Part shown: piece after piece, positions 1 through 64,000 of the stretch
Layout of the letters: the number at the start of each line of letters is the position of its first letter
How positions within the stretch are numbered: position 1 is the first letter of the stretch
Source of the DNA: Alistipes sp.
Lineage (GTDB): Bacteria > Bacteroidota > Bacteroidia > Bacteroidales > Rikenellaceae
Assembly: GCA_017555105.1 (NCBI GenBank)
Contig: JAFZHB010000004.1
Location: 33,790-97,789, forward strand
Reading direction: 5' to 3'
DNA length: 64,000 bases
Position numbers and translations under genes: made by a program
Notes under the pieces: model-generated
Database searches by the model: none
What the model was told of the DNA's origin: nothing
Seen by the model: only the letters and a program-made list of their open reading frames with translations

Positions 1-485
1 TTCTGCGAGAGATGCTCGATGATCCCCTCGGCCAGCGTGATGGCCGTGCCGCTCGGAGCATCCTTCTTCTGGGTGTGGTGCACCTCCTCGATCTCCACCT
101 CATAGTGTGCCCCCGAACGCTCCACGAGCTCGGCCAGACGACGCGAGATGCGGAACAGCAGGTTGACACCCAACGAGTAGTTCGAGGCGTAGAAGAGTGC
201 GCCGTGCTGCTCCTGGCAGTAGGCCTTCAACTCCTCGTAGCGTGCCAGCCAGCCGGTCGTGCCGCTCACCACAGGCACGCCGCAGGCGATGCAGCGACGC
301 AGGTTGTCGTAGGCCGTCGCAGGCGTCGTAAATTCGAGCGCCACATCCACCCCTTTCAGGTGCTCGGCGTCGAGTTCGTGGGTGTTCTCCAGGTCGATAA
401 TGAGGGCCACCTCGTGGCCACGCTCGCGCAGGATCTGCTCGATCTCGCGCCCCATCTTTCCATATCCGATAATAGCAGTCTTCAT
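1..485 (-). CDS. dapB: 4-hydroxy-tetrahydrodipicolinate reductase, 3' part missing
   Basis: Reduces the dipicolinate precursor in lysine and diaminopimelate (cell wall) synthesis, in the cytoplasm. The translation starts MKTAIIGYGKMGRE, the N-terminal Rossmann glycine motif of DapB. It continues with GTTGW and with the family signature KDAPSGTA preceded by EVHHTQK, which carries substrate-binding and catalytic residues. About 161 residues are visible and the C-terminal part lies beyond the left edge. An in-frame ATG two codons upstream (491) is an alternative start; I chose the one matching the usual family N-terminus. A -7 promoter element lies just upstream. Confidence 0.93.
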   Translation of the reverse strand, partial: MKTAIIGYGKMGREIEQILRERGHEVALIIDLENTHELDAEHLKGVDVALEFTTPATAYDNLRRCIACGVPVVSGTTGWLARYEELKAYCQEQHGALFYASNYSLGVNLLFRISRRLAELVERSGAHYEVEIEEVHHTQKKDAPSGTAITLAEGIIEHLSQ

Positions 486-503
486 ACGCATTGATTGATC
501 CTA

Positions 504-511
504 CAAAGGTA
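504..511 (-). promoter_or_regulatory. -7 promoter element of dapB
   Basis: On the minus strand this reads TACCTTTG, a match to the Bacteroidota -7 consensus TAnnTTTG, 12 to 18 bases before the possible dapB start codons. No clear -33 element is visible. Confidence 0.6.
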
Positions 512-593
512 ATAAAACTCAGTCGATTCGCCAAATTTTCTCCTCCGTGGGTAAAAACATCCCGACTAAGAACGGCGAATCGAAAAATAATCG

Positions 594-601
594 TATCTTT
601 G
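594..601 (+). promoter_or_regulatory. -7 promoter element of truA
   Basis: TATCTTTG fits the Bacteroidota -7 consensus and lies 27 bases before the truA start codon. It is divergent from the dapB promoter. Confidence 0.6.
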
Positions 602-628
602 TGTGAGAAAAAAGGGAGAGAAACGACG

Positions 629-1393
629 ATGCGCTACTTCATCGAATTGCGATACAACGGAGCCGCCTACTGCGGTTGGCAGCGCCAACAGGGGCAACCC
701 TCGGTGCAGCAGACCCTCGAGCAGGCGCTCTCGACCTACCTCCGCCGCCCGATCGAGGTGGTGGGTGCCGGTCGCACCGATACGGGAGTGCACGCCGCCT
801 ACTATGTGGCACACTTCGACCTCGAGGAGACGATCTCCGACCTCCAGCAGACGGTTTACAAGGTCAACCGCATCCTACCCGACGACCTGGTGGTCGACAC
901 GCTGACACCCGTGGATGCAGAGGCCCACGCCCGCTTCGACGCCGTGGAGCGTGCCTACTGCTACTACATCGAGCCGCGCAAGAACCCCTTCACGCGAGCC
1001 ACCACCTGGCAATACGCTGTGGCGCTCGACCTCGAGGCGATGAACCGTGCCGCCGAGCTGCTCCTCACCGAGCGCGATTTTACGACCTTTGCCAAGCTCA
1101 ATTCGAACAATAAGACGAACATCTGCCGCGTGGTGCATGCCCGCTGGGAGAAGGATGAGCACGGCGTGCTCTGCTTCACGATCCGTGCCGATCGCTTCTT
1201 GCGCAACATGGTGCGAGCCATCGTCGGTACGCTGGTCGATGTGGGACGCGGACGCTACACCGTGGAGCAGTTTGCCGAGATCCTCCGCAGCCGCGACCTC
1301 TCGCGCTCCAGCAGCGGTGCTCCTGCCCAGGGACTCTTTCTGAGCGATGTGCGCTACCGTCCCGAGTGCTTTGAACGAAAAACCTATTACTAA
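629..1393 (+). CDS. truA: tRNA pseudouridine(38-40) synthase TruA
   Basis: Converts uridines 38 to 40 of the tRNA anticodon arm to pseudouridine. The 254-residue protein begins MRYFIELRYNGAAYCGWQ and carries GAGRTDTGVHA, with the catalytic aspartate at about residue 51. The C-terminal RxxMVRxxVG region (FLRNMVRAIVGTLVDVG) is typical of the family. The reading frame is open further upstream to 491, but the family starts at this methionine and a promoter element lies between. A small membrane protein gene follows 18 bases downstream and is probably co-transcribed. Confidence 0.96.
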   Translation: MRYFIELRYNGAAYCGWQRQQGQPSVQQTLEQALSTYLRRPIEVVGAGRTDTGVHAAYYVAHFDLEETISDLQQTVYKVNRILPDDLVVDTLTPVDAEAHARFDAVERAYCYYIEPRKNPFTRATTWQYAVALDLEAMNRAAELLLTERDFTTFAKLNSNNKTNICRVVHARWEKDEHGVLCFTIRADRFLRNMVRAIVGTLVDVGRGRYTVEQFAEILRSRDLSRSSSGAPAQGLFLSDVRYRPECFERKTYY

Positions 1394-1411
1394 CAATTAA
1401 ACTTTACAACT

Positions 1412-1600
1412 ATGATTTTGTGGATTATCTGCCTGGTGATTCAGGTGATTCTCGCCCTCGAAGTGTGGCGTCGCAACGACCTCGACATGGTGGCCAAGCT
1501 GATCATGATTTTGGTGATCGTACTCGTACCCTATATGCTGGGTGCTGCGTTCTACTACTTCTACGCCAAAGACAAAGTAGCCGGATGGTTCAAAAAATAA
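1412..1600 (+). CDS. small two-helix membrane protein, PLDc_N-like
   Basis: A 62-residue protein with two hydrophobic segments (about residues 2-16 and 28-50) joined by the charged stretch EVWRRNDLDMVAK, ending in a lysine-rich tail. The W..D...K...hydrophobic-P pattern resembles the N-terminal module of cardiolipin synthases (PLDc_N), but no phospholipase domain follows. It lies 18 bases after truA and ends just before a strong terminator, so it looks like the last gene of that unit. Function is not known. Confidence 0.7.
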   Translation: MILWIICLVIQVILALEVWRRNDLDMVAKLIMILVIVLVPYMLGAAFYYFYAKDKVAGWFKK

Positions 1601-1617
1601 CCACCCCGCTGCTTGAA

Positions 1618-1657
1618 AAGAAAAACCTGCTTAACCCTTCGGTTAGGCAGGTTTTCT
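1618..1657. terminator. bidirectional hairpin terminator
   Basis: An A-rich arm, AACCTGCTTAACC, a CTTC loop, and the complementary arm followed by TTTT give a long stem with runs on both sides. It lies between the convergent truA unit and lpdA and can serve both. Confidence 0.9.
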
Positions 1658-1676
1658 TCTCTTTGTTGTTCGTTGG

Positions 1677-3050
1677 TTACAGGTGTATGGCGCACCCCAG
1701 GGCGTTCTCTGCCGCCTCCATCATCGCCTCGTTCATCGAGGGATGAGCATGGATCGTGCGGGCAAGCTGATGTGCCGTTGCCCCCAAAGCCTTGGCCAGC
1801 GTAGGCTCTGCCAGCAACTCAGTCACCGAGCCACCCACCAGGTGTGCTCCAATCAGGCGCTCCTCCTCGTCGAAGATCAGCTTCACGAAGCCGTCACGCT
1901 CGCCTGCAGCCGTCGCCTTGCCCGATGCCGTGAAGGGGAAGCGTCCCACCTTGATCGTGATCCCCTGCTCCACTGCCTGCTGCTCGGTCAGACCCACCGA
2001 AGCCACTTCGGGCGAGGTGAAGATGCACGATGGAATGGTCGTGTAGTCAATGGGTGCAGGATTCAGGCCGCAGATCGCCTCCACACAACAGATCGCTTCG
2101 GCCGAGGCTACATGAGCCAATGCAGGGCCCTTGACGATGTCGCCAATGGCATAGACCCCCTCGACATTTGTGCGGTAGAACTGATCCACCACCACCTTGC
2201 CGCGCTCGGTCTCCACGCCCAGCTCCTCCAGACCGATCCCCTCGGTGTTGGGTACAATACCCACTGCCGAGAGCACCACATCGGCCGTCAGCAGCTCCGT
2301 GCCCTTCTTGCCTTCGATCTCGACCTCGCACTGCTCGCCCACCACGCGGGCACCCTTGACCGCTGTGCCGGTCATCACCGTCACGCGCAGCTTGCGAAAG
2401 GCGCGCTCCATGGCCTTCGACACCTCCTCATCTTCGAGGGGCATCAGGCGCGGCAGGTACTCCACGAGGGTCACCTTCACGCCTAGCGCTGCATAGAACC
2501 ACGCTAGCTCACTGCCGATGGCTCCCGAACCGACGACGATCATCGTCTCGGGCAGCTTCTCCAAAAGCAATGCCTCCTTCGAGGAGAGGATCCGCTCGCC
2601 GTCGATTGGCATGCAGGGCATCTGACGCGGACGCGCACCCGTAGCCAGGATGATGTGGTCGGCCTCATACACCTCCCCCGCCACATCGAGCGTGTGGGGA
2701 GCTGTCAGGCGACCGTGACCCTGAATCAGGTCGATGGCATTCTTCTTCAGCAAAAACTGAATACCCTTCGACATGGTCTCCGCCACCGTGCGCGAGCGCT
2801 TGACAATGGCCGCGAGGTCGGCTTTCACCTCCCCCTCGACCGTAAGGCCATACTGCGCCGCCTCCTTGCAGTGGCGATAGACCGAAGCACTCTTCAGGAG
2901 CGCCTTGGTCGGGATGCAGCCCCAATTCAGGCAGACACCACCCACCTCGGCACGCTCCACGAGCGCCACCTTCTTGCCCAGCTGTGCGGCGCGAATGGCA
3001 GCCACATAGCCGCCCGGGCCGCTGCCGACGACGATCAGATCGTAACGCAT
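1677..3050 (-). CDS. lpdA: dihydrolipoyl dehydrogenase (E3)
   Basis: FAD- and NAD-dependent enzyme that reoxidises dihydrolipoamide of 2-oxoacid dehydrogenase or glycine cleavage complexes. The 457-residue protein has the FAD dinucleotide motif GSGPGGYVAA at 9-18 and the redox pair in GGVCLNWGCIPTK (Cys40/Cys45). It also has a second NAD-binding motif (VVGSGAIGSE), the FAD-contacting YAIGD segment, and the C-terminal dimer-interface catalytic motif HAHPSMNEA. No E1 or E2 gene is nearby. The start codon overlaps the stop of the upstream peptidase by one base (TAATG), so translation is probably coupled. Confidence 0.95.
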   Translation of the reverse strand: MRYDLIVVGSGPGGYVAAIRAAQLGKKVALVERAEVGGVCLNWGCIPTKALLKSASVYRHCKEAAQYGLTVEGEVKADLAAIVKRSRTVAETMSKGIQFLLKKNAIDLIQGHGRLTAPHTLDVAGEVYEADHIILATGARPRQMPCMPIDGERILSSKEALLLEKLPETMIVVGSGAIGSELAWFYAALGVKVTLVEYLPRLMPLEDEEVSKAMERAFRKLRVTVMTGTAVKGARVVGEQCEVEIEGKKGTELLTADVVLSAVGIVPNTEGIGLEELGVETERGKVVVDQFYRTNVEGVYAIGDIVKGPALAHVASAEAICCVEAICGLNPAPIDYTTIPSCIFTSPEVASVGLTEQQAVEQGITIKVGRFPFTASGKATAAGERDGFVKLIFDEEERLIGAHLVGGSVTELLAEPTLAKALGATAHQLARTIHAHPSMNEAMMEAAENALGCAIHL

Positions 3051-4672
3051 TACTCTACTACCTTCAAGATCTCACCCTTGTCCTGTGCCACGGCACGCTT
3101 CCACATCTCCGTGTAGCCCGGCTGCTCGATCTTGCCCGGGATATTCACGCCGTTGCCGTTGTCGATGAAGCCGTTGGCGTCCTCACCCTTCACGTTGCCG
3201 TCGATGTACTTCACCATCAGATACTTATCCAGCGAAGCCCACTTCGTGAAGAGCTCCTGTGCCGTCTCCACGCTGAAGGTCGTGGCGATCTTCTTCATCT
3301 TCTTCTCGCTGTAGTCGACATTGCCCATCAGGATGTCGATCTTCTTCACCTTCTCGATCATGGCATTCTCCCACTGATCGATCTCCGAGCGGATGTGCTT
3401 ACCGACGATGTTGTAGCGCAGGTAGGCAAATTGGGCGATGCGGTTCGTGATCCAGAACATCGAGCTGTCCGAATACTCGAGCATCGATCCGTTACCCTCC
3501 TTCAAACACTCGGGAACCTCCTGCGAGGTGACATAGATGGGCGTCAGAGGCGATGTGGCGGCATCATCCGTGCCGAACCACAGGATGCCCACCTTCTCGG
3601 GACGAGCCTGTCCTACAAGCCAGAAACCGGTCTGCTGCGTAGCGATCGCACGCTCGTTGCAGTACTCTACGCCATCTACCTTCCAATACATCGGACGCCA
3701 ACGGTAGGGGCAAGCCTCGCCACCGGCACCAATATCGGTCGTCATATCCATCTTCGTACCCTCATAGTGGTCGCGCATGCAGTCCATCACCACCTTCGGC
3801 GTGAGCTTCGTGTGGGGCTTCACCCACAGCGGCATGCGGTTCTCTTTGTTGTGACCCAGGGCATAGTCCTCATACTGATCCATATCGTCGGCAATCGTGC
3901 GGAAGAAGGCCCATACACGCGCCTCGCAACCACGCATCGCACCGAAATCGAGCGGAGCGTAAGCATCAGCAAAACTGAAATCCTTGTTCTCGCCCTCGAA
4001 CCAACCGAACTTGCGGGCTACATCCGCTACATCGGGAGCGTAGAGGCAGTTCTCGGGATCATCCCACGGGAAGGTGGTGATGCGAGCCTGGTTGGCGTGT
4101 GCCGAGACATAACCGTCGGGAATGCGACGAGCCACCCAAACGATACCCTTATCCTCGGGACCCTTGCCGATGAGCTCCATGATCCAAGCCTCCTCCTGGT
4201 CGATGAGCGAGAAGCTCTCGCCCGACGAGGCGTAGCCGTAGGTGTTGGCCAGATCAACGATCGTCGCGATCGCCTCACGAGCCGTCTTTGCGCGTTGCAG
4301 CGTGATGTAGATCAGCGAGCCGTAGTCGATGCCGCCCTTCGGATCGTCCAACTCGTGACGGCCGCCAAAGGTGGTCTCGGTGATGAAGAGCGAGTGCTCG
4401 TTCGAGTTACCCAGCGTGCGGTAGGTGGTCGGAACCTGGGCAATCGGCCCCAGCAGACGACCCGTATCCCACTCGCGTACCTGCATCGTGGGGGTATATT
4501 TGCCAGGAACATGCTGATAGAGCACACCGTAAAGCGCGTGCGAGTCGGCAGCGTAGGTCACCATGTTCGACCCGTCGGCCGAAGCCCCACGCGTGATGAT
4601 AAAGTTTGTGCAGGCCGAAACGGTCGTGTAAGCCGCCAGCGCCAGCACGGTGAGTAAAAAGGTTTTCTTCAT
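3050..4672 (-). CDS. C69-family dipeptidase, exported
   Basis: Ntn-hydrolase of peptidase family C69 (dipeptidase A type), 540 residues. A signal peptide of about 20 residues ends TTVSA, and the next residue, Cys21 in ACTNFIITRGASADG, is the expected N-terminal nucleophile exposed by processing. VSAC also resembles a lipobox, so lipidation cannot be excluded. The body contains the segments typical of the family (TYAADSH, ETTFGGR, SFSLIDQEEAWIMELIG). It is the first gene of a two-gene unit with lpdA, which overlaps it by one base. Likely role is periplasmic or surface peptide degradation. Confidence 0.9.
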   Translation of the reverse strand: MKKTFLLTVLALAAYTTVSACTNFIITRGASADGSNMVTYAADSHALYGVLYQHVPGKYTPTMQVREWDTGRLLGPIAQVPTTYRTLGNSNEHSLFITETTFGGRHELDDPKGGIDYGSLIYITLQRAKTAREAIATIVDLANTYGYASSGESFSLIDQEEAWIMELIGKGPEDKGIVWVARRIPDGYVSAHANQARITTFPWDDPENCLYAPDVADVARKFGWFEGENKDFSFADAYAPLDFGAMRGCEARVWAFFRTIADDMDQYEDYALGHNKENRMPLWVKPHTKLTPKVVMDCMRDHYEGTKMDMTTDIGAGGEACPYRWRPMYWKVDGVEYCNERAIATQQTGFWLVGQARPEKVGILWFGTDDAATSPLTPIYVTSQEVPECLKEGNGSMLEYSDSSMFWITNRIAQFAYLRYNIVGKHIRSEIDQWENAMIEKVKKIDILMGNVDYSEKKMKKIATTFSVETAQELFTKWASLDKYLMVKYIDGNVKGEDANGFIDNGNGVNIPGKIEQPGYTEMWKRAVAQDKGEILKVVE

Positions 4673-4697
4673 AGTTCTTGTAATATTGATTGAGAGT

Positions 4698-4705
4698 CAA
4701 ATGTA
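4698..4705 (-). promoter_or_regulatory. -7 promoter element of the C69 dipeptidase
   Basis: Reads TACATTTG on the minus strand, 25 bases before the start codon. It is divergent from the promoter of the PLP-binding protein gene. Confidence 0.55.
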
Positions 4706-4746
4706 CGAAACAAATCCGAAATGAGCAACAATCGCAAAATTTTTGT

Positions 4747-4754
4747 TACTTTTG
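4747..4754 (+). promoter_or_regulatory. -7 promoter element of the YggS-type gene
   Basis: TACTTTTG, 22 bases before the start codon at 4777, fits TAnnTTTG. Confidence 0.55.
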
Positions 4755-4776
4755 AGGGCACAAAAAGACCCGTAGT

Positions 4777-5442
4777 ATGTCAATAGCAAGCCAATTGGAA
4801 CGCGTGAGAGCCACCCTCCCCGAGGGGGTAAAGCTGGTGGCCGTCTCGAAGACCCACCCTACGGAGGTGATCGAGGAAGCTTACCGTGCCGGACAGCGCT
4901 GTTTCGGCGAGAGTCGTCCCCAGGAGATGAAACAGAAGCAGGAGGCGCTGCCGAAGGATATCGCCTGGCACATGATCGGCCACCTGCAGACAAACAAGAT
5001 TAAATACATCGCCCCCTTTGTCGCGCTCATCGAGTCGGTCGACAGCGAGCGTCTCTGCGAGGCGTTGCAGCGCGAGGCGGTCAAATGCCACCGCGTGCTC
5101 GACCTGCTCTTCGAGGTTCATGTGGCACGCGAGGAGACCAAGAGCGGTTGGGTTGCCGCCGAGCTGATCGCCTTTGTCGAGGCGGGAGCGATGGATCGTT
5201 ACCCGAACTTGCGTGTGCGAGGGGTGATGGGTATCGCCTCCAATACGGAGGACGAGGCGGTCGTGAAGGGTGATTTTGAGGCGCTGCGTGCTGTTTTTGA
5301 GGTGCTCAAGCCCCACTTTGGAGAGGCGTTTGATACGCTCTCGATGGGCATGTCCGACGACTACCCGCTGGCCATCGCCTGCGGATCGACCTCTGTGAGG
5401 GTCGGATCGCTGATCTTCGGCGAACGAGATTACAGCAAATAG
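4777..5442 (+). CDS. YggS/PLPBP family pyridoxal-phosphate-binding protein
   Basis: Member of the PLP homeostasis protein family (YggS, YlmE, PROSC), a single-domain alanine-racemase-like TIM barrel without known catalytic activity. It is 221 residues, the usual length. Lys25 in LVAVSKTHP is the PLP Schiff-base lysine. WHMIGHLQTNK and the C-terminal MGMSDDYPLAIACGSTSVRVG, which contacts the PLP phosphate, are clear family signatures. It is a single-gene unit with its own promoter and a terminator shared with the convergent M23 operon. Confidence 0.94.
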   Translation: MSIASQLERVRATLPEGVKLVAVSKTHPTEVIEEAYRAGQRCFGESRPQEMKQKQEALPKDIAWHMIGHLQTNKIKYIAPFVALIESVDSERLCEALQREAVKCHRVLDLLFEVHVAREETKSGWVAAELIAFVEAGAMDRYPNLRVRGVMGIASNTEDEAVVKGDFEALRAVFEVLKPHFGEAFDTLSMGMSDDYPLAIACGSTSVRVGSLIFGERDYSK

Positions 5443-5462
5443 AAAAGGCTATTAAGGGAAAC

Positions 5463-5500
5463 AAAGGGCGACTAAGGAGTAAAACCTTAATCGCCCTTAA
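5463..5500. terminator. terminator between convergent genes
   Basis: GGGCGACTAAGG and CCTTAATCGCCC form a 12-pair stem with one mismatch around a 7-base loop. It lies between the YggS-type gene and the convergent M23 operon. T-runs are weak. Confidence 0.65.
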
Positions 5501-5532
5501 TTGCTTTTAATGGCCCTCATTAGCCCCTCCTG

Positions 5533-6738
5533 CTACCTTACGCGCAGCGTGCGACCGATCCTTAAGATCGTGGTAGGCTTGATGCCGTTCAGGCGGCAGA
5601 TGTTGTTCACCGTCGTGCCGTACTTGCGGGCAATCGCACCCAGCGTATCGCCTGAGCGGATCTTGTGGTAGCGCATCGCCTCACGCTCGGCCTGCTCCTT
5701 CTTGTCCTGCTCCTCGTTGGCAATCTCCTCCTCGAAGTCCTGTCCTGCGCGCGAATAGATACTGAAGTAGCTGCGCTTGAGCAGGAAGTACTCGCGGTTG
5801 AGTATGCCCGACTTGAAGTCGATCAAACGCTCCGGATCGAACGACTGACCATAGTAGCGCGTCTCAAAGTGGAGGTGCGGACCCGTCGAACGACCCGTCG
5901 ATCCACCCAGACCGATCACCTGACCTGCCTCCACCCACTGGTTGGCTTGTACCATGCGCTCCGAGAGGTGGCCGTAGTAGGTCTCCAGGCCGTTGTCGTG
6001 GCGGATAATTACCAGGTTTCCATAACCGCCTCGGTTGTACTCCGAGATGCGTACACGGCCGCTAAAGGTGGCGTAGATCGGCTCTCCGGCCTTCAAGGCC
6101 AGGTCGACACCCTGATGGGCACGACCGCGACGCGGGCCATAGCGGCTGCGAACCGGTGCGGGCTTGTAGGGGGTGTGGTAGCCGTTGGTCGAATCCACCA
6201 GCTGGATCACCGTGGCACGCGGCAGCGAAGCGTACTCCACATCGCGGTACGGGAAGAGTTTCGTGGTGTCCCAATAGCGATCGAAGATCGTGCTGTCCTT
6301 CTCGATTTCGCGGTTGCGGACATAGCGCCAGGTGTTGTTGGCATAGAGAATCACCTGCACGGCGTCGTGTCCCGAGGGGAGCGTGTCGAGCACCGCCAGG
6401 CTGTCGGTCGAGATGCAGGAGGCAATCTGCTTGCGCTGCAGACGCAGACGCATCGCAACGATCGAATCGACCGTGGCGGCCTGTGCCGGCGTGAGCAGCT
6501 TCGAGAGCGAGTCGATCTTGGCCTGCTCGGCAGCCAGCTCGGCACGCTGTCGAGCTTCGGCCGAGGCGTCGATCACCTCCTCAATGTCGTGCGAGGCAGC
6601 CTCCTGTGCCGACGGCTGCTTCTCCAGAAGCGCCTCGGCAGCAGCCACCGCTGCGGCATTGTTCTGGGCGTGAAGCGCACCCAACGAAAGGAGTGCGCAG
6701 AGTAAAACGAGGTATTGTTTCATGGGTTTTGTCAGCAT
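5533..6738 (-). CDS. M23 peptidase with C-terminal LysM domain, exported
   Basis: Predicted cell-wall (murein) endopeptidase. Its 401 residues comprise a signal peptide ending near GALHAQ, a helical region rich in Ala, Glu and Gln (about 25-110), a LytM/M23 domain and a LysM domain. The M23 domain shows the zinc motifs RAHQGVDL and GPHLHFE. The LysM domain spans about the last 45 residues (YHKIRSGDTLGAIARKYGTT...LNGI). An in-frame ATG five codons later (6723) is an alternative start. The start at 6738 leaves 3 bases after the DUF3109 stop. It is the last gene of the yicC-gmk-nadD-ddl operon, which fits a cell-envelope role. Confidence 0.92.
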   Translation of the reverse strand: MLTKPMKQYLVLLCALLSLGALHAQNNAAAVAAAEALLEKQPSAQEAASHDIEEVIDASAEARQRAELAAEQAKIDSLSKLLTPAQAATVDSIVAMRLRLQRKQIASCISTDSLAVLDTLPSGHDAVQVILYANNTWRYVRNREIEKDSTIFDRYWDTTKLFPYRDVEYASLPRATVIQLVDSTNGYHTPYKPAPVRSRYGPRRGRAHQGVDLALKAGEPIYATFSGRVRISEYNRGGYGNLVIIRHDNGLETYYGHLSERMVQANQWVEAGQVIGLGGSTGRSTGPHLHFETRYYGQSFDPERLIDFKSGILNREYFLLKRSYFSIYSRAGQDFEEEIANEEQDKKEQAEREAMRYHKIRSGDTLGAIARKYGTTVNNICRLNGIKPTTILRIGRTLRVR

Positions 6739-6741
6739 GTT

Positions 6742-7314
6742 TTATTGGTTCTTGAGCAACTCGGCAGCCGCCTCCAGTTGGGCGTAGAACTCCTCTCCAA
6801 AGCGACGAATGATCGCCTCGCGCAGCGACTTGTAGACCGGCACACCGGCCGCCTTGCCACAACGACGGGCGCAGTCGCAGACCGTCCAACGGTGGTAGTT
6901 CAGCCCGACCGAGCCGTTCGAGAAGTTGACCAGACGGATCGGATAGAGGTGGCACGAGATCGGCTTGCGGAACGAGCACTTGCCCTCCATCCATGCCTTC
7001 TCGATGGCGCAGAGCGTTACGCCCCCCTCCTGATAGGTGTAAGCGCACTCGGCATCGTTTACGAGTGGTGTGGTGTAGTCGCCATCCTCGTCTACCACCA
7101 TAAAACCTTGAGCCTCAACGGCCGCAATGCCCTCGGGGGTCATGTAGGGCTTGTAGTTCGGGTACTCCTCCTCGAGGATATCTACCTCCTCGATCTCCAG
7201 CGGAGCGCCTGCATTGCCCTCCACACAGCAGATGCCCTTGCACTGCGAAAGGTCGCACAAGAACCCCTCGCGCAGCAGATCTGCACTGATGATTTTGTCG
7301 TCTATCTCAATCAT
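6742..7314 (-). CDS. DUF3109 family cysteine-rich protein
   Basis: Conserved Bacteroidota protein of unknown function, 190 residues. It has the DUF3109 layout: an N-terminal CDLSQCKGICC cluster (Cys20, 25, 29, 30), then a central CAYTYQEGGVTLCAIE, then CSFRKPISCHLYPIR and CDCARRC. This CxnC pattern is shared with YkgJ-type zinc or iron-sulfur binding proteins, so metal binding is likely. The start codon overlaps the stop of ddl by four bases (ATGA), showing tight translational coupling within the cell-wall operon. Confidence 0.88.
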   Translation of the reverse strand: MIEIDDKIISADLLREGFLCDLSQCKGICCVEGNAGAPLEIEEVDILEEEYPNYKPYMTPEGIAAVEAQGFMVVDEDGDYTTPLVNDAECAYTYQEGGVTLCAIEKAWMEGKCSFRKPISCHLYPIRLVNFSNGSVGLNYHRWTVCDCARRCGKAAGVPVYKSLREAIIRRFGEEFYAQLEAAAELLKNQ

Positions 7315-8297
7315 TTGCGTCGTGTATCTTCAATAATTAGTTCATAAAGTTCGCCCAACGACATGCCCATCTCGCGGGCCTGCTTCGGCACGATGCTGCC
7401 GCCACTCATACCCGGAATCGAGTTCAGCTCGATGAAGTAGGGCTTGCCCTCCTCCGTAACGATGAAATCGACACGCACCACACCCGAACAACGGCACACC
7501 TTGTAGGCGTCGAGCGTCATGCGGTTCAGCTCGGCCTTCACCTCCTCGCTGATCGCAGCCGGGGTGATCTCGTCGGACATACCCTCGGTGTATTTGGCCT
7601 CGTAGTCGAAAAACTCCTTCTTGGCGATGATCTCCGTCACGGGGAAGATATACTCCTTGCCCCCGACGATCATCACGCCGCAGCCCATCTCGCGACCCGT
7701 GATGCACTCCTCGATGAGCACCTCATCGCTCTCGCTCAGAGCCAGGTCGATCGCTGCGGGAAGCTCCTCCACGCGCTGCACCTTCGTCACGCCAAACGAT
7801 GAACCGCTGGCGTTGGGCTTCACAAAGAGCGGAAGACCGAGCTCGGCGGTAATCGCGTCTGCATCGTACTCCTCGTGGCGACGCAGGAAGACCTCCCGCG
7901 CCAGGTTCACACGACCGGCCAGCGTGCGCTTCGTGGTGGCCTTGTCGAAGGTGATCACCGACGAAGTCATCGAGCACGACGAGTAGGGAATCTCCATCAG
8001 ATCGAGGTATCCCTGCAGACGACCATCCTCGCCCGGGGTGCCGTGAATCAGAATCAGGGCGTAGTCGAAGCACTTCTTCGTGCCGTCGATCGTGATCGAG
8101 AAGTCGTTTTTGTCGACCTCCCACTTTCTACCGTCAGGCGTGGTGTGCGACCAGCTGCGACCATTCAGGTCGATCAGTGTCACGTCGTATTTTGTGGTGT
8201 CGAGTGCTGCGTAGATCTGTGCGGCACTCTGCAGGGCGATCTCTCTCTCCGAGGAGTTGCCGCCTGCCATCAAGGCTATCTTCAATTGGTTATTCAT
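7311..8297 (-). CDS. ddl: D-alanine--D-alanine ligase
   Basis: ATP-grasp ligase joining two D-alanines for peptidoglycan. It is 328 residues from the chosen ATG, starting MNNQLKIALMAGGNSSERE (the Ddl N-terminal GGxSxE motif). LPLFVKPNASGSSFGV (ATP-grasp), EECITGREMGCGV, and the C-terminal FIELNSIPGMSGGS with metal-binding Glu and Asn are all present. The open frame extends upstream to 8375, but the family starts here. The start overlaps the end of nadD by 8 bases and the end overlaps DUF3109 by 4. Confidence 0.96.
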   Translation of the reverse strand: MNNQLKIALMAGGNSSEREIALQSAAQIYAALDTTKYDVTLIDLNGRSWSHTTPDGRKWEVDKNDFSITIDGTKKCFDYALILIHGTPGEDGRLQGYLDLMEIPYSSCSMTSSVITFDKATTKRTLAGRVNLAREVFLRRHEEYDADAITAELGLPLFVKPNASGSSFGVTKVQRVEELPAAIDLALSESDEVLIEECITGREMGCGVMIVGGKEYIFPVTEIIAKKEFFDYEAKYTEGMSDEITPAAISEEVKAELNRMTLDAYKVCRCSGVVRVDFIVTEEGKPYFIELNSIPGMSGGSIVPKQAREMGMSLGELYELIIEDTRRK

Positions 8298-8886
8298 CTT
8301 TCTCGGTTTTATACAATCCTTTGGATTGAATGTGCCACGCCACCTTCGGGTGGAGCAGCTCGTTGGTCTTCTCACCTTCAGCGATGCGACGACGGATCTC
8401 CGTGGCCGAAACAGCGTGGAGCGGAGCTCCCTCCAGGAGCGTCATCCCCGCATACGGAAGCGCACACGCCTCCTCGCCTCGCGGGTAGACATAGATCGGT
8501 CGCTTGACGATCTCCTCCCACTCGCGCCATCCTTTGAGCCCCTCGATCTGGTCGGCACCCATCAGGATCGAGAACTCCATCGTGCCGCCACTGATCTGCT
8601 CCAGATAACGCAGCGTCTCAATCGTGTAGGAGGGCTTCGGAAGCAGGAACTCCACCACCGAAGGTTTGATTTGGTCGGGGTACTTCGAACCGGCACACGC
8701 CAACTCGGCCATCTCAAAGCGGTCGAGCTCGGGAGCCAGCTCTGCGGGCGATTTGTAGGGGCTTTGCGGCGAAACGATCAGCGTCACGAGGTCACACAGA
8801 CCCTGCTCAACCACATATTCAGCCAGGGCAATGTGTCCCTTGTGGATCGGGTTGAACGATCCGAAGTAGAGCATCACGCGCTGCAT
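8290..8886 (-). CDS. nadD: nicotinate-nucleotide adenylyltransferase
   Basis: Transfers AMP to nicotinate mononucleotide in NAD synthesis. It is 198 residues, the usual size. It shows the nucleotidyltransferase motif GSFNPIHKGH near the N-terminus, ILMGADQIEGLKGWREW in the middle, and the C-terminal SATEIRRRIAEG (ISTSxxR-like motif). It lies two bases after gmk and overlaps ddl by 8 bases. Confidence 0.95.
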   Translation of the reverse strand: MQRVMLYFGSFNPIHKGHIALAEYVVEQGLCDLVTLIVSPQSPYKSPAELAPELDRFEMAELACAGSKYPDQIKPSVVEFLLPKPSYTIETLRYLEQISGGTMEFSILMGADQIEGLKGWREWEEIVKRPIYVYPRGEEACALPYAGMTLLEGAPLHAVSATEIRRRIAEGEKTNELLHPKVAWHIQSKGLYKTEKDE

Positions 8887-8888
8887 GG

Positions 8889-9452
8889 CTATCGGCTCAG
8901 GAAGTTGTCCAACAGGGCACAGGTGGCCTCCACGGCCTCCTCCAACGAATCGTTGATGACCGTATGGTCGAACTGCGGCGCCTTCTCGATCTCGAAGGCG
9001 GCCTTGGCAATGCGCTTCTCGATCACCTCCGGAGCATCCGTACCGCGACCCTCCAGGCGACGGCGCAGCTCCTCGATCGAGGGGGGCATGACGAAGATCG
9101 AGCAGGCCTCGTCACCAAAGATCTTCTTGATGTTGATGCCACCCATCACATCCACATCGAAGAGGATCACATGACCCTTGGCCCAGATGCGCTCGATCTC
9201 GCTCTTCAGCGTGCCGTAGCTCGTGCCGGCATAGACCTCCTCCCACTCGATGAAGGCGTCGGCTGCCACCTTGGCGGCAAACTCATCCTGCGTGAGGAAA
9301 TAGTAGTCGATCCCGTGCTGCTCGACCCCGCGCGGCGCACGGCTTGTGGCCGAGATCGAGAACTCAAACTCGGGATAGCGCGTCAAGAGCTGCTTGACAA
9401 TCGTGGTCTTGCCCGATCCGCTCGGAGCAGAGAAAATAACAACCTTGCCCAT
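8889..9452 (-). CDS. gmk: guanylate kinase
   Basis: Phosphorylates GMP to GDP. The 187-residue protein starts MGKVVIFSAPSGSGKTT (P-loop). It has the GMP-binding SATSRAPRGVEQHGIDYYF and the lid region RLEGRGTDAPEVIEKRIAKA. It lies 3 bases after yicC, a pairing conserved across bacteria. Confidence 0.97.
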   Translation of the reverse strand: MGKVVIFSAPSGSGKTTIVKQLLTRYPEFEFSISATSRAPRGVEQHGIDYYFLTQDEFAAKVAADAFIEWEEVYAGTSYGTLKSEIERIWAKGHVILFDVDVMGGINIKKIFGDEACSIFVMPPSIEELRRRLEGRGTDAPEVIEKRIAKAAFEIEKAPQFDHTVINDSLEEAVEATCALLDNFLSR

Positions 9453-9455
9453 CTG

Positions 9456-10331
9456 TTATAAGATATTGAGAACCTGCTCTTTGATCTTCTCGAGCTCGTC
9501 CTTCATTTTAACTACCAAAATCTGAATATTCGTCTCGTTGGCCTTCGAGCCCATGGTGTTGATCTCGCGACCCAACTCCTGGGCGATGAAGCCCAGCTTG
9601 CGACCGACACCCTCCTCGCCTGCTGCCACCTCGCGGAAGTAGTTGCAGTGGTTCTTCAGGCGCACCTTCTCCTCCGTGATATCGAGCTTCTCGAGGTAGA
9701 AGATCATCTCCTGCTCGAAGCGGTTCGAATCCACCTCCACGGGGATCTTGGCCAGGTTCTCCAGAATGCGGCGACGGATCGTCTCGCAGCGCTGCTCCTC
9801 GAAGGGAATGACCTCCTCCTTGTACTGCTCGATCAGGTCGATGCGGTGCAGCAGGTCCGTGATCAGGATCTTACCCTCCTGCTCACGGAAGGCGTCCATC
9901 CCGTCGCAAGCCTGCTCTACGGCAGCCAGCAGGGCCTTCGACTCCTCCTCGCTGAGGCTCTCCTCCTCACTCGATACCACCTCCGGTAGACGCATGACGG
10001 CCGGCACAATGGCGTCGAACGATGCCTCGATGCCCGAGAAGGTGAGCGCATCGGTCACCTGACGCAGGTAGGCACGAAAGAGCTCGTGGTTGATCTTCGC
10101 GGGGCTCTTCGTCTGCTGGCTCTCGACAGTGATGAAGGCGTCGACCTTACCGCGCTGCAAACGGCGCGTGATGATGGAGCGCACCTCGTGCTCCGAGGCG
10201 CGATAGATTGCCGGAAGGCGCAGGTTGAGATCGAGCTGCTTCGAGTTGAGCGAACGGATCTCCACCGTGATTTTCTTCTGATCGCCTATGAGTGCTTCGC
10301 CCTTGCCGAAGCCGGTCATTGATTTTACCAT
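9456..10331 (-). CDS. yicC: YicC/YloC family endoribonuclease
   Basis: YicC-type stress-associated endoribonuclease, 291 residues from the ATG in MVKSMTGFGKGEA, the diagnostic family start. The C-terminal part contains NRFEQEMIFYLEKLDITEEKVRLKNH and the closing GRKLGFIAQELGREINTMGSKAN signature. The frame is open upstream to 10370, but a promoter element lies there. First gene of the yicC-gmk-nadD-ddl-DUF3109-M23 operon. Confidence 0.95.
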   Translation of the reverse strand: MVKSMTGFGKGEALIGDQKKITVEIRSLNSKQLDLNLRLPAIYRASEHEVRSIITRRLQRGKVDAFITVESQQTKSPAKINHELFRAYLRQVTDALTFSGIEASFDAIVPAVMRLPEVVSSEEESLSEEESKALLAAVEQACDGMDAFREQEGKILITDLLHRIDLIEQYKEEVIPFEEQRCETIRRRILENLAKIPVEVDSNRFEQEMIFYLEKLDITEEKVRLKNHCNYFREVAAGEEGVGRKLGFIAQELGREINTMGSKANETNIQILVVKMKDELEKIKEQVLNIL

Positions 10332-10359
10332 AATCGTCTGCTGGGTGTGAAAATTTGAG

Positions 10360-10367
10360 CAAAGATA
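10360..10367 (-). promoter_or_regulatory. -7 promoter element of the yicC operon
   Basis: TATCTTTG on the minus strand, 28 bases before the yicC start codon. A possible -33 TTG lies about 22 bases upstream. Confidence 0.65.
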
Positions 10368-10449
10368 CAAAAAACTCTTAAAAAGGCGTCAATTTGGGTC
10401 GAGGAATAAAATATTTCCTGCAAGGTGTCGCCAATCAGGAAAAAATGTT

Positions 10450-10457
10450 TAAATTTG
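10450..10457 (+). promoter_or_regulatory. -7 promoter element of fbp
   Basis: TAAATTTG, about 45 bases before the fbp start. A GC-rich hairpin (GGCGC, 6-base loop, GCGCC) starts about 12 bases downstream, at the expected 5' end of the mRNA. Confidence 0.55.
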
Positions 10458-10502
10458 TATGTATGTAGGCGCGCACAAGCGCCGCGATTTAAGCAGAGAA
10501 CT

Positions 10503-12488
10503 ATGGCAAATGAGCTGACAAAACGCGATGTGAAGGAGGATTTGCGCTATCTGAAACTCCTCTCACGCGACTTTCCGACCGTCTCGAGCGTAACGGCCGA
10601 GATTATTAATTTGGAGGCGATTCTCCACCTCCCGAAGCCTACCGAGCACTTCCTGGCCGATCTGCACGGTGAGAACGACGCCTTTCAGCATGTCATTCGC
10701 AATGCCTCGGGTAACATCAAGCGCAAGGTGAAGGAGCTCTTCGGAGGGCAGCTCACCCACGACCAGATCAAGGAGCTCTGCACGCTGATCTACTACCCCG
10801 AGCAGAAGCTCAAACTCGTACGCCGTACGGAGACGAATCTCGACGAGTTCTACGCCGCGACGCTCAATCGCCTGATCATCCTCTGTCGCGATGTTTCGTC
10901 GAAATATACCCGCTCGAAGGTGCGCAAGAGCCTCCCCGAGGAGTATGCCTATATCATCGAGGAGCTGCTGCACGAGACCTCCGATGTGAGCAACAAGCAG
11001 GCCTACCTGAATGTGATCGTGCAGACGATCATCTCCACGCGCCGTGCTGCCGACTTCATCGTGGCGCTCTGCTACCTGATTCAGCGCCTCTCGATCGACC
11101 GACTCCATATTCTGGGCGATATCTTCGATCGCGGCTCGGGTGCGCACCTGATCCTCGATATGCTCTGCAACTACCCCCATTTCGATATTCAGTGGGGCAA
11201 CCACGATGTGCTCTGGATGGGTGCTGCCGCAGGAAATATGTGCTGTATTGCCAGCGTGCTGCGTCTCTCGCTGCGCTACGCCAATACGCTCACGATCGAG
11301 GATGGCTATGCGATCAACATGGTTCCGCTGGCTACTTTCGCCATGGAGACCTACGCCGACGACGACTGCCGCATCTTTGCACCCCATGTCGAGGAGAACC
11401 GCCCCGATCTGAACGAGAAGACGCTCCGCCTGATTGCCCAGATGCACAAGGCGATCACGGTGATCAACTTTAAGTTGGAGGGTGCGATGTGCAAGGCCTA
11501 CCCCGAGTGGGGCATGGAGCACCGCTGCGTGCTGGAGCACATCGACAAGGAGGCGGGCACGATCACGCTCGACGGAGTTACCTACCCGCTCATCGACAGC
11601 AACTTCCCGACGCTCGATCCCGAGAATCCCTATGCGCTGACGCCGGAGGAGGCCGATCTGATGGAACGCCTCAAGCACTCGTTCATGATCAGCGAACGCC
11701 TGCGTACGCATGTCGGCTGCCTGCTCTCGCACGGTGGTATGTATGAGATCTACAACTCGAACCTCTTGTTCCACGCTTCGGTACCGCTCAATGCCGACGG
11801 TACGCTGCGTGAGGTGCTGATCGACCGCACGAAGGTCAAGGGCAAGGAGCTGATGCAACGCGTCGATCAGGTGGTGCGTACAGCCTTCGACCTGGGCGCC
11901 GACCACGACGAGCGCAAATTTGCTACGGACTACTTCTGGTACCTCTGGAGCGGAGCCGACTCGCCCCTCTTCGGTAAGTCGAAGATGGCGACCTTCGAAC
12001 GCTACTTCATCGCCGATCCGACCACCCACAAGGAGGAGAAGGGCTGGTACTATACGCTGCGCGATTCGGCCGAGGTGTGTGAGCGCATCCTCGACGAGTT
12101 TGGCGTGACGGGCTCGCATCGCCACATTATCAACGGTCATGTCCCGGTGCGTGCCGGCAAGGGTGAGAACCCGATCAAGGCCGATGGTCGCCTGATGGTG
12201 ATCGACGGTGGTTTTGCCAAAGCCTACCACAACAAGACGGGTATCGCGGGCTATACGCTGGTCTACCACAGCCGTGGCTTCCAGCTCGTGCAACACGAAC
12301 CCTTCAAGTCGGCCGAGGAGGCGATCCTGAACGGTACGGATATCCACAGTACGACGCAGATCGTGGAGATGATGGGTCGTCGCGAGATGGTGAGCGATAC
12401 GGATATTGGTCGCGAGCTGCGCGAGCAGATCGAGGATCTCAAGCGCCTCTTGCGCGCTTATCGTCGTGGTTACATCAAGGAGCGGTAG
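10503..12488 (+). CDS. fbp: class III fructose-1,6-bisphosphatase
   Basis: Gluconeogenic phosphatase of the FBPase class III type (Firmicutes/Bacteroidota form, calcineurin-like metallophosphatase). It is 661 residues from MANELTKRDVKEDLRYLK; upstream frame to 10425 is ignored because the family starts here and the promoter sits inside it. Metallophosphatase motifs are visible in order: FLADLHGENDAF, HILGDIFDRGSGAH, WGNHDVLWMGAAAGN, LLSHGGMYE, and INGHVPV. Single-gene unit, followed by the serC promoter. Confidence 0.95.
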   Translation: MANELTKRDVKEDLRYLKLLSRDFPTVSSVTAEIINLEAILHLPKPTEHFLADLHGENDAFQHVIRNASGNIKRKVKELFGGQLTHDQIKELCTLIYYPEQKLKLVRRTETNLDEFYAATLNRLIILCRDVSSKYTRSKVRKSLPEEYAYIIEELLHETSDVSNKQAYLNVIVQTIISTRRAADFIVALCYLIQRLSIDRLHILGDIFDRGSGAHLILDMLCNYPHFDIQWGNHDVLWMGAAAGNMCCIASVLRLSLRYANTLTIEDGYAINMVPLATFAMETYADDDCRIFAPHVEENRPDLNEKTLRLIAQMHKAITVINFKLEGAMCKAYPEWGMEHRCVLEHIDKEAGTITLDGVTYPLIDSNFPTLDPENPYALTPEEADLMERLKHSFMISERLRTHVGCLLSHGGMYEIYNSNLLFHASVPLNADGTLREVLIDRTKVKGKELMQRVDQVVRTAFDLGADHDERKFATDYFWYLWSGADSPLFGKSKMATFERYFIADPTTHKEEKGWYYTLRDSAEVCERILDEFGVTGSHRHIINGHVPVRAGKGENPIKADGRLMVIDGGFAKAYHNKTGIAGYTLVYHSRGFQLVQHEPFKSAEEAILNGTDIHSTTQIVEMMGRREMVSDTDIGRELREQIEDLKRLLRAYRRGYIKER

Positions 12489-12506
12489 ATTTCCCCGTTT
12501 TTTGAT

Positions 12507-12514
12507 TATATTTG
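12507..12514 (+). promoter_or_regulatory. -7 promoter element of serC
   Basis: TATATTTG, 67 bases before the serC start. A 6-pair hairpin with GCAA tetraloop (12527-12542, GGACGC/GCGTCC) follows 12 bases downstream, near the expected transcript start. Confidence 0.6.
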
Positions 12515-12581
12515 CCAAGCATAACAGGACGCGCAAGCGTCCCGATGCGATAACAGAAGTTTTTTAGTAAAACAATAGACT

Positions 12582-13655
12582 ATGAAAAAACATGTTTTCA
12601 ACGCAGGCCCGTCGCTCTTGGCGAAGGAGGTCTATGAGAGTGCCGTGCAGGCAATTATGGATTTCAACGGATCGGGTGTTTCGATCCTCTCGATCTCGCA
12701 CCGCACGCCCGATTTCGATGCCGTGATGGCAGAGGCCGATGCACTCTTCCGTGAGCTGTTGCAGATTCCCGATAACTATAAGATTTTCTACATTGGTGGT
12801 GGTGCCAGCACCTTCTTCTACGAGATTCCGGCCAACTTCCTCGGCTCGAAGGCCGCCTACATCAACACGGGCGTCTGGTCGAAGAAGGCGATCAAGGAGG
12901 CAAAGCGCTACGGCGAGGTGGAGGTGATTGCCACTTCGGAGGATAAGAACTTCAACTACATCCCGAAGGGCTTCACGATCCCGACCGATGCCGACTACCT
13001 CCACATCACCTCGAACAACACGATCTATGGTACGGAGTTCCACGAGGACCTCGACTCCCCTATTCCGGTGATTGCCGACATGAGTTCGAACATCCTCTCG
13101 CGTCCGATCGATGTGACGAAGTATGCGATGATTTACGGTGGTGCGCAGAAGAACCTCGCTCCGGCAGGTGTTGCCTTCGCCATCATTCGCGAGGATATGC
13201 TCGATCGCGTGGTGCGCGACTTGCCCTCGATGGTGCAGTTCAAGACCCATGTCGAGAACAACTCGATGTTCAACACCCCGCCCGTATTCCCGATCTATGT
13301 GCTGAAGGAGTCGCTCAAGTGGCTTAAGTCGATCGGTGGTGTCGAGGCGATTTACAAACGCAACCTCGAGAAGGCCGAGCTGCTCTACAACGAGATCGAC
13401 CGCAACCCGTTGTTCCGTGGTACGGTGGAGAAGGAGTCGCGCTCGCTGATGAACATCTGCTTTGTGATGGAGGAGGGCTACGAGGATCTCGCAGCCGAGT
13501 TTATGGCCTACACCAAGGAGCAGGGCATCGTGGGTATCAAGGGACACCGTCTGGTGGGCGGCTTCCGCGCTTCGTGCTACAATGCGCTTGAGAAGGAGAG
13601 CGTCGAGGTTCTCGTGAAGTGCATGCAGGATTTCGCTGCCAAGCACGCGAAGTAA
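12582..13655 (+). CDS. serC: phosphoserine aminotransferase
   Basis: PLP-dependent transaminase making phosphoserine (serine synthesis; also used in B6 synthesis). It is 357 residues starting [24 protein letters not shown] near residues 44-50 and the PLP lysine in [12 protein letters not shown] are family hallmarks. [15 protein letters not shown] binds the cofactor phosphate. First gene of a serC-serA-DUF1015 unit, an arrangement I recall from Bacteroides. Confidence 0.96.
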
Positions 13656-13736
13656 ACAACCATGGCAACCATTATCCCCTTCCTCTATGAGAAGCGTGAG
13701 GAGAAGGCTGTCTATTTCACCTCATTATTGAAGCAT

Positions 13737-14660
13737 ATGAAAATTCTGGTAGCAACCGAAAAACCCTTTGCTCGCGAGGCGGTCGAGGGTATTCGTCAGA
13801 TTGTGGAGCAGGCCGGTCAGGAGCTGGCACTGCTCGAGAAATATACCGAGAAGGCCGAGTTGTTGGCCGCTGTAGCCGATGCCGATGCCCTGATTGTCCG
13901 CAGCGATAAGGTGACGGCCGAGGTGATCGAGGCTGCCAAGCAGCTCAAGATCGTGGTGCGCGCCGGTGCAGGCTACGACAATGTCGACCTGCAGGCCGCT
14001 ACGCAGCGTGGCGTCGTGGTGATGAACACGCCGGGTCAGAACTCAAATGCGGTGGCTGAGCTGGCGCTCGGCATGATGCTCTACATGGCACGCAACCGCT
14101 TTACGCCCGGTACGGGATCCGAGTTGCAGGGCAAGACCCTCGCCATCCACGCCTACGGCAATGTGGGTAAGTTGGTGGCCAAGAAGGGCAAGGCGCTGGG
14201 TATGCGCGTGGTGGCTTACGACCCCTTTATTACGGATGCCTATGTGTATGACAACGACGGCGTTGAGAAGGTGGATTCGGTCGAGGAGCTCTACGCAATG
14301 GCCGATTACCTCTCGTTGCATATTCCCTCGAATGCCGAGACGAAGGCATCGATCGGCTACGAGAAGCTGATTTCGATGCCGAAGGGCGCTACGCTGGTGA
14401 ATACAGCGCGCAAGGAGGTGATCGACGAGGAGGGTCTCGTGGCTGCTATGACCGAGCGTGAGGATCTGAAGTATGTCACCGACATTGCTCCGACCAATGC
14501 CGCCGAGATGGAGGAGCGTTTCGGCAAGCGTTTCTTCGCCACCCCCAAGAAACAGGGAGCTGAAACGGCCGAGGCGAATATCAACGCCGGTTTGGCTGCT
14601 GCTCGTCAGGTGATCGACTACCTCTTGAACGGCAACACGCGCTTCCAGGTAAATAAGTAA
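13737..14660 (+). CDS. serA: D-3-phosphoglycerate dehydrogenase, short form
   Basis: NAD-dependent first step of serine synthesis. It is 307 residues from MKILVATEKPFAREA. The catalytic residues of D-2-hydroxyacid dehydrogenases appear as VVRAGAGYDNVDL, an NAD motif with an altered glycine pattern (HAYGNVGKLVAKKG), and LVNTARKEVIDEE. It lacks the C-terminal ACT domain of longer forms. The frame is open back to an ATG at 13662, six bases after serC, which would add 25 residues with no family counterpart. I prefer 13737, but the upstream ATG is possible. Confidence 0.9.
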   Translation: MKILVATEKPFAREAVEGIRQIVEQAGQELALLEKYTEKAELLAAVADADALIVRSDKVTAEVIEAAKQLKIVVRAGAGYDNVDLQAATQRGVVVMNTPGQNSNAVAELALGMMLYMARNRFTPGTGSELQGKTLAIHAYGNVGKLVAKKGKALGMRVVAYDPFITDAYVYDNDGVEKVDSVEELYAMADYLSLHIPSNAETKASIGYEKLISMPKGATLVNTARKEVIDEEGLVAAMTEREDLKYVTDIAPTNAAEMEERFGKRFFATPKKQGAETAEANINAGLAAARQVIDYLLNGNTRFQVNK

Positions 14661-14688
14661 TCGAAGAGTAACCTTAACACACGAAACG

Positions 14689-15930
14689 ATGGTAAAGATC
14701 AAACCTTTCTGCGGCATTCGTCCGCCGAAGGAATATGCAGCCGAGGTGGCATCGCGTCCCTACGATGTGCTGAACTCGGTCGAGGCCAAGGAGGAGGCTA
14801 CCGAACGCTCGCTCCTGCACATTATCAAACCCGAGATCGACTTCGATCCGATCGCCGATGAGCACTCGGAGGAGGTCTATCAGAAGGCAGTTGAGAACTT
14901 CAAACGCTGGCAGGCTGAAGGTTGGTTGCAGCAGGACGAGGAGGAGTACTACTATGTCTATGCGCAGACGATGGATGGTCGCACGCAGTATGGCTTGGCG
15001 ATGTGCTGCCACTACGAGGACTACCTCTCGGGCGCAATCAAGAAGCACGAGCTGACGCGTACGGATAAGGAGGAGGATCGTATGATTCATGTCCGCAACC
15101 AGCAGGCCAACATCGAGCCGGTCTTCTTCGCCTACCCTGATGATGAGGAGGTGAACCGCATCGTCAGCGAGGTGATCCAGGGTGAGCCGGAGTATGCTTT
15201 CACGGCGGCAGATGGCTTTGGTCACCAGTTGTGGGTGATCCGTGACCGTAAGACGAACGATCGCCTGACGGAGTTGTTTGCTGCTATCCCCGCCCTCTAT
15301 GTGGCCGATGGCCACCACCGCACGGCCGCTGCGGCTCGTGTGGGTGTGGAGTGCCAGTCGAAAAACCCGAATCACACGGGCGAGGAGGAGTACTGCTACT
15401 TCCTGGCGGTCACCTTCCCCGCATCGCAGCTCAAGATCATCGACTACAACCGCGTGGTGAAGGATCTCAATGGTCTGACGCCCGATGAACTGATTGAGAG
15501 GCTCGGTGAGTCGTTTGTGGTGGAGAAGATGGGCGCGGAGGAGTATCGCCCCGCGGCTCTGCACAACTTTGCCATGTACCTCGAGGGTGCGTGGTACAGC
15601 CTCACGGCCAAGGAGGGTACCTACAACGACGCCGACCCGATTGGTGTGCTCGATGTGACGGTGCTCTCGGATCTGGTGCTGGATAAGATTTTCGACATCA
15701 AGGATTTGCGCACCTCGAAGCGTATCGACTTCGTGGGCGGTATCCGCGGCTTGGGTGAGTTGAAGCGTCGTGTCGATAGCGGTGAGATGCAGGTTGCATT
15801 CGCCCTCTACCCCGTCTCGATGCAACAGCTGATCAACATTGCCGACACGGGCAACATCATGCCGCCGAAGACCACTTGGTTCGAGCCGAAACTGCGCTCG
15901 GGTGTGGTGATTCACTCCTTTGCCGAGTAG
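14689..15930 (+). CDS. DUF1015 family protein
   Basis: Conserved protein of unknown biochemical function, 413 residues, typical DUF1015 length. Recognisable stretches are IKPFCGIRPP near the start, SRPYDVLNS, IIKPE, and the histidine-rich ALYVADGHHRTAAAA motif, which suggests a nucleotide or phosphate-binding site. It ends the serC-serA unit 28 bases after serA, so a link to serine metabolism is likely by context only. Confidence 0.9.
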   Translation: MVKIKPFCGIRPPKEYAAEVASRPYDVLNSVEAKEEATERSLLHIIKPEIDFDPIADEHSEEVYQKAVENFKRWQAEGWLQQDEEEYYYVYAQTMDGRTQYGLAMCCHYEDYLSGAIKKHELTRTDKEEDRMIHVRNQQANIEPVFFAYPDDEEVNRIVSEVIQGEPEYAFTAADGFGHQLWVIRDRKTNDRLTELFAAIPALYVADGHHRTAAAARVGVECQSKNPNHTGEEEYCYFLAVTFPASQLKIIDYNRVVKDLNGLTPDELIERLGESFVVEKMGAEEYRPAALHNFAMYLEGAWYSLTAKEGTYNDADPIGVLDVTVLSDLVLDKIFDIKDLRTSKRIDFVGGIRGLGELKRRVDSGEMQVAFALYPVSMQQLINIADTGNIMPPKTTWFEPKLRSGVVIHSFAE

Positions 15931-15949
15931 GCGCGGAAGGATCGAACGA

Positions 15950-15985
15950 AAAAGGTGCCGCTTGCGTTTGCAGGCGGCACCTTTG
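15950..15985. terminator. bidirectional terminator
   Basis: AAAGGTGCCGC and GCGGCACCTTT form an 11-pair stem with flanking A and T residues. It sits between the convergent DUF1015 and fmt genes. Confidence 0.85.
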
Positions 15986-16008
15986 TTATATAAGTGTCAA
16001 ACGACTCG

Positions 16009-16974
16009 CTATTGGAAACGGTAGCGCTCGATCTCGCGGAAACCCAAAAGCAGATCGTGCGCCTTCATGCGGCGCTTTCCGGCAATCTGCAGCTCCTCGA
16101 TGCGGATTACACCCCCACCGCAAGCAACCTCGATCCGATCGCGATGGTCGGTCGTGATCGTGCCGTAGGGGCGCTCATGCTTCTCGGCGTGGAACGAGGC
16201 GGTGAAGATCTTGGCCGAGAGCGGCGCGCCATCCTCCTTCTGGAGCTCGCTCCAGGCGGCCGGATAGGGCGAAAGACCGCGTACGAAGTTGATGATCTCC
16301 TCGCCCGATTTCGACCAGTCGATGCGGCAATCCTCCTTGAAGATCTTCGGAGCGGGTTTCAGGGTCGACTCGTCGATGTGCTGCTGCTCAATCGGGTTGA
16401 TCTCACCCGCTGCGAGTTGCTCCACCGTTTCGAGCACGAGCCCCGTGCCCTTGTGCATCAGGCGATCGTAGAGCGTGCCGATCGTATCGTCGGCTGCAAT
16501 CGGCTCACGCAGCTGACCGATGATCGCACCCTTGTCGATCTCGTGGTTCAGCAGGAAGGTTGTGACGCCCGTCTCCTGCTCGCCGTTGATGATCGCCCAG
16601 TTGATGGGCGCAGCACCGCGATACTGGGGCAGGAGCGAGGCGTGGAGGTTGAAGGTACCCAGGCGCGGCATGGCCCAGATCACCTCGGGTAACATACGGA
16701 AAGCAATGACGATGCCCAGGTCGGGCTTCAGTGCGCGCATCGCCTCCACAAAGGCCTCGTCGCGCAGCTTCTCGGGTTGCAGAATCGGTAGACCCAGCTC
16801 GCGGGCAGCCACCTTGACATCACTCTCGCGCAGCTGCTGACCGCGACCGGCCGGTTTGTCGGGCGTGGTGACGACGGCTACCACCTGATAGCCACCCTCC
16901 ACCAGCGCACGCAGCGAGGGCACGGCAAACTCGGGCGTGCCCATAAAGACAATGCGTAGATCCTTGGCGTTCAT
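16009..16974 (-). CDS. fmt: methionyl-tRNA formyltransferase
   Basis: Formylates initiator Met-tRNA. It is 321 residues. RIVFMGTPEFAVPSL is at the N-terminus, and the folate-site motif NLHASLLPQYRGAAPINWAIINGEQETGVT is complete with its Asn, His and downstream Asp (HEIDKGAII). The C-terminal tRNA-binding OB domain follows. Last gene of a four-gene unit, 9 bases after ribBA. Confidence 0.96.
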   Translation of the reverse strand: MNAKDLRIVFMGTPEFAVPSLRALVEGGYQVVAVVTTPDKPAGRGQQLRESDVKVAARELGLPILQPEKLRDEAFVEAMRALKPDLGIVIAFRMLPEVIWAMPRLGTFNLHASLLPQYRGAAPINWAIINGEQETGVTTFLLNHEIDKGAIIGQLREPIAADDTIGTLYDRLMHKGTGLVLETVEQLAAGEINPIEQQHIDESTLKPAPKIFKEDCRIDWSKSGEEIINFVRGLSPYPAAWSELQKEDGAPLSAKIFTASFHAEKHERPYGTITTDHRDRIEVACGGGVIRIEELQIAGKRRMKAHDLLLGFREIERYRFQ

Positions 16975-16983
16975 CCCTCTACC

Positions 16984-18207
16984 CTATTTTTTCTCCAGAC
17001 CCAGCGTGTGATTCATGCGCTCCTGCTTCGTCGAGAGGTAGCGCTCGTTGTAGGAGTTGGGCTTGATCACGATCGGCACAATCTCGTCGATCGTCAGGCC
17101 GTAGCCCTCCAATCCCACCTTCTTCGAGGGATTGTTGGTCATCAGACGCATCTTGCGGATGCCCAGCTCACGGATGATGCTTGCACCCACGCCGTAGTCG
17201 CGCTCGTCGGCCTTGAAGCCGAGCTGCAGGTTGGCATCCACCGTGTCCAGACCCTGATCCTGCAATTTGTAGGCGTGGATCTTGTTGCAGAGGCCGATGC
17301 CACGACCCTCCTGATTGAGGTAGATCACCGCACCTTTGCCCTCACGCTCGATCATCTGCATCGCCTGGTGCAGTTGGTCGCCGCAGTCGCAACGATACGA
17401 ACCAAAGATATCGCCCGTGGCGCACGACGAGTGTACGCGGATCAAGACCGGCTCATCCTCGCTCCAGGTGCCCTTCGTCAGGGCTACATGCTCCACGCCG
17501 TTCGACTTCTGGCGGAAGGGCGTGATCTGGAACTCACCCCACTCGGTCGGCAGGGGTACGGTTACGCCGCGCTCGATGAGCGACTCCTCCTGCAGGCGGT
17601 AGGCAATGAGCTGCGCAATCGAGATGAGCTTCAAGTCGTGCTTCTTGGCGATCTCCACCAGCTGGGGCAGGCGCGCCATCGTGCCATCCTCATTCATCAC
17701 CTCGATCAGCACACCGGCAGGCTGCAAGCCGGCCAGACGCGCCAGGTCAATAGCGGCCTCTGTGTGCCCCGGACGGCGCAATACGCCACGGTCGCGAGCA
17801 CGCAGGGGGTTGATGTGACCCGGACGACCCAGGTCGGTGGGCAAAGTCTCGGGGTTGGCCAATGCGCGCAGCGTGGCGGCACGGTCAGCAGCCGAAACAC
17901 CCGTGGTGCAGCCGTGACCCAGCAGGTCGCACGAAACGGTGAAGGGGGTGCCGAGCAGCGAGGTGTTGTTCTCCTCCATCATCTGCAGCCCCAGCTCGTC
18001 GCAACGCTTCTCCGAGAGCGGTGCGCAGAGCACACCACGACCCTCGTGCAGCATGAAATTTACCACCTCGGGGGTGACAAGCTCGGCTGCTACGATGAAG
18101 TCGCCCTCGTTTTCGCGATCCTCATCATCGACTACGATGACTACCTTGCCTTGGCGGAAATCCTCGATAGCCTCTTCGATGCTATTTAATACACTCTGTT
18201 GTTCCAT
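16984..18207 (-). CDS. ribBA: bifunctional DHBP synthase / GTP cyclohydrolase II
   Basis: Makes both early precursors of riboflavin. It is 407 residues. The N-terminal RibB domain (1-205) has [13 protein letters not shown] and [25 protein letters not shown]. The C-terminal RibA domain has the zinc cysteines in [20 protein letters not shown] and the GTP-site motif [13 protein letters not shown]. The start overlaps the upstream permease stop by one base (TAATG). Confidence 0.96.
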
Positions 18208-19706
18208 TATTTCTTATGCTTGATATTGATCTTGAATTTGTTTTTGCACCACGCCGTGTAGGGCTCGATGCGCTCCTGGATGGCCTTGATGCGGCCGGCA
18301 TACCAATCCGTATCGAGCAGTGTCGAGTCGTTCGTGGCCTTATAGGTCAGGTAGACGGCAATGGGCGAAAGCACGATGGTAGAGATCCACATGCCGAGTA
18401 CAGCGTCCCAGTTACCCTCTTTGGTGGCCTTTTCACCCGTGAGCGAGATCATGTAGTAGATCACGAAGAAGAGCACCGAAATAACCACCGGCATACCCAA
18501 ACCACCCTTGCGGATAATTGCTCCGAGCGGCGCGCCGATCAGGAAGAAGATCAAGATCGAGACGGGCAGCGAGAGCTTCTTGTGCCACTCCACTTTCGAA
18601 CGGTAGAGCTGCGTGAGGGCCTGCTTGGCGTTCGACTCGTCGAACGAGAAGAGGTTACGCGAGTTCTTGGCCGAGGCGCGGGCTGCGTCCCAAACACGCT
18701 CTTTGTCGCGCGTCGAGAGCTGTGCGATCGAGTCGAGCAACAGGGCGTCGTAGTAGTCCGTGTGGTCGATGCGCAGGCTGTCGGGGAGCTTCAACACCGA
18801 GTGGTCCTTGGCGAAGATGCGCTCCTTGAGCAGCGGCTCGTAGGAGCGGTTGGTCGATGTGTTGACCAGCATCTCGAGCGAATCGATGTCGTGCTGCAGG
18901 GCACGCACATCCTTCGTCTGGCTGTTGGAGAACTGATTTGAATCCGAACGACCCAGGTCGAAGCCCGTCATCGGAATAACTTGCTCCTGATGCTCGAAGA
19001 TGTGGTGGCGCATCGAACTCTTGATGTACCAGTTGCTGCCGGCTGTCGAGCGCGTCTGCTCATACATCTCGCCGTTGTAGAGCGTGACGAGCAGGAAACG
19101 CTTATCGTCCGAGAGGCGGATGTAGCCCGAGTCGGCTACAATCGTATTCATGTTGCCGCTCGCCGAGCGGTTGTCGTAGATAAGCACATCGGTCAGCAGG
19201 TGCGTCGTGGGGTCTTGGTGGCCTACGCGGATCGACATATCGTCAATGCCGTTGAAGAAGAGGCCGTCCTGGAACTCGAGGTTCTGTTTCTGTTGTCGGA
19301 TGTCGTAGAGGATGCTGAGGACCTTCTTGTTGGCGTACGGCACCAGGTCGTTGCCGATGAAGAAGCTGCCGACCGAGATCAGCCCCACGAGGATGATCAG
19401 CGGCTTGGTGATCTGCACGAGCGACATGCCGGCCGACTTCATAGCCAGCAACTCGTAGTTCTCGCCCAGGTTACCCAGCGTCATAATAGCTGCCAACAGC
19501 ACAGCCAATGGCAGACCGAGCGGCAGCATATTGGCCATAAAGTAGGTCATCAGCTCGATGATGATGCCTGCGCTGAGGCCCTTACCGACCAGCTCGTCGA
19601 TGTAGCGCCACACGATGTTCATCATCAAGACAAACATGACGATGAAGAAGGTGAGAATCATGGGGCCCAAATAGGATTTGAGCACGAGTTTATGGATCGT
19701 TTTCAT
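18207..19706 (-). CDS. LptF/LptG family permease
   Basis: Inner-membrane permease of the lipopolysaccharide export complex (YjgP/YjgQ family), 499 residues. Three N-terminal membrane helices (about 15-35, 55-80, 100-118) precede a large periplasmic region (about 125-370) that holds the beta-jellyroll, followed by three helices (about 375-455). The insertion of extra helical sequence before the second membrane block is usual in this phylum. It overlaps the ABC permease by 4 bases and ribBA by 1. I cannot tell LptF from LptG. Confidence 0.88.
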
Positions 19707-20536
19707 GCCGCAGCTTTCAATTTATTTCGACACAAAGTTAATAGTTTTACCGCAATTAACCCAACGGTGAGGGTAAATATGATCGAAGTTCCGGGAGGCA
19801 CCTCCCACGAGTAGCTCAAAATGAGTCCCGTGAGGTTGCCGACAATACCCACGAGCGGTGCTACGAGGGCGATGGTGCGGAACGAACGAAAGAGCGTGTT
19901 AGCAATCACTACGGGCATGGTAATGAGCGAGATGAGTAGCACGATGCCCATCATGCGGATCGCCAGCACAATCGTGACGGCCATCAGCGCCGCCATCAGG
20001 TAGCTGACCCCCGCGACCGCCATGCCGCGTGTCCGGGCGAAGGAGCGATCGAAGGCGATGTACATGATCGGTCGCAACCACAGCAGCGCTCCGACCACCA
20101 AAACAAGCGTCAGCAGCGCCAGGGCTCGGATATCCTCGTCGGTGACCGTCACGATCGAACCGAAGAGGTAGGCTGACAGATCGCCCGAGGCGTAGCCCGG
20201 TGTGAGGTAGAGAAAGAGCGCTCCCAGCGCCATGCCGATCGACCAAATGATGCCGATGGCCGAGTCCTCGCGGATGCGCCCGTGCTGGCCAGCCCACTCG
20301 ATGCCGAGTGCCGAAAAGAGCGCAAAGAGCATCGCACCGCCGATGGGATTGACCCCCAAGTAGAGGGCGAGACCCAATCCGCCAAATGAGGCGTGGGTCA
20401 CACCACCGGCCAGAAAGACCAGTCTGCGGCTGACGATGTAGGTGCCGATGAGCGAGCAGGTGATCCCCGAAAGGATCGCCGCCCAAAAGGCGTTGGCAAG
20501 GTAGCCGTATTGGATCAAGTCTGCGAAAAACTCCAT
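19703..20536 (-). CDS. ABC-3 family metal ABC transporter permease
   Basis: Membrane subunit of a zinc/manganese/iron ABC importer (ZnuB/TroC/MntB type). It is 277 residues with 7-8 hydrophobic segments. The family motif VFLAGGVTHASFGGLGLALYLG is near residue 40, with GIVLLISLITMPVVIANTLF toward the end. No cognate ATPase or binding protein is visible in the window. First gene of the unit that ends with fmt. The 110-base gap upstream to mtaB holds divergent regulatory sequence. Confidence 0.92.
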   Translation of the reverse strand: MEFFADLIQYGYLANAFWAAILSGITCSLIGTYIVSRRLVFLAGGVTHASFGGLGLALYLGVNPIGGAMLFALFSALGIEWAGQHGRIREDSAIGIIWSIGMALGALFLYLTPGYASGDLSAYLFGSIVTVTDEDIRALALLTLVLVVGALLWLRPIMYIAFDRSFARTRGMAVAGVSYLMAALMAVTIVLAIRMMGIVLLISLITMPVVIANTLFRSFRTIALVAPLVGIVGNLTGLILSYSWEVPPGTSIIFTLTVGLIAVKLLTLCRNKLKAAA

Positions 20537-20647
20537 GATTCCCTTAAAAAGCGCGCAAATTTACATTTTTTTATTGGAAAAGCCCTCCTCTTTCGCGTAA
20601 GATTTCGTATTTTCGCAACGGAAAAAGCGTAAAGAAACATTTTTTTG

Positions 20648-21946
20648 ATGCAACCTCGCAGAGTCAATTTTCATACTTTAGGCTGCAAACTCAACTTTGC
20701 AGAGTCTTCGACCCTCGCACGCCAGTTTGTCGAGGGTGGTTTTGTGCGTGTCGCTCCGAATGAGGCGGCCGATATTTGTGTGATCAACAGCTGCTCGGTG
20801 ACCGAGCATGCCGACAAGAAATGTCGCAATCTGATCCGTAAACTCCACCGCCGAAATCCCGATGCAATCATCGCTGTAACGGGCTGTTATGCGCAGCTCA
20901 AACCCTACGATATTGCGCAGATTGAGGGTGTTGATATTGTGTTGAGCAACAACGATAAGGGAGATTTATATCAACGCGTGCTTGAACTCTCAAAACAGGG
21001 CTCTGCGGAGGTAACCGCCTGCTCCGTGGCCGAGCTGACGCGCTTCTTTGCCGCCTTCTCGTCCGGCGACCGTACTCGCGCCTATCTCAAGGTGCAGGAT
21101 GGGTGCGATTACAAGTGCTCCTACTGCACGATTCACTATGCCCGAGGCAGCAGCCGCAATATGCCGATTGCCGACCTGGTGCGCGAAGCGGAGCAGATTG
21201 CCGCAGCCGGTCAGCAGGAGATTGTGATCACGGGTATCAATACGGGCGATTTCGGCCGCACAACGGGCGAGTCGTTCCTCGACCTGCTGCGCGCCTTGGA
21301 TGCTGTGGAGGGGATCGAGCGCTATCGCATCTCCTCGATCGAACCGAACCTCTTGACCGACGAGATCATCGACTTCTGCGCCTCGTCGCCCAAGTTCCAG
21401 CACCATTTCCACATCCCGATCCAGAGCGGATCGGATAAGATTCTCGCCTTGATGCGTCGTCGTTACACGCAGGCGAAGTTCGAGGAGCGCATCGCGGCGG
21501 TGCGGCGTCGTATGCCCGACGCCTTCATCGGCATCGATGTCATTGTCGGCTTCCCGGGTGAAACGGAGGAGGAGTTCCGCACGACCTATGATTTCTTGGA
21601 GCACATCGCTCCCGCCTTTCTCCACATCTTCCCCTTCTCGGAGCGACCGGGTACGCCCGCCGTTGAGTTGCCCGGCAAGGTGCAGTCGTCGGTAGCTACG
21701 CGCCGAGTGGCCGAGTTGGAGGCTCTGTGCGCCCGTCTGCACCGCGATTTCTGTGCGCAAGCGGTGGGTCGCGAGGAGGAGGTGCTCTTCGAGAGTACGA
21801 TGAAGGGCGGCATGATGTTTGGCTTCACGGGAGCTTACCGCCGCGTCAAAGCACCCTACGATAAGAGTCGTATCAACACGATTTGCCGTGTAAAACTGCA
21901 CGGGATCGATGAAAACGATGATTTGTTGGGTGAGATTATCGAATAA
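20648..21946 (+). CDS. mtaB: tRNA t6A37 C2-methylthiotransferase MtaB
   Basis: Radical-SAM enzyme that converts t6A37 to ms2t6A37 in tRNA. It is 432 residues. The N-terminal MTTase domain has HTLGCKLNFAES, and cysteines in INSCSV and VTGCYAQL ligate the second cluster. The radical-SAM CxxxCxxC is GCDYKCSYCTIHYARG. GSDKILALMRRRYT and VIVGFPGETEEEF follow, then a C-terminal TRAM-like domain. I start at the ATG at 20648; a TTG immediately before it is in frame. Confidence 0.94.
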   Translation: MQPRRVNFHTLGCKLNFAESSTLARQFVEGGFVRVAPNEAADICVINSCSVTEHADKKCRNLIRKLHRRNPDAIIAVTGCYAQLKPYDIAQIEGVDIVLSNNDKGDLYQRVLELSKQGSAEVTACSVAELTRFFAAFSSGDRTRAYLKVQDGCDYKCSYCTIHYARGSSRNMPIADLVREAEQIAAAGQQEIVITGINTGDFGRTTGESFLDLLRALDAVEGIERYRISSIEPNLLTDEIIDFCASSPKFQHHFHIPIQSGSDKILALMRRRYTQAKFEERIAAVRRRMPDAFIGIDVIVGFPGETEEEFRTTYDFLEHIAPAFLHIFPFSERPGTPAVELPGKVQSSVATRRVAELEALCARLHRDFCAQAVGREEEVLFESTMKGGMMFGFTGAYRRVKAPYDKSRINTICRVKLHGIDENDDLLGEIIE

Positions 21947-21950
21947 TTAC

Positions 21951-21958
21951 TATATTTG
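21951..21958 (+). promoter_or_regulatory. -7 promoter element of the receptor-like/trkH unit
   Basis: TATATTTG directly after the mtaB stop codon and 38 bases before the start at 21997. Confidence 0.55.
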
Positions 21959-21996
21959 CACATAATATAGTCATCTTAACGATACGGAGTACCACT

Positions 21997-22854
21997 ATGA
22001 CCGGTATGCGCAAACGAATTACGGTGAGTTTTCTGAGCATCGCCTGCCTGCTTTTCATCTCGGGCATGCTCTCCTTTGTTGAACTCAACCGCCTGAGCCG
22101 AGGCACGGGTGATATCCTGGCTGCCAGCCGTCGCAACATCGAGCTGGCGAAGGAGATGCTCGATGCCGCCCACGAACTGAATGTGGCCCTGATCCACCGC
22201 TCGGTTCTCTCTGACAGGGGCTACGACAGCCTCTGCCGTGCTGCGATGGCACGCCTCGAGAATGTTCACCTGACAGCGCGCCACGAGGCGCTCGACCGCT
22301 CGTTCCTGGACTCGTTGTCCTTCGCTACGACCGAGATGAAGGTGCTGGTCGATGGCTACCTCACGCGCAGTGCCCGCCGAGCCGAGCAGGAGGCCGCTGC
22401 CGCTATTCTGGCCGATACACTCCCCCACGATGATTCGCTCTGGATTGCGCAGGTGGAGCCGATGCTCCATCCCGAGGAGCACGCCCGCCCCGACGGGTGG
22501 TATACCGAGGAGTTTGAGGCTTCGTACAACCGCCTGACGGCCGCCGTGAAGGCCTATATGACCTCGACGCAGAGCTCGCTCGCGCCGCGTACCGAGCAGA
22601 TGAAGAAGAATGCCTATCGCGCCGTGACGCCGGTGCTGATCTCGCTGGCAGTGATGATCGCCATCGTGTTGATGTTCTACTACTTCATGACCATCTATTG
22701 CGTCAATCCGGTGCTCGGTATCAATAAGAGTCTGGGAAACTACCTCGCCTTCAAAGTGCCCTTTGTGGTCAAGGAGGAGTGCAAGGATGAGTTGCTCGAA
22801 CTGAAAGAGAAGATCGAGCAGCTGATCAACCAGGCACGCCAGGCCAAATCCTAA
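21997..22854 (+). CDS. receptor-like membrane protein without output domain
   Basis: 285 residues. A membrane helix (about 8-28) is followed by an extracytoplasmic helical domain with the look of a four-helix-bundle chemoreceptor or kinase sensor (about 30-205). A second membrane helix (about 212-236) and a short HAMP-like coil (KEECKDELLELKEKIEQL) follow, and the protein then ends. No histidine kinase, cyclase or methyl-accepting domain follows. It lies 12 bases before trkH and is probably co-transcribed with it, so sensing linked to potassium uptake or envelope state is possible. Function is not established. Confidence 0.75.
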   Translation: MTGMRKRITVSFLSIACLLFISGMLSFVELNRLSRGTGDILAASRRNIELAKEMLDAAHELNVALIHRSVLSDRGYDSLCRAAMARLENVHLTARHEALDRSFLDSLSFATTEMKVLVDGYLTRSARRAEQEAAAAILADTLPHDDSLWIAQVEPMLHPEEHARPDGWYTEEFEASYNRLTAAVKAYMTSTQSSLAPRTEQMKKNAYRAVTPVLISLAVMIAIVLMFYYFMTIYCVNPVLGINKSLGNYLAFKVPFVVKEECKDELLELKEKIEQLINQARQAKS

Positions 22855-22866
22855 AACCTCGACACG

Positions 22867-24312
22867 ATGCGTTTTGATGTAGTATTGCGATATGTAGGCG
22901 TGGTGATGTTGTTCATCGCCTCGTTCATGCTGATCTCGGTAGGAGTATCCTACTACAACGGCATGGACTCAGCCTTCTATCCCCTGCTGCTCTCTGCGCT
23001 GCTGACAGCACTGCTGGGCGCTTTCCCGCAGATCTTCGTCAGCAAGAAGGGGCAACTCTCGATGAAGGAGGGTTTTGCCGTGGTGGTTGGCTCGTGGCTC
23101 GTGGCTTGTGTGGTGGGTACCTTCCCCTACCTGATCTGGGGAGGCGAGTTCTCCCCCATCAACGCCTGGTTTGAGAGCGTTTCGGGCTTCACGACTACCG
23201 GTGCTACGGTGCTTGAAGATATCGAGTCGCTGCCGCGCGGTCTGCAGTTCTGGCGCTTCTCGTCGACTTGGATTGGCGGTATGGGTGTCGTGATGTTCGC
23301 CCTGGTGATTCTCCCTTCGATGGGTCGCAGTAGGATGATGCTCTCGAATGTGGAGATGTCAACCCTGGCGCGTGATAACTTCCGCTACCGTACGCAGGTC
23401 ATCGTGCAGATCCTCATGGTGGTCTATCTGGGTTTGACGGCGCTTTCGCTCCTCTCGCTCAAGCTGGCCGGTATGAATTGGTTCGATGCACTCTGCCACG
23501 CCATGTCGGCAGCCGCTACAAGCGGATTCTCGACCAAGAACCTCAGCATCGCCTTCTACAACAACCCGCTCATCGAGTTCATTTTGATCGTGACCATGGC
23601 CACCTCGGGTATCCACTTCGGTCTGATCTACGCTACGGTGACGGGTAAGCACAACAACCTCTTCCGCTCGGAGGTGACACGACACTACCTGGCGATCATC
23701 CTCGGTGCGTCGCTCTTGATCGCCATCAGCCTCTTTGCAGCGGGTAACTACCATACGCTCCTGGCTTCGTTCCGTCACGCCATCTTCCAGGTGACCTCGC
23801 TTATCACGACGAGTGGCTTCGCTACAGCCGATACGAACCTTTGGACGCCGTTTGCCATCATCATCCTGATCTTCTGTTCGATCATCTGCTCCTGCTCGGG
23901 ATCAACCTCGGGTGGTGTGAAGGTGAACCGCCTGTTGCTGGCTATCAAGATGCTGAAGGCAAAATTGCAGCAGCAGCGCCACCCGAATGCCGTGGTGCGT
24001 GTGCGTCTGGATGGTATGGTGCAGGATAATGAGATGCTCTACGCGGTGATGGTCTTCATTGTGGCCTACCTGATGCTGATTCTCCTCGGTGCGCTGATTG
24101 GAACGCTCTTCGGGCTCGATATGACTACGGCCTTCACGGGTGCCGTCTCCTGCATGGGTAATGTGGGCCCGGGCTTTGGTGAGGTGGGATCGATGAACAA
24201 CTTTGCCTCGATGCCCGTGGTGATGAAGTGGGTCGATTCGCTCTTGATGCTCTTTGGCCGTTTGGAGATTTTCGGCTTGTTGCAACTCTTCATGATTAAA
24301 TGGTGGAAATAG
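22867..24312 (+). CDS. trkH: TrkH-family potassium uptake channel subunit
   Basis: Membrane channel for K+ uptake, 481 residues, with four M1-P-M2-like repeats. The selectivity segments are visible as SVSGFTTTGATVLED, HAMSAAATSGFSTKN, TSLITTSGFATADTN and SCMGNVGPGFGEVG. The regulatory TrkA subunit is not in the window. It sits between a receptor-like protein and a SPOR protein, 12 and 3 bases away. Confidence 0.95.
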   Translation: MRFDVVLRYVGVVMLFIASFMLISVGVSYYNGMDSAFYPLLLSALLTALLGAFPQIFVSKKGQLSMKEGFAVVVGSWLVACVVGTFPYLIWGGEFSPINAWFESVSGFTTTGATVLEDIESLPRGLQFWRFSSTWIGGMGVVMFALVILPSMGRSRMMLSNVEMSTLARDNFRYRTQVIVQILMVVYLGLTALSLLSLKLAGMNWFDALCHAMSAAATSGFSTKNLSIAFYNNPLIEFILIVTMATSGIHFGLIYATVTGKHNNLFRSEVTRHYLAIILGASLLIAISLFAAGNYHTLLASFRHAIFQVTSLITTSGFATADTNLWTPFAIIILIFCSIICSCSGSTSGGVKVNRLLLAIKMLKAKLQQQRHPNAVVRVRLDGMVQDNEMLYAVMVFIVAYLMLILLGALIGTLFGLDMTTAFTGAVSCMGNVGPGFGEVGSMNNFASMPVVMKWVDSLLMLFGRLEIFGLLQLFMIKWWK

Positions 24313-24315
24313 ACG

Positions 24316-25860
24316 ATGAATATGCGTAAATTATATGTGACTTTTTCGTTGATGCTCTTCGCTGTGGCTACGGCTGCCGCGCAGCAGCGTGTGCAGGCTC
24401 GTATCGCAGGCCTGGAGGAGCACTCCGAGTATATGACTCTTTTGCAGGAGGATGCGGTGCTGCAGATGCGTGAGGATTCGATCTCGGCCGCAATCATCCG
24501 CATCCGCAAACAGTTGCGTGAGGATCCCGCGAACCGCCAGCAGTATGCACAGGAGATCCTTCAAGCCGAGAACCACATCTTCGAGGTGCGCAACGCCAAG
24601 GGGCGTGTGGGTAACCGCATCGGCGCCATCGAGCAGGAGTGGGTTTTGGCCAACCTAAATACCACAGCTGCACAGCAGGAGGCCGAACAGCGCCTGCAGG
24701 GAGGTATTCCCGATTCGCTCAAGCGTCGCAACCTGATCGAGAACCGCCCCTTCGCACAGCACCTGACGCGCCAGGATTACGCCTCCTTGCGCCGTGCGCA
24801 GCAGTATGAGATGCGTGTGGTGGAGCTTGTCAACGGATACCTGGCCAACTACCTCTCGATGAGCGAGCAGGCAGCCGCCTATGCTGAGGTGCCGACCGAA
24901 GCTGAGGCGCTCGCTTTGCAGCAGGGGGTCGACTCGTTGCAGCGTCTGAACACTACCCTTTCGGATCAGTTGGCCGAGGCTTGGAACTACATCTACGACA
25001 ACAAGTGCTACGCCTACGACTACCTGATGGAGGCGCTGCGCAAGGAGCAGGTGCTCGATAAGCAGCAGGAGCGTCATGCCCGCACGATGCGCGAGGTGCG
25101 TGCTCTGCAGGGCGAGACGGCCTCCGATGAGTTGGTCGACTACTTCTTGCGCAAGCAGGCGTTGGTTGATTACGAAACGGCGGTTGCCGGGGAACTCTTC
25201 CTCGCCGAGGCGGTGGATTCGCTGCGTGGAATTCGTGAGCAACTCTCGACGATCGATTATCGCCTGCCGCGCATCAAGCTGCAGGAGCGCTACTTCATCG
25301 ACTACGACACGTTGAGCTTCGCTCCGCGTCCGCAGTATACGACCCAGAACCCCATTCCCGAGTGTAAGATCTACCAGCGCGGTACGATCTATCGTATCCT
25401 GCTCGGTGAGTTTACGGCGAAGCGCCCGGTGACGATCTTCCGTGGTACGGCACCGATCTACTACCAGGTGAACGATGCGGGTAAATGGTGCTACTATGCA
25501 GGAGGCTTTGCTACCTATGATGAGGCACTCACAGCGCAGGATCGCCTCAAGAAGCGCGGCTTTGTGCGCCCGGAGGTGGTTGTTTGGATCGATGGCGAGT
25601 ATCGCAACCTGAGCACCGACCCGATGCCCACAGCAACTGTATCGGGCTTCCGCCTCGAGATCACGGGTGTCGCGGCGCTGGGTGATGAGGTACTCACGGC
25701 ACTTCGCACGGCCCATCCGACGGCCGAGGTGTCGCGCATCGGTGCTTCGCGCTATGTGATTGGCACCTTCGATAGCCGCTCCAAGGCGGAGGATACGGCG
25801 GCACAGATGCAGGCTGCCAATGCTGCGTTGGAGATCAAGGTGGTTGAGCTGAATCAATAA
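24316..25860 (+). CDS. exported coiled-coil protein with SPOR-like C-terminus
   Basis: 514 residues. A signal peptide (to about ATAAAQ, residue 22) is followed by a long helical, Gln/Glu-rich region with coiled-coil character (about 25-320). Two C-terminal modules resemble SPOR peptidoglycan-binding domains: YQVNDAGKWCYYAGGFATYDEALTAQ..., then YVIGTFDSRSKAEDTAAQMQ. SPOR domains bind denuded glycan at division sites, so a periplasmic cell-division or wall role is plausible. It starts 3 bases after trkH. Confidence 0.75.
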   Translation: MNMRKLYVTFSLMLFAVATAAAQQRVQARIAGLEEHSEYMTLLQEDAVLQMREDSISAAIIRIRKQLREDPANRQQYAQEILQAENHIFEVRNAKGRVGNRIGAIEQEWVLANLNTTAAQQEAEQRLQGGIPDSLKRRNLIENRPFAQHLTRQDYASLRRAQQYEMRVVELVNGYLANYLSMSEQAAAYAEVPTEAEALALQQGVDSLQRLNTTLSDQLAEAWNYIYDNKCYAYDYLMEALRKEQVLDKQQERHARTMREVRALQGETASDELVDYFLRKQALVDYETAVAGELFLAEAVDSLRGIREQLSTIDYRLPRIKLQERYFIDYDTLSFAPRPQYTTQNPIPECKIYQRGTIYRILLGEFTAKRPVTIFRGTAPIYYQVNDAGKWCYYAGGFATYDEALTAQDRLKKRGFVRPEVVVWIDGEYRNLSTDPMPTATVSGFRLEITGVAALGDEVLTALRTAHPTAEVSRIGASRYVIGTFDSRSKAEDTAAQMQAANAALEIKVVELNQ

Positions 25861-25888
25861 GAACGAACCTAAAAACAGATAGATAAGT

Positions 25889-26350
25889 ATGTGGTACATT
25901 GCACTTTTGGTCCTGCTGGGACTGCTCTTCTTGGTGGTGGAAATTGTGCTGCTGCCCGGAGTCTCGATCGGTGCACTCTTGGCTTTGGTCTGCGACGGTA
26001 GTGCCATCTATTTGGCCTTTACGAAGCTGGGGACAACAGCAGGCATCGCAACGCTTGTCGTAGTGCTGGTGATCTCGCTCGTGGCTGTGGTGATCTCGTT
26101 GCGTGCCAAGACCTGGCAGCGCCTCTCGCTCGAGCAGGAGCTCAAGTCGTCGAGCATGCCCACCCCGGCCGAGGAGTTGAAGATCGGCGAGCGTGGTCGC
26201 ACGATCTCGCGCCTGGCACCGATGGGCAAGGTGGAGATTGGCGGTAAGAGCTACGAGGCCAAGTCGACCGATGTCTACATCGACCCCAAGCAGGAGGTCG
26301 AGGTCGTAGGCTTCGAGAATTTCAATGTGATTGTCAAGAAAACCAACTAA
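25889..26350 (+). CDS. NfeD family membrane protein
   Basis: 153 residues. Two to three hydrophobic N-terminal segments (about 2-70) are followed by a C-terminal OB-fold (about 95-150, IGERGRTISRLAPMGKVEIGGKSYEA). This is the short NfeD form that accompanies flotillin-like proteins. It lies 12 bases before floA, the classic nfeD-floA pair. Confidence 0.9.
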   Translation: MWYIALLVLLGLLFLVVEIVLLPGVSIGALLALVCDGSAIYLAFTKLGTTAGIATLVVVLVISLVAVVISLRAKTWQRLSLEQELKSSSMPTPAEELKIGERGRTISRLAPMGKVEIGGKSYEAKSTDVYIDPKQEVEVVGFENFNVIVKKTN

Positions 26351-26362
26351 AACTAAACCGTT

Positions 26363-27340
26363 ATGAATATGGATATGGATATGGGAATTGTTGCCTTGTT
26401 GGCATTCGTTTCGCTGGTCGCCATTTGGCTGATCTTTTACTTTATTCCGGTAGGTCTGTGGTTCTCGGCGCTGGTGTCGGGTGTGCGCATCAGCCTGCTG
26501 CAACTGATCCTGATGCGTTGGCGCAAGGTGCCCCCCTCGACGATCGTCTCGTCGATGATCGAGAGCACGAAGGCCGGCCTGCATCTCAATCCGAACGAGT
26601 TGGAGGCACACTACTTGGCCGGTGGTAATGTGACGAATGTCGTACATGCGCTCGTGTCGGCCCAGAAGGCCAACATCAACCTCGACTTCAAGATGGCCAC
26701 GGCAATCGATCTAGCCGGTCGCGATGTTTTTGAGGCGGTGCAGATGTCGGTAAACCCGAAGGTGATCAACACGCCTCCCGTGGCTGCCGTGGCGAAGGAT
26801 GGTATTCAGCTCATCGCCAAGGCGCGCGTGACGGTGCGTGCCAACATCAAGCAGCTCGTGGGTGGTGCCGGCGAGGAGACCGTCCTGGCGCGTGTCGGTG
26901 AGGGTATCGTCTCGTCGATCGGTTCGGCAGCTTCGCATAAGATCGTGCTCGAGAATCCCGATTCGATCTCGCGTGTGGTGCTCGAGAAGGGTCTCGATGC
27001 GGGTACGGCCTTCGAGATTCTCTCGATCGATATTGCCGACATCGATGTGGGTAAGAATATTGGTGCGCAGTTGCAGATGGACCAGGCGGAGGCCGACAAG
27101 AACATTGCACAGGCCAAGGCCGAGGAGCGTCGCGCGATGGCGGTAGCGCTCGAGCAGGAGAATAAGGCCAAGGCTCAGGAGGCGCGCGCCAAGGTGATTT
27201 TGGCCGAGGCCGAGGTGCCGATGGCGATGGCTGAGGCGTTCCGCAACGGCAACCTGGGCATTATGGACTACTACAAGATGAAGAACATCATGGCCGATAC
27301 GCAGATGCGAGAGACAATCGGCAAACCAGAGAAGAAATAG
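26363..27340 (+). CDS. floA: flotillin-like protein FloA
   Basis: SPFH/flotillin-like scaffold of membrane microdomains, 325 residues. An N-terminal hairpin membrane segment (about 8-50) is followed by the conserved body ([53 protein letters not shown]) and the Ala/Glu/Lys-rich coil [20 protein letters not shown]. The start MNMDMDMG has three in-frame ATGs; I took the first, 12 bases after nfeD. Confidence 0.94.
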
Positions 27341-27367
27341 CTTTAAGTAATCAATCCTACAATTTTG

Positions 27368-27406
27368 AATAATAGGAGTTTGGCTTCGGCTTTACTCCTA
27401 TTATTT
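27368..27406 (+). terminator. hairpin after floA
   Basis: AATAATAGGAGT and ACTCCTATTATT form a perfect 12-pair stem around a 14-base loop. The T-run after it is short, so it may act as a terminator or a 3' stabiliser. Confidence 0.6.
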
Positions 27407-27429
27407 GCATAGAAAACTACCCTTTTCGC

Positions 27430-28713
27430 ATGAAAAAACTACTGCTATTGGCTGCGTTGCTGGGCACGCTTTCGGCTACGGCACAGGTCGAGTTCGATCG
27501 CTACTTCTTCGATCGCACGATGCGCTTCGACTACCAGCACGCCGGCAACGCCACGAGCGAACACTACTACTACAACGGCTTGAAGGCCGAGCCCTATTGG
27601 GCGGGGTCGAAACGCTCCCTCTGCGACACGACAAATCTGGGCAACCAGCGCTTCCGCATCGTCGATTTGGAGGAGGGGCGCGAGATCTACTCGCGTGGCT
27701 ACTGTACGCTCTTCAACGAGTGGCAGGCTACCGAGGAGGCGCAATCGGTCGAGCGTGCCTATGCCGAAGCTGTGGTCTTCCCCTACCCGAAGCGTCCCTG
27801 TCGCATCGAGTTCTACGGGCGCAATCGCAAGGGTGAGTTTGAGTTGCGTTACAGCCAAAAGATCGACCCCGAGAGCTATTGGGTCGAGCAGATGCGTCCG
27901 CGCTTTGAGACTTTCGATGTGGTCTACCACGGTGCTCCCGAGCATCGCGTCGATATTGTGGTTCTGCCCGAGGGCTACAGCCGTGAGGAGCGTGCCAAGT
28001 TTGAGGAGGCGTGTCGAGCCTTTGCCGAGGCGATGTTCGCCTATGCCCCCTACACGGAGCTGAAGGAGCGCTTCAACATCCGCGCCGTGTGGGCCCCCTC
28101 TGAGGAGTCGGGCGTGACGATCCCTGCCGAGCATATCTGGCGTGAGACGGCGTGCGATGCCAACTTCACGACCTTCGATTCGGAACGCTACCAGACGGTT
28201 GCCGATCAGCAGCGTCTGCGCGACCTGGCGGCACATGTTCCCTATGAGTACATCTATGTCCTCTCCAATACACAGAAGTATGGCGGTGGCGGTATCTTCA
28301 ACTTCTACGGCATCAGCGCGGCGCACAATCCGGGCTTTACGGGCAAGATCTACATCCATGAGTTCGGTCACCTGCTGATGGGGCTTGGTGACGAGTATGT
28401 GGGAACGACTGCCTACGATGAGTCGATGTACAACAAGCGCCTCGAGCCCTGGGAGCCGAACCTCACGACGCTGGTCGATTTTGAGCAGAAGGAACTCTGG
28501 CGTGCCCTGCTCGATCAGCAGACGCCGATCCCTACCCCCGTCGCGGAGCAGTACCGCGACTGCGTGGGCGTTTATGAGGGTGGCGGCTATGTCTCGAAGG
28601 GAATCTACCGTCCGGCGCAACACTGCCTGATGAATAGTTTTCGGGGTGTGGAGGCCTTCTGCCCGGTGTGTCAGGCGGCTATAAAATCCTACATTGAATT
28701 TCTCTGCCAATAA
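27430..28713 (+). CDS. M64 (IgA-peptidase-type) metallopeptidase
   Basis: Exported zinc peptidase of family M64, 427 residues. The signal peptide ends near LSATAQ (residue 18). An N-terminal M64 beta domain (about 20-165) precedes the catalytic domain starting at HRVDIVVLPEGYSREERAKF. The zinc motif is HEFGHLLMGLGDEY (HExxH plus downstream acidic residue). Related secreted enzymes of gut bacteria cleave IgA; substrate here is unknown. Single gene after a hairpin terminator. Confidence 0.9.
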   Translation: MKKLLLLAALLGTLSATAQVEFDRYFFDRTMRFDYQHAGNATSEHYYYNGLKAEPYWAGSKRSLCDTTNLGNQRFRIVDLEEGREIYSRGYCTLFNEWQATEEAQSVERAYAEAVVFPYPKRPCRIEFYGRNRKGEFELRYSQKIDPESYWVEQMRPRFETFDVVYHGAPEHRVDIVVLPEGYSREERAKFEEACRAFAEAMFAYAPYTELKERFNIRAVWAPSEESGVTIPAEHIWRETACDANFTTFDSERYQTVADQQRLRDLAAHVPYEYIYVLSNTQKYGGGGIFNFYGISAAHNPGFTGKIYIHEFGHLLMGLGDEYVGTTAYDESMYNKRLEPWEPNLTTLVDFEQKELWRALLDQQTPIPTPVAEQYRDCVGVYEGGGYVSKGIYRPAQHCLMNSFRGVEAFCPVCQAAIKSYIEFLCQ

Positions 28714-28794
28714 TAAATTCGATTTTTTTGCGTTCGTAGAGGGTAAAGCGTGAATTTTTGCACATTTCCGACTGCTTATTTGGAGGTTTTGTGC

Positions 28795-28802
28795 TATCTT
28801 TG
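28795..28802 (+). promoter_or_regulatory. -7 promoter element of the FISUMP lipoprotein
   Basis: TATCTTTG, 25 bases before the start codon. Confidence 0.6.
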
Positions 28803-28827
28803 CCAAGATTTTAACTAAAACGAAGCT

Positions 28828-30246
28828 ATGCAATTTATGAAAGAGATATTTAAATGGAGCCTCCTGGCCTTTGCGGTGCTCTTTGTTGCAGCTTGCAGCA
28901 ATGATGACGATAATGACGGAGAGGTGAAACTCAACCCGACGGCCCTCTTCCTCGATTGGGGCGAGACGGCTACGGTTTCGTTCTCGGGTGTGAACATCAA
29001 GACCTACTCGCTGGGCTCCTACCCTGAGGGTTGGCCCGAGCCGGTGATCAACATGGCAAACCGCACGCTGACGGTGACCGCTCCCGAGCAGAACGACGAG
29101 CTTGCGACGATCGGTTCGGTGCGTCTGAACGGCGTGACAAAGGGCGGTGAGTTGATCGGTGCCTCGCTCTATGTGGCGCTGAATGTCGAGGAGGTGGACT
29201 TCTCGGAGCAGCCCGCTAACTGCTACCTGACCCCGACGCCCAACACCCACTACACCTTCGACGCTACGATCAAGGGCAACGGTCAGGGTACGATCAACCC
29301 CGACCACCTAGCCGTGATCTGGCAGACGGGTCGCAACCTGGTGCAGTACCTGAACTACGAGGATGGCAAGTGTTCGTTCTACATCTCGTCCGATAACGAT
29401 GAGAAGAAGTATCTCGTACCGGGCAACGCGCTGATCGGTGCTTACGATGCGGATAATAACCTGCTGTGGAGCTGGCACATCTGGATGGCCGACTACAACC
29501 CCGCCGAGGATGCGTTGAACTACGGCAACTACACGGTGATGAGCCGTCAGCTGGGTGCGCTGCTCAACAACACGAAGGATCAGGATTCGACGCTGAAATC
29601 CTATGGCCTCTACTACCAGTGGGGTCGCAAGGATCCCTTCCCGGGTCCGGCATCCTATAATGCAGCCTCGAGCTTCACGACCACGCTCTACGATGGTAAT
29701 TACAAGACGGTGACCCTCTCTGTCATTTCGTCGGAGGAGGGCGGCTCGTATGAGTATGCACATGCCAACCCGACCCACTTCATCACCACCGAGCAGAAGG
29801 ATGCCGATTGGTGCCGTACGATCACCAACGAGGTGAAGGGCTGGAGCGCGACGACCAAGACGATCAACGACCCCTGCCCCTACGGCTGGCGTGTAGCCCC
29901 CGTTTCGGCCTTTGCCAATCTGACGATTGCCGACGACCTGACGCTCGACGGACAGCACTATGCGAACCAGTACGGTTGGACGCTGACCGATGGCACGACC
30001 TCGTCGTTCTACTTCGCTGCCGGTCGCCGCATCTACCTCGACGGTACGATCCAAAACCTCTACGACGACTCGCTCGTGCGCAATGTTGCTATGGAGGCGC
30101 AGCCCTGGGTGGGTTACAATTGGACGGCCGACGGCAAGGCTTTCGTCTACTGGATGAAGAAGGATGAGGTGTCGAAGAGCGGCCTGCGTACCGACTTTGC
30201 GCTGGGTCGCGCCAATGGTGCTTCGGTGCGCTGCGTACGCGAGTAA
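28828..30246 (+). CDS. surface lipoprotein with FISUMP-type C-terminal domain
   Basis: 472 residues. A lipoprotein signal peptide ends in FVAAC (Cys23), then an acidic SNDDDNDGE linker suited to surface export. The N-terminal third is beta-rich (about 30-130). The C-terminal half has the Fibrobacter-succinogenes-major-paralogous pattern: YYQWGRKDPFPG, NDPCPYGWRVAPVSAF, YFAAGRRIYLDGT, and closing GASVRCVRE. Residue 4 is an alternative start. Function unknown; likely host- or glycan-exposed. Confidence 0.85.
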   Translation: MQFMKEIFKWSLLAFAVLFVAACSNDDDNDGEVKLNPTALFLDWGETATVSFSGVNIKTYSLGSYPEGWPEPVINMANRTLTVTAPEQNDELATIGSVRLNGVTKGGELIGASLYVALNVEEVDFSEQPANCYLTPTPNTHYTFDATIKGNGQGTINPDHLAVIWQTGRNLVQYLNYEDGKCSFYISSDNDEKKYLVPGNALIGAYDADNNLLWSWHIWMADYNPAEDALNYGNYTVMSRQLGALLNNTKDQDSTLKSYGLYYQWGRKDPFPGPASYNAASSFTTTLYDGNYKTVTLSVISSEEGGSYEYAHANPTHFITTEQKDADWCRTITNEVKGWSATTKTINDPCPYGWRVAPVSAFANLTIADDLTLDGQHYANQYGWTLTDGTTSSFYFAAGRRIYLDGTIQNLYDDSLVRNVAMEAQPWVGYNWTADGKAFVYWMKKDEVSKSGLRTDFALGRANGASVRCVRE

Positions 30247-30270
30247 TAGCGCACCATTTAACACAAGATA

Positions 30271-30308
30271 AACGAGCAGTTCTCCCGCGAGAGCTGCTCG
30301 TTTTATTT
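30271..30308 (+). terminator. terminator after the FISUMP lipoprotein
   Basis: AACGAGCAG...CTGCTCGTT extended by TCTC/GAGA around a CCGC loop, followed by TTTTATTTTG. Confidence 0.88.
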
Positions 30309-30448
30309 TGCGATCCTACCATTCGCTTGTTGGCGGATATTGACCGCATAGAGATAGATAGATCTACTCCTCACGCTCGAACGGTTGGCGCATTGAAGGG
30401 TGGTTGTCTTTTTCCTTTCCTTTCCCGCGGCAGTGGGTGGCAAGGCGA
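30309..30448. other. intergenic stretch with nothing recognised
   Basis: Between the terminators of two convergent lipoprotein genes. I see no gene, promoter or structured repeat here. Confidence 0.6.
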
Positions 30449-30484
30449 TAAAAAAAGAGACCTGCTGCAAGCAGCAAGTCTCTT
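30449..30484 (-). terminator. terminator of the 735-residue lipoprotein gene
   Basis: On the minus strand AAGAGACTTGCTGC pairs with GCAGCAGGTCTCTT (one G-T pair), followed by a run of seven T. It lies about 30 bases after the stop codon. Confidence 0.88.
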
Positions 30485-30515
30485 CGAGTGTGTGTATGAA
30501 TAAAATGGAGAAGGT

Positions 30516-32723
30516 TTAGATTGTAGGTTCGTACTGATAGATCCAATAGCTCTCACCCTCGATATACGAATCCGTATCGATCGTATACACAGTCTTGCCT
30601 ACCTTGTCATATTTAATCAGGCTATCAATGATCGCGCACAGATCCTCGAGTGCTGTGTGGACATCAATCAGATTGTATTTCTTGAAGAGATTTACGGTCT
30701 CATTTCTGTTGAGCACCGTCTTAAAGAGACTCCAAAGACGATTGTCGGCAGCGTCAATCATAAGCTGATTAAGTTTGTTGAATGCATCGTTCTGAGCCTC
30801 ACCAATTACTACACCGAGAGTAGTTGCAACCTGCTGATTCTGATTCTCGATATTCGTATTGATGTCTTCATTCTGCTGGATTTCTGCAACAATCTCAGCA
30901 AGTGTCTCCTTCATCGACGCAAGGAACTCTTCATTGTCGAATACCAGGCTGAGCAGTCTGTAAGTCAGTGACTCTTTGTTGTTTGCATTCTCCTGTAGGT
31001 ACTTAATAACATTGATATCCATTACATCAGCCAACAAACTGCTTCCGGTGAGCTGACCGAGATAATCCGATGCGGCAAAGAGACCCCATGTTAGGCTACC
31101 CAGATACTCCGAGTAATATGTAGTATAAATGGGAATAAACCCCAACTGGGTGCCTGTTTGCTTGCGAATACCTTCTAAATAGAGAGCCTTGAACGCTGTT
31201 TCAAAATCCTCATTCGAAAGATTCGGCTCATTTGCGAGGAAGTCCTGCGCTTTAGCGATATTGCTCTGACGCTTGCTCTCGAGATCTTCCGGTACGGTCA
31301 GAGCCTCCAACTTTGCCAATTCATCCTTAACGGACTGAACAGCCTTTGCGCGCTTTTGCTTGAATTTCTCCTCCTCGATCAATTCGTCACCGTCGCCAGA
31401 GGTGATGCCGAAAGACTCAACCCAATCACCAATGGTTCCAAACTCTTCAGCATACTTGTCCAAACCATTCTTGTTAATATAAGCCAAGAACTCGTCGACA
31501 TTCTGAATGGCATTTACCTCAGCAATTTTGTCGTTAACATAATCTACATAGTCGTAGATTACCTCGCGCTTAGCAACACCCGTAACCTCAAATGTTTTAG
31601 CCTCTTTTACAAAGCCGGGGATGCCACCCAAGATTTCATATACCTTCTTATACTCACCCAGCGACGAAGCAAGCATTACGCGCTCGATCAGCGTAACGAT
31701 GTCATCATCATGGTTTACCAGCCCTTTGATCCACTCTTCAACATTTACATCATTCAACGAAGGAATGATGCGCTCTGCGTGCGCATAAGCAGGAGCAATT
31801 GCCTTCAGCCAAAGATCAACCTCCTCCATGCCCTGAACCTCGAAGGTTCGCGCGCTGAACTGCAGGCTAACCGAGCGCTTGAAAGTATTCTCGGCGGTAA
31901 TCTCGGTCTTGAAATAGTTGCCAAACTGATCGTAGAAGGTGATCACCAGGTCGTTGGCCTCGTAGGTACCGGGAGCCAACACGAAGAAGAAGTTCGTAGC
32001 CTCCTCTGCGTTCAACTCAACACCATTCTCGCCGCAAGCCAACACGATCTTCTGTGCGCCCTCCTCGGCTATTGCTACCGTAGGAATCCACTCATCGGCA
32101 GCCACTGCCGTAGCAACCGTAGCACCGGCGATCTTGTGAGCCTTGCTCTCTAAGGTGGCGTAGTAAATCTTGCCCTCACCCTTCAGCGGCAATACCAAGC
32201 AGCTCGCCAGGTTCTTGAACGAGAAGTCGGGTGCATACTGCGAAACGGCCACCATCGGCGAGGCCTCCTGGCCGAATGAGTTCGGAGCAAAAATCTGCTG
32301 GGTGGGAATTGCCGTGTTTACAACGATGTCATCGCCACTCTGGGCAACCTTCGTCTCGGCAGAGAAGGGGTATACACCGATGAAGAGCGACTTGTTGACT
32401 CCGCTCTCAATGCTACCGGAGATGTTACCAAAGCAGGGGTTGTACTCAAAATCGGCCGTAACCGTACCCTCGCAACCCTCGCTCAGGTCATACTTGTAGT
32501 GTTTGCCTCTGTAGAGGAAGCTGATGGCATCGTTCTTCGACCATAAGGTCTTGTAGGCACCGTCAACGAAGCCCAACTCGGTACGACCCGTCGTCGACTC
32601 CAAACTGGCAGTTACAACGATCTGCTCTTCGGGCTGCACGGCCTCTGTCAGCTGCTCGTCTTTCTGGCACGAGGTCATCAAACCCAGTGCGAGAAAACCC
32701 AATAAATAATAAAATTTGTTCAT
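30516..32723 (-). CDS. large fimbrillin-like lipoprotein, phase-variable candidate
   Basis: 735 residues. The signal peptide ends in LMTSC (Cys19). Residues about 35-290 look like the fimbrillin-like N-terminal fold (TTGRTELGFVDGAYKTLWSKNDAISF). The rest is a long, mostly helical, charged region without a domain I recognise. The C-terminal part is more AT-rich than the N-terminal part, suggesting it was acquired separately. A 39-residue peptide gene lies 52 bases upstream on the same strand, then an invertible promoter segment and a tyrosine recombinase. The promoter element in that segment now points away, so the gene is predicted to be OFF in this orientation. Confidence 0.82.
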   Translation of the reverse strand: MNKFYYLLGFLALGLMTSCQKDEQLTEAVQPEEQIVVTASLESTTGRTELGFVDGAYKTLWSKNDAISFLYRGKHYKYDLSEGCEGTVTADFEYNPCFGNISGSIESGVNKSLFIGVYPFSAETKVAQSGDDIVVNTAIPTQQIFAPNSFGQEASPMVAVSQYAPDFSFKNLASCLVLPLKGEGKIYYATLESKAHKIAGATVATAVAADEWIPTVAIAEEGAQKIVLACGENGVELNAEEATNFFFVLAPGTYEANDLVITFYDQFGNYFKTEITAENTFKRSVSLQFSARTFEVQGMEEVDLWLKAIAPAYAHAERIIPSLNDVNVEEWIKGLVNHDDDIVTLIERVMLASSLGEYKKVYEILGGIPGFVKEAKTFEVTGVAKREVIYDYVDYVNDKIAEVNAIQNVDEFLAYINKNGLDKYAEEFGTIGDWVESFGITSGDGDELIEEEKFKQKRAKAVQSVKDELAKLEALTVPEDLESKRQSNIAKAQDFLANEPNLSNEDFETAFKALYLEGIRKQTGTQLGFIPIYTTYYSEYLGSLTWGLFAASDYLGQLTGSSLLADVMDINVIKYLQENANNKESLTYRLLSLVFDNEEFLASMKETLAEIVAEIQQNEDINTNIENQNQQVATTLGVVIGEAQNDAFNKLNQLMIDAADNRLWSLFKTVLNRNETVNLFKKYNLIDVHTALEDLCAIIDSLIKYDKVGKTVYTIDTDSYIEGESYWIYQYEPTI

Positions 32724-32775
32724 TGTTTGGTTTTGTTAAACTTTAAATTTGTGTGCTCTTGGTTTTTGTGAGCGA

Positions 32776-32895
32776 TTAACCTTGTCCACCCTCAAAGCCC
32801 CAGTCCTCGCCGGTTGCATTCGATGCAGCAAAGCCCTGCTCTACCGCCAACTCCAATACCTCGAGCTGCGGCGTCTCATAGATTTTCATTTCCAT
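32776..32895 (-). CDS. 39-residue EQGFAAS-type peptide
   Basis: Short gene encoding MEMKIYETPQLEVLELAVEQ followed by GFAASNATGEDWGFEGGQG. It aligns with the 42-residue peptide at 40210: both have YExPxLE, an acidic helix, then EQGFAA and a polar, Trp-containing tail. Both precede a fimbrillin-like lipoprotein gene on the same strand. No signal peptide or transmembrane segment is visible. A second in-frame ATG at 32889 is possible. Similar tiny genes are common in Bacteroidales, but I know of no assigned function. Likely co-transcribed with the lipoprotein. Confidence 0.75.
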   Translation of the reverse strand: MEMKIYETPQLEVLELAVEQGFAASNATGEDWGFEGGQG

Positions 32896-32966
32896 AATAG
32901 CAAAATGTTGATAATTAATAATTTGTGGTTAAAATAAAGTTCTTGTTTTCTCTCTACAATCGTCAC

Positions 32967-32982
32967 TTCTCTTTGTAAGAGA
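32967..32982 (+). repeat. left 16 bp inverted repeat of the invertible segment
   Basis: TTCTCTTTGTAAGAGA; exact reverse complement of 33153-33168. Flanking bases on either side do not match, so the repeat is sharply bounded. Confidence 0.9.
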
Positions 32983-33130
32983 TGGTATCTGCAAAATAAG
33001 AAGCAGGTATAGAGAGGTTTATAGAGTTGAATGTCTGCGATTTGTTCAACAAATTGGCATTGCAGAAGCGAGGTGGGCTATTAAATATGATTTCTTATGG
33101 TATAAATGTGTGCTTTTCAAAAAAAATATG

Positions 33131-33138
33131 TACCTTTG
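33131..33138 (+). promoter_or_regulatory. -7 promoter element inside the invertible segment
   Basis: TACCTTTG preceded by an A-rich tract; no clear -33 TTTG. Present orientation is rightward, away from the lipoprotein genes. Confidence 0.65.
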
Positions 33139-33152
33139 CACCAACAATCACC

Positions 33153-33168
33153 TCTCTTACAAAGAGAA
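33153..33168 (-). repeat. right 16 bp inverted repeat of the invertible segment
   Basis: TCTCTTACAAAGAGAA; exact reverse complement of 32967-32982, 21 bases before the recombinase stop codon. Confidence 0.9.
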
Positions 33169-33189
33169 TAATCCTGTTTTAAACTCCCC

Positions 33190-34398
33190 CTATAACGATT
33201 TTAAGATGATGTGGTTCGCTCGGTCGATGGCCGTAGTGTCTAACGATGCCAGATAGATGCGAGTCGTGCGCTCTGAATCGTGGCCAAGCCCATCGCTGAT
33301 GACAGACAAAGGGACCTGCTTGCTCTTTGCGATGCTCGCCCAAGCGTGGCGAGCCACATAGAGCGTAAGCGGAATAGTGAGTCCGAGTTGGCGGCCGATG
33401 ATCTTCAGGCAGCGATTGATGTTGTGTGCCGTGTAGATATATTGTTTGCGCACATCGATGAGGCTGTGAGGCTTGATGATCGGAAGCAGGTAGTCGGAGT
33501 GCTCCGTGTTGTATTTCTCTACAATCTCTTGCATACATTGCTCCCACTTGATGATGAGGCGTTGTCCGGTTTTGCGACGGCGATAGGACAAGACTCTATG
33601 TCGTAGATCACTTTTGCGTAGATAAGCCATATCGACGAACGACATGCCGCGGGTGTAGAAACTGAACAGGAACATATCGCGTGCAAAGGAAAAGGTTGGA
33701 TTCGACGGAAAATCCAGCCCTTTGATTTGCTTGATGACTTTCAGCGGAATGGCTCGTTTGATCGTCTTCTCCACCCCTGTGTAGACATGTTTGAAGGGAA
33801 AGCGTTGCGGAATTAGCCCTTGCTCTACGGCGCGATTATAAACAGCCCGCAGGTTGCGCATATAAAACGAGGTGGTATTGGGGGTTAATCCTTGTTGCTG
33901 CAAATAGTTCTCGTAGGCCATCATCACCTCTCCATGGATGGCTTCAAGCGGCAGATCCTTGTTCGCTCGAAAGCGGCGGAAACTGCTGAGTGTAGTCGCA
34001 TAGTTCTCGGAGGTTCGTACTCGATTGATCGATTGGAGATGAGTGATCACACCCTCCATGAATGAGAAGAGGTAAATGCGAGGTCTCTCGACAAGAAAGG
34101 CAGCGATCACTTGATCTGCGGTGTACTCTTTATTATCTCGATCAAACCTGCAGATGATCTTGTGAAACACACTGAGGTCCACCTGAATATGTTCTATAAT
34201 TGTTAACAGATAACCTTGCCTCTCCTCGTTGTTTGTTGGGAGTACTACCTTAGCCGTGTGGGCATTCCATTCTTGAGCATAGAGGCGGTAGCCGGTCTTT
34301 TGTTGACGAGCGATGCGTTGGTGGATGATCTGATAGAAGAGGATACCCTGTTCGTTTGGTACGCTCGAAGGGCGAAACTTGATTTTTACGGTTGCCAT
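33190..34398 (-). CDS. tyrosine recombinase (DNA invertase candidate)
   Basis: Site-specific recombinase of the Bacteroidota tyrosine type, 402 residues. An N-terminal arm-binding domain (about 1-100) and a SAM-like core-binding domain (about 105-210) are followed by the catalytic domain. Visible catalytic residues are Arg250 (FYTRGMSF), Lys276 (RRKTGQ), Arg350 with His351 in YVARHAW (the usual first His is Tyr, as in many members of this family), His373 (GLGHDSERTT) and nucleophile Tyr382. Its 3' end is 21 bases from an inverted repeat, so I infer it flips the adjacent promoter segment. Confidence 0.92.
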   Translation of the reverse strand: MATVKIKFRPSSVPNEQGILFYQIIHQRIARQQKTGYRLYAQEWNAHTAKVVLPTNNEERQGYLLTIIEHIQVDLSVFHKIICRFDRDNKEYTADQVIAAFLVERPRIYLFSFMEGVITHLQSINRVRTSENYATTLSSFRRFRANKDLPLEAIHGEVMMAYENYLQQQGLTPNTTSFYMRNLRAVYNRAVEQGLIPQRFPFKHVYTGVEKTIKRAIPLKVIKQIKGLDFPSNPTFSFARDMFLFSFYTRGMSFVDMAYLRKSDLRHRVLSYRRRKTGQRLIIKWEQCMQEIVEKYNTEHSDYLLPIIKPHSLIDVRKQYIYTAHNINRCLKIIGRQLGLTIPLTLYVARHAWASIAKSKQVPLSVISDGLGHDSERTTRIYLASLDTTAIDRANHIILKSL

Positions 34399-34528
34399 AT
34401 CTCTGTTTTTGTTGTTTGGTTCGCCTAATCATACAAAAAAAAGGAATATGTGCGTAATGGCGAGCGTGGATAGATCGCGCTTGTGGAACTTGGTATGAGC
34501 CTTGCAAAGGAGTGTAGAAACGCACGCC

Positions 34529-35734
34529 ATGAAAATCAATACCGGAAAAGGAACGATCTCCTTACAGGCACTTTTGGCCATCTGGTCAATCTCGGCTGTG
34601 GCCTCGCTGCCCGGCCTGGCCATCTCCCCCATCTTGGGCGATCTGACGAAGATCTTTCCCAAGGCCACCGAGTTGGAACTGCAGATGCTCACCTCACTTC
34701 CCTCACTCCTGATCATCCCCTTCGTCTTGGTGGCGGGTAAGCTATCCGAGGGAAAACAGCAACTTGAGATCCTCTTCTGGGGGTTGCTGATCTTCTTTTT
34801 GAGTGGTGTGGCGTGCCTCTTTGCCAAGAGCATCTTTTGGCTGATTCTGATCAGCTGTCTGTTGGGCATTGGCGCAGGAATGGTGATCCCCCTCTCGACG
34901 GGACTCGTGGTCGAGTACTTCACGGGCGATTGGCGCGTGCGGCAGTTGGGCTACAGCTCGGCGATCAACAACCTGGCGCTGGTGCTGGCCACGGCGCTGA
35001 CGGGCTACCTGGCCGAGGTGAATTGGCACCTCCCCTTCCTGGTCTATACCCTTCCGGGCATCTCGCTCCTGCTCCTGGGCGCGCTGCGTCACCAACCCTC
35101 GCTGCCCGAGCCGAAGGAGAGCTTGCAGTTGCAATACAGCGCGATCGACCGCAAGAAATTGGTGGGGCTGATGCTCTTCTACTTCTTTATCACCTATGCC
35201 GTGTTGGTGATCACCTACGACATCTCGTTTCTGGTCGAGCACCACCACATGAAGAGCTCCTTCTCAGGGGTGATCATCGCCCTCTTCTTCCTGGCGATTA
35301 TGCTTCCGGGACTCTTCCTAAATCGCATCATCCACGCCCTGCAGTCGAAAACCAACCTCCTCTCGCTCATCCTGACAGCCGTGGGGCTCATCATGGTGGG
35401 CTATCTCCACCAACCGTGGCTGATGGTGGTAGGCGTGCTGCTCGCAGGGCTTGGCTATGGGGTGATGCAACCGATCATCTACGACAAGGCCGCAACGATC
35501 GCCCCACCGCGCTCGGCTACCCTCGCACTCTCGTTCGTGATGGCAATGAACTACCTGGCCGTAATGGTCTGTCCTTTTATACTCTCGTTGGCGCGCGAGG
35601 TATTTCATATGCAGAGCGAGCTCTTCCCCTTCCGCATGAATGGCGCGCTGGTGCTCTGCGTGGCGGTTGTCGCCTGCTGTCGCCGTGGGGCCTTTGTGCT
35701 GGGTCTTGATGAACGCTACTTCACGGAGTCGTAG
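34529..35734 (+). CDS. MFS transporter
   Basis: Major facilitator superfamily permease, 401 residues from the chosen ATG (an open frame begins at 34502). About 12 hydrophobic segments are visible. The N-terminal half has a conserved loop after helix 2 (VLVAGKLSEGKQ), corresponding to the MFS signature position, and a helix with GAGMVIPLSTGLVVEYF. The overall look is that of drug or metabolite exporters, and substrate cannot be told. It stands alone between the recombinase and hom and is closed by a strong terminator. Confidence 0.9.
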   Translation: MKINTGKGTISLQALLAIWSISAVASLPGLAISPILGDLTKIFPKATELELQMLTSLPSLLIIPFVLVAGKLSEGKQQLEILFWGLLIFFLSGVACLFAKSIFWLILISCLLGIGAGMVIPLSTGLVVEYFTGDWRVRQLGYSSAINNLALVLATALTGYLAEVNWHLPFLVYTLPGISLLLLGALRHQPSLPEPKESLQLQYSAIDRKKLVGLMLFYFFITYAVLVITYDISFLVEHHHMKSSFSGVIIALFFLAIMLPGLFLNRIIHALQSKTNLLSLILTAVGLIMVGYLHQPWLMVVGVLLAGLGYGVMQPIIYDKAATIAPPRSATLALSFVMAMNYLAVMVCPFILSLAREVFHMQSELFPFRMNGALVLCVAVVACCRRGAFVLGLDERYFTES

Positions 35735-35754
35735 GGGGCGTTCCGCAGGGTAAA

Positions 35755-35794
35755 AAAGAGAAAGGGCTGTCCCTCTTGTGTGGGACAGCCCTTC
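35755..35794. terminator. bidirectional terminator between MFS gene and hom
   Basis: AAGGGCTGTCCC and GGGACAGCCCTT form a perfect 12-pair stem with an 8-base loop. An A-run before it gives the T-run for the minus-strand hom unit. Confidence 0.92.
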
Positions 35795-35816
35795 TGCTGT
35801 AAGATCTTCTACGCGT

Positions 35817-37028
35817 TTAGTTATCCTGATTGAGGAAGAAGATCGGAATGTTGGCGATGAAGAGATCCTTCGCGCGCAGCTGCTCGCGCTTGGCAATCAG
35901 CTCGCTCAGGCGAATCTCACCGATCACATAGTTGCTCTCGCTGGAGATATACTGCTCGTGGATCTGCTCGAAGTGCAACACATGCTGGATGTTCGTCTGC
36001 GAGTAGCGCACATAGATCTTGAGCAGGATGTCGGTCGTGTAGTCGGGCTTCTGCTCAAATCGCTGCTTCTTATACTCATAGTGGTAGTTGTGCTGGCGCG
36101 CCATCACATCGCTCAGGATCGACGAAGCGGTGGGGAGGCTTCCTGCACCCTTGCCGAACATAAACTGACGGTCGTAGCACTCGCCACGAATCACCACGCC
36201 ATTATACTCGTCGTCTACGCTGTAGATGTACTTGTTCGGGCTGACGAACTCGGGCATCACGAACATCGTGAAGTGCTCCTCGCTCACCTTGACCACCTGG
36301 GCTACGAGCTTGATCTTCACACCCTTCTCGCGGGCGTATTGGATGTCCGAGTCGTGCATCGTCGAGATACCGTAGGTGAAGATGCGCTCGGGCGCTACAT
36401 AGGTACCGAGGGCATGCACGGTGATGATCACGAGCTTGAAGAGCGAGTCATAACCCTCGATGTCGAACGAGGGGTCGGTCTCGGCAAAACCCAACTCCTG
36501 CGCCTTGCGTAAGGCCGCCTCGTAGGGCTCTTTGTGGTCGAATACGCGCGAAAGGATGAAGTTCGACGAGCCGTTCAAGATACCCTTCACCTCTAACAGT
36601 AGGTCGTTGTCGTAGTACTCCTCGAGGTTGCGAATCACGGGAATCGAGCCGCACGACGAGGCGTCGTAGAGCAACGCTACCTCCTTGCGCTTCTGAATTT
36701 CGATCAGCTCGGGCAGGTGCTTTGCGAGCATTGCCTTGCTGCCCGATACGACGGGAATACCCTTCTCGAGGGCTGTTTTGACGATGTGGTAGGCGTCGTC
36801 AGCGTTGTTGATCACCTCCACAATTAGATCGATCTCCTCATTCTGGAGAATATCCTCTGCACGGTCGGTCAGCAGCGCCGGGTCAACCGCTACATTGCGC
36901 GGCTTACTCAGGTCGCTGACGCAGATTTTTACGATCTCGGCGTGGGCGTTCTTCGATTTGCGAATCACCTCGTAGACACCTTGTCCTACGACGCCAAAAC
37001 CAAACAGACCGATTTTAATGTTACTCAT
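35817..37028 (-). CDS. hom: homoserine dehydrogenase
   Basis: Reduces aspartate semialdehyde to homoserine. It is a monofunctional form of 403 residues. The NAD(P) motif GLFGFGVVGQGVYE is at 7-20. The catalytic and substrate region (GSKAMLAKHLPEL, ASSCGSIPVIRNLEEY, VKGILNGSSNFILSRV, ETDPSFDIEGYDSLFKL) matches the family. The C-terminal ~80 residues could be a regulatory domain. It overlaps metX by 8 bases, so the two form one methionine-directed unit. Confidence 0.95.
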   Translation of the reverse strand: MSNIKIGLFGFGVVGQGVYEVIRKSKNAHAEIVKICVSDLSKPRNVAVDPALLTDRAEDILQNEEIDLIVEVINNADDAYHIVKTALEKGIPVVSGSKAMLAKHLPELIEIQKRKEVALLYDASSCGSIPVIRNLEEYYDNDLLLEVKGILNGSSNFILSRVFDHKEPYEAALRKAQELGFAETDPSFDIEGYDSLFKLVIITVHALGTYVAPERIFTYGISTMHDSDIQYAREKGVKIKLVAQVVKVSEEHFTMFVMPEFVSPNKYIYSVDDEYNGVVIRGECYDRQFMFGKGAGSLPTASSILSDVMARQHNYHYEYKKQRFEQKPDYTTDILLKIYVRYSQTNIQHVLHFEQIHEQYISSESNYVIGEIRLSELIAKREQLRAKDLFIANIPIFFLNQDN

Positions 37029-38037
37029 CGTGTTCCGAATTTATAAATGGATAGAGAATGTTGTTCAATTGTTCGTGCTCAACCAGGAAGCCGTCGTGCC
37101 CAAAGGGTGAGTCAATTTCATAGTAGCGGCTCTGCGGAATCAGCTCCTGCATCGCCTTGACCTCGGCCGGCGGGAAGAGAATATCGGTCGTCAGGCCGAC
37201 GGCAATCGTCTCTGCCTCAATCGTCGCCAGCACCTCCTCGAGCGAGCCGCGATCGCGTCCCACATCGTGGAAATCGACCGCGTGCAGAATGGCGTAGTAG
37301 GAGTAGGCGTTGTAGCGACGGCAGAGCTTCTCGCCCTGGTAGCGCTGGTAGGTCTGGGCGCGGTGGAGCGTCGGATTGGGCTCGTGGTCCTGCTGCGTGA
37401 GGTTGTAGCCCTCGCTACCGCGGTAGGTCACCAAGCCAATGGCGCGTGCCGTGGCCATTCCTTTCATGCCGGCATCGGCTCGACGCTCGCCAAAGGTTTG
37501 ATCGGCCTCGATGGCCATGCGCTGCGCCTCGTCGATGGCGATGAGCCACGGGGAGGCTTTGGCTGAGGTGGCAATCAAGACCAACTTATCAAAGCGCTTG
37601 GGCTCTTCCACGGCCCACTCCACTGCCTGATAACCACCCATCGAGCTGCCGATGAGCGCCTTGATGCGGTCGATGCCGAGCGACTCGGCCAGCAGGCGAT
37701 GTGCTGCAACCATGTCGCGCACCGTGAAGGTGGGGAAATCGCCATACCACGGCTCGCCCGTTGTGGGGTTTACCGTGAGCGGTCCGGTCGTTCCATAGTG
37801 CGATCCGAGCGTGTTGGCGCAGACGATGAAGTTCTTCGCAGGATCCAGGAAACGCCCCTTCTCCACCGTGTGCGGCCACCAATCGGCTACATCAGAGTTG
37901 GCGGTCAGCGCATGGCAGACCCATACGACATTTGAGCGCTCGGCGTTCAGCGTGCCGTAGGTGTGGTATGCAATCTCCAACTCGGGAAGCATCGCTCCCG
38001 ATTCGAGTTGAAAGGATCCGTGTCGATAGATATTCAT
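37021..38037 (-). CDS. metX: homoserine O-acetyltransferase
   Basis: Alpha/beta hydrolase that acylates homoserine for methionine synthesis. It is 338 residues from MNIYRHGSFQLESGAML. Motifs include YHTYGTLN, VVWVCHALTANSDV, the oxyanion region NTLGSHYGTTGP, the nucleophile elbow IGSSMGGYQAVEW (Ser), and the terminal SPFGHDGFLVE (His). The frame is open to 38112, but the promoter lies there. First gene of the metX-hom unit. Acetyl versus succinyl donor is not decided by sequence alone. Confidence 0.93.
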   Translation of the reverse strand: MNIYRHGSFQLESGAMLPELEIAYHTYGTLNAERSNVVWVCHALTANSDVADWWPHTVEKGRFLDPAKNFIVCANTLGSHYGTTGPLTVNPTTGEPWYGDFPTFTVRDMVAAHRLLAESLGIDRIKALIGSSMGGYQAVEWAVEEPKRFDKLVLIATSAKASPWLIAIDEAQRMAIEADQTFGERRADAGMKGMATARAIGLVTYRGSEGYNLTQQDHEPNPTLHRAQTYQRYQGEKLCRRYNAYSYYAILHAVDFHDVGRDRGSLEEVLATIEAETIAVGLTTDILFPPAEVKAMQELIPQSRYYEIDSPFGHDGFLVEHEQLNNILYPFINSEHDE

Positions 38038-38058
38038 GCGTTGCGTGAAAAGATTGGA

Positions 38059-38066
38059 CAAAGATA
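38059..38066 (-). promoter_or_regulatory. -7 promoter element of metX-hom
   Basis: TATCTTTG on the minus strand, 21 bases before the metX start. It forms a 10-base inverted repeat (CAAAGATAGT/ACTATCTTTG) with the divergent AraC gene promoter. Confidence 0.65.
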
Positions 38067-38087
38067 GTATTTTTCCTGCGAAATCAC

Positions 38088-38095
38088 TATCTTTG
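38088..38095 (+). promoter_or_regulatory. -7 promoter element of the AraC regulator
   Basis: TATCTTTG, 19 bases before the ATG at 38115 and facing away from the metX promoter. Confidence 0.65.
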
Positions 38096-38114
38096 TTTGT
38101 ATAAAATCGCATTC

Positions 38115-38969
38115 ATGGATCCGCACACCCTCAATCCGTTACAACTGCCGGAAGCTGACCACTTTCTGGTCGGCGTGAGTGACCTGGGCTATTTCGACAA
38201 CTACGCCGGTCGCACAGAGAATGGAGCCATCATGCTTTGTCGCAAGGGACATGCCGAAGTGGTGCTGAACGATTACCACGGCACGGTGCGTCGCAACAAT
38301 TCGGTGATGATCCTTCCCGAGTCGCGCTTCTCGATCACGAGTCGATCGGCCGATTTTCAGGTGGAGTTCTTCTCCTTCACGCCGCAACTTTTTGCCGAGG
38401 CGGCCTTTCGTCTGGAGATCGATTTTATGCGCATCCTCCACGCCTACCCCGTCAATACCCTCTCGCGTGATGGTGTTCAGGGGATGGAGAGCTGGCTCAA
38501 GATGCTCGGTTTGAGCTACCGCGATCGGGAGAACCGTTTTCGCAATACGATTGTGCGCAACCGCCTGCAGAATGCCCTTTTGGAGGCGTGTGACAAGGTG
38601 ATGCGTACCCCCGAGATCAAGATGCGGGCCGACACGAGTACGCTGCGCCGCTCCGAACTGTTCAACCGTTTTGTCGTATTGGTCAGCCACCACAGCTCGA
38701 CCGAGCGCGAAGTGGCCTTCTATGCCAAGGAGCTCTGCATCTCGACGCGCTACCTCTCGAGCATCGTGCACGAGGTGTCGGGGCGCACGGCCAAGTCGAT
38801 CATCGACCACTCCGTCATTACGGAGATCAAGCTCCTCCTGCGCACCACGGATCTCTCGGTGCAGGAGATTGCCTACCGCATGCACTTCCCCGATCAATCC
38901 TACCTTGGCCGATTCTTCCGCAAGCACACGGGCGAGTCGCCCTCGGCCTATCGTCTGCAACAACAATAA
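38115..38969 (+). CDS. AraC-family transcription regulator (soluble)
   Basis: 284 residues from the ATG (an upstream TTG at 38097 is in frame). The N-terminal cupin-like sensor domain (about 20-150) precedes the C-terminal AraC double HTH (about 190-284). The latter is recognised by EREVAFYAKELCISTRYLSSIVHEVSG (first HTH) and DLSVQEIAYRMHFPDQSYLGRFFRKHTGESPSAYR (second HTH and family signature). It is 18 bases before a second, membrane-bound AraC gene. Both precede the peptide-lipoprotein unit at 40.2 kb, which they may control. Confidence 0.92.
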   Translation: MDPHTLNPLQLPEADHFLVGVSDLGYFDNYAGRTENGAIMLCRKGHAEVVLNDYHGTVRRNNSVMILPESRFSITSRSADFQVEFFSFTPQLFAEAAFRLEIDFMRILHAYPVNTLSRDGVQGMESWLKMLGLSYRDRENRFRNTIVRNRLQNALLEACDKVMRTPEIKMRADTSTLRRSELFNRFVVLVSHHSSTEREVAFYAKELCISTRYLSSIVHEVSGRTAKSIIDHSVITEIKLLLRTTDLSVQEIAYRMHFPDQSYLGRFFRKHTGESPSAYRLQQQ

Positions 38970-38987
38970 ATAGATTTTTACCTGCTT

Positions 38988-40043
38988 ATGCGCTATATTG
39001 CAACTGTTTTTCTTCTTCTGATGACGATCTCTCTGTTCACCGGCGGTCTTCTTGTGTGGAGGCGTCGCAGCGAGACCGGCGATTACTCGCGCACGATTCA
39101 GGCGGTGTTCAGTTGGCTGTCGGCGTTTTTTACCCTGACCTTTATTTTCCGCACCTGGGCCGAGACAACCCCGGTCGATGGGGCGTTCTTCGAGCCCGAG
39201 CACACCTTCGTGCCCCTGCTCATGCAGATGAGCTTCTTCCTCTACCCGCTGGAGGTGATGCGCCCCACGATCAGCCGCGCGAAGGTCTATGCGCTCCTCT
39301 TCTCGCCCCTGCTTTTGTTGGTCTGCGTCGGCATGTGTAGCGGAATCGACTACACGCCGATCCATACCTATGCCGACCTTTGGGCGCATATCGGCGAGTT
39401 CAATGTCTGGTTTCGGTTGGCTACCCTTACGATCATGCTTTTCTACTGCTTCGCTCTCTTCCTCGTGCCCTACGATTGGCAGCGAAGCAGTGCCGACCGC
39501 AGCTTCATCATGCGCTACGCTTCGGGCTTCTGCCTCATCGGGCTGCTGCACTTCGCCATACAGATGACCCATGCCCACTTTCTGGTGTTGGCGCATCAGG
39601 TGGTGTGGGGTGCCTTCTTCGTCTCGGTGGCCTATTATGAGTTGAAGGAGCGTCTTCTGGCGCCCAACACGACGAGTGCGACCGAGCCCCTTGCCGAGGA
39701 GCAGCCGATGGAGGACGCCTTGTGGCAGAAGATCGAGCTGGTGATCGAGGGCGGCGAGGGTTGGCGCACACCCGACCTCACGCTGGCCACGCTTGCACAG
39801 CAGGTCTTCTCGAACCGCACCTATGTCGGCGAGGCGTTCAAGCGCAACACGGGGCTGACCTTTAGCGAGTATATCGCCAAGCGGCGCATCGACTATGTGG
39901 TCGAGGCGTTGCGGAGCGACCCGCTGAGCGACATCAAGGAGCTCTTCCACTATGTCGGTTTTCGTTCGCGCACGACCGCGTGGGCCAATTTCCGCAAGGT
40001 GACGGGCCTCTCGCCCACCGATTTCTTGAATAAAATCGCGTAA
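38988..40043 (+). CDS. membrane-anchored AraC-family regulator
   Basis: 351 residues. About six to seven membrane helices (roughly residues 4-212) are followed by a cytoplasmic AraC HTH domain (about 245-351). Signature parts are TPDLTLATLAQQVFSNRTYVGEAFKRNTGLTFSEYI and FHYVGFRSRTTAWANFRKVTGLSPTDFL. Membrane AraC proteins are frequent in Bacteroidota and usually regulate a neighbour in response to an envelope signal. Downstream, directly repeated TTTGYARAT boxes precede the next gene. Confidence 0.9.
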   Translation: MRYIATVFLLLMTISLFTGGLLVWRRRSETGDYSRTIQAVFSWLSAFFTLTFIFRTWAETTPVDGAFFEPEHTFVPLLMQMSFFLYPLEVMRPTISRAKVYALLFSPLLLLVCVGMCSGIDYTPIHTYADLWAHIGEFNVWFRLATLTIMLFYCFALFLVPYDWQRSSADRSFIMRYASGFCLIGLLHFAIQMTHAHFLVLAHQVVWGAFFVSVAYYELKERLLAPNTTSATEPLAEEQPMEDALWQKIELVIEGGEGWRTPDLTLATLAQQVFSNRTYVGEAFKRNTGLTFSEYIAKRRIDYVVEALRSDPLSDIKELFHYVGFRSRTTAWANFRKVTGLSPTDFLNKIA

Positions 40044-40091
40044 ATCAGCCACTTAACACCTGATTGCTGCGTTCTGTACGACATGTGCAGG

Positions 40092-40175
40092 ACGCTTTTT
40101 TTGTAAATCAGGAACGCTCTTTTTGCAGATTCCGAACAGCTTTGTAGATGCGGCGTGCTACTTTTGCAAATCCTT
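40092..40175 (+). promoter_or_regulatory. direct-repeat operator region and promoter of the second peptide-lipoprotein unit
   Basis: Four copies of TTTG(T/C)A(A/G)AT stand in direct repeat, with their G at 40103, 40125, 40144 and 40166, giving spacings of 22, 19 and 22 bases (about two helical turns). The first two lie in 22-base units matching at 16 of 22 positions. The last overlaps TACTTTTG (40159-40166), a -7 element 43 bases before the peptide ATG. AraC proteins bind direct repeats with this spacing, and two AraC genes lie just upstream. Confidence 0.6.
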
Positions 40176-40209
40176 TGAAATCATTAATCAAACAAAGAAA
40201 ACAATAACT

Positions 40210-40338
40210 ATGAAACAGACCCAAACGATGTACTACGAGGCGCCCATGTTGGAGCTCTTCGAGGTAAAGGCCGAGCAGGGCTTTGCAGCCACCGGCGACC
40301 CGAACGATTTCACCTATGCGGACGGGTGGGAGAACTAA
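40210..40338 (+). CDS. 42-residue EQGFAAT-type peptide
   Basis: Encodes MKQTQTMYYEAPMLELFEVK followed by AEQGFAATGDPNDFTYADGWEN. Shares YExPxLE(L/F)E...EQGFAA with the 39-residue peptide at 32776 and likewise lies just before a fimbrillin-like lipoprotein gene (21 bases). The frame extends upstream to 40123, but the promoter region lies there and homology starts at this ATG. No signal peptide or membrane segment. Function unknown. Confidence 0.78.
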   Translation: MKQTQTMYYEAPMLELFEVKAEQGFAATGDPNDFTYADGWEN

Positions 40339-40359
40339 TCACGAAAAAAACAGAGAACG

Positions 40360-41735
40360 ATGAAGAAGATGATGAAGATGAGCCTTGTGATGGCTCTTGC
40401 AGCCCTCCTTGCCGTGGGTTGCCAGAAAGATAGCACCCACACCCCCGAAGAGGGGCAGCTGACCACCGTTACGGCCACAATCAACAACGGCAACCTCGGC
40501 CGCGTGGCGTATGAGGACGACGGTAGCTCGGTATTGAAGGTTAATTGGAAGGATTCGGACGAGGCGTTTTGGGTACAGGGAGCTGGAGGCTACAAACGCT
40601 TCGATCAGGTAGCGGGTACTTCGACCTTTACGGGTGTGCTCGACGGTGGTTTTGATGGCACTTACTACGCGACATATCCGATAATATACTTGCACCCTGC
40701 ATCATTCTTGGTTACGATGGACTACACGCAGCAAAGCGGCGTATTGGACGAGCAATTTAACTATATGAGTGCTGTAAGTGACAACGGTACGCATTTCGAG
40801 TTCCGGCAGATGACCGCCATTATCAAGCCGACCTTCAAGGTGGCGGGTGAAAAGGTGAACAACCAAATCTCGGAGATCACGCTGTTGGATGTGACGGGTG
40901 CCAAGATCGGCGGCGCAACGGCGGATATCACGATCACCTGCGATCAGTTGGAGACGATCTACATCTACCTTCCTAACGGCCGTGCCTGGTTCAACAATCC
41001 GACCATCCTTGCCGCCGGCGAGTCGATTGCGTTGGAGGTAACGATTGGCGAGGAGCTCTACCTCGGCCGCATCACCGTACCCGAGGGTCGCGCCATCGAG
41101 ATGGGCAAGGTCTATCCGCTCGGCATCACGCTGACGAAGAGTGCGCCCGCGGCAACCATCGGCGAGGCGGTTGATCTTGGTTTGAGTGTAGCGTGGGCTA
41201 CCTACAATGTCGGTGCTACCGCTCCCGAGGAGTATGGCGATTACTTCAATTGGGGCGAGGTGGAGCCGCGGCCGGGGAAGAACGATTTCGCAACATTTTA
41301 CAAATACTCCGACGGGTTGATGGCAGCCGGCATTATCGATGCGAATTACAATTTGACTACCAATTACGACGCCGCTGCCACCAATTGGGGGGGGATTGGC
41401 GTATGCCTACTGCTAAAGAAATCGATGAACTGATTACTAAGTGTACCTGGGCGTTGAGTACGCTCAACAGCGTGGCCGGAATCACGGTTACCGGCCCCAA
41501 CGGCAACTCCATCTTCCTGCCGACTGCGGGCAGGTATAACAAGTTCGCCTCTCGTCCCGAATCTGGTGGTCAGTATGGCAATTATTGGAGTGGTACGGCG
41601 ATAGAGAACAACGACAGAGTCAATTCTCCGATACTCTATTATCAGCAGTCGGACGCCGTGCACTATACACATTATGCAGACCGTGCATGCGGTCTGCCGA
41701 TCCGTCCCGTTAAACCGAAACCTATTCGTGAGTAA
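40360..41735 (+). pseudogene. fimbrillin/FISUMP lipoprotein, frameshifted at a G8 tract
   Basis: The signal peptide ends in LLAVGC (Cys21). A fimbrillin-like domain (VAYEDDGSSVLKVNWKDSDEAFWV, about 40-270) and the start of a FISUMP-like domain (VDLGLSVAWATYNVGATAPEEYGDYFNWGEV) follow. At 41387-41394 eight G residues put the frame out: the first frame ends IGVCLLLKKSMN at 41433. The frame one base away continues with DWRMPTAKEIDEL through GLPIRPVKPKPIRE at 41735. With nine or six G the product would be whole (about 458 residues). Either a slippage-controlled ON/OFF gene, a true mutation or a sequencing error. Confidence 0.8.
41387..41394 (+). repeat. G8 homopolymer, possible slippage tract
   Basis: Eight G after CCAATT within the WGGDWRMPT codons of the lipoprotein gene, exactly where the frame breaks. 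Confidence 0.75.
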
Positions 41736-41819
41736 GAGCGACGAGCGAGCATAACTGCATGCAATTCATCAAAGCACAAATTTACGGTGGTTGACTAAAT
41801 GGAAGGCTTCATGCTAAAC

Positions 41820-41860
41820 AAGACGAGCGTGTCCACTTACGGACACGCTCGCCTTGTTTT
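41820..41860. terminator. terminator between lipoprotein and S1/P1 nuclease genes
   Basis: CGAGCGTGTCC and GGACACGCTCG form an 11-pair stem with a 6-base loop, followed by CCTTGTTTTT. It lies between convergent genes. Confidence 0.88.
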
Positions 41861-41885
41861 TAAAGAGGCTCTTGCTGCACTTTGC

Positions 41886-42665
41886 CTACTTCGTGCCGTA
41901 GAGCTTATTGAGCACACCGGCCAGGCGCAGACCACCCAGAAGGAACTGCTGCTCGATCACGGGGGTCATCGCTGCGATGTAGTCATACGAGATCTTCGTG
42001 CCCTCGGGGGTCACCTGATAGATCTTCTTGGCGATGTTGACCGTAGCCTCGAACCACTCCTCGATCGTGCCCTGCTGGATCTGCTCGACGAAGCTCTGGT
42101 TGGCGCGGTCGATCTGGAACTGCCACTCCGAGTAGCTCCAATTGTGAGCCGACTCCACCAGCGAGCTGTCCCACACCGAGTGGAGGTTCGTCTCGCGGTT
42201 GAAGTAGAGCACCTTCACGGCGTTACCACCGCGGTCGGTCGAGCGACCGGCGTGCATCGGGCAGTGCATGTCGCCTACCAGGTGGATCAGCATGCGCAAC
42301 TGATCGGCCTCCTCCTCCTTCGAGAGTTTGCCCTTCTCGATGCGCTTCACGATGCCGTTGATGGCCGTCAGCAGGTCGCCTTTCGAATTGCGCGGCTGCG
42401 TGGCGATGGTCTCGTTGGCGTCGATGTTCATGTAGTGCCAGGTCTTCGAGTAGGCATAGGCCGGCGTGTTGCTGGCATTGTCCATCCAGTTGGCATAGTA
42501 GACCAACGAACGACCACCCAACACCTCAGCTACGCGTGAAGCAGCCTCGGGAGTGAGGTGAAACTCGGCGATGTAGGCCGTCACATCGTGGCCCTTCTGT
42601 CCCCAAGCCATAGCGTTGAGCGTCAGGCTGAGGGCAGCACACAAAACAAAAAGTCTCTTCATCAT
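41886..42665 (-). CDS. S1/P1 family nuclease, exported
   Basis: Zinc-dependent nuclease, 259 residues. Cleavage after NAMA exposes Trp21 (WGQKGHDVTAYIAE), the N-terminal zinc ligand of this family. Further ligand motifs are YANWMDNA, HYMNID and HLVGDMHCPMHAG, plus NLHSVWDSSLVE. Probably periplasmic degradation of nucleic acid. It lies 14 bases after rho on the same strand. Confidence 0.93.
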   Translation of the reverse strand: MMKRLFVLCAALSLTLNAMAWGQKGHDVTAYIAEFHLTPEAASRVAEVLGGRSLVYYANWMDNASNTPAYAYSKTWHYMNIDANETIATQPRNSKGDLLTAINGIVKRIEKGKLSKEEEADQLRMLIHLVGDMHCPMHAGRSTDRGGNAVKVLYFNRETNLHSVWDSSLVESAHNWSYSEWQFQIDRANQSFVEQIQQGTIEEWFEATVNIAKKIYQVTPEGTKISYDYIAAMTPVIEQQFLLGGLRLAGVLNKLYGTK

Positions 42666-42679
42666 GGTTTTGATAGTTT

Positions 42680-44275
42680 TTATTGGTTCATAGTTGCTAA
42701 GAATTCCTCATTTGAGGTGGTGAGCTCCATCTGCTTCTGCAGGAACTCCATTGCCTCCACCGTGGTCATATCCGAGAGGTATTTGCGCAGTACCCAGGTG
42801 CGGTTCATCACCTCACGCGGCAGCAAGAGATCCTCACGACGCGTGCTCGAAGCGATGACATCGACCGCCGGATAGACGCGCTTGTTCGAGAGACGACGGT
42901 CGAGCTGCAACTCCATGTTACCCGTGCCCTTGAACTCCTCGAAGATCACCTCGTCCATCTTCGAGCCCGTGTCGATGAGCGCCGTGGCGATGATCGTCAG
43001 CGATCCCTTCTCCTCCGTGTTGCGGGCTGCACCAAAGAAGCGCTTGGGCTTGTGCAGCGCGTTGGCATCCACACCACCCGAGAGCACCTTACCCGAGGCG
43101 GGCTGCACCGAGTTGTAGGCACGCGCCAGACGCGTGATCGAGTCGAGGAAGATCACCACATCGTGGCCGCACTCTACCATGCGCTTCGCCTTCTCGAGCA
43201 CCATCTCGGCCACCTTCACATGGCGCGAGGCCTGCTCATCGAAGGTCGAAGCTACCACTTCGGCCTTGACATTGCGTGCCATCTCGGTCACCTCCTCGGG
43301 GCGCTCGTCGATCAAGAGAACGATCATATAGACCTCGGGATGGTTGTCGGCAATGGCGTTGGCAATCGACTGCAGGAGCATCGTCTTACCGGTCTTGGGC
43401 TGTGCTACGATCAGTGCACGCTGACCCTTGCCGATGGGCGAAAAGAGGTCTACCACGCGCGTCGAGAGCGTGTTGTGGCCGTTGCCCGTCAGGCAGAACT
43501 TCTCGCTCGGGAAGAGCGGCGTCATGTACTCAAACTGCACGCGGTCGCGGATATACTCGGGCTTCAGACCGTTGATCTCGTTGACACGCACGAGCGGGAA
43601 GTACTTCTCGCCCTCCTTCGGGGGGCGGATCACACCGTTGACCGTGTCGCCGGCCTTCAAGCCAAAGAGCTTGATCTGCGAGGGCGAAACATAGATGTCG
43701 TCGGGCGAATTGAGGTAGTTGTAGTCGGCCGAGCGCAGGAAACCGTAGCCGTCGCTCATGATCTCGAGCACGCCTTCGCCTTCGACCTCACCCGTATAAT
43801 CATCTTTCGTGATAATCTCTTCGTCCAGCGACTTGGCCGCGGGTGCTTTAGCTGGCTGCTGGTGAGCCACTTCGGGCTCGGCTGCCGGCGTTTCCGCCTG
43901 CGGCTGCATCATCGACTTGGGCTTGCGACCTCGGCGCTTCGGGAGAGCGGCCTCCGCGGGAGCTGCAGCCATCTTCTCCTCCTTGGCGGGAGCAGTAACG
44001 GCCTCTGCGGCAGGTGTGGCGGGTATCTCTTCTGCGGGTGTGGCTACCTCTGCCGCCGCCAGACGCGGACGACGCCCGCGACGCTTCGGCTCGGTCGGCG
44101 TAGCCTCTGCGGCCTCAGCTTTCGGGGTGGCCTCTGCCTCTGTAGGGGCCGTACCGCCGCTGATACGCTCGATCAGTTCGCGCTTTTTCATCTTGGAGCC
44201 GTCGATGCCCAGCACCGTGGCGATCTCACGCAACTCAGACAAACTCTTGCCTGCGAGTGCTTTTAAATCTTGCAT
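42680..44275 (-). CDS. rho: transcription termination factor Rho, extended N-terminal form
   Basis: Hexameric RNA-dependent ATPase, 531 residues from [17 protein letters not shown]; the longer frame to 44479 contains the promoter. The Rho N-terminal domain (1-45) is followed by a disordered insert rich in Ala, Glu and Pro (about 46-160) with two AT-hook-like motifs, KRRGRRPR and KRRGRKPK. The RNA-binding cold-shock domain ([14 protein letters not shown]) comes next, then the ATPase with P-loop [10 protein letters not shown] and [14 protein letters not shown], and [15 protein letters not shown]. The insert is a Bacteroidota trait. Confidence 0.96.
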
Positions 44276-44339
44276 AAAAATCGTGTGATTTTGATTGTCA
44301 TCATCGAACGGTTGTTCGAGTTTTGAAGTGGTTACGCTG

Positions 44340-44347
44340 CAAAGATA
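44340..44347 (-). promoter_or_regulatory. -7 promoter element of rho
   Basis: TATCTTTG on the minus strand, 64 bases before the rho start. Confidence 0.6.
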
Positions 44348-44445
44348 GTACAAAATCTCTGTTTTGGAAATTTTAGCTCCGCTTTTTGTGCAAGAAAAAC
44401 AGCACTTTTTCCCGCTATTGGACACAAAATACCAATAAATGGTGA

Positions 44446-44476
44446 TTGACTGCCATCTGAAAACGGCCGATCTTTG
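44446..44476 (+). promoter_or_regulatory. possible distal promoter of the aspA leader
   Basis: TTG (44446-44448), a 20-base spacer, then GATCTTTG (one mismatch to TAnnTTTG). Transcription from here would meet the hairpin at 44523 before reaching aspA. Confidence 0.45.
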
Positions 44477-44522
44477 CACCGTAGAAGTAAAACAACCGTT
44501 TTATTTGTTATTGTTTGTGTGT

Positions 44523-44561
44523 GAAAAAAGTCCGTTCGCTTGCCGAGTGGGCTTTTTTTTA
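44523..44561 (+). terminator. hairpin with T8 in the aspA leader
   Basis: AAAAAAGTCC pairs with GGGCTTTTTT (one G-T pair) around a ~17-base loop and is followed by further T. No coding gene ends here, so it may terminate a short RNA or act as an attenuator ahead of aspA. Confidence 0.6.
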
Positions 44562-44602
44562 CAATATTTCAGTATGTGATGCGGTTTTTGTTAAATTATT
44601 AC

Positions 44603-44610
44603 TACCTTTA
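44603..44610 (+). promoter_or_regulatory. possible proximal -7 element of aspA
   Basis: TACCTTTA (one mismatch), 39 bases before the start codon and downstream of the hairpin. Confidence 0.4.
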
Positions 44611-44649
44611 TATGCTAAAACTGCAAAATGTAAAAATACCAAATAGACT

Positions 44650-46083
44650 ATGAAAAACAATTATTCGGGTGCAACTCGCACCGAAAGTGATCTGATTGGT
44701 CAAATGGAGGTTCCTGTCGAGGCTCTTTATGGCGTACAGACCCTGCGCGGTGTGGAGAACTTCCCCATCAGCAAATTCCACCTCTACGACTATCCCCTCT
44801 TTATCAACGGCTTGGCAATCACCAAGCTCGCAGCAGCCGAGGCCAACCATCAGCTCGGTTTGCTGACCGATGCGCAGTTCGACGGCATCTCGAAGGCCTG
44901 CCTCGAAATCTTGGAGGGCAAGCACCACGATCAGTTCCCCGTGGATATGATTCAGGGTGGAGCGGGCACCTCAACCAACATGAACGCCAACGAGGTGATT
45001 GCCAACCGCGCCTTGCAGATTATGGGTTATCAGGCCGGAGAGTATCAGTACTGCTCGCCGAACGACCATGTGAACTGCTCGCAATCGACCAACGATGCCT
45101 ACCCTACGGCTATTCACCTCGGACTCTATGCTACGCATCTCCGCTATATGAAGCACTTCGAGGCCCTGATCGAGGCGTTTGAAGAGAAGTCGAAGACCTT
45201 TGCCCACATCCTGAAGATGGGACGCACGCAGCTCGAAGATGCTGTGCCGATGACCTTGGGCCAGACCTTTGGTGCTTTTGCGTCGATTCTGAAAGATGAG
45301 ATCAAGAACCTGAACTTTGCAGCCGAGGAGTTCCTGACGGTTAATATGGGTGCTACGGCCATCGGTACAGGTATCTGCTCCGAGCCCGGATACGCCGAGA
45401 AGTGCGTAGCGGCTCTGCAGAAGATTACGGGTTGGAATGTTCGTCTGGCCGAGGACCTCGTGGCGGCCACCTCGGATACGAGTTGTATGGTGGGCTACTC
45501 GTCGGCGCTGCGTCGTGTGGCTGTGAAGATGAATAAGATCTGTAACGACCTGCGTCTGTTGGCTTCGGGTCCGCGTTGTGGCCTGCATGAGTTTGATCTC
45601 CCCGCTCGTCAGCCCGGTTCGTCGATTATGCCTGGCAAGGTTAATCCCGTGATCCCGGAGGTGATGAACCAGATCGCCTACAAGGTGATGGGTAACGACC
45701 TCTGTGTGGCGATGAGTGGCGAGGCTGCCCAGATGGAGCTCAATGCCATGGAGCCGGTGATGGCGCAGTGCTGCTTCGAGTCGGCCGAGATTATGATGAA
45801 TGGCTTCGACACCTTGCGCGTAAACTGCGTGGAGGGAATCAAGGCAAACGAGGCGGGCTGCCGCAACTACCTGCACCAAAGCATCGGTATCGTAACTGCG
45901 CTCAACCCCATTATCGGCTACAAGAACTCGACCAAGATCGCCAAGGAGGCGTTGGAAACGGGTGGCAGTGTCTACGACCTGGTACTCCAGCACGGCGTGC
46001 TGACGAAGGAGGAGTTGGATACCATCCTCTCGCCCGAGAATATGATCAAGCCTGTGAAGCTCGACATCAAGCCTCGCAGATAG
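44650..46083 (+). CDS. aspA: aspartate ammonia-lyase
   Basis: Deaminates aspartate to fumarate, feeding fumarate respiration in anaerobes. It is 477 residues. Superfamily motifs are GGAGTSTNMNANEVIANRA, the SQSTNDAYPTAIHL region, TQLEDAVPMTLGQTFGAF, and the signature loop GSSIMPGKVNPVIPEVMNQ with the catalytic Ser. The segment MIQGGAGTSTNMN and overall sequence fit aspartase better than class II fumarase, though the two are close. A cupin gene follows 54 bases downstream. Confidence 0.9.
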   Translation: MKNNYSGATRTESDLIGQMEVPVEALYGVQTLRGVENFPISKFHLYDYPLFINGLAITKLAAAEANHQLGLLTDAQFDGISKACLEILEGKHHDQFPVDMIQGGAGTSTNMNANEVIANRALQIMGYQAGEYQYCSPNDHVNCSQSTNDAYPTAIHLGLYATHLRYMKHFEALIEAFEEKSKTFAHILKMGRTQLEDAVPMTLGQTFGAFASILKDEIKNLNFAAEEFLTVNMGATAIGTGICSEPGYAEKCVAALQKITGWNVRLAEDLVAATSDTSCMVGYSSALRRVAVKMNKICNDLRLLASGPRCGLHEFDLPARQPGSSIMPGKVNPVIPEVMNQIAYKVMGNDLCVAMSGEAAQMELNAMEPVMAQCCFESAEIMMNGFDTLRVNCVEGIKANEAGCRNYLHQSIGIVTALNPIIGYKNSTKIAKEALETGGSVYDLVLQHGVLTKEELDTILSPENMIKPVKLDIKPRR

Positions 46084-46137
46084 CTTTTGCAAACCATCGT
46101 TTGAAACCTTTAACCTAAATTTCTAAAAGAGAAAACT

Positions 46138-46482
46138 ATGAAAACACGCAGTGAGATTTATCAGATCGAGAAAGAGACCGCATGGGAGCCCGCAGGTGAG
46201 GGCATTACGCGTCAGGTGATGGCCTACGACGGCCAGCTGATGCTCGTGAAGGTGAAGTTCGAGAAGGGCGCCGTAGGTGCTCCCCACACCCACTACCACT
46301 CGCAGGCATCGTACATCGTAAGCGGTAAGTTTGAGCTCACGATTGGCGGTGAGACGCGCATCCTCGAGCCCGGTGACGGCTACTATGTAGAGCCCGACCA
46401 GCTTCATGGCGCAGTCTGCCTCGAGGCCGGTGTGCTGATCGACACCTTCTCGCCGATGCGCGCTGACTTCCTGAAGAAGTAG
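46138..46482 (+). CDS. cupin domain protein
   Basis: 114-residue single-cupin protein. Metal ligands are visible in GAPHTHYHSQASYIVSGKFEL (motif 1 with three His) and DGYYVEPDQLHGAVCLEAG (motif 2 His). Such proteins bind sugars, amino acids or signals or act as small isomerases; substrate is unknown. It may be co-transcribed with aspA. Confidence 0.88.
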   Translation: MKTRSEIYQIEKETAWEPAGEGITRQVMAYDGQLMLVKVKFEKGAVGAPHTHYHSQASYIVSGKFELTIGGETRILEPGDGYYVEPDQLHGAVCLEAGVLIDTFSPMRADFLKK

Positions 46483-46514
46483 AGATTCATCTCCGGTCGC
46501 AACCCTTGCGGCAC

Positions 46515-46522
46515 TAAATTTG
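46515..46522 (+). promoter_or_regulatory. -7 promoter element of the DUF4251 gene
   Basis: TAAATTTG immediately before a perfect 15-base inverted repeat; the transcript should start inside the repeat's left arm. Confidence 0.55.
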
Positions 46523-46564
46523 CTTTTCATGGTCGTGTAAAAGAGAACGCACGACCATGAAAAG
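46523..46564 (+). promoter_or_regulatory. 15 bp inverted repeat spanning the DUF4251 start codon
   Basis: CTTTTCATGGTCGTG (46523-46537) and its exact complement CACGACCATGAAAAG (46550-46564) enclose a 12-base loop. The right arm contains the ATG at 46557. It could be a repressor operator over the transcript start or an RNA hairpin that hides the start codon. Confidence 0.65.
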
Positions 46565-47099
46565 ATTTTTTTTATTCTTTACCTTGTTGCTACTGATGAT
46601 GGGCGCGGTGGCGGTGATTGGCCAGAAAAAGGAGCTTTCGCCCAAAGAGGAGCGCCGCGAACAGCGTGAGAAGCGGCGTGCACAACGCTTGGCTGCCTAT
46701 GAGCAGACGATCGACTCGCTGGTGCTCTCGCGCAACTTCCAGTTCAACCCCTCCTCCATGCAGCGTCAGCCCGCAGGACCGATGCGCCAGCTTATGAACC
46801 CCGAGTTCGAGGTGGGCATTTGGGACGATACGGCCGACATCTGCCTCCCCTACATCAAGGGGTATGTGGCACCCTACTATGTCACGATCCTCAACTACAC
46901 GATTCCTGCGCTCGATCACTACACCACCGAGCAGACCCCCGAGGGGTGGATGGTGAACTTCTCGACCTCGCTTTTCACGGCGTCGACCTACACCTTCACC
47001 TTCGAGATCTACTCTAAGACAGGAGGTGCGGTGCTCACGATCAGCAATCCGTGGTACAACGATGTGATGTATTGGGGAACGATTTCGCAACTATATTAA
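46557..47099 (+). CDS. DUF4251 family exported protein
   Basis: 180 residues. A hydrophobic N-terminal signal segment (about 4-22) is followed by a charged stretch (KEERREQREKRRAQR, about 30-45) and a beta-rich DUF4251 domain. The latter shows FQFNPSSM, DICLPYIKGYVAPYYV, and the closing VLTISNPWYNDVMYWGTI. Family of unknown function restricted mainly to Bacteroidota and thought to be periplasmic. Start codon lies inside an inverted repeat. Confidence 0.85.
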   Translation: MKRFFLFFTLLLLMMGAVAVIGQKKELSPKEERREQREKRRAQRLAAYEQTIDSLVLSRNFQFNPSSMQRQPAGPMRQLMNPEFEVGIWDDTADICLPYIKGYVAPYYVTILNYTIPALDHYTTEQTPEGWMVNFSTSLFTASTYTFTFEIYSKTGGAVLTISNPWYNDVMYWGTISQLY

Positions 47100-47100
47100 A

Positions 47101-47130
47101 AAGAGGAAAGAGCAACGCTCTTTCCCCTCT
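47101..47130. terminator. terminator between DUF4251 and ispF genes
   Basis: GGAAAGAGC, AAC loop, GCTCTTTCC, with A- and T-rich flanks, between convergent genes. Confidence 0.8.
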
Positions 47131-47132
47131 AA

Positions 47133-47618
47133 CTACTCTTGGTAGATCAGCGCTACGGCCGAAACCGAAACACCCTCTTCTCGACCCTCAAATCCGAGAC
47201 GCTCTGTGGTCGTGGCTTTGACCGATACACGGTCATCGTCCACACCCATAGCCTCGGCCAAGGCGTGGCGCATCGCGTCGATGTGCGGGCGCAGCTTCGG
47301 GCGTTGCATTCGGATCGTGCAGTCAACATTCCCGATCTGATACCCCTTCGTGCCAATCAGCTCCACCACCTTGCGCAGCAGGATCTTGGAGTCGATGCCA
47401 CCCCACTTGGCAGCCGTATCGGGGAAGTGCAGGCCGATATCCCCCATCGCTGCGGCACCCAGCAAGGCATCGCAGATGGCGTGGATGGCTACATCGCCAT
47501 CGGAGTGTGCCACAAAACCCTTCTCGAAGGGGATCTGTATGCCGCCCAGGAAGAGCGGAAGCCCCTCGCGCAGCTGATGCACATCGTAGCCGTGGCCGAT
47601 TCTGAATTTGCAATCCAT
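47133..47618 (-). CDS. ispF: 2-C-methyl-D-erythritol 2,4-cyclodiphosphate synthase
   Basis: Non-mevalonate isoprenoid synthesis, 161 residues. Zinc ligands lie in RIGHGYDVHQL (Asp, His) and VAHSDGDVAIHAICDALLGAA. GDIGLHFPDT and the C-terminal VSVKATTTERLGFEGREEG are complete. Lies 12 bases after tsaB. Confidence 0.97.
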   Translation of the reverse strand: MDCKFRIGHGYDVHQLREGLPLFLGGIQIPFEKGFVAHSDGDVAIHAICDALLGAAAMGDIGLHFPDTAAKWGGIDSKILLRKVVELIGTKGYQIGNVDCTIRMQRPKLRPHIDAMRHALAEAMGVDDDRVSVKATTTERLGFEGREEGVSVSAVALIYQE

Positions 47619-47630
47619 CGTAATGCTTGT

Positions 47631-48338
47631 TTAGAAGAGTTTTTTCTTCGAGGTCGTTACCACGAAATCTTTCAGGTAGAAGGGCTCAAAGTAGGCCAGA
47701 TCCTCAAATTTCCCTGCCGTGTAGGCCTCCTCGGCCAGACGAGCCAGACCGCGTGCCGAGGGCGCAACCTCGACCAGCTGTGCCCCTGCTAACACCTCCA
47801 CACACTTGCGTGCGCCGTTGCCGAAGATGACAAACGGACGACCGCTTGTACGCTGCTCGGCGAAGCTCTCCTCGCTGATGATCTCGGCCGAGACCTCGCT
47901 CTGTGCTACGCCTGCCGCATCGAACAGCTGCGTGTAGACCTCCATGCGTCGAGCATCGACCATCGGGCAGAGTTGAGCCTCCTCCCACTGCTCGACATCG
48001 AGAATGCCGGCCTCGTAGTCCTCGCGTGCCACTTCGGTCAGGGCAGCGAGTGAGCCGATGGCGAGCAGCGGCTTGCCGATGCCATAGCAAAGACCCTTGG
48101 CGAAGGATACACCGATGCGCAGACCCGTATAGGAGCCAGGACCCATGCCGACAGCAATGGCGTCCAGATCTTCGGGTTGCAGCTGCATCTCGCGCAACAA
48201 CTCATCGACAAAAACGCCGACCTGGCGGGCGTGGTCGCGTCCCTCGCTGCTCTCGCGCAGGGAGAGCAGTTGCCCGTCGCGGGCCAGGCAGACCGAACAG
48301 ATGTCTGTACCGGTCTCTATGCAGAGAATAAGTGCCAT
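47631..48338 (-). CDS. tsaB: tRNA threonylcarbamoyladenosine protein TsaB
   Basis: Non-catalytic partner of TsaD in t6A37 formation, 235 residues. The ASKHA-type N-terminus (LILCIETGTDICSVCLA) and the family motif VGMGPGSYTGLRIGVSFAKGL are present. It complements the mtaB gene elsewhere in the window, which acts on the same tRNA position. It sits 6 bases after smpB and 12 before ispF. Confidence 0.95.
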   Translation of the reverse strand: MALILCIETGTDICSVCLARDGQLLSLRESSEGRDHARQVGVFVDELLREMQLQPEDLDAIAVGMGPGSYTGLRIGVSFAKGLCYGIGKPLLAIGSLAALTEVAREDYEAGILDVEQWEEAQLCPMVDARRMEVYTQLFDAAGVAQSEVSAEIISEESFAEQRTSGRPFVIFGNGARKCVEVLAGAQLVEVAPSARGLARLAEEAYTAGKFEDLAYFEPFYLKDFVVTTSKKKLF

Positions 48339-48344
48339 AGTTTC

Positions 48345-48809
48345 TTATTTACGAAAGTTCTTCATTGCTTTGTCCATCTCGCGCTTCGCGTCGTTCTCCT
48401 TTAGGTATTCGCGCTTGTCATAGGCCTTGCGACCGCGTGCCAAACCGATGACGATCTTCGCCAGTCCGCGCTCATTGAGAAAGAGTCGCAGGCCGACGAT
48501 CGTCACGCCTTTATCCTGCGTCGAGCGCTGTAGCTTGGCCAACTCACGCGCCGTGAGCAGCAACTTACGGTCGCGGCGCGGCGCATGGTTGTTGCAGGTG
48601 CCCCAGGCATACTCGGCGATGTTGACGCCCTTGATCCAGAGCTCACCACGGTCGAAGTAGCAGAACGAATCGACCATCGAGGCCTTGCCCGCACGGATCG
48701 ACTTGATCTCCGTGCCGACGAGCACCACGCCGGCAACCCACTCCTCGAGAATCTCGTAGTCGAAGGTGGCGCGTTTGTTTTTTATATTGATCTTTTTTTG
48801 TTCACTCAT
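48345..48809 (-). CDS. smpB: SsrA-binding protein SmpB
   Basis: Partner of tmRNA in ribosome rescue, 154 residues from ATG (a GTG directly upstream is in frame). Motifs are [56 protein letters not shown] and the basic C-terminal tail [25 protein letters not shown]. First gene of smpB-tsaB-ispF. tmRNA itself is not in the window. Confidence 0.96.
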
Positions 48810-48881
48810 CACTCAAAATGGCATATAAATTGCACTTTTCACACGCAGAGATGGATGTCGGTCAAGGTAACTAATTTCTTT

Positions 48882-48889
48882 TATCTTTG
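48882..48889 (+). promoter_or_regulatory. -7 promoter element of a candidate small RNA
   Basis: TATCTTTG on the plus strand in the smpB-dnaG gap. No plus-strand coding gene lies downstream; a strong terminator follows about 85 bases later. Confidence 0.5.
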
Positions 48890-48895
48890 ATATGT

Positions 48896-49004
48896 TTTAC
48901 ACATCTTTCTGTTTATTTTCTGTTTGCACACGGTATGTACAGCAATGTCCATACGCCCCGTCACCCATCTCTAGCCTGTCCTGCACCGCAGGGCAGGCTT
49001 TTTT
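48896..49004 (+). ncRNA. candidate ~108-base intergenic small RNA
   Basis: Lies between the -7 element at 48882 and a plus-strand terminator. It has no credible open reading frame, and both flanking genes are on the other strand. It does not resemble SRP RNA, 6S RNA or tmRNA as far as I can tell. The transcript ends are inferred from the promoter and the T-run, not known. Confidence 0.45.
48973..49004 (+). terminator. terminator in the smpB-dnaG gap, plus strand
   Basis: AGCCTGTCCTGC, loop ACC, GCAGGGCAGGCT (12 pairs with one G-T), followed by a T-run on the plus strand only. It abuts the dnaG stop codon. Confidence 0.8.
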
Positions 49005-50984
49005 CTATACGATGCGATCCAACTTCTTCGAGATCGTGCTTTTCACCTCGTTCAGGTGCTTGATCTGTTCGATGATCTTCATCTCCTGCTCCTCCGTGTT
49101 CTCGGGGTTCTGCAACTTCTCCTGCTCCTCGCTGATCATCTGGTTGATGATCTTCGCCTTGTAGAGCGTGATCGCCTTCGGTACGCCGTTGGCCAGCAGC
49201 TCCTCGTCACTCTCGATATGCACCTCTTTGCGCTGCCAGATCTTGCTCAGGATGTAGTTGTCATCCTCCATCAACAGGTCGGTCGAGATGCTGCAGACAT
49301 CCGGGTCGCTGTGGTTGATAAAGTGGGCATGCGGCACCAACTCTTCCGGATTGTCCGGATCCCAATAGGTGCGGTAGGTCTCCAAAATCTGGTCGTAGCA
49401 CCTATTCGTGAAGTGGAGGCTGTCGACCTCCATCTCGCTGAGAATCATCGTGGCCACATTGCAGCTTACATACTCCATGCCCTCCTTGACCTCAAAGGAG
49501 TTGCTTCCAAACTTAATCAGGTACTTCACCAGCTCGCGCTCGAGCGTCTCGGTCGAACTGCCGGCCTCGATCTTCGTCGGCAGCGCAACCTCCGGAATCG
49601 GAGCCTCGGCCTCCTCCCTGCGGCGTAGTGTGGCCTGACGACGCACAAACTCGTCCGCCTCACGATCGCCCGTCGAGGCGATACGCTTGCGTGCCACCTC
49701 GCCGATCAGGATCTGCTCGTCGATCTGCATCGTGATGGCGCACGCCTTGATGTAGACCGAACGCTGGATGGTGTCCGGAATCTGGGCAATCGACTGCACC
49801 ATATCGCTGATCAGGGCGGCACGGCGGATCGGATCTCCCTGAGCCTCCTCCATCAGCAGGTGCGCCTTGAAGTCGAGGAAATCCTGCTCGTGCTCGCTGA
49901 TGTAGCTGCGCAACTCCTCGGTCGTGCGGCTGCGGGCAAAGGTGTCGGGGTCCTCCCCCTCGGGCAACAGCACCACGCGGACATTCATGCCCTCCTTGAG
50001 GATCATGTCGATACCGCGCAACGAAGCCTTGATGCCGGCTGCATCACCGTCGTAGATCACCGTGATGTTGCGCGTGAAGCGCCCCAGCAGACGGATCTGC
50101 TCGGTGGTGAGCGAGGTGCCCGACGAGGCCACGACATTCTCTATGCCGGCCTGATGCATCGAGATCACATCGAGGTAGCCCTCTACCATGATCGCATAGT
50201 CTTGCTGCTGGATGGCTCGCTTGGCGAAGTAGATGCCGTAGAGCTCATTCTTCTTGCTGTAGATCTCGCTCTCGGGCGAGTTTAGGTATTTGGCAACCTC
50301 CTTGTCGGTGCGTAGCGTGCGTGCACCGAAGGCCACTACGCGACCCGAAATGTTGTGTACGGGGAAGATGACACGGTCGCGGAAGCGGTCGTAGAGCGAG
50401 CCGTCGCTCTCACGCGCCTTCGATAGACCGGTCGAGAGTAGGAACTCCTGCTTGTATCCCGCAGCAAGGGCATCCTTTGACATACGATCGCCGCGTGCCG
50501 GGCAGAAGCCCAGGCCGAATTTCTTGATCGTGGCGTCGGTGAGCTGGCGCTTCTGACGGAAGTAGCTCATGCCGACCGAGATGCCCTCCTGCTCGTGGTG
50601 CAGGTAGTTCACAAAGTAGTCGGCCGCCCAACCGTTGACGGCGAACATACTCTCGCGGTCGTTGTTGCGACGCACATCCTCCTCGGTCTGCTCGCGCTCC
50701 TGCACCTCGATGTTGTAGCGCTTGGCTACCATCTTCAGCGCCTCGGGATACGAGAGGCTTTCGTGCTCCATGAGGAAGGTGACGGCATTGCCGCCCTTGC
50801 CGCAACCGAAGCACTTGTAGACACCTTTGGCGGGCGATACGATGAACGAGGGGGTCTTCTCGTTGTGGAACGGACAGCACGCTGTATAGTTGACGCCCTT
50901 GCGTTTGAGCGTAACGAAATCACCGATAATATCGACGATATTAGCGGCAGCGTAGATTCTATCAACTGTTTCCCGATCGATCAT
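49005..50984 (-). CDS. dnaG: DNA primase DnaG
   Basis: Synthesises replication primers, 659 residues from MIDRETVDRIYAAANI. The zinc-binding domain (CCPFHNEKTPSF...YKCFGCG) is near 38-64. The TOPRIM catalytic core includes VEGYLDVISMHQAG and IYDGDAAGIKAS. The C-terminal helicase-interacting region is longer and divergent. The frame is open to 51155, but the promoter and family start fix this ATG. Only 6 bases separate the -7 element from the ATG, so the mRNA may be leaderless. Confidence 0.96.
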   Translation of the reverse strand: MIDRETVDRIYAAANIVDIIGDFVTLKRKGVNYTACCPFHNEKTPSFIVSPAKGVYKCFGCGKGGNAVTFLMEHESLSYPEALKMVAKRYNIEVQEREQTEEDVRRNNDRESMFAVNGWAADYFVNYLHHEQEGISVGMSYFRQKRQLTDATIKKFGLGFCPARGDRMSKDALAAGYKQEFLLSTGLSKARESDGSLYDRFRDRVIFPVHNISGRVVAFGARTLRTDKEVAKYLNSPESEIYSKKNELYGIYFAKRAIQQQDYAIMVEGYLDVISMHQAGIENVVASSGTSLTTEQIRLLGRFTRNITVIYDGDAAGIKASLRGIDMILKEGMNVRVVLLPEGEDPDTFARSRTTEELRSYISEHEQDFLDFKAHLLMEEAQGDPIRRAALISDMVQSIAQIPDTIQRSVYIKACAITMQIDEQILIGEVARKRIASTGDREADEFVRRQATLRRREEAEAPIPEVALPTKIEAGSSTETLERELVKYLIKFGSNSFEVKEGMEYVSCNVATMILSEMEVDSLHFTNRCYDQILETYRTYWDPDNPEELVPHAHFINHSDPDVCSISTDLLMEDDNYILSKIWQRKEVHIESDEELLANGVPKAITLYKAKIINQMISEEQEKLQNPENTEEQEMKIIEQIKHLNEVKSTISKKLDRIV

Positions 50985-50990
50985 AGGGTA

Positions 50991-50998
50991 CAAAGATA
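50991..50998 (-). promoter_or_regulatory. -7 promoter element of dnaG
   Basis: TATCTTTG on the minus strand, ending 6 bases before the dnaG ATG. Confidence 0.6.
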
Positions 50999-51249
50999 GT
51001 GAAAGCCGAGCGCACTGCCAAAAAAAACGAATAAAAAGCACGACGCGAAGAGACAACGCCCAAAAAGCACGATGGGAGGATGGCGAAAGGTTAAAACAGA
51101 ATATGGAGAGAGACCTCCCTACTAAAAAAATAAAAATACTTACATTCCCTCCCAAACCTCTCTTTGAAAACGGCGGGCTTAGTCGCTTCGCTCCTTGGGA
51201 TCGCTGGCGACCGTCGTGGTTCTTATCTGATTAGAAAAAAGTGGCATTG
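50999..51249. other. junction between core genome and AT-rich accessory region
   Basis: No gene recognised. It includes a GC-rich stretch around 51170-51220 and AT-rich DNA elsewhere. It precedes the first of two long direct repeats and marks where base composition shifts. Confidence 0.5.
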
Positions 51250-51416
51250 CCGATGCGGTAAGAAAGATGCGCTGATAATCAGGCGGTTGTAAGTTTATGA
51301 CTCAATGGTGGGCACCAACATATCCGCATTGTGACTGCGAATAATCACTTGTTATTTGTGCTCATTGGGAGCCCTGATTTGAGTACAAAGATAGTAAAAT
51401 TTCATAGAAAAAACGA
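51250..51416 (+). repeat. ~167 bp direct repeat, copy A, left of the defence island
   Basis: Aligns with 60482-60647 in the same orientation. Shared blocks are CCGATGC, TGATAATCAG, TTGTGACT, GCCCTGATT, and ACAAAGATAGTAA...TTTCATAGAAAA near the end. Middle parts are diverged. Each copy has a minus-strand -7 element (TATCTTTG; here 51386-51393) and complementary ends (AATCAG/CTGATT). Confidence 0.75.
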
Positions 51417-51434
51417 AGGAAAAGATGATTTAAC

Positions 51435-51468
51435 AAAAAAGACTATACCACGATTGATATAGTCTTTT
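51435..51468 (-). terminator. terminator of the defence operon
   Basis: AAAAGACTATA and TATAGTCTTTT form an 11-pair stem with a 10-base loop. On the minus strand it is followed by TTGTTAAATC after a T-run, 25 bases after the DGQHR stop. Confidence 0.85.
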
Positions 51469-51492
51469 CATATTTAATTATTAGATTTTGAA

Positions 51493-52572
51493 TTATCCCA
51501 AAGGATTAAAATCACCGGCATCTATTGCGCTTAAAATACTATTGCATTTTTCAGCGAATTCATCTGTTACTGTACGATCACGGAAGTTATACTTATGTTG
51601 ATCGCATGTGAAAAAACGTTCTCTTTCAACACCAAGGTGCGTTGCAAGTTCGTTTAATGTATCGCCGACAAACTTTTCCGTAAAAGGCGAACGGGTATTT
51701 AATGCTCGCTCCCAAATTGTGGGTAATAAGAGGAGCATATATTTCAATCCTGCCATCTTTATTGCAGGTCCCGCCTCTTTTAATTTAGATGTGGCAAATT
51801 TAAAAGATGCAAATTTTTCCCATGCACTAAGATATGTACAAATTACTTTTACTTTTAGTTCTTCAGTTAAAGTTTTGCCACTTGCACGCATGTTATGAAT
51901 CTTTGCCTGCTTCATAGCCGCCATAACTTCCTTAGCCTTGACGCCATTTTTTATATTCTCTGCACTCATGATAATGTGCCCACGAAGAGGGTATTCTTCA
52001 CTGAGCTTCTGCACTACAGAATAGAAGTTCTTTTCTTCATCTGTTGCCATATCAAGTTGAATCTTGAACCACATTAAAAGATTGCCGCTGACCTTCTCTT
52101 GTTTTTCATTACAACTTACAAATATCTTCCTCCTCTGACTCAATGTTGGTTTGTCATAAATCGTAAAACCAATATCGTATGGGGTATCAGAATTAAGTTT
52201 GCACATCTCGTCAAGAAATGAATAAAGGCGGTGTTGACCATCCATTATATCAATCTTTTCTTGATACATAGGGAACTCACACTCTTCTGAAGGGAAGTTG
52301 ATATAATATACATCAGAAACGCCTTCCAAAGGTTTTATCTCAAAACTATTATCTTTTGTAGCAATTGTTAATGTGTTAGGGAGTATGCCGTTTTCTTCTG
52401 CGACATATTTAGATATGTCTTGTACTCGTTTTTTATTTAACGGGCGTTGAGCATCTTGAACTTCACCCATTTCAACTTTAACGGCGACACGTACGAGATC
52501 TCTTGGGTCCATTTTGCCTACATAGCAAGTCTCTCCGTGTTGGGTAATCTTTAGCAAATACACCTTTTTCAT
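51493..52572 (-). CDS. DGQHR-domain (DndB-like) protein
   Basis: 359 residues. IDIMDGQHRLYSFL (DGQHR at 111-115) is the defining motif of the DGQHR family, which includes DndB, a regulator in phosphorothioate DNA modification, and ParB-like proteins. Other family features are PLNKKRVQDISKYVAEENGILPN and RRKIFVSCNEKQEKVSG. No dndCDE or dpd genes are present. It directly follows an HNH nuclease gene (1 base), suggesting a two-gene module at the end of the operon. AT-rich, hence probably acquired. Confidence 0.85.
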   Translation of the reverse strand: MKKVYLLKITQHGETCYVGKMDPRDLVRVAVKVEMGEVQDAQRPLNKKRVQDISKYVAEENGILPNTLTIATKDNSFEIKPLEGVSDVYYINFPSEECEFPMYQEKIDIMDGQHRLYSFLDEMCKLNSDTPYDIGFTIYDKPTLSQRRKIFVSCNEKQEKVSGNLLMWFKIQLDMATDEEKNFYSVVQKLSEEYPLRGHIIMSAENIKNGVKAKEVMAAMKQAKIHNMRASGKTLTEELKVKVICTYLSAWEKFASFKFATSKLKEAGPAIKMAGLKYMLLLLPTIWERALNTRSPFTEKFVGDTLNELATHLGVERERFFTCDQHKYNFRDRTVTDEFAEKCNSILSAIDAGDFNPLG

Positions 52573-52573
52573 A

Positions 52574-53083
52574 TTAATTCAAATTAAGTAAACTTTTAAA
52601 TATATAATCCGTATGGCAACTCTTGCTTTCGTTACAATAACTGCATAGGTACTGATAGTTGTTGGGTAATTCATCTCCCACAAGTGTCCATGGGATAATG
52701 TGATCTACATGATTTTTTGATAAATCTGTATTCAAAGGTTCACCACAAACAGCGCATAAGCCACTCTGAACTCTATAAAGTTCTTGTTTGAAATTATCGC
52801 TAAAACCTTTGCGTCTATCAGATTTGTTGAAATGAGCTTTAAACCATGTATACATTAATTCTGCATCGGATGGTGTCAGCTCATATTTAAGATAATTACG
52901 AATTATCGCTATAGTTGTTATGTGCTTATTTGTTGATTGTTTATACAATGTCTTTATGTTCTTTTCAATTGTATAGTCATTCTTCATCTTGGTGACTATT
53001 TTCTTGAAAATATTAAGGAGAAAGGTCTTTTTATATTCCTCTTTAATAGTTTTATCTGTCGCTAAATCTTCAAATGAAATCAT
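52574..53083 (-). CDS. HNH endonuclease
   Basis: 169 residues. A helical N-terminal part (about 1-95) is followed by an HNH domain with structural CxxC pairs (Cys110/113, Cys147/150) and the core HVDHIIPW, with NESK at the third motif. Such modules nick or cut DNA in restriction and mobile elements. Coupled to the DGQHR gene; target unknown. Confidence 0.88.
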   Translation of the reverse strand: MISFEDLATDKTIKEEYKKTFLLNIFKKIVTKMKNDYTIEKNIKTLYKQSTNKHITTIAIIRNYLKYELTPSDAELMYTWFKAHFNKSDRRKGFSDNFKQELYRVQSGLCAVCGEPLNTDLSKNHVDHIIPWTLVGDELPNNYQYLCSYCNESKSCHTDYIFKSLLNLN

Positions 53084-53097
53084 ATTATTATGCTATA

Positions 53098-53976
53098 TTA
53101 TGATTCTTCTTGTTCGTAGTAGTACGAGTAGTCGATACCCTTCATAAAGGTTTCACGGTCGTTGATTTTGTCAGTCAAAGCGAACTGCAAAAGTCGCTTG
53201 ATATCCGATGAATCGGCAACACTTTTTTGCATTGCATTCAAGTAGTCGTTCTTGTCTATCTTGCTCCAATCAACGCATTTTTGCAGCTGCTTTTTGAGAA
53301 TCAAATCGAGCCAAATACGAGTCGCACGACCATTGCCCTCACGGAACGGATGGGCGATGTTCATCTCGACATATTTGTCGGCAATCTCCTCGAAGGTAGT
53401 CTCGGGCATTTGCTCAATTGTCGTAAGCGTCTGCGGAAGGAATTGCGCCATAGCAAACTGGAAACCGCCCTTGGCGATATTGACCGTGCGGATCTGTCCG
53501 GCAAAGTCATATAAGCCACCGAAGAGATAGGCGTGAATCTGCTGTAAGCCCTTTACAGTTCCAACCTCGATGCTATCAATCAGACTACTCTCGAAGAGGG
53601 CGTATGCCTTCGACTTACTCTTGCCGTCAATCGTCTCGTCGCTATTGGTAAACCACTCAACAAAACGCATTGCCTTGGCATTCGGAAAACTCTTGGCGAG
53701 TAGTAGAACGCCATCGTAGTCGAGGACATCAGCAAGTCGTCGCTTACCATCGGGCGCAAGTAATTTCAACTGGTTAGTGCCACTAACCACTTCACTATTC
53801 TCGCCTTTAAGCTTTGTTTTGAGATACTTCCAATAGTTGCGGTTCTTCTGATAGTCGTCTTGGTCGTTCAGAACCCCGACAATATCAAGCACAGAGAACC
53901 ACCACTTGGAATTTTCCTCATCCCAAACAGCTCGCACCTCGCGGTCATTATAAAATCGAATGGATATTTTGGTCAT
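53098..53976 (-). CDS. BRO-N / Fic fusion protein
   Basis: 292 residues. The N-terminal ~110 residues resemble a BRO-N/antirepressor-type domain ([32 protein letters not shown]). The C-terminal Fic domain has [23 protein letters not shown] and the complete active-site loop [12 protein letters not shown] (209-220). Fic enzymes usually transfer AMP to a protein hydroxyl. No obvious antitoxin gene is adjacent. It lies in the defence operon between TIR and HNH genes, so abortive infection or phage-repressor sensing is possible. Confidence 0.88.
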
Positions 53977-53980
53977 ATAA

Positions 53981-54745
53981 CTATCTATTAATAAATATCT
54001 CTCTTTGTTGACTCCAATTTATAAAGTTGTCAGGTAGAGAATAATATTCATGCATCTCTTTATATAATAAATCAAGAGCTACAGTATCTGTTATCTGATT
54101 TGCTTTTCGTGTATCACACAACCATCCAATACTATTGAAATTAGTATCAGGCAATAAATACAATCGAACTTTGGAGTCATAGGCCCATACTGCTCCCATT
54201 TCATTCAAACAAATTTCACTTGCTTTGTAATTGTCCGATATAAGAAGAAATGAGAAATCTGCACAACGAATATTCTCTTGAATGTGCGCACGAATATCTT
54301 CTCCATTTCTAATAGCAATATCCTCGATAGAAGTACAAAAGATATCATTGCGATTAATGCCAATTCCAAGACACAGTATATGATCTATAAAGTTGGAGAC
54401 AATCTGCTTGTCTTTTGAAGAATGACTTATGAATATTCGTTTGCCATTTGATGGTTCCTCAATCGCACAGATACAGTTTACAATTGCTGTAATAGCTGAT
54501 ATATGAACTATTCTGTCGTTGTCATACAAATCCATACTTTCTTTGAGACTTGTAGCGATTGTTGGATATTTAATTTTAATTGAACCATACAAGTCTTTAA
54601 GAAGCCCCTCCAAATGCTTAACATCGCCAACTATATCATAATCGGTGAATACAATTCGTCCTGCACGTATTTTATTTCTACTAAAAGAAATATTGTGTTC
54701 TATATAGTCTTGGCACTCATTTGCTATATGATATATTGTTCTCAT
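53981..54745 (-). CDS. TIR-domain protein
   Basis: 254 residues. An alpha-helical N-terminal domain (about 1-98) has no recognised match. The TIR domain (about 102-235) has [18 protein letters not shown] as box 1 and a catalytic-position Glu in [13 protein letters not shown] (about 182), as in NAD-cleaving bacterial TIRs. It is probably an antiphage effector depleting NAD. It lies 11 bases after the 322-residue unknown gene and 4 before the Fic gene. Confidence 0.85.
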
Positions 54746-54756
54746 ATGAGTCGCTT

Positions 54757-55725
54757 TTAATTGAACAGATTTAATTGTTGTAATTCTGCTTCAAGTTTTT
54801 GTCGTTTTCTTCTTCCCTCAGGAGTTTCGATAGGTTTGTCATTCTCGAAATAATTATTCACTAGGACAACCTCGTAACTTGAAACATATACTTCACCTTC
54901 TGCATTAATCTTTTTATTTGTAACTAAATGACAATCTATAGATGAGCCATTCTTAAACTGAATTTGTCCCGTTTGTACTAAAGTCTTAAACTCATTGGAC
55001 TTCATCTTAAAGGTGATTGCATCCCCGTTATATATTCCAGTCCACTTGTATTTTCCTTTCTTCAATACAGGTGAAATAATTTCAATGATTGCATTCTCAT
55101 CATTATCAGGTTCGGTATCATCTGAAGTCATTATATAATTTGAGAATTCATTTTTGTTTACCTCTTTCTGATAGTAACTGTTTGACTTTGTAGAGTCTGT
55201 TATAGAAACAGATACTTTCTTTATTTTATTGCAAGTGCTTAAACTTTCATAGTAGTTGGAGCGTTTCTTCTTTACGATATTTTCATCTATACTTTGAGCT
55301 AATTTTTCAGTTTCAGCTTCAATCTTTGCTATATCGTATTTTAATTCTGCAATCTGCTTTTGTTCTTTTAATAGTTTAACTTCTTCACTCTCAAACACGC
55401 TTTGTATAGCCATTCTAGTTAGTTCCTCAATTGTAGTTGTAAGTGGCGTACCGAATACATTTGTCACCAAATACAACATCACACCTACTTTAAGAGTATT
55501 CTTGTCCTTTGACGAAAACTTAAACCAACTGCGTAGACCTCCTTCCTGAAGAGGTTCAGTTTCAACATCTAGCTCGATCTTTAATTTTTGCGCTATTTCT
55601 TTGACAATACCAAGAAACTCATATTCGCACTTATTGAATACAATGGCATTCATTGTGTGACTATCATCATTGAACCAATAATGTAGTTCGATAGTGTTTT
55701 CGTTTAAAATAGGCATACCGTCCAT
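54757..55725 (-). CDS. protein of unknown function next to the TIR gene
   Basis: 322 residues, no family recognised. An alpha/beta N-terminal part (about 1-110) contains a hydrophobic stretch LKVGVMLYLVTNVFG. A Lys/Glu-rich coiled-coil (about 120-155, EQKQIAELKYDIAKIEAETEKL) and a beta-rich C-terminal domain (about 215-300, KYKWTGIYNGDAITFKMKS) follow, then a basic tail. It is 14 bases after the endonuclease gene and 11 before the TIR gene, so a sensor or partner for the TIR effector is a reasonable guess. Confidence 0.6.
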   Translation of the reverse strand: MDGMPILNENTIELHYWFNDDSHTMNAIVFNKCEYEFLGIVKEIAQKLKIELDVETEPLQEGGLRSWFKFSSKDKNTLKVGVMLYLVTNVFGTPLTTTIEELTRMAIQSVFESEEVKLLKEQKQIAELKYDIAKIEAETEKLAQSIDENIVKKKRSNYYESLSTCNKIKKVSVSITDSTKSNSYYQKEVNKNEFSNYIMTSDDTEPDNDENAIIEIISPVLKKGKYKWTGIYNGDAITFKMKSNEFKTLVQTGQIQFKNGSSIDCHLVTNKKINAEGEVYVSSYEVVLVNNYFENDKPIETPEGRRKRQKLEAELQQLNLFN

Positions 55726-55739
55726 CCAATATGTTCTAA

Positions 55740-57230
55740 TTATAAATTGTTGAAAAACTGAAGACTTGTCTCCACTTGTGGCCAGTCAATGCAAAGACCT
55801 GAGCCTATTCTATATCTTGAGGAGCGAATAAGCCCCAATTTGCTCATAAAGGAGATTTCTGCCTGCAGGGGTTTTCTAGTGCCGCCTGCTCTTAATGAAC
55901 TTTGTTGAACGATATGCAATGTGTTCGCAAAGTAGTCTAACAACCATTGAAGATATTCTTCGTGTTTAAAAGTGCGTCGTCCATTATTATTTATTGCCGA
56001 GAAAGAGTATAAATCATTATCAAATCTTTCTTCTGATAATTTGAAAATGTAATGAAGCAATGCCGCAAATTGTCCATTTTGAAGAACTGCGCCTCGAAGA
56101 ATCTCCATTGGTAATGCTTGGTAAGCTGAGTTACTTCGTTCGCATGCATCTACATATTTGTATCCTAAATCCGTAAGTTCTCCATTTGGAGAAAGAAAAC
56201 CTATATGATATAATCCAGAATCTATAACCTCTCTATAACTATGTGCATCCTTTCTAACTTTTTTAGCATAATATTCCCATGCTTCATTCTCGGTAATGGT
56301 TCCATTATTTAATTTATCAACCAATTTATTCTTAATAGAATCTACTCTACCAGAGAAGAGCTTTTGGTAAGTAGAATGATCAATTTTTATTTTAGTCGTA
56401 ACATCATTTACCACATATACACCATTGTTTGTATATACGGGAATCAAGTCCTTCCAGAAATAATACGAGAACCACACTTTGCGCCAAGCCATATCTAAGA
56501 TATTATCAGATGAGGTATTTGATAGGTACTTAAAGATATTGGCATTAGGATCAATTCTCCTGACGGCATCAATCAACTGTTGAGGGAAAATGCTCATATC
56601 CAAAGACTCTCCAGTAGATGATACAATCTTTACACATTGACAGAAACGGAAAAATGCGTCAGGATGACTCATGCCTTCTCTAACATGAGCCCATAATGTG
56701 GTAACCCTGCTTGCAGAAGTTGTTGTGTTTACAGACCTTTGAATGGTACGACATGATGCAAGTGTAATATCTCGAACACATGTTAGCTTGCCTTGAAAGG
56801 GTCTAGTAGCAGACAAATCAGGCTCATCATAAACAAAAATCCAAATAGGAATATCTGGCGCCGTTGATTCAATAATCCTTTTGACATGCTCTCCTGGAAG
56901 ATTGTGAGATGAGTACTTGCCGGGTATACACATTACAGAAGCGTCATATCCTTTCTCAAGATATGCATATGATTGTCCCAACGCTGTTAATATGCCATGA
57001 ACACCTTCGTTAATTCGCTTAAACTCAAAAGCGATATTCAACTGTTTATTAGGATTTGTTGCACTAATTACGCCATCTGCCAATGGCCACTGACATCCAC
57101 CTTCTCGTCCCGCAAACAAGGACCAAGCTCCAGTAGTTCCAATACCATTGAAAAAATGATTTTGTTGATACTGGATCATTGACGCAATTTCTGCAGATGC
57201 ATATGCTGCTTCTGAATTATGGCTACTCAT
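55740..57230 (-). CDS. PD-(D/E)XK-type restriction endonuclease candidate
   Basis: 496 residues. The N-terminal part shows WPLADGVISATN then IAFEFKRINEG, giving Asp52...Glu69-x-Lys71. These match a PD-(D/E)XK nuclease core, followed by a helix with GQSYAYLEKGYDASVMCIPG as in many restriction enzymes. The rest (about 150-496) has no recognised domain and may hold specificity. It directly follows two m5C methyltransferase genes (8 bases), the expected partner position. Confidence 0.7.
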   Translation of the reverse strand: MSSHNSEAAYASAEIASMIQYQQNHFFNGIGTTGAWSLFAGREGGCQWPLADGVISATNPNKQLNIAFEFKRINEGVHGILTALGQSYAYLEKGYDASVMCIPGKYSSHNLPGEHVKRIIESTAPDIPIWIFVYDEPDLSATRPFQGKLTCVRDITLASCRTIQRSVNTTTSASRVTTLWAHVREGMSHPDAFFRFCQCVKIVSSTGESLDMSIFPQQLIDAVRRIDPNANIFKYLSNTSSDNILDMAWRKVWFSYYFWKDLIPVYTNNGVYVVNDVTTKIKIDHSTYQKLFSGRVDSIKNKLVDKLNNGTITENEAWEYYAKKVRKDAHSYREVIDSGLYHIGFLSPNGELTDLGYKYVDACERSNSAYQALPMEILRGAVLQNGQFAALLHYIFKLSEERFDNDLYSFSAINNNGRRTFKHEEYLQWLLDYFANTLHIVQQSSLRAGGTRKPLQAEISFMSKLGLIRSSRYRIGSGLCIDWPQVETSLQFFNNL

Positions 57231-57238
57231 AATAATCG

Positions 57239-58300
57239 TTATTTATGTTCTTCCAAATACTGTTTGATTTTTCTCAAGAAAGGCTCAGCCATTAGTGGAG
57301 GTACAGCATTTCCTACTTGAATACATTGTTCCTGCCTAGTTCCTAAAAATACATGTTCGTCCGGAAAGGTTTGTATTCTTGCGGCCTCTCTTGGAGTAAG
57401 CGTTCTATTCAATGTTGGATGAATCGGGAACGCATTATGCCCTGGGACCATCGTTGTAGATGGCTTATATCGACTCAAACGCTTGAAGACGTGGCTGTAA
57501 TTAGCAACTTTACCTGTCTTTGAATCTTTTCTTGTCGCAACTGCCAATTCGGGAGGTAGATCATCTACCTTGAGTTTTTCTCCTTCTTTAACATATCCAT
57601 AACGCGCTGATACAATAGGTTTATGAGCCAGCGGAATATGGTTGTTTACTTCATTCTCTTTTCCTACGAGATCCATAATCACATCTCCTACAGTAGTATA
57701 CTCAGGTAATTTGCCAGATCCTATAGGATGGTGGCTAGGCTCAGGTTTCTGAAATTCTATACCTAATCTATTACCTATCATAAACATCCTCTGCCTTTCC
57801 TGAGGCACACCATAGTCGGTTGCATGCACAACCTCCCACCATATATTTGTATATCCAATTTTTTGGAACGCTTTTTTTACTTCCTCAACGAAATAGCCCT
57901 TGTCTAAGTTTGTAAAACCTTTTACATTTTCCATAAGGAAAAATTTAGGCTTCACCTCCTCTACAATTCTAATAAATTGATATACAAGGAAATTGCGTGG
58001 ATCCTCGTGGGGGTTATAATCTTTAGTATTGATAAAACGTCTTTTGCCAAAGATAGAGAATCCTTGACACGGAGGACCACCAACAATGAGGTCGACATCT
58101 GCTCCGTTTAACTCTTGCTGAATATCTTCCTTGGTGATTAGATTTATGTCTTTTACCAATATAGGAACATTCGGGAAGTTCAATTTATGTGTGTCTGCGA
58201 ACTTTGGATTAATTTCGTTAGCCAACACAATGTTGAATCCTGAATCTCTTAAGGCAACCGAAAGACCGCCTGCTCCTGCGAATAAATCAATGGCATTCAT
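57239..58300 (-). CDS. DNA (cytosine-5) methyltransferase, second of pair
   Basis: 353 residues from the ATG (a TTG nine codons upstream at 58327 is in frame). Motif I is IDLFAGAGGLSVAL, motif IV GGPPCQGFSIFGKRR with the catalytic Cys, motif VI LMENVKGF, motif VIII QERQRMFMIGNR, and motif X near GNAVPPLMAEPFL. The short target region differs from its neighbour's. It overlaps the first methyltransferase gene by 14 bases. It should protect one strand of the site cut by the adjacent endonuclease. Confidence 0.95.
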   Translation of the reverse strand: MNAIDLFAGAGGLSVALRDSGFNIVLANEINPKFADTHKLNFPNVPILVKDINLITKEDIQQELNGADVDLIVGGPPCQGFSIFGKRRFINTKDYNPHEDPRNFLVYQFIRIVEEVKPKFFLMENVKGFTNLDKGYFVEEVKKAFQKIGYTNIWWEVVHATDYGVPQERQRMFMIGNRLGIEFQKPEPSHHPIGSGKLPEYTTVGDVIMDLVGKENEVNNHIPLAHKPIVSARYGYVKEGEKLKVDDLPPELAVATRKDSKTGKVANYSHVFKRLSRYKPSTTMVPGHNAFPIHPTLNRTLTPREAARIQTFPDEHVFLGTRQEQCIQVGNAVPPLMAEPFLRKIKQYLEEHK

Positions 58301-59351
58301 ATAGTCCTTGCTTTTTTGCGTCTTCAATTTGTTCGAGAATAAACATCGCTAATTTTTTAGAAAACATAGGGGGAACTGCATTGCCTACTTGGTGCCCCTG
58401 CTGCCTTCTATTGCCTTCAAAAATCATTGTGTCGGGAAATGTTTGTATTCTTGCAGCTTCTCTAACTGTCAAACTTCTATTTAAAGTAGGATGAATAGGA
58501 AACGCATCATTACCCGGAACCATTGTAAGTGCAGGGCGATTCCTAGCCAATCGTTTATATGTATTGCCAAAATTTTTACGATATAACTCTTTAGGAAGTT
58601 TGTCCTCAGGAAGACGGCCTCCTTCTGGAATAAGTTTATATCTTTCAATATTTTTCTCTGTATGCTTTAGAGCTACATGATTAAAATCTGGATTATCAGG
58701 CATATTCTCCAAGTCTTTTAACACGCCCCAACAGCTTTCCCAAGCTGGAAGATCATCATTAGGATTATCAGAATGATCGGGCTTTGGGAAACTTACAGGC
58801 AAACCTATTCTATTACCCAAAATTATTACTCGCTCTCTAACTTCTGGCACTCCATAGTCAGCCATATTAATAAGTTTGTACTCTGCATTGTATCCAGCCT
58901 CTTTTAGGATAGAAAGGACATTTTGCAGATACGCTCCGTTCTCAAGAGTTAAAATTCCTTTAACATTCTCCATCACAATGAATTTTGGTCGAATTTCATT
59001 GATAATACGGGCATATGTCAAAACTAGTTCATTTCTGGGATCCTTTTTAGTTCTTTTCTCAACATTTGAGGACACTCTATGCCCGATTGTAGAAAAGCCT
59101 TGGCAAGGAGGACCTCCGATAATTATATCTACACTACTTTCAGTAAGATATTCGCATATCTCACTAGTGGGTATTTGATTTATATCTCTATTAATAATTG
59201 GTATGTGAGGAAAGTTTCTCTTGTGAGTCTTTTCTACAAGGTCATTATTGTCTATACAAAGTTTTATCTCAAACCCTGCATTTTCAAATCCGATGTGAAG
59301 TCCCCCTGCTCCTGAAAACAAGTCTATTGCAGTATAATTAGTATTTTTCAT
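58287..59351 (-). CDS. DNA (cytosine-5) methyltransferase, first of pair
   Basis: 354 residues. Motif I is IDLFSGAGGLHIGF, motif IV GGPPCQGFSTIGHR (catalytic Cys83), motif VI VMENVKG, motif VIII VRERVIILGNR, motifs IX-X PGNDAFPIHPTLNRSLTVREAARIQTFPD and GHQVGNAVPP. It is paralogous to the next gene, especially over the last third. Overlaps the HTH controller by 14 bases upstream and the second methyltransferase by 14 downstream. Confidence 0.96.
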   Translation of the reverse strand: MKNTNYTAIDLFSGAGGLHIGFENAGFEIKLCIDNNDLVEKTHKRNFPHIPIINRDINQIPTSEICEYLTESSVDIIIGGPPCQGFSTIGHRVSSNVEKRTKKDPRNELVLTYARIINEIRPKFIVMENVKGILTLENGAYLQNVLSILKEAGYNAEYKLINMADYGVPEVRERVIILGNRIGLPVSFPKPDHSDNPNDDLPAWESCWGVLKDLENMPDNPDFNHVALKHTEKNIERYKLIPEGGRLPEDKLPKELYRKNFGNTYKRLARNRPALTMVPGNDAFPIHPTLNRSLTVREAARIQTFPDTMIFEGNRRQQGHQVGNAVPPMFSKKLAMFILEQIEDAKKQGLYECH

Positions 59352-59535
59352 TGTTATTAATTAAATCTTTAGGCTCTACTTGAAGAATCTTGGCGATCTC
59401 GAAGAGTTGTTCGAGGCTCGGTTGGCGACGATTGCACGCATAGGCGTTGACAATACTGAAACTCTTACCGAGTTGTTCGGCAAGCCAAGTCTGCTTAATC
59501 CCCTTTGCTTCAAGGACTTCCTTTATTCTATTCAT
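59338..59535 (-). CDS. XRE-type HTH regulator, restriction controller candidate
   Basis: 65 residues from the ATG (a TTG eight codons upstream is in frame). A single Cro/CI HTH spans almost the whole protein: EVLEAKGIKQTWLAEQLGKSFSIVNAYACNRRQPSLEQLFEIAKIL. Size and position before methyltransferase genes match controller (C) proteins that delay nuclease expression. First gene of the nine-gene defence unit. Confidence 0.88.
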   Translation of the reverse strand: MNRIKEVLEAKGIKQTWLAEQLGKSFSIVNAYACNRRQPSLEQLFEIAKILQVEPKDLINNNEKY

Positions 59536-59569
59536 ATATGTTGTGTTATTTATTCGCAATAATTTGTCA

Positions 59570-59577
59570 TAAAGATA
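59570..59577 (-). promoter_or_regulatory. -7 promoter element of the defence operon
   Basis: TATCTTTA on the minus strand (one mismatch), 34 bases before the HTH start. Confidence 0.5.
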
Positions 59578-59605
59578 TGAAAAATTTTGCTATAATCATA
59601 ATATA

Positions 59606-59634
59606 TAATAAAAAAAGACGGCAGGAGCCGTCTT
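59606..59634 (-). terminator. terminator of the excisionase-like HTH gene
   Basis: AAGACGGC, AGGA loop, GCCGTCTT; preceded on the plus strand by an A-run, giving a T-run on the minus strand. Confidence 0.9.
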
Positions 59635-59665
59635 GACAAAACGCTAATGAGTAATACGCAAACTG

Positions 59666-60022
59666 TTATCTGCGATTTCTATAACGCCAAGGGTCAGGAG
59701 TCATCATCTTCTCAATCTGCTCCATACGAGTGATTGCATCCAAATGGTGCTTCTTCTCAAGCCATTTCTTGATTGTTGGTCGATCAAAGTACAATCTATT
59801 ACCCTGGCGGATAAACGGTATATCTTGACACCTAACCGTTCTGTACACCGCAGATTTTGATTTGCCAAGTAGCTTGCAAACATCCTCTACGCTCATCAGC
59901 TCCCCTTCGAGTGGCTGTGGCTGCTGCTTCTCGCGAACTGTCTTTTCGAGTGCTTCGATTCTCTCTACCAGATTTTGAATGAGCTCCGGTAGCTGTTCAA
60001 ATGATAAAGTTTTTTCTTGCAT
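59666..60022 (-). CDS. excisionase-like HTH_17 DNA-binding protein
   Basis: 118 residues. An N-terminal coiled-coil (about 5-35) is followed by a winged-HTH of the MerR/excisionase (HTH_17) type: MSVEDVCKLLGKSKSAVYRTVRCQDIPFIRQGNRLYFDRPTIKKWLEKK. Such genes are typical of Bacteroidota integrative elements, where they act in excision or regulation. No integrase is adjacent, so the element may be a remnant. It has its own terminator. Confidence 0.85.
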   Translation of the reverse strand: MQEKTLSFEQLPELIQNLVERIEALEKTVREKQQPQPLEGELMSVEDVCKLLGKSKSAVYRTVRCQDIPFIRQGNRLYFDRPTIKKWLEKKHHLDAITRMEQIEKMMTPDPWRYRNRR

Positions 60023-60180
60023 TGTCTTTATTTTTTAGAATTAAACATTCATATATAGTATAGAGGGGCGTTAGTAATAAGGTTTGAGAATTGGTGATTT
60101 TTTTGTAAAAAAAGTTGTTAACGACTTTCGCCACCGACAACCAATGCCCTTTTAGTAGAAAGTACAATTCTCTTCGCCCT

Positions 60181-60230
60181 GTTATTGCAGCTCGTTGCAC
60201 TCCATTTCACCTCGTTGCAGCTCATTGCAA
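60181..60230 (+). repeat. tandem decamer repeats (CTCrTTGCAn)
   Basis: Five successive 10-base units: gttattgcag, ctcgttgcac, tccatttcac, ctcgttgcag, ctcattgcaa. The third is degenerate. The helical-turn phasing suggests a protein-binding array, about 160 bases upstream of the excisionase-like gene. Confidence 0.65.
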
Positions 60231-60305
60231 AATGGGCGAAATCTTTTTGTTGGAAAACGGTTTTGAGAAGATATTGAACATCGAGGTCGAGAATGCTGCG
60301 TTCTC

Positions 60306-60451
60306 ATAAACACTAACGCCCACGAAAAATGGAGTTTTTAGGCATAATTCCGTTAAAACACAAAAAATCCCGAAAGTGGTTGATAAACTCTCGGGATTTT
60401 TTGTCTATTTTGTGTGATTTTCAGCCGATTTTCGTAGGCGTTAGTGTTTAT
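60306..60451. repeat. 23 bp inverted repeat enclosing a terminator-like hairpin
   Basis: Arms 60306-60328 and 60429-60451 (core ATAAACACTAACGCC...ACGAAAA, one mismatch). Inside, AAAATCCCGA... and ...TCGGGATTTTTT (about 60363-60402) form a strong stem with A- and T-runs. A further TTCGTGGGCGTTAG follows at 60451. Looks like the end of a mobile element or a structured RNA. Confidence 0.65.
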
Positions 60452-60481
60452 TCGTGGGCGTTAGAGTGCAAAAATTACTTC

Positions 60482-60647
60482 CCGATGCAGAAAGTAAATA
60501 GCGTTGATAATCAGATAGTTACAGACTTGTGAGTAAAATAAGGGAGCCAATTGAGCCTTGCAATTGTGACTAATGGCGACTTCTCGCTTTTGCCACTCGG
60601 CGCCCTGATTCTGACACAAAGATAGTAATTTTTCATAGAAAATACGA
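60482..60647 (+). repeat. ~166 bp direct repeat, copy B, right of the defence island
   Basis: Same orientation and block order as copy A at 51250-51416, with diverged middle. Contains a minus-strand TATCTTTG near 60620. The two copies bracket about 9.1 kb. Confidence 0.75.
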
Positions 60648-60786
60648 GTTAAATTATAGATAAATAATAACATACCCCCAATGACCACATCGCTTGCGTT
60701 CGACATGGTTTTTGGTGGTTGTGAATGTCCACTTTCTATTGTAGAATGTTAAGTTGTATACAGATTGAATACAACTGAAGAGATGT

Positions 60787-60956
60787 CCAGTCGGTTAGTC
60801 TCGCTAACCAACTGGCTAATTTTTGCCCCAACAGGTTAGTGTAGCTAACCACTTCGAAGGGTATAAAAGAACAACTCGTGAGTTTCGCTCACGAGTTGTA
60901 TAATTTCAAGGTGTCATTTTGGCTCTTTGGAATTTCAAATTTGGCACTTTGAAATT
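60787..60956 (+). other. array of four hairpins
   Basis: Hairpin 1 (60787-60815): CCAGT-GGTTAG, loop TCTCG, CTAACC-ACTGG, one mismatch. Hairpin 2 (60834-60850): GGTTAG, loop TGTAG, CTAACC. Hairpin 3 (60871-60899): ACAACTCGTGAG, loop TTTCG, CTCACGAGTTGT. Hairpin 4 (60931-60956): AATTTCAAA, 8-base loop, TTTGAAATT. The first three have 5-base loops and centres about 42 bases apart. No coding gene is evident in 60648-61157. Confidence 0.6.
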
Positions 60957-61121
60957 GTTGATGTAGATTCATAGTTAGGCTTTCAGTTTTTGCAAAACGC
61001 CCTATTATATCGCAAAACAACGAGTTATCTGCCGACAAAAACACAAGTTGTATAACCACAAAAACGCAAGTTAAAATACAACAAAAAAGTAAATTGGTAT
61101 TGTTATCTAAAGAATAATCAT

Positions 61122-61129
61122 TATATTTG
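61122..61129 (+). promoter_or_regulatory. -7 promoter element of the AAA_14 ATPase gene
   Basis: TATATTTG with a TTG 19 bases upstream (61100-61102), 28 bases before the start codon; the best two-part promoter match in this region. Confidence 0.65.
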
Positions 61130-61157
61130 CAAGTAGTAAGTATAAATTGATTTTGAT

Positions 61158-62483
61158 ATGGCTGATAAGGAGTATTTAAGTAGAATAGCAGACGACGAAC
61201 TAGCTTTGCGATTAGAAGCGTTCGGAGCCGTGCAAATAAAGGGTCCGAAATGGTGTGGCAAGACCACTACAGCGGAACAACAAGCCAAAAGCTTTATTAA
61301 ATTGCAGGATCCTGATAAACGCGAAGGTTATTTGGCTACAGCAAGAACAAAGCCCTCAATTCTGTTGAAGGGAGAAACACCTCGACTGATTGATGAGTGG
61401 CAGGATATACCTATTTTGTGGGATGCTGTACGTAATGCTGTTGACCAAAGAGGTCTAAAAGGTCAGTTTATTCTTACGGGATCAACCGTAATAAAGAATA
61501 ATGGCGACGAGGATACTCCCGAGGAGCAAAGGCAAATGCATACAGGTACCGGTAGAATTGCTACTATGACGATGTATCCTATGAGCCTATATGAGTCGAA
61601 AGAGTCGTCAGGTGAAATATCTTTCCTTGAGTTATTTGATAACAGGTCATTGGATATTGACGGTATCACATCACAGTTGTCGATTGAGGAGTTGATAATG
61701 TTGGCTTGTCGAGGCGGTTGGCCAGATTCGCTTAATGTGAAAAGCGAAAATGCGCAATTGCTTATTGCCAAAGATTACCTCAATAAGGTGTGCGAAGATG
61801 ATATTTCGCGAGTCGATGGAGTTCAGCGTAATCCTGAACTTGCTAGACTCATTTTGCGTTCCTATGCTCGCAATCTATGCACCTTGGCAAAGAAGACGGC
61901 AATGCTTGCTGATGTTAAGGTTGAAATGGAGACAACTGTGCAAGCAACCTTTGATGAGTATGTTGATGCATTGAAACGCCTATTTGTTCTTGAGGATATT
62001 GATGCGTGGTGTCCGGCTATTCGTTCGGCAACAGCTATTCGCTCTGGCAAGAAGAGATGCTTCATTGATCCATCTATTGCTGTGGCAGCAATGGGAGCAT
62101 CCCCAAAATCGCTTGAACTTGACTTGAAAACCTTTGGTTTTATCTTCGAGTGTATGTGTATTCGTGATTTGAGGGTATATTCACAAGCTATGGGAGGTCG
62201 AGTATCTTACTATCATGATAGATATGGCTTGGAGGCTGATATTGTACTTCATCTTGATGACCAGCGATATGCACTTATTGAGTGTAAGCTGGGTAGCCGA
62301 GATATTGATGAAGGAGCAAAGCATCTTCTGCAACTGCAAGAACTGATCCGCGAGCGTAATAAAACCGAGAAGCAGATGCCTCTTCGCGAACCAGACCTGT
62401 TGATTGTGCTAACCGGTGGAGAATTCGCTTATACTCGCGAGGATGGCGTAAAGGTAATACCGCTCGGATGCTTGAAAAATTAA
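61158..62483 (+). CDS. AAA_14 / DUF4143 family ATPase
   Basis: 441 residues. Walker A is in GPKWCGKTT (29-37), Walker B-like in PRLIDEWQDI, and a sensor-like stretch is QFILTGST. The C-terminal DUF4143 domain has the nuclease-like pattern EADIVLHLDDQRYALIECKLGSRDI. The family is widespread in mobile and accessory DNA, with unproven function. AT-rich, with its own promoter. Confidence 0.9.
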   Translation: MADKEYLSRIADDELALRLEAFGAVQIKGPKWCGKTTTAEQQAKSFIKLQDPDKREGYLATARTKPSILLKGETPRLIDEWQDIPILWDAVRNAVDQRGLKGQFILTGSTVIKNNGDEDTPEEQRQMHTGTGRIATMTMYPMSLYESKESSGEISFLELFDNRSLDIDGITSQLSIEELIMLACRGGWPDSLNVKSENAQLLIAKDYLNKVCEDDISRVDGVQRNPELARLILRSYARNLCTLAKKTAMLADVKVEMETTVQATFDEYVDALKRLFVLEDIDAWCPAIRSATAIRSGKKRCFIDPSIAVAAMGASPKSLELDLKTFGFIFECMCIRDLRVYSQAMGGRVSYYHDRYGLEADIVLHLDDQRYALIECKLGSRDIDEGAKHLLQLQELIRERNKTEKQMPLREPDLLIVLTGGEFAYTREDGVKVIPLGCLKN

Positions 62484-62551
62484 GCTATTACACACCTAAA
62501 TAACATGGATTTTCCTATTTTAGACTAACTCATAATCTTAAAATTTGAGAC

Positions 62552-64000
62552 ATGGCAGTAGAAAGTAAAAGATTAGCTGCATTAGCAGTGTTTAGAAGTT
62601 TATATAATAGCAAGAAAGATATATTTACTATTATTTGTGAATTTATGAAGGATTGTGCCAATAAGCGCGCAATACAGGTGGTAAATACTTCTCAAATGGC
62701 AAACTATCTCAAAGAGGATTTTTGTTTTATAATACCAGAGGCTATAATTGCAACCGCTCTGAACCGAATTGCAACACGAGAAAAGGGCGAGTATTTGTTA
62801 ACTGTGTCTAATGATAGCCATTCGGGGGTTTCATCATCCTATAATAGAATATATGACTCAAATGAGGAAATAATAGCGCTACTTATTGCCTATATAGAAC
62901 AACAAGAGAGTCGCGCATTGTCTGTCATTGAAAAACAGCAATTAAATAAATCCTTTTGTGCTTTTTTGATAGAAGATAATACCAATGTTGAATATTCGGA
63001 ATATATCAGTGCATTCATTATTACCCATCAAAATGACCAGGAATTCACTGGCAAGTTGAATTTGATAAAAGAGGGTGTTGTTTTATACTCTGGGTTAAAA
63101 TATAATGAGAATGTTAACGAGGTTGGGTCGTGGACGACACCATTGACAATATATGTAGAGCCAGAAATTCTCTTCCATTTAGCGGGCTACAATGGTGAGT
63201 TGTACAAAAAATTATTCGACGATTTTTATAAGCTTGTACGAGAAATAAACACAGCTGCATTACGAACAAGAAAAACTCCACTTATTACTATTAAATTCTT
63301 TCCCGAGGTTAAGGAGGAAATTGATCGTTTCTTTAAAACCGCAGAAAAGATTAAAGATGGAGGAGAAATGTACGATGCTTCAAAAACTGCAATGGTGAGC
63401 ATCCTGTCGGGGTGCGAATCATCTGCGGATGTTGTTCAGAAAAAAGCAGAATTTGAAGCTTTGTTAAAGAGATTGTCAATTACCCAGGAAGAAGAATTTA
63501 ATTTTTACAATATAGAGGAAAATAATCAATATAATATTGAGAGTGATGAATTGTTAACCGCTCTTAAAGAAAAGATGCTGGAGGACGAAATACATCCTCA
63601 TCTTAAGTATCTTTTTTATATCAATGTATTGAGAAGAGGTGAAGAAATTAAACAATTTGAGAAGGCTAGATATATACTTTTAACAGGTAATTGGAAGACT
63701 ATGTCAATGGCATTTCATCCATTGGTTAAATTTAATGGTAATGTTCCTTTGGCTACATATCTGGATTTTATAACAAGTAAGTTATGGTTCAAGTTAAACA
63801 AAGGTTTTGGCAACAATGATTATCCTATTTCATTTGATGTCGTTAGTAAGGCACAAATGGTCCTATCTGCACATATTAATAGTTCTGTATCTGACGAATT
63901 AAAAAAAATTAAATCTCAGGTAGAACAAGGGATAATGAGTCAAGAAGGAGCTCTTGAAGCTTTGTCTGAGTTGAAGAGTCGAGTACATAATCCCGAAGAC
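62552..64000 (+). CDS. large unknown protein, cut by the window end
   Basis: Open frame from ATG 62552 to the window edge, 483 codons, with no stop and in frame at the last base. It begins MAVESKRLAALAVFRSLYNSKKD. No family recognised. A mixed helical N-terminal part is followed by an acidic middle (ITQEEEFNFYNIEENNQYNI). A later segment, KARYILLTGNWKTMSMAFHP then FNGNVPLATYLDFITSKLWF, recalls a PIN-like nuclease fold, but this is tentative. AT-rich and in the accessory region. Confidence 0.65.
   Translation, partial: MAVESKRLAALAVFRSLYNSKKDIFTIICEFMKDCANKRAIQVVNTSQMANYLKEDFCFIIPEAIIATALNRIATREKGEYLLTVSNDSHSGVSSSYNRIYDSNEEIIALLIAYIEQQESRALSVIEKQQLNKSFCAFLIEDNTNVEYSEYISAFIITHQNDQEFTGKLNLIKEGVVLYSGLKYNENVNEVGSWTTPLTIYVEPEILFHLAGYNGELYKKLFDDFYKLVREINTAALRTRKTPLITIKFFPEVKEEIDRFFKTAEKIKDGGEMYDASKTAMVSILSGCESSADVVQKKAEFEALLKRLSITQEEEFNFYNIEENNQYNIESDELLTALKEKMLEDEIHPHLKYLFYINVLRRGEEIKQFEKARYILLTGNWKTMSMAFHPLVKFNGNVPLATYLDFITSKLWFKLNKGFGNNDYPISFDVVSKAQMVLSAHINSSVSDELKKIKSQVEQGIMSQEGALEALSELKSRVHNPED

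Follow-up and report, generated by a model that had tools for sequence, protein, structure and literature searches.

Tyrosine recombinases reportedly switch outer surface proteins of Bacteroides fragilis, as Weinacht is said to have described in 2004. At that switch a promoter inverts in front of surface protein genes, as is proposed here for a locus of Alistipes sp., which is likened to it by description.

Promoter inversion by a neighbouring tyrosine recombinase is already known in Bacteroides, according to the available parts of two papers (PMC4747536; PMC12632263), and the excerpt of one of them treats the B. fragilis surface-protein locus under type V pili (PMC12632263). Tsr19 (BF2766) of B. 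fragilis, as described in the accessible text, adjoins a local promoter, IVp-I (PMC4747536). Common to Tsr19 and the Alistipes locus is a recombinase gene beside an invertible promoter that lies between inverted repeats, its orientation setting expression of the genes beyond. Two differences stand out against the same portion of that paper: Tsr19 also inverts a distant promoter, IVp-II, whereas one site pair only was found in the Alistipes genome; and the cargo of Tsr19 consists of exopolysaccharide and outer-membrane protein genes, whereas here it is a peptide and a lipoprotein (PMC4747536). The Alistipes locus is likened to Tsr15 and Tsr19 by layout, not by sequence. A closer tie to Tsr19, through an mpi-like serine recombinase upstream, was set aside, none being recognised at 17 related loci with a crude motif and by eye. 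The Mpi-type class itself requires a serine recombinase, whereas the gene beside this segment encodes a tyrosine recombinase.

Inverton groups of Bacteroidota also combine promoter invertons with site-specific integrases nearby, and fimbrillin family genes are enriched downstream of groups 137, 112, and 122, as given in the available sections of PMC11892184. The Alistipes locus shares the promoter inverton and the nearby integrase with these groups by description; those sections print no repeat motif, and the available main text makes no mention of Alistipes. A literature search on invertible promoters in Alistipes returned no title on such a switch and found little in print.

The window, the whole stretch of 64,000 nucleotides analysed here, covers bases 33790-97789 of contig C1 in a draft genome of 1.77 Mb that is 86% complete. 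Over the recombinase DNA compared, four loci of the same genus (L007, L008, L035, and L012) are identical to records named Alistipes (L050, L054, L074, and L075), in line with that genus. Very probably the locus is a local phase-variation switch, in which the recombinase would invert a promoter segment and thereby set the peptide and lipoprotein genes ON or OFF. The locus is placed with the Tsr-type promoter inversions of Bacteroides, a known class of which this is a new example.

Layout of the segment, its promoter and the recombinase

Table 1. Positions of the features of the predicted switch within the window.
Feature	Position	Strand	Basis
Lipoprotein gene, 735 aa, second of the predicted switched pair	30516..32723	-	lipobox Cys19
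Peptide gene, 39 aa, first of the predicted switched pair	32776..32895	-	member of a family of 57 distinct peptides
Left recombination site (predicted; inverted repeat arm)	32967..32982	+	perfect 16-nt match to right arm; same arms in relatives
Segment predicted to invert, 170 nt	32983..33152	.	between the arms; homologous segments of relatives found reversed
Bacteroides-type -7 promoter element TACCTTTG	33131..33138	+	sequence; TAnnTTTG at the same arm distance in relatives
Right recombination site (predicted; inverted repeat arm)	33153..33168	-	perfect 16-nt match to left arm; same arms in relatives
Tyrosine recombinase gene, 402 aa, complete ORF	33190..34398	-	PF13102 and PF00589, over cut-off

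The features of the locus are collected in Table 1. The sequence-only reading had described a 202 bp segment bounded by perfect inverted repeats, each a dyad in itself, and a complete tyrosine recombinase gene ending 21 bases away; all of this is found. Each arm carries the dyad TCTCTT-TGT-AAGAGA, with its core at 32968-32982 on the left and 33153-33167 on the right; 21 bases separate the right arm from the recombinase stop codon and 71 bases the left arm from the peptide ATG. The arms are the sole perfect inverted pair of at least 16 nt within 700 bp in the 64-kb window, and the only other perfect pairs of at least 14 nt are two overlapping ones of 14-15 nt at 60306-60464. Among 400 trials with random 2-kb sequence matched to the local AT-rich composition, 1 produced a pair of at least 16 nt and 7 produced one of at least 14 nt. 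At 60306-60464 a terminator-like hairpin is enclosed by two inverted repeats, ATAAACACTAACGCC and CTAACGCCCACGAA, one nested in the other; no gene is evidently read there.

No exact copy of the arms was found elsewhere in the 86%-complete draft genome. Sites of the CTCTT-N3-AAGAG type form one pair only in this genome, accompanied by one lone site on contig C12, which was taken as a chance match: it has another centre, no partner in the genome, and G+C-rich surroundings. A 30-base piece of the segment gave no exact match in viral_contigs.

The -7 element sits 14 bases inside the right arm; an outward TAnnTTTG so near an arm is expected by chance in about 3.4% of random segments. As assembled, TACCTTTG is aimed at the recombinase and away from the peptide-lipoprotein pair, and after inversion it would stand 102 bases before the peptide ATG, in agreement with an earlier description that had it pointing away from the lipoprotein operon and, once flipped, at a 39-residue peptide gene about 100 bases away. 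That description had also called the element strong, which holds for the -7 part alone, because no clear -33 element accompanies it (only TGTG, 19-22 bases upstream of the -7, by eye). The -33 part is likewise not clear in the promoters of the recombinase family, of which 21 of 56 have a TTG at a distance of 18-22 bases upstream.

Five residues of the recombinase, R250, K276, R350, H373, and Y382, presumably the catalytic positions of a tyrosine recombinase, are each invariant in 96 of 96 aligned near-full-length homologues; inactivating changes, which had been named beforehand as evidence to look for against switching, are absent from all five. The tyrosine recombinase box is usually written HxxR; in this protein it reads YVAR. 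The closest solved structures are XerA and an XerC-like protein (E about 0.0003). Two other genes of the genome match PF13102 (L198 and L199), and neither has a promoter-type repeat pair beside it: L198 has one 16-nt pair, more than 1 kb from the gene, and L199 has none.

In the proposed mechanism the recombinase would bind both TCTCTT-N3-AAGAGA sites and invert the 170-base stretch that they enclose. The assembled state would be OFF for the operon, because the promoter is then directed at the 3' end of the recombinase gene, and a transcript, if any, would be antisense to the recombinase. Inversion would place the start of the mRNA near the left site, some 100 bases ahead of the peptide gene, and turn peptide and lipoprotein ON. 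A search of the minus strand between 32700 and 34500 found no terminator-like site, and recombinase and operon lie on the same strand, so that read-through could give some expression in the OFF state.

This copy is known in one orientation only, from one draft genome, and its promoter faces away from the operon; a former inverton that no longer flips in this species, its operon silent or expressed by read-through, would look the same. Such loss of switching is unlikely, since decay would be expected to follow it, whereas the two 16-base arms still match perfectly and the recombinase has kept its catalytic residues.

Recombination sites and segment orientation among relatives

The reading as a working switch gains from comparison with related loci. 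Recombinase homologues were matched at 110 loci, 106 after removing four duplicates, the window's own included, and 95 of the 106 have at least 400 bases downstream of the recombinase. When repeat pairs of at least 13 nt within 700 bases are counted, 65 of these 95 loci have one downstream of the recombinase and 2 of 95 have one upstream, where some loci offer less than 700 bases; the expectation from shuffled downstream sequence is 0.35. Thirty of the 95 have no such pair by this 13-nt test, a few of them carrying one that overlaps the stop codon. A looser cut (12 nt, 900 bases, stop-codon overlap allowed) yields a candidate segment in 70 of 106 loci, of which a few (e.g., L063) are probably due to chance.

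The 11 loci with less than 400 bases after the recombinase are L010, L012, L013, L021, L043, L072, L073, L080, L101, L105, and L115. Frequently the contig of such a locus stops at roughly the expected place of the segment, a kind of break that a mixture of orientations in the sample could produce.

The sites themselves are narrowly defined. A search for two CTCTT-N3-AAGAG sites separated by 100-450 bases, which tolerated no more than one mismatch over the ten arm bases and left N3 free, found a pair in 61 of 106 loci. The centre triplets are reverse complements in all 61 pairs and match only in the direct sense in none of the 61, with 27 different triplets as read at the recombinase side; because of kinship among many of the loci, the 61 pairs do not count as independent events. 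Across loci, fixed arms around a centre that is free between loci and common within a pair are what would be expected of a recombinase site with a crossover centre, and the sense of the centre match fits inversion, not deletion.

The same triplets bear on whether the repeats might be terminators or regulator-binding dyads, the recombinase being an ordinary element integrase that lies next to them by chance. Each arm could form a 6-bp hairpin, and two related loci, L037 and L038, adjoin genes that by eye resemble mobilisation genes; but the triplets differ between loci and match within each pair, segments are reversed between relatives, and no T-run follows the arms, which together leave this explanation the least probable of those considered, with next to no weight.

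Three more distant recombinases (L025, L026, and L027; 39-40% identity) have arms of another kind, GTTCTATCAAAGAAC or nearly so. The gene beyond the segment resembles the capsule regulator UpxY, by eye, in L025 and L027.

Comparison of the 70 candidate segments gave 41 locus pairs that match in the same sense and 18 that match reversed. Eight locus pairs were compared together with their flanks. In L071/L078 the flanks are collinear (88% and 89%), whereas from arm to arm the segment aligns in the reversed sense only (75%); L040/L046, of the clade nearest the window, give the same picture, with collinear flanks (77% and 82%) and a reversed segment (69%). The segment of L083 is reversed relative to L081, L092, and L103, and that of L068 relative to L078, in each case with a collinear recombinase flank, while the cargo sides match little or not at all. 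L018/L110 is ambiguous, a forward match crossing the segment too, and L078/L083 is collinear throughout, with the promoter directed away in both. Reversed segments show past inversion, not its rate, because the assemblies come from different species.

Of the 70 candidate segments, 42 have a -7 element directed only at the recombinase, 14 only away from it, and 2 both ways; 12 have none by the pattern used. The majority orientation, that of the window, where the promoter aims at the recombinase 21 bases away and no terminator-like site was found before 33694, makes antisense RNA possible; the promoter might even mainly target the recombinase, in which case this RNA would feed back on flipping and the operon would depend mostly on other means of expression. 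The 14 loci with promoters directed only away, together with the reversed segments, are however what a cargo ON/OFF switch predicts, and an antisense role is compatible with such a switch, not exclusive of it; as the main function of the promoter it is very unlikely.

Switching of the cargo, which the sequence-only reading had carried over from known systems, is therefore supported for the recombinase family by the 65 repeat pairs in 95 loci, the 61 matching centres in 61, and the reversed segments. Comparison with relatives, in which the module recurs, makes switching a well-supported reading of this locus; the window copy would flip, expression would follow its orientation, and the recombinase would act on this pair only.

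The peptide-lipoprotein pair

Genes that a flipped promoter could read stand beyond the left arm, the peptide gene first and the lipoprotein gene next. Within its own genome the peptide finds 11 matches at E up to 1. A profile search over the ORFs of loci L116-L195, all fetched for a matching peptide or lipoprotein, returned 57 distinct peptides of an unnamed family, 57 of 57 coming from loci picked for matching the pair. An ORF of at least 100 aa follows the peptide within 350 bases in 56 of the 57, and the following ORF has a lipobox-like start, by a lenient pattern, in 54. Thirteen aligned peptides share invariant M1, Y6, P9, E12, E19, G21, F22, and A23; the pattern, over about 40 aa, is Y..P..E......E.GFA.S, then a variable acidic tail, often with W at the end. 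The string VEQGFA does not occur in the literature searched, where no title has such an Alistipes peptide-lipoprotein operon as its subject.

The first 330 residues of the lipoprotein align with 19 others, Cys19 being invariant in all 20 N-terminal parts. Pfam, NCBIfam, and PDB profiles gave no match of note to the protein (the NCBIfam search covering it gave seven matches at E up to 1, all under cut-offs), and Pfam gave no family name for the 20 aligned N-terminal parts. A likeness to fimbrillins seen by eye is not claimed, as it lacks sequence profile support: unlike the type V pili context of the B. fragilis locus, the lipoprotein has no type V pilin/fimbrillin match in the sequence profile searches.

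Inversion appears to concern one copy of the pair. At least 400 bases are available upstream of 55 peptide genes, and a repeat pair of at least 13 nt occurs there in 4, only that of the window being switch-like; TAnnTTTG within 250 bases upstream is found in the sense orientation in 25 of 55 and in antisense in 11 of 55. The window holds a second peptide-lipoprotein pair on the plus strand (40210-40338 and 40360-41433; L184), with no repeats around a promoter. Its lipoprotein frame seems broken near 41433, and a similar reading continues in another frame at 41193-41735.

Cargo of related switches

Fifty loci were labelled, mostly by eye, by the genes beyond the segment; 45 of these are in the recombinase tree, five incomplete ones having been dropped, and the remaining loci of the 106 carry no cargo label. 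The window recombinase falls in a clade (100/99) whose eight other members all stand before DUF3575-like genes, so that the window looks like a switch of the DUF3575-type clade placed before another cargo. Three loci outside the tree are as near by identity: L037 has other genes beyond the segment, and in L038 and L044 a DUF3575-like gene comes further on, behind another ORF. Pfam, run on one locus of the DUF3575 group (L036), found DUF3575 and DUF6562; FimB/Mfa2 had been guessed as the second gene in the most closely related operons, a guess that was dropped, Pfam identifying DUF6562 in this one tested locus. In L037 and L038 the mobilisation-gene-like ORFs, of relaxase type by eye, lie upstream of the recombinase; some of these switches may therefore travel on mobile elements.

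A speculative view, doubtful as it stands, makes the peptide a functional partner of the lipoprotein instead of a leader only: peptides of about 40 aa, one before each of many paralogous lipoproteins, would form a multi-copy surface system of Alistipes, and one copy of this system would have acquired control by inversion, through a switch most closely related to those in front of DUF3575 genes.

The 18 loci labelled as defence are separated from the rest by a branch that has 77/83 support and appears in 72% of 200 bootstrap trees. Proteins from nine loci, nine in all, were run through PADLOC and hit models for HKD+Snf2 helicase-nuclease, restriction-modification (type ISP/IIG and type III), DndC, and BrxC, the hit in L009 being weak. 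The loci that combine a defence model with the recombinase-repeat module are L060, L066, L071, L079, L083, L086, L096, L104, and L009, and their recombinases group together.

A gut bacterium thus probably carries a promoter segment that a neighbouring enzyme can flip. For Alistipes this would be a phase switch with a sharply defined site, in which fixed CTCTT/AAGAG arms enclose a free 3-base centre matched within the pair; it also draws attention to an uncharacterised peptide-lipoprotein family, of which one switched copy could be studied by means of a locked promoter. Because members of the recombinase family precede surface, capsule, and defence genes, the site rule should be of use in finding more such switches.
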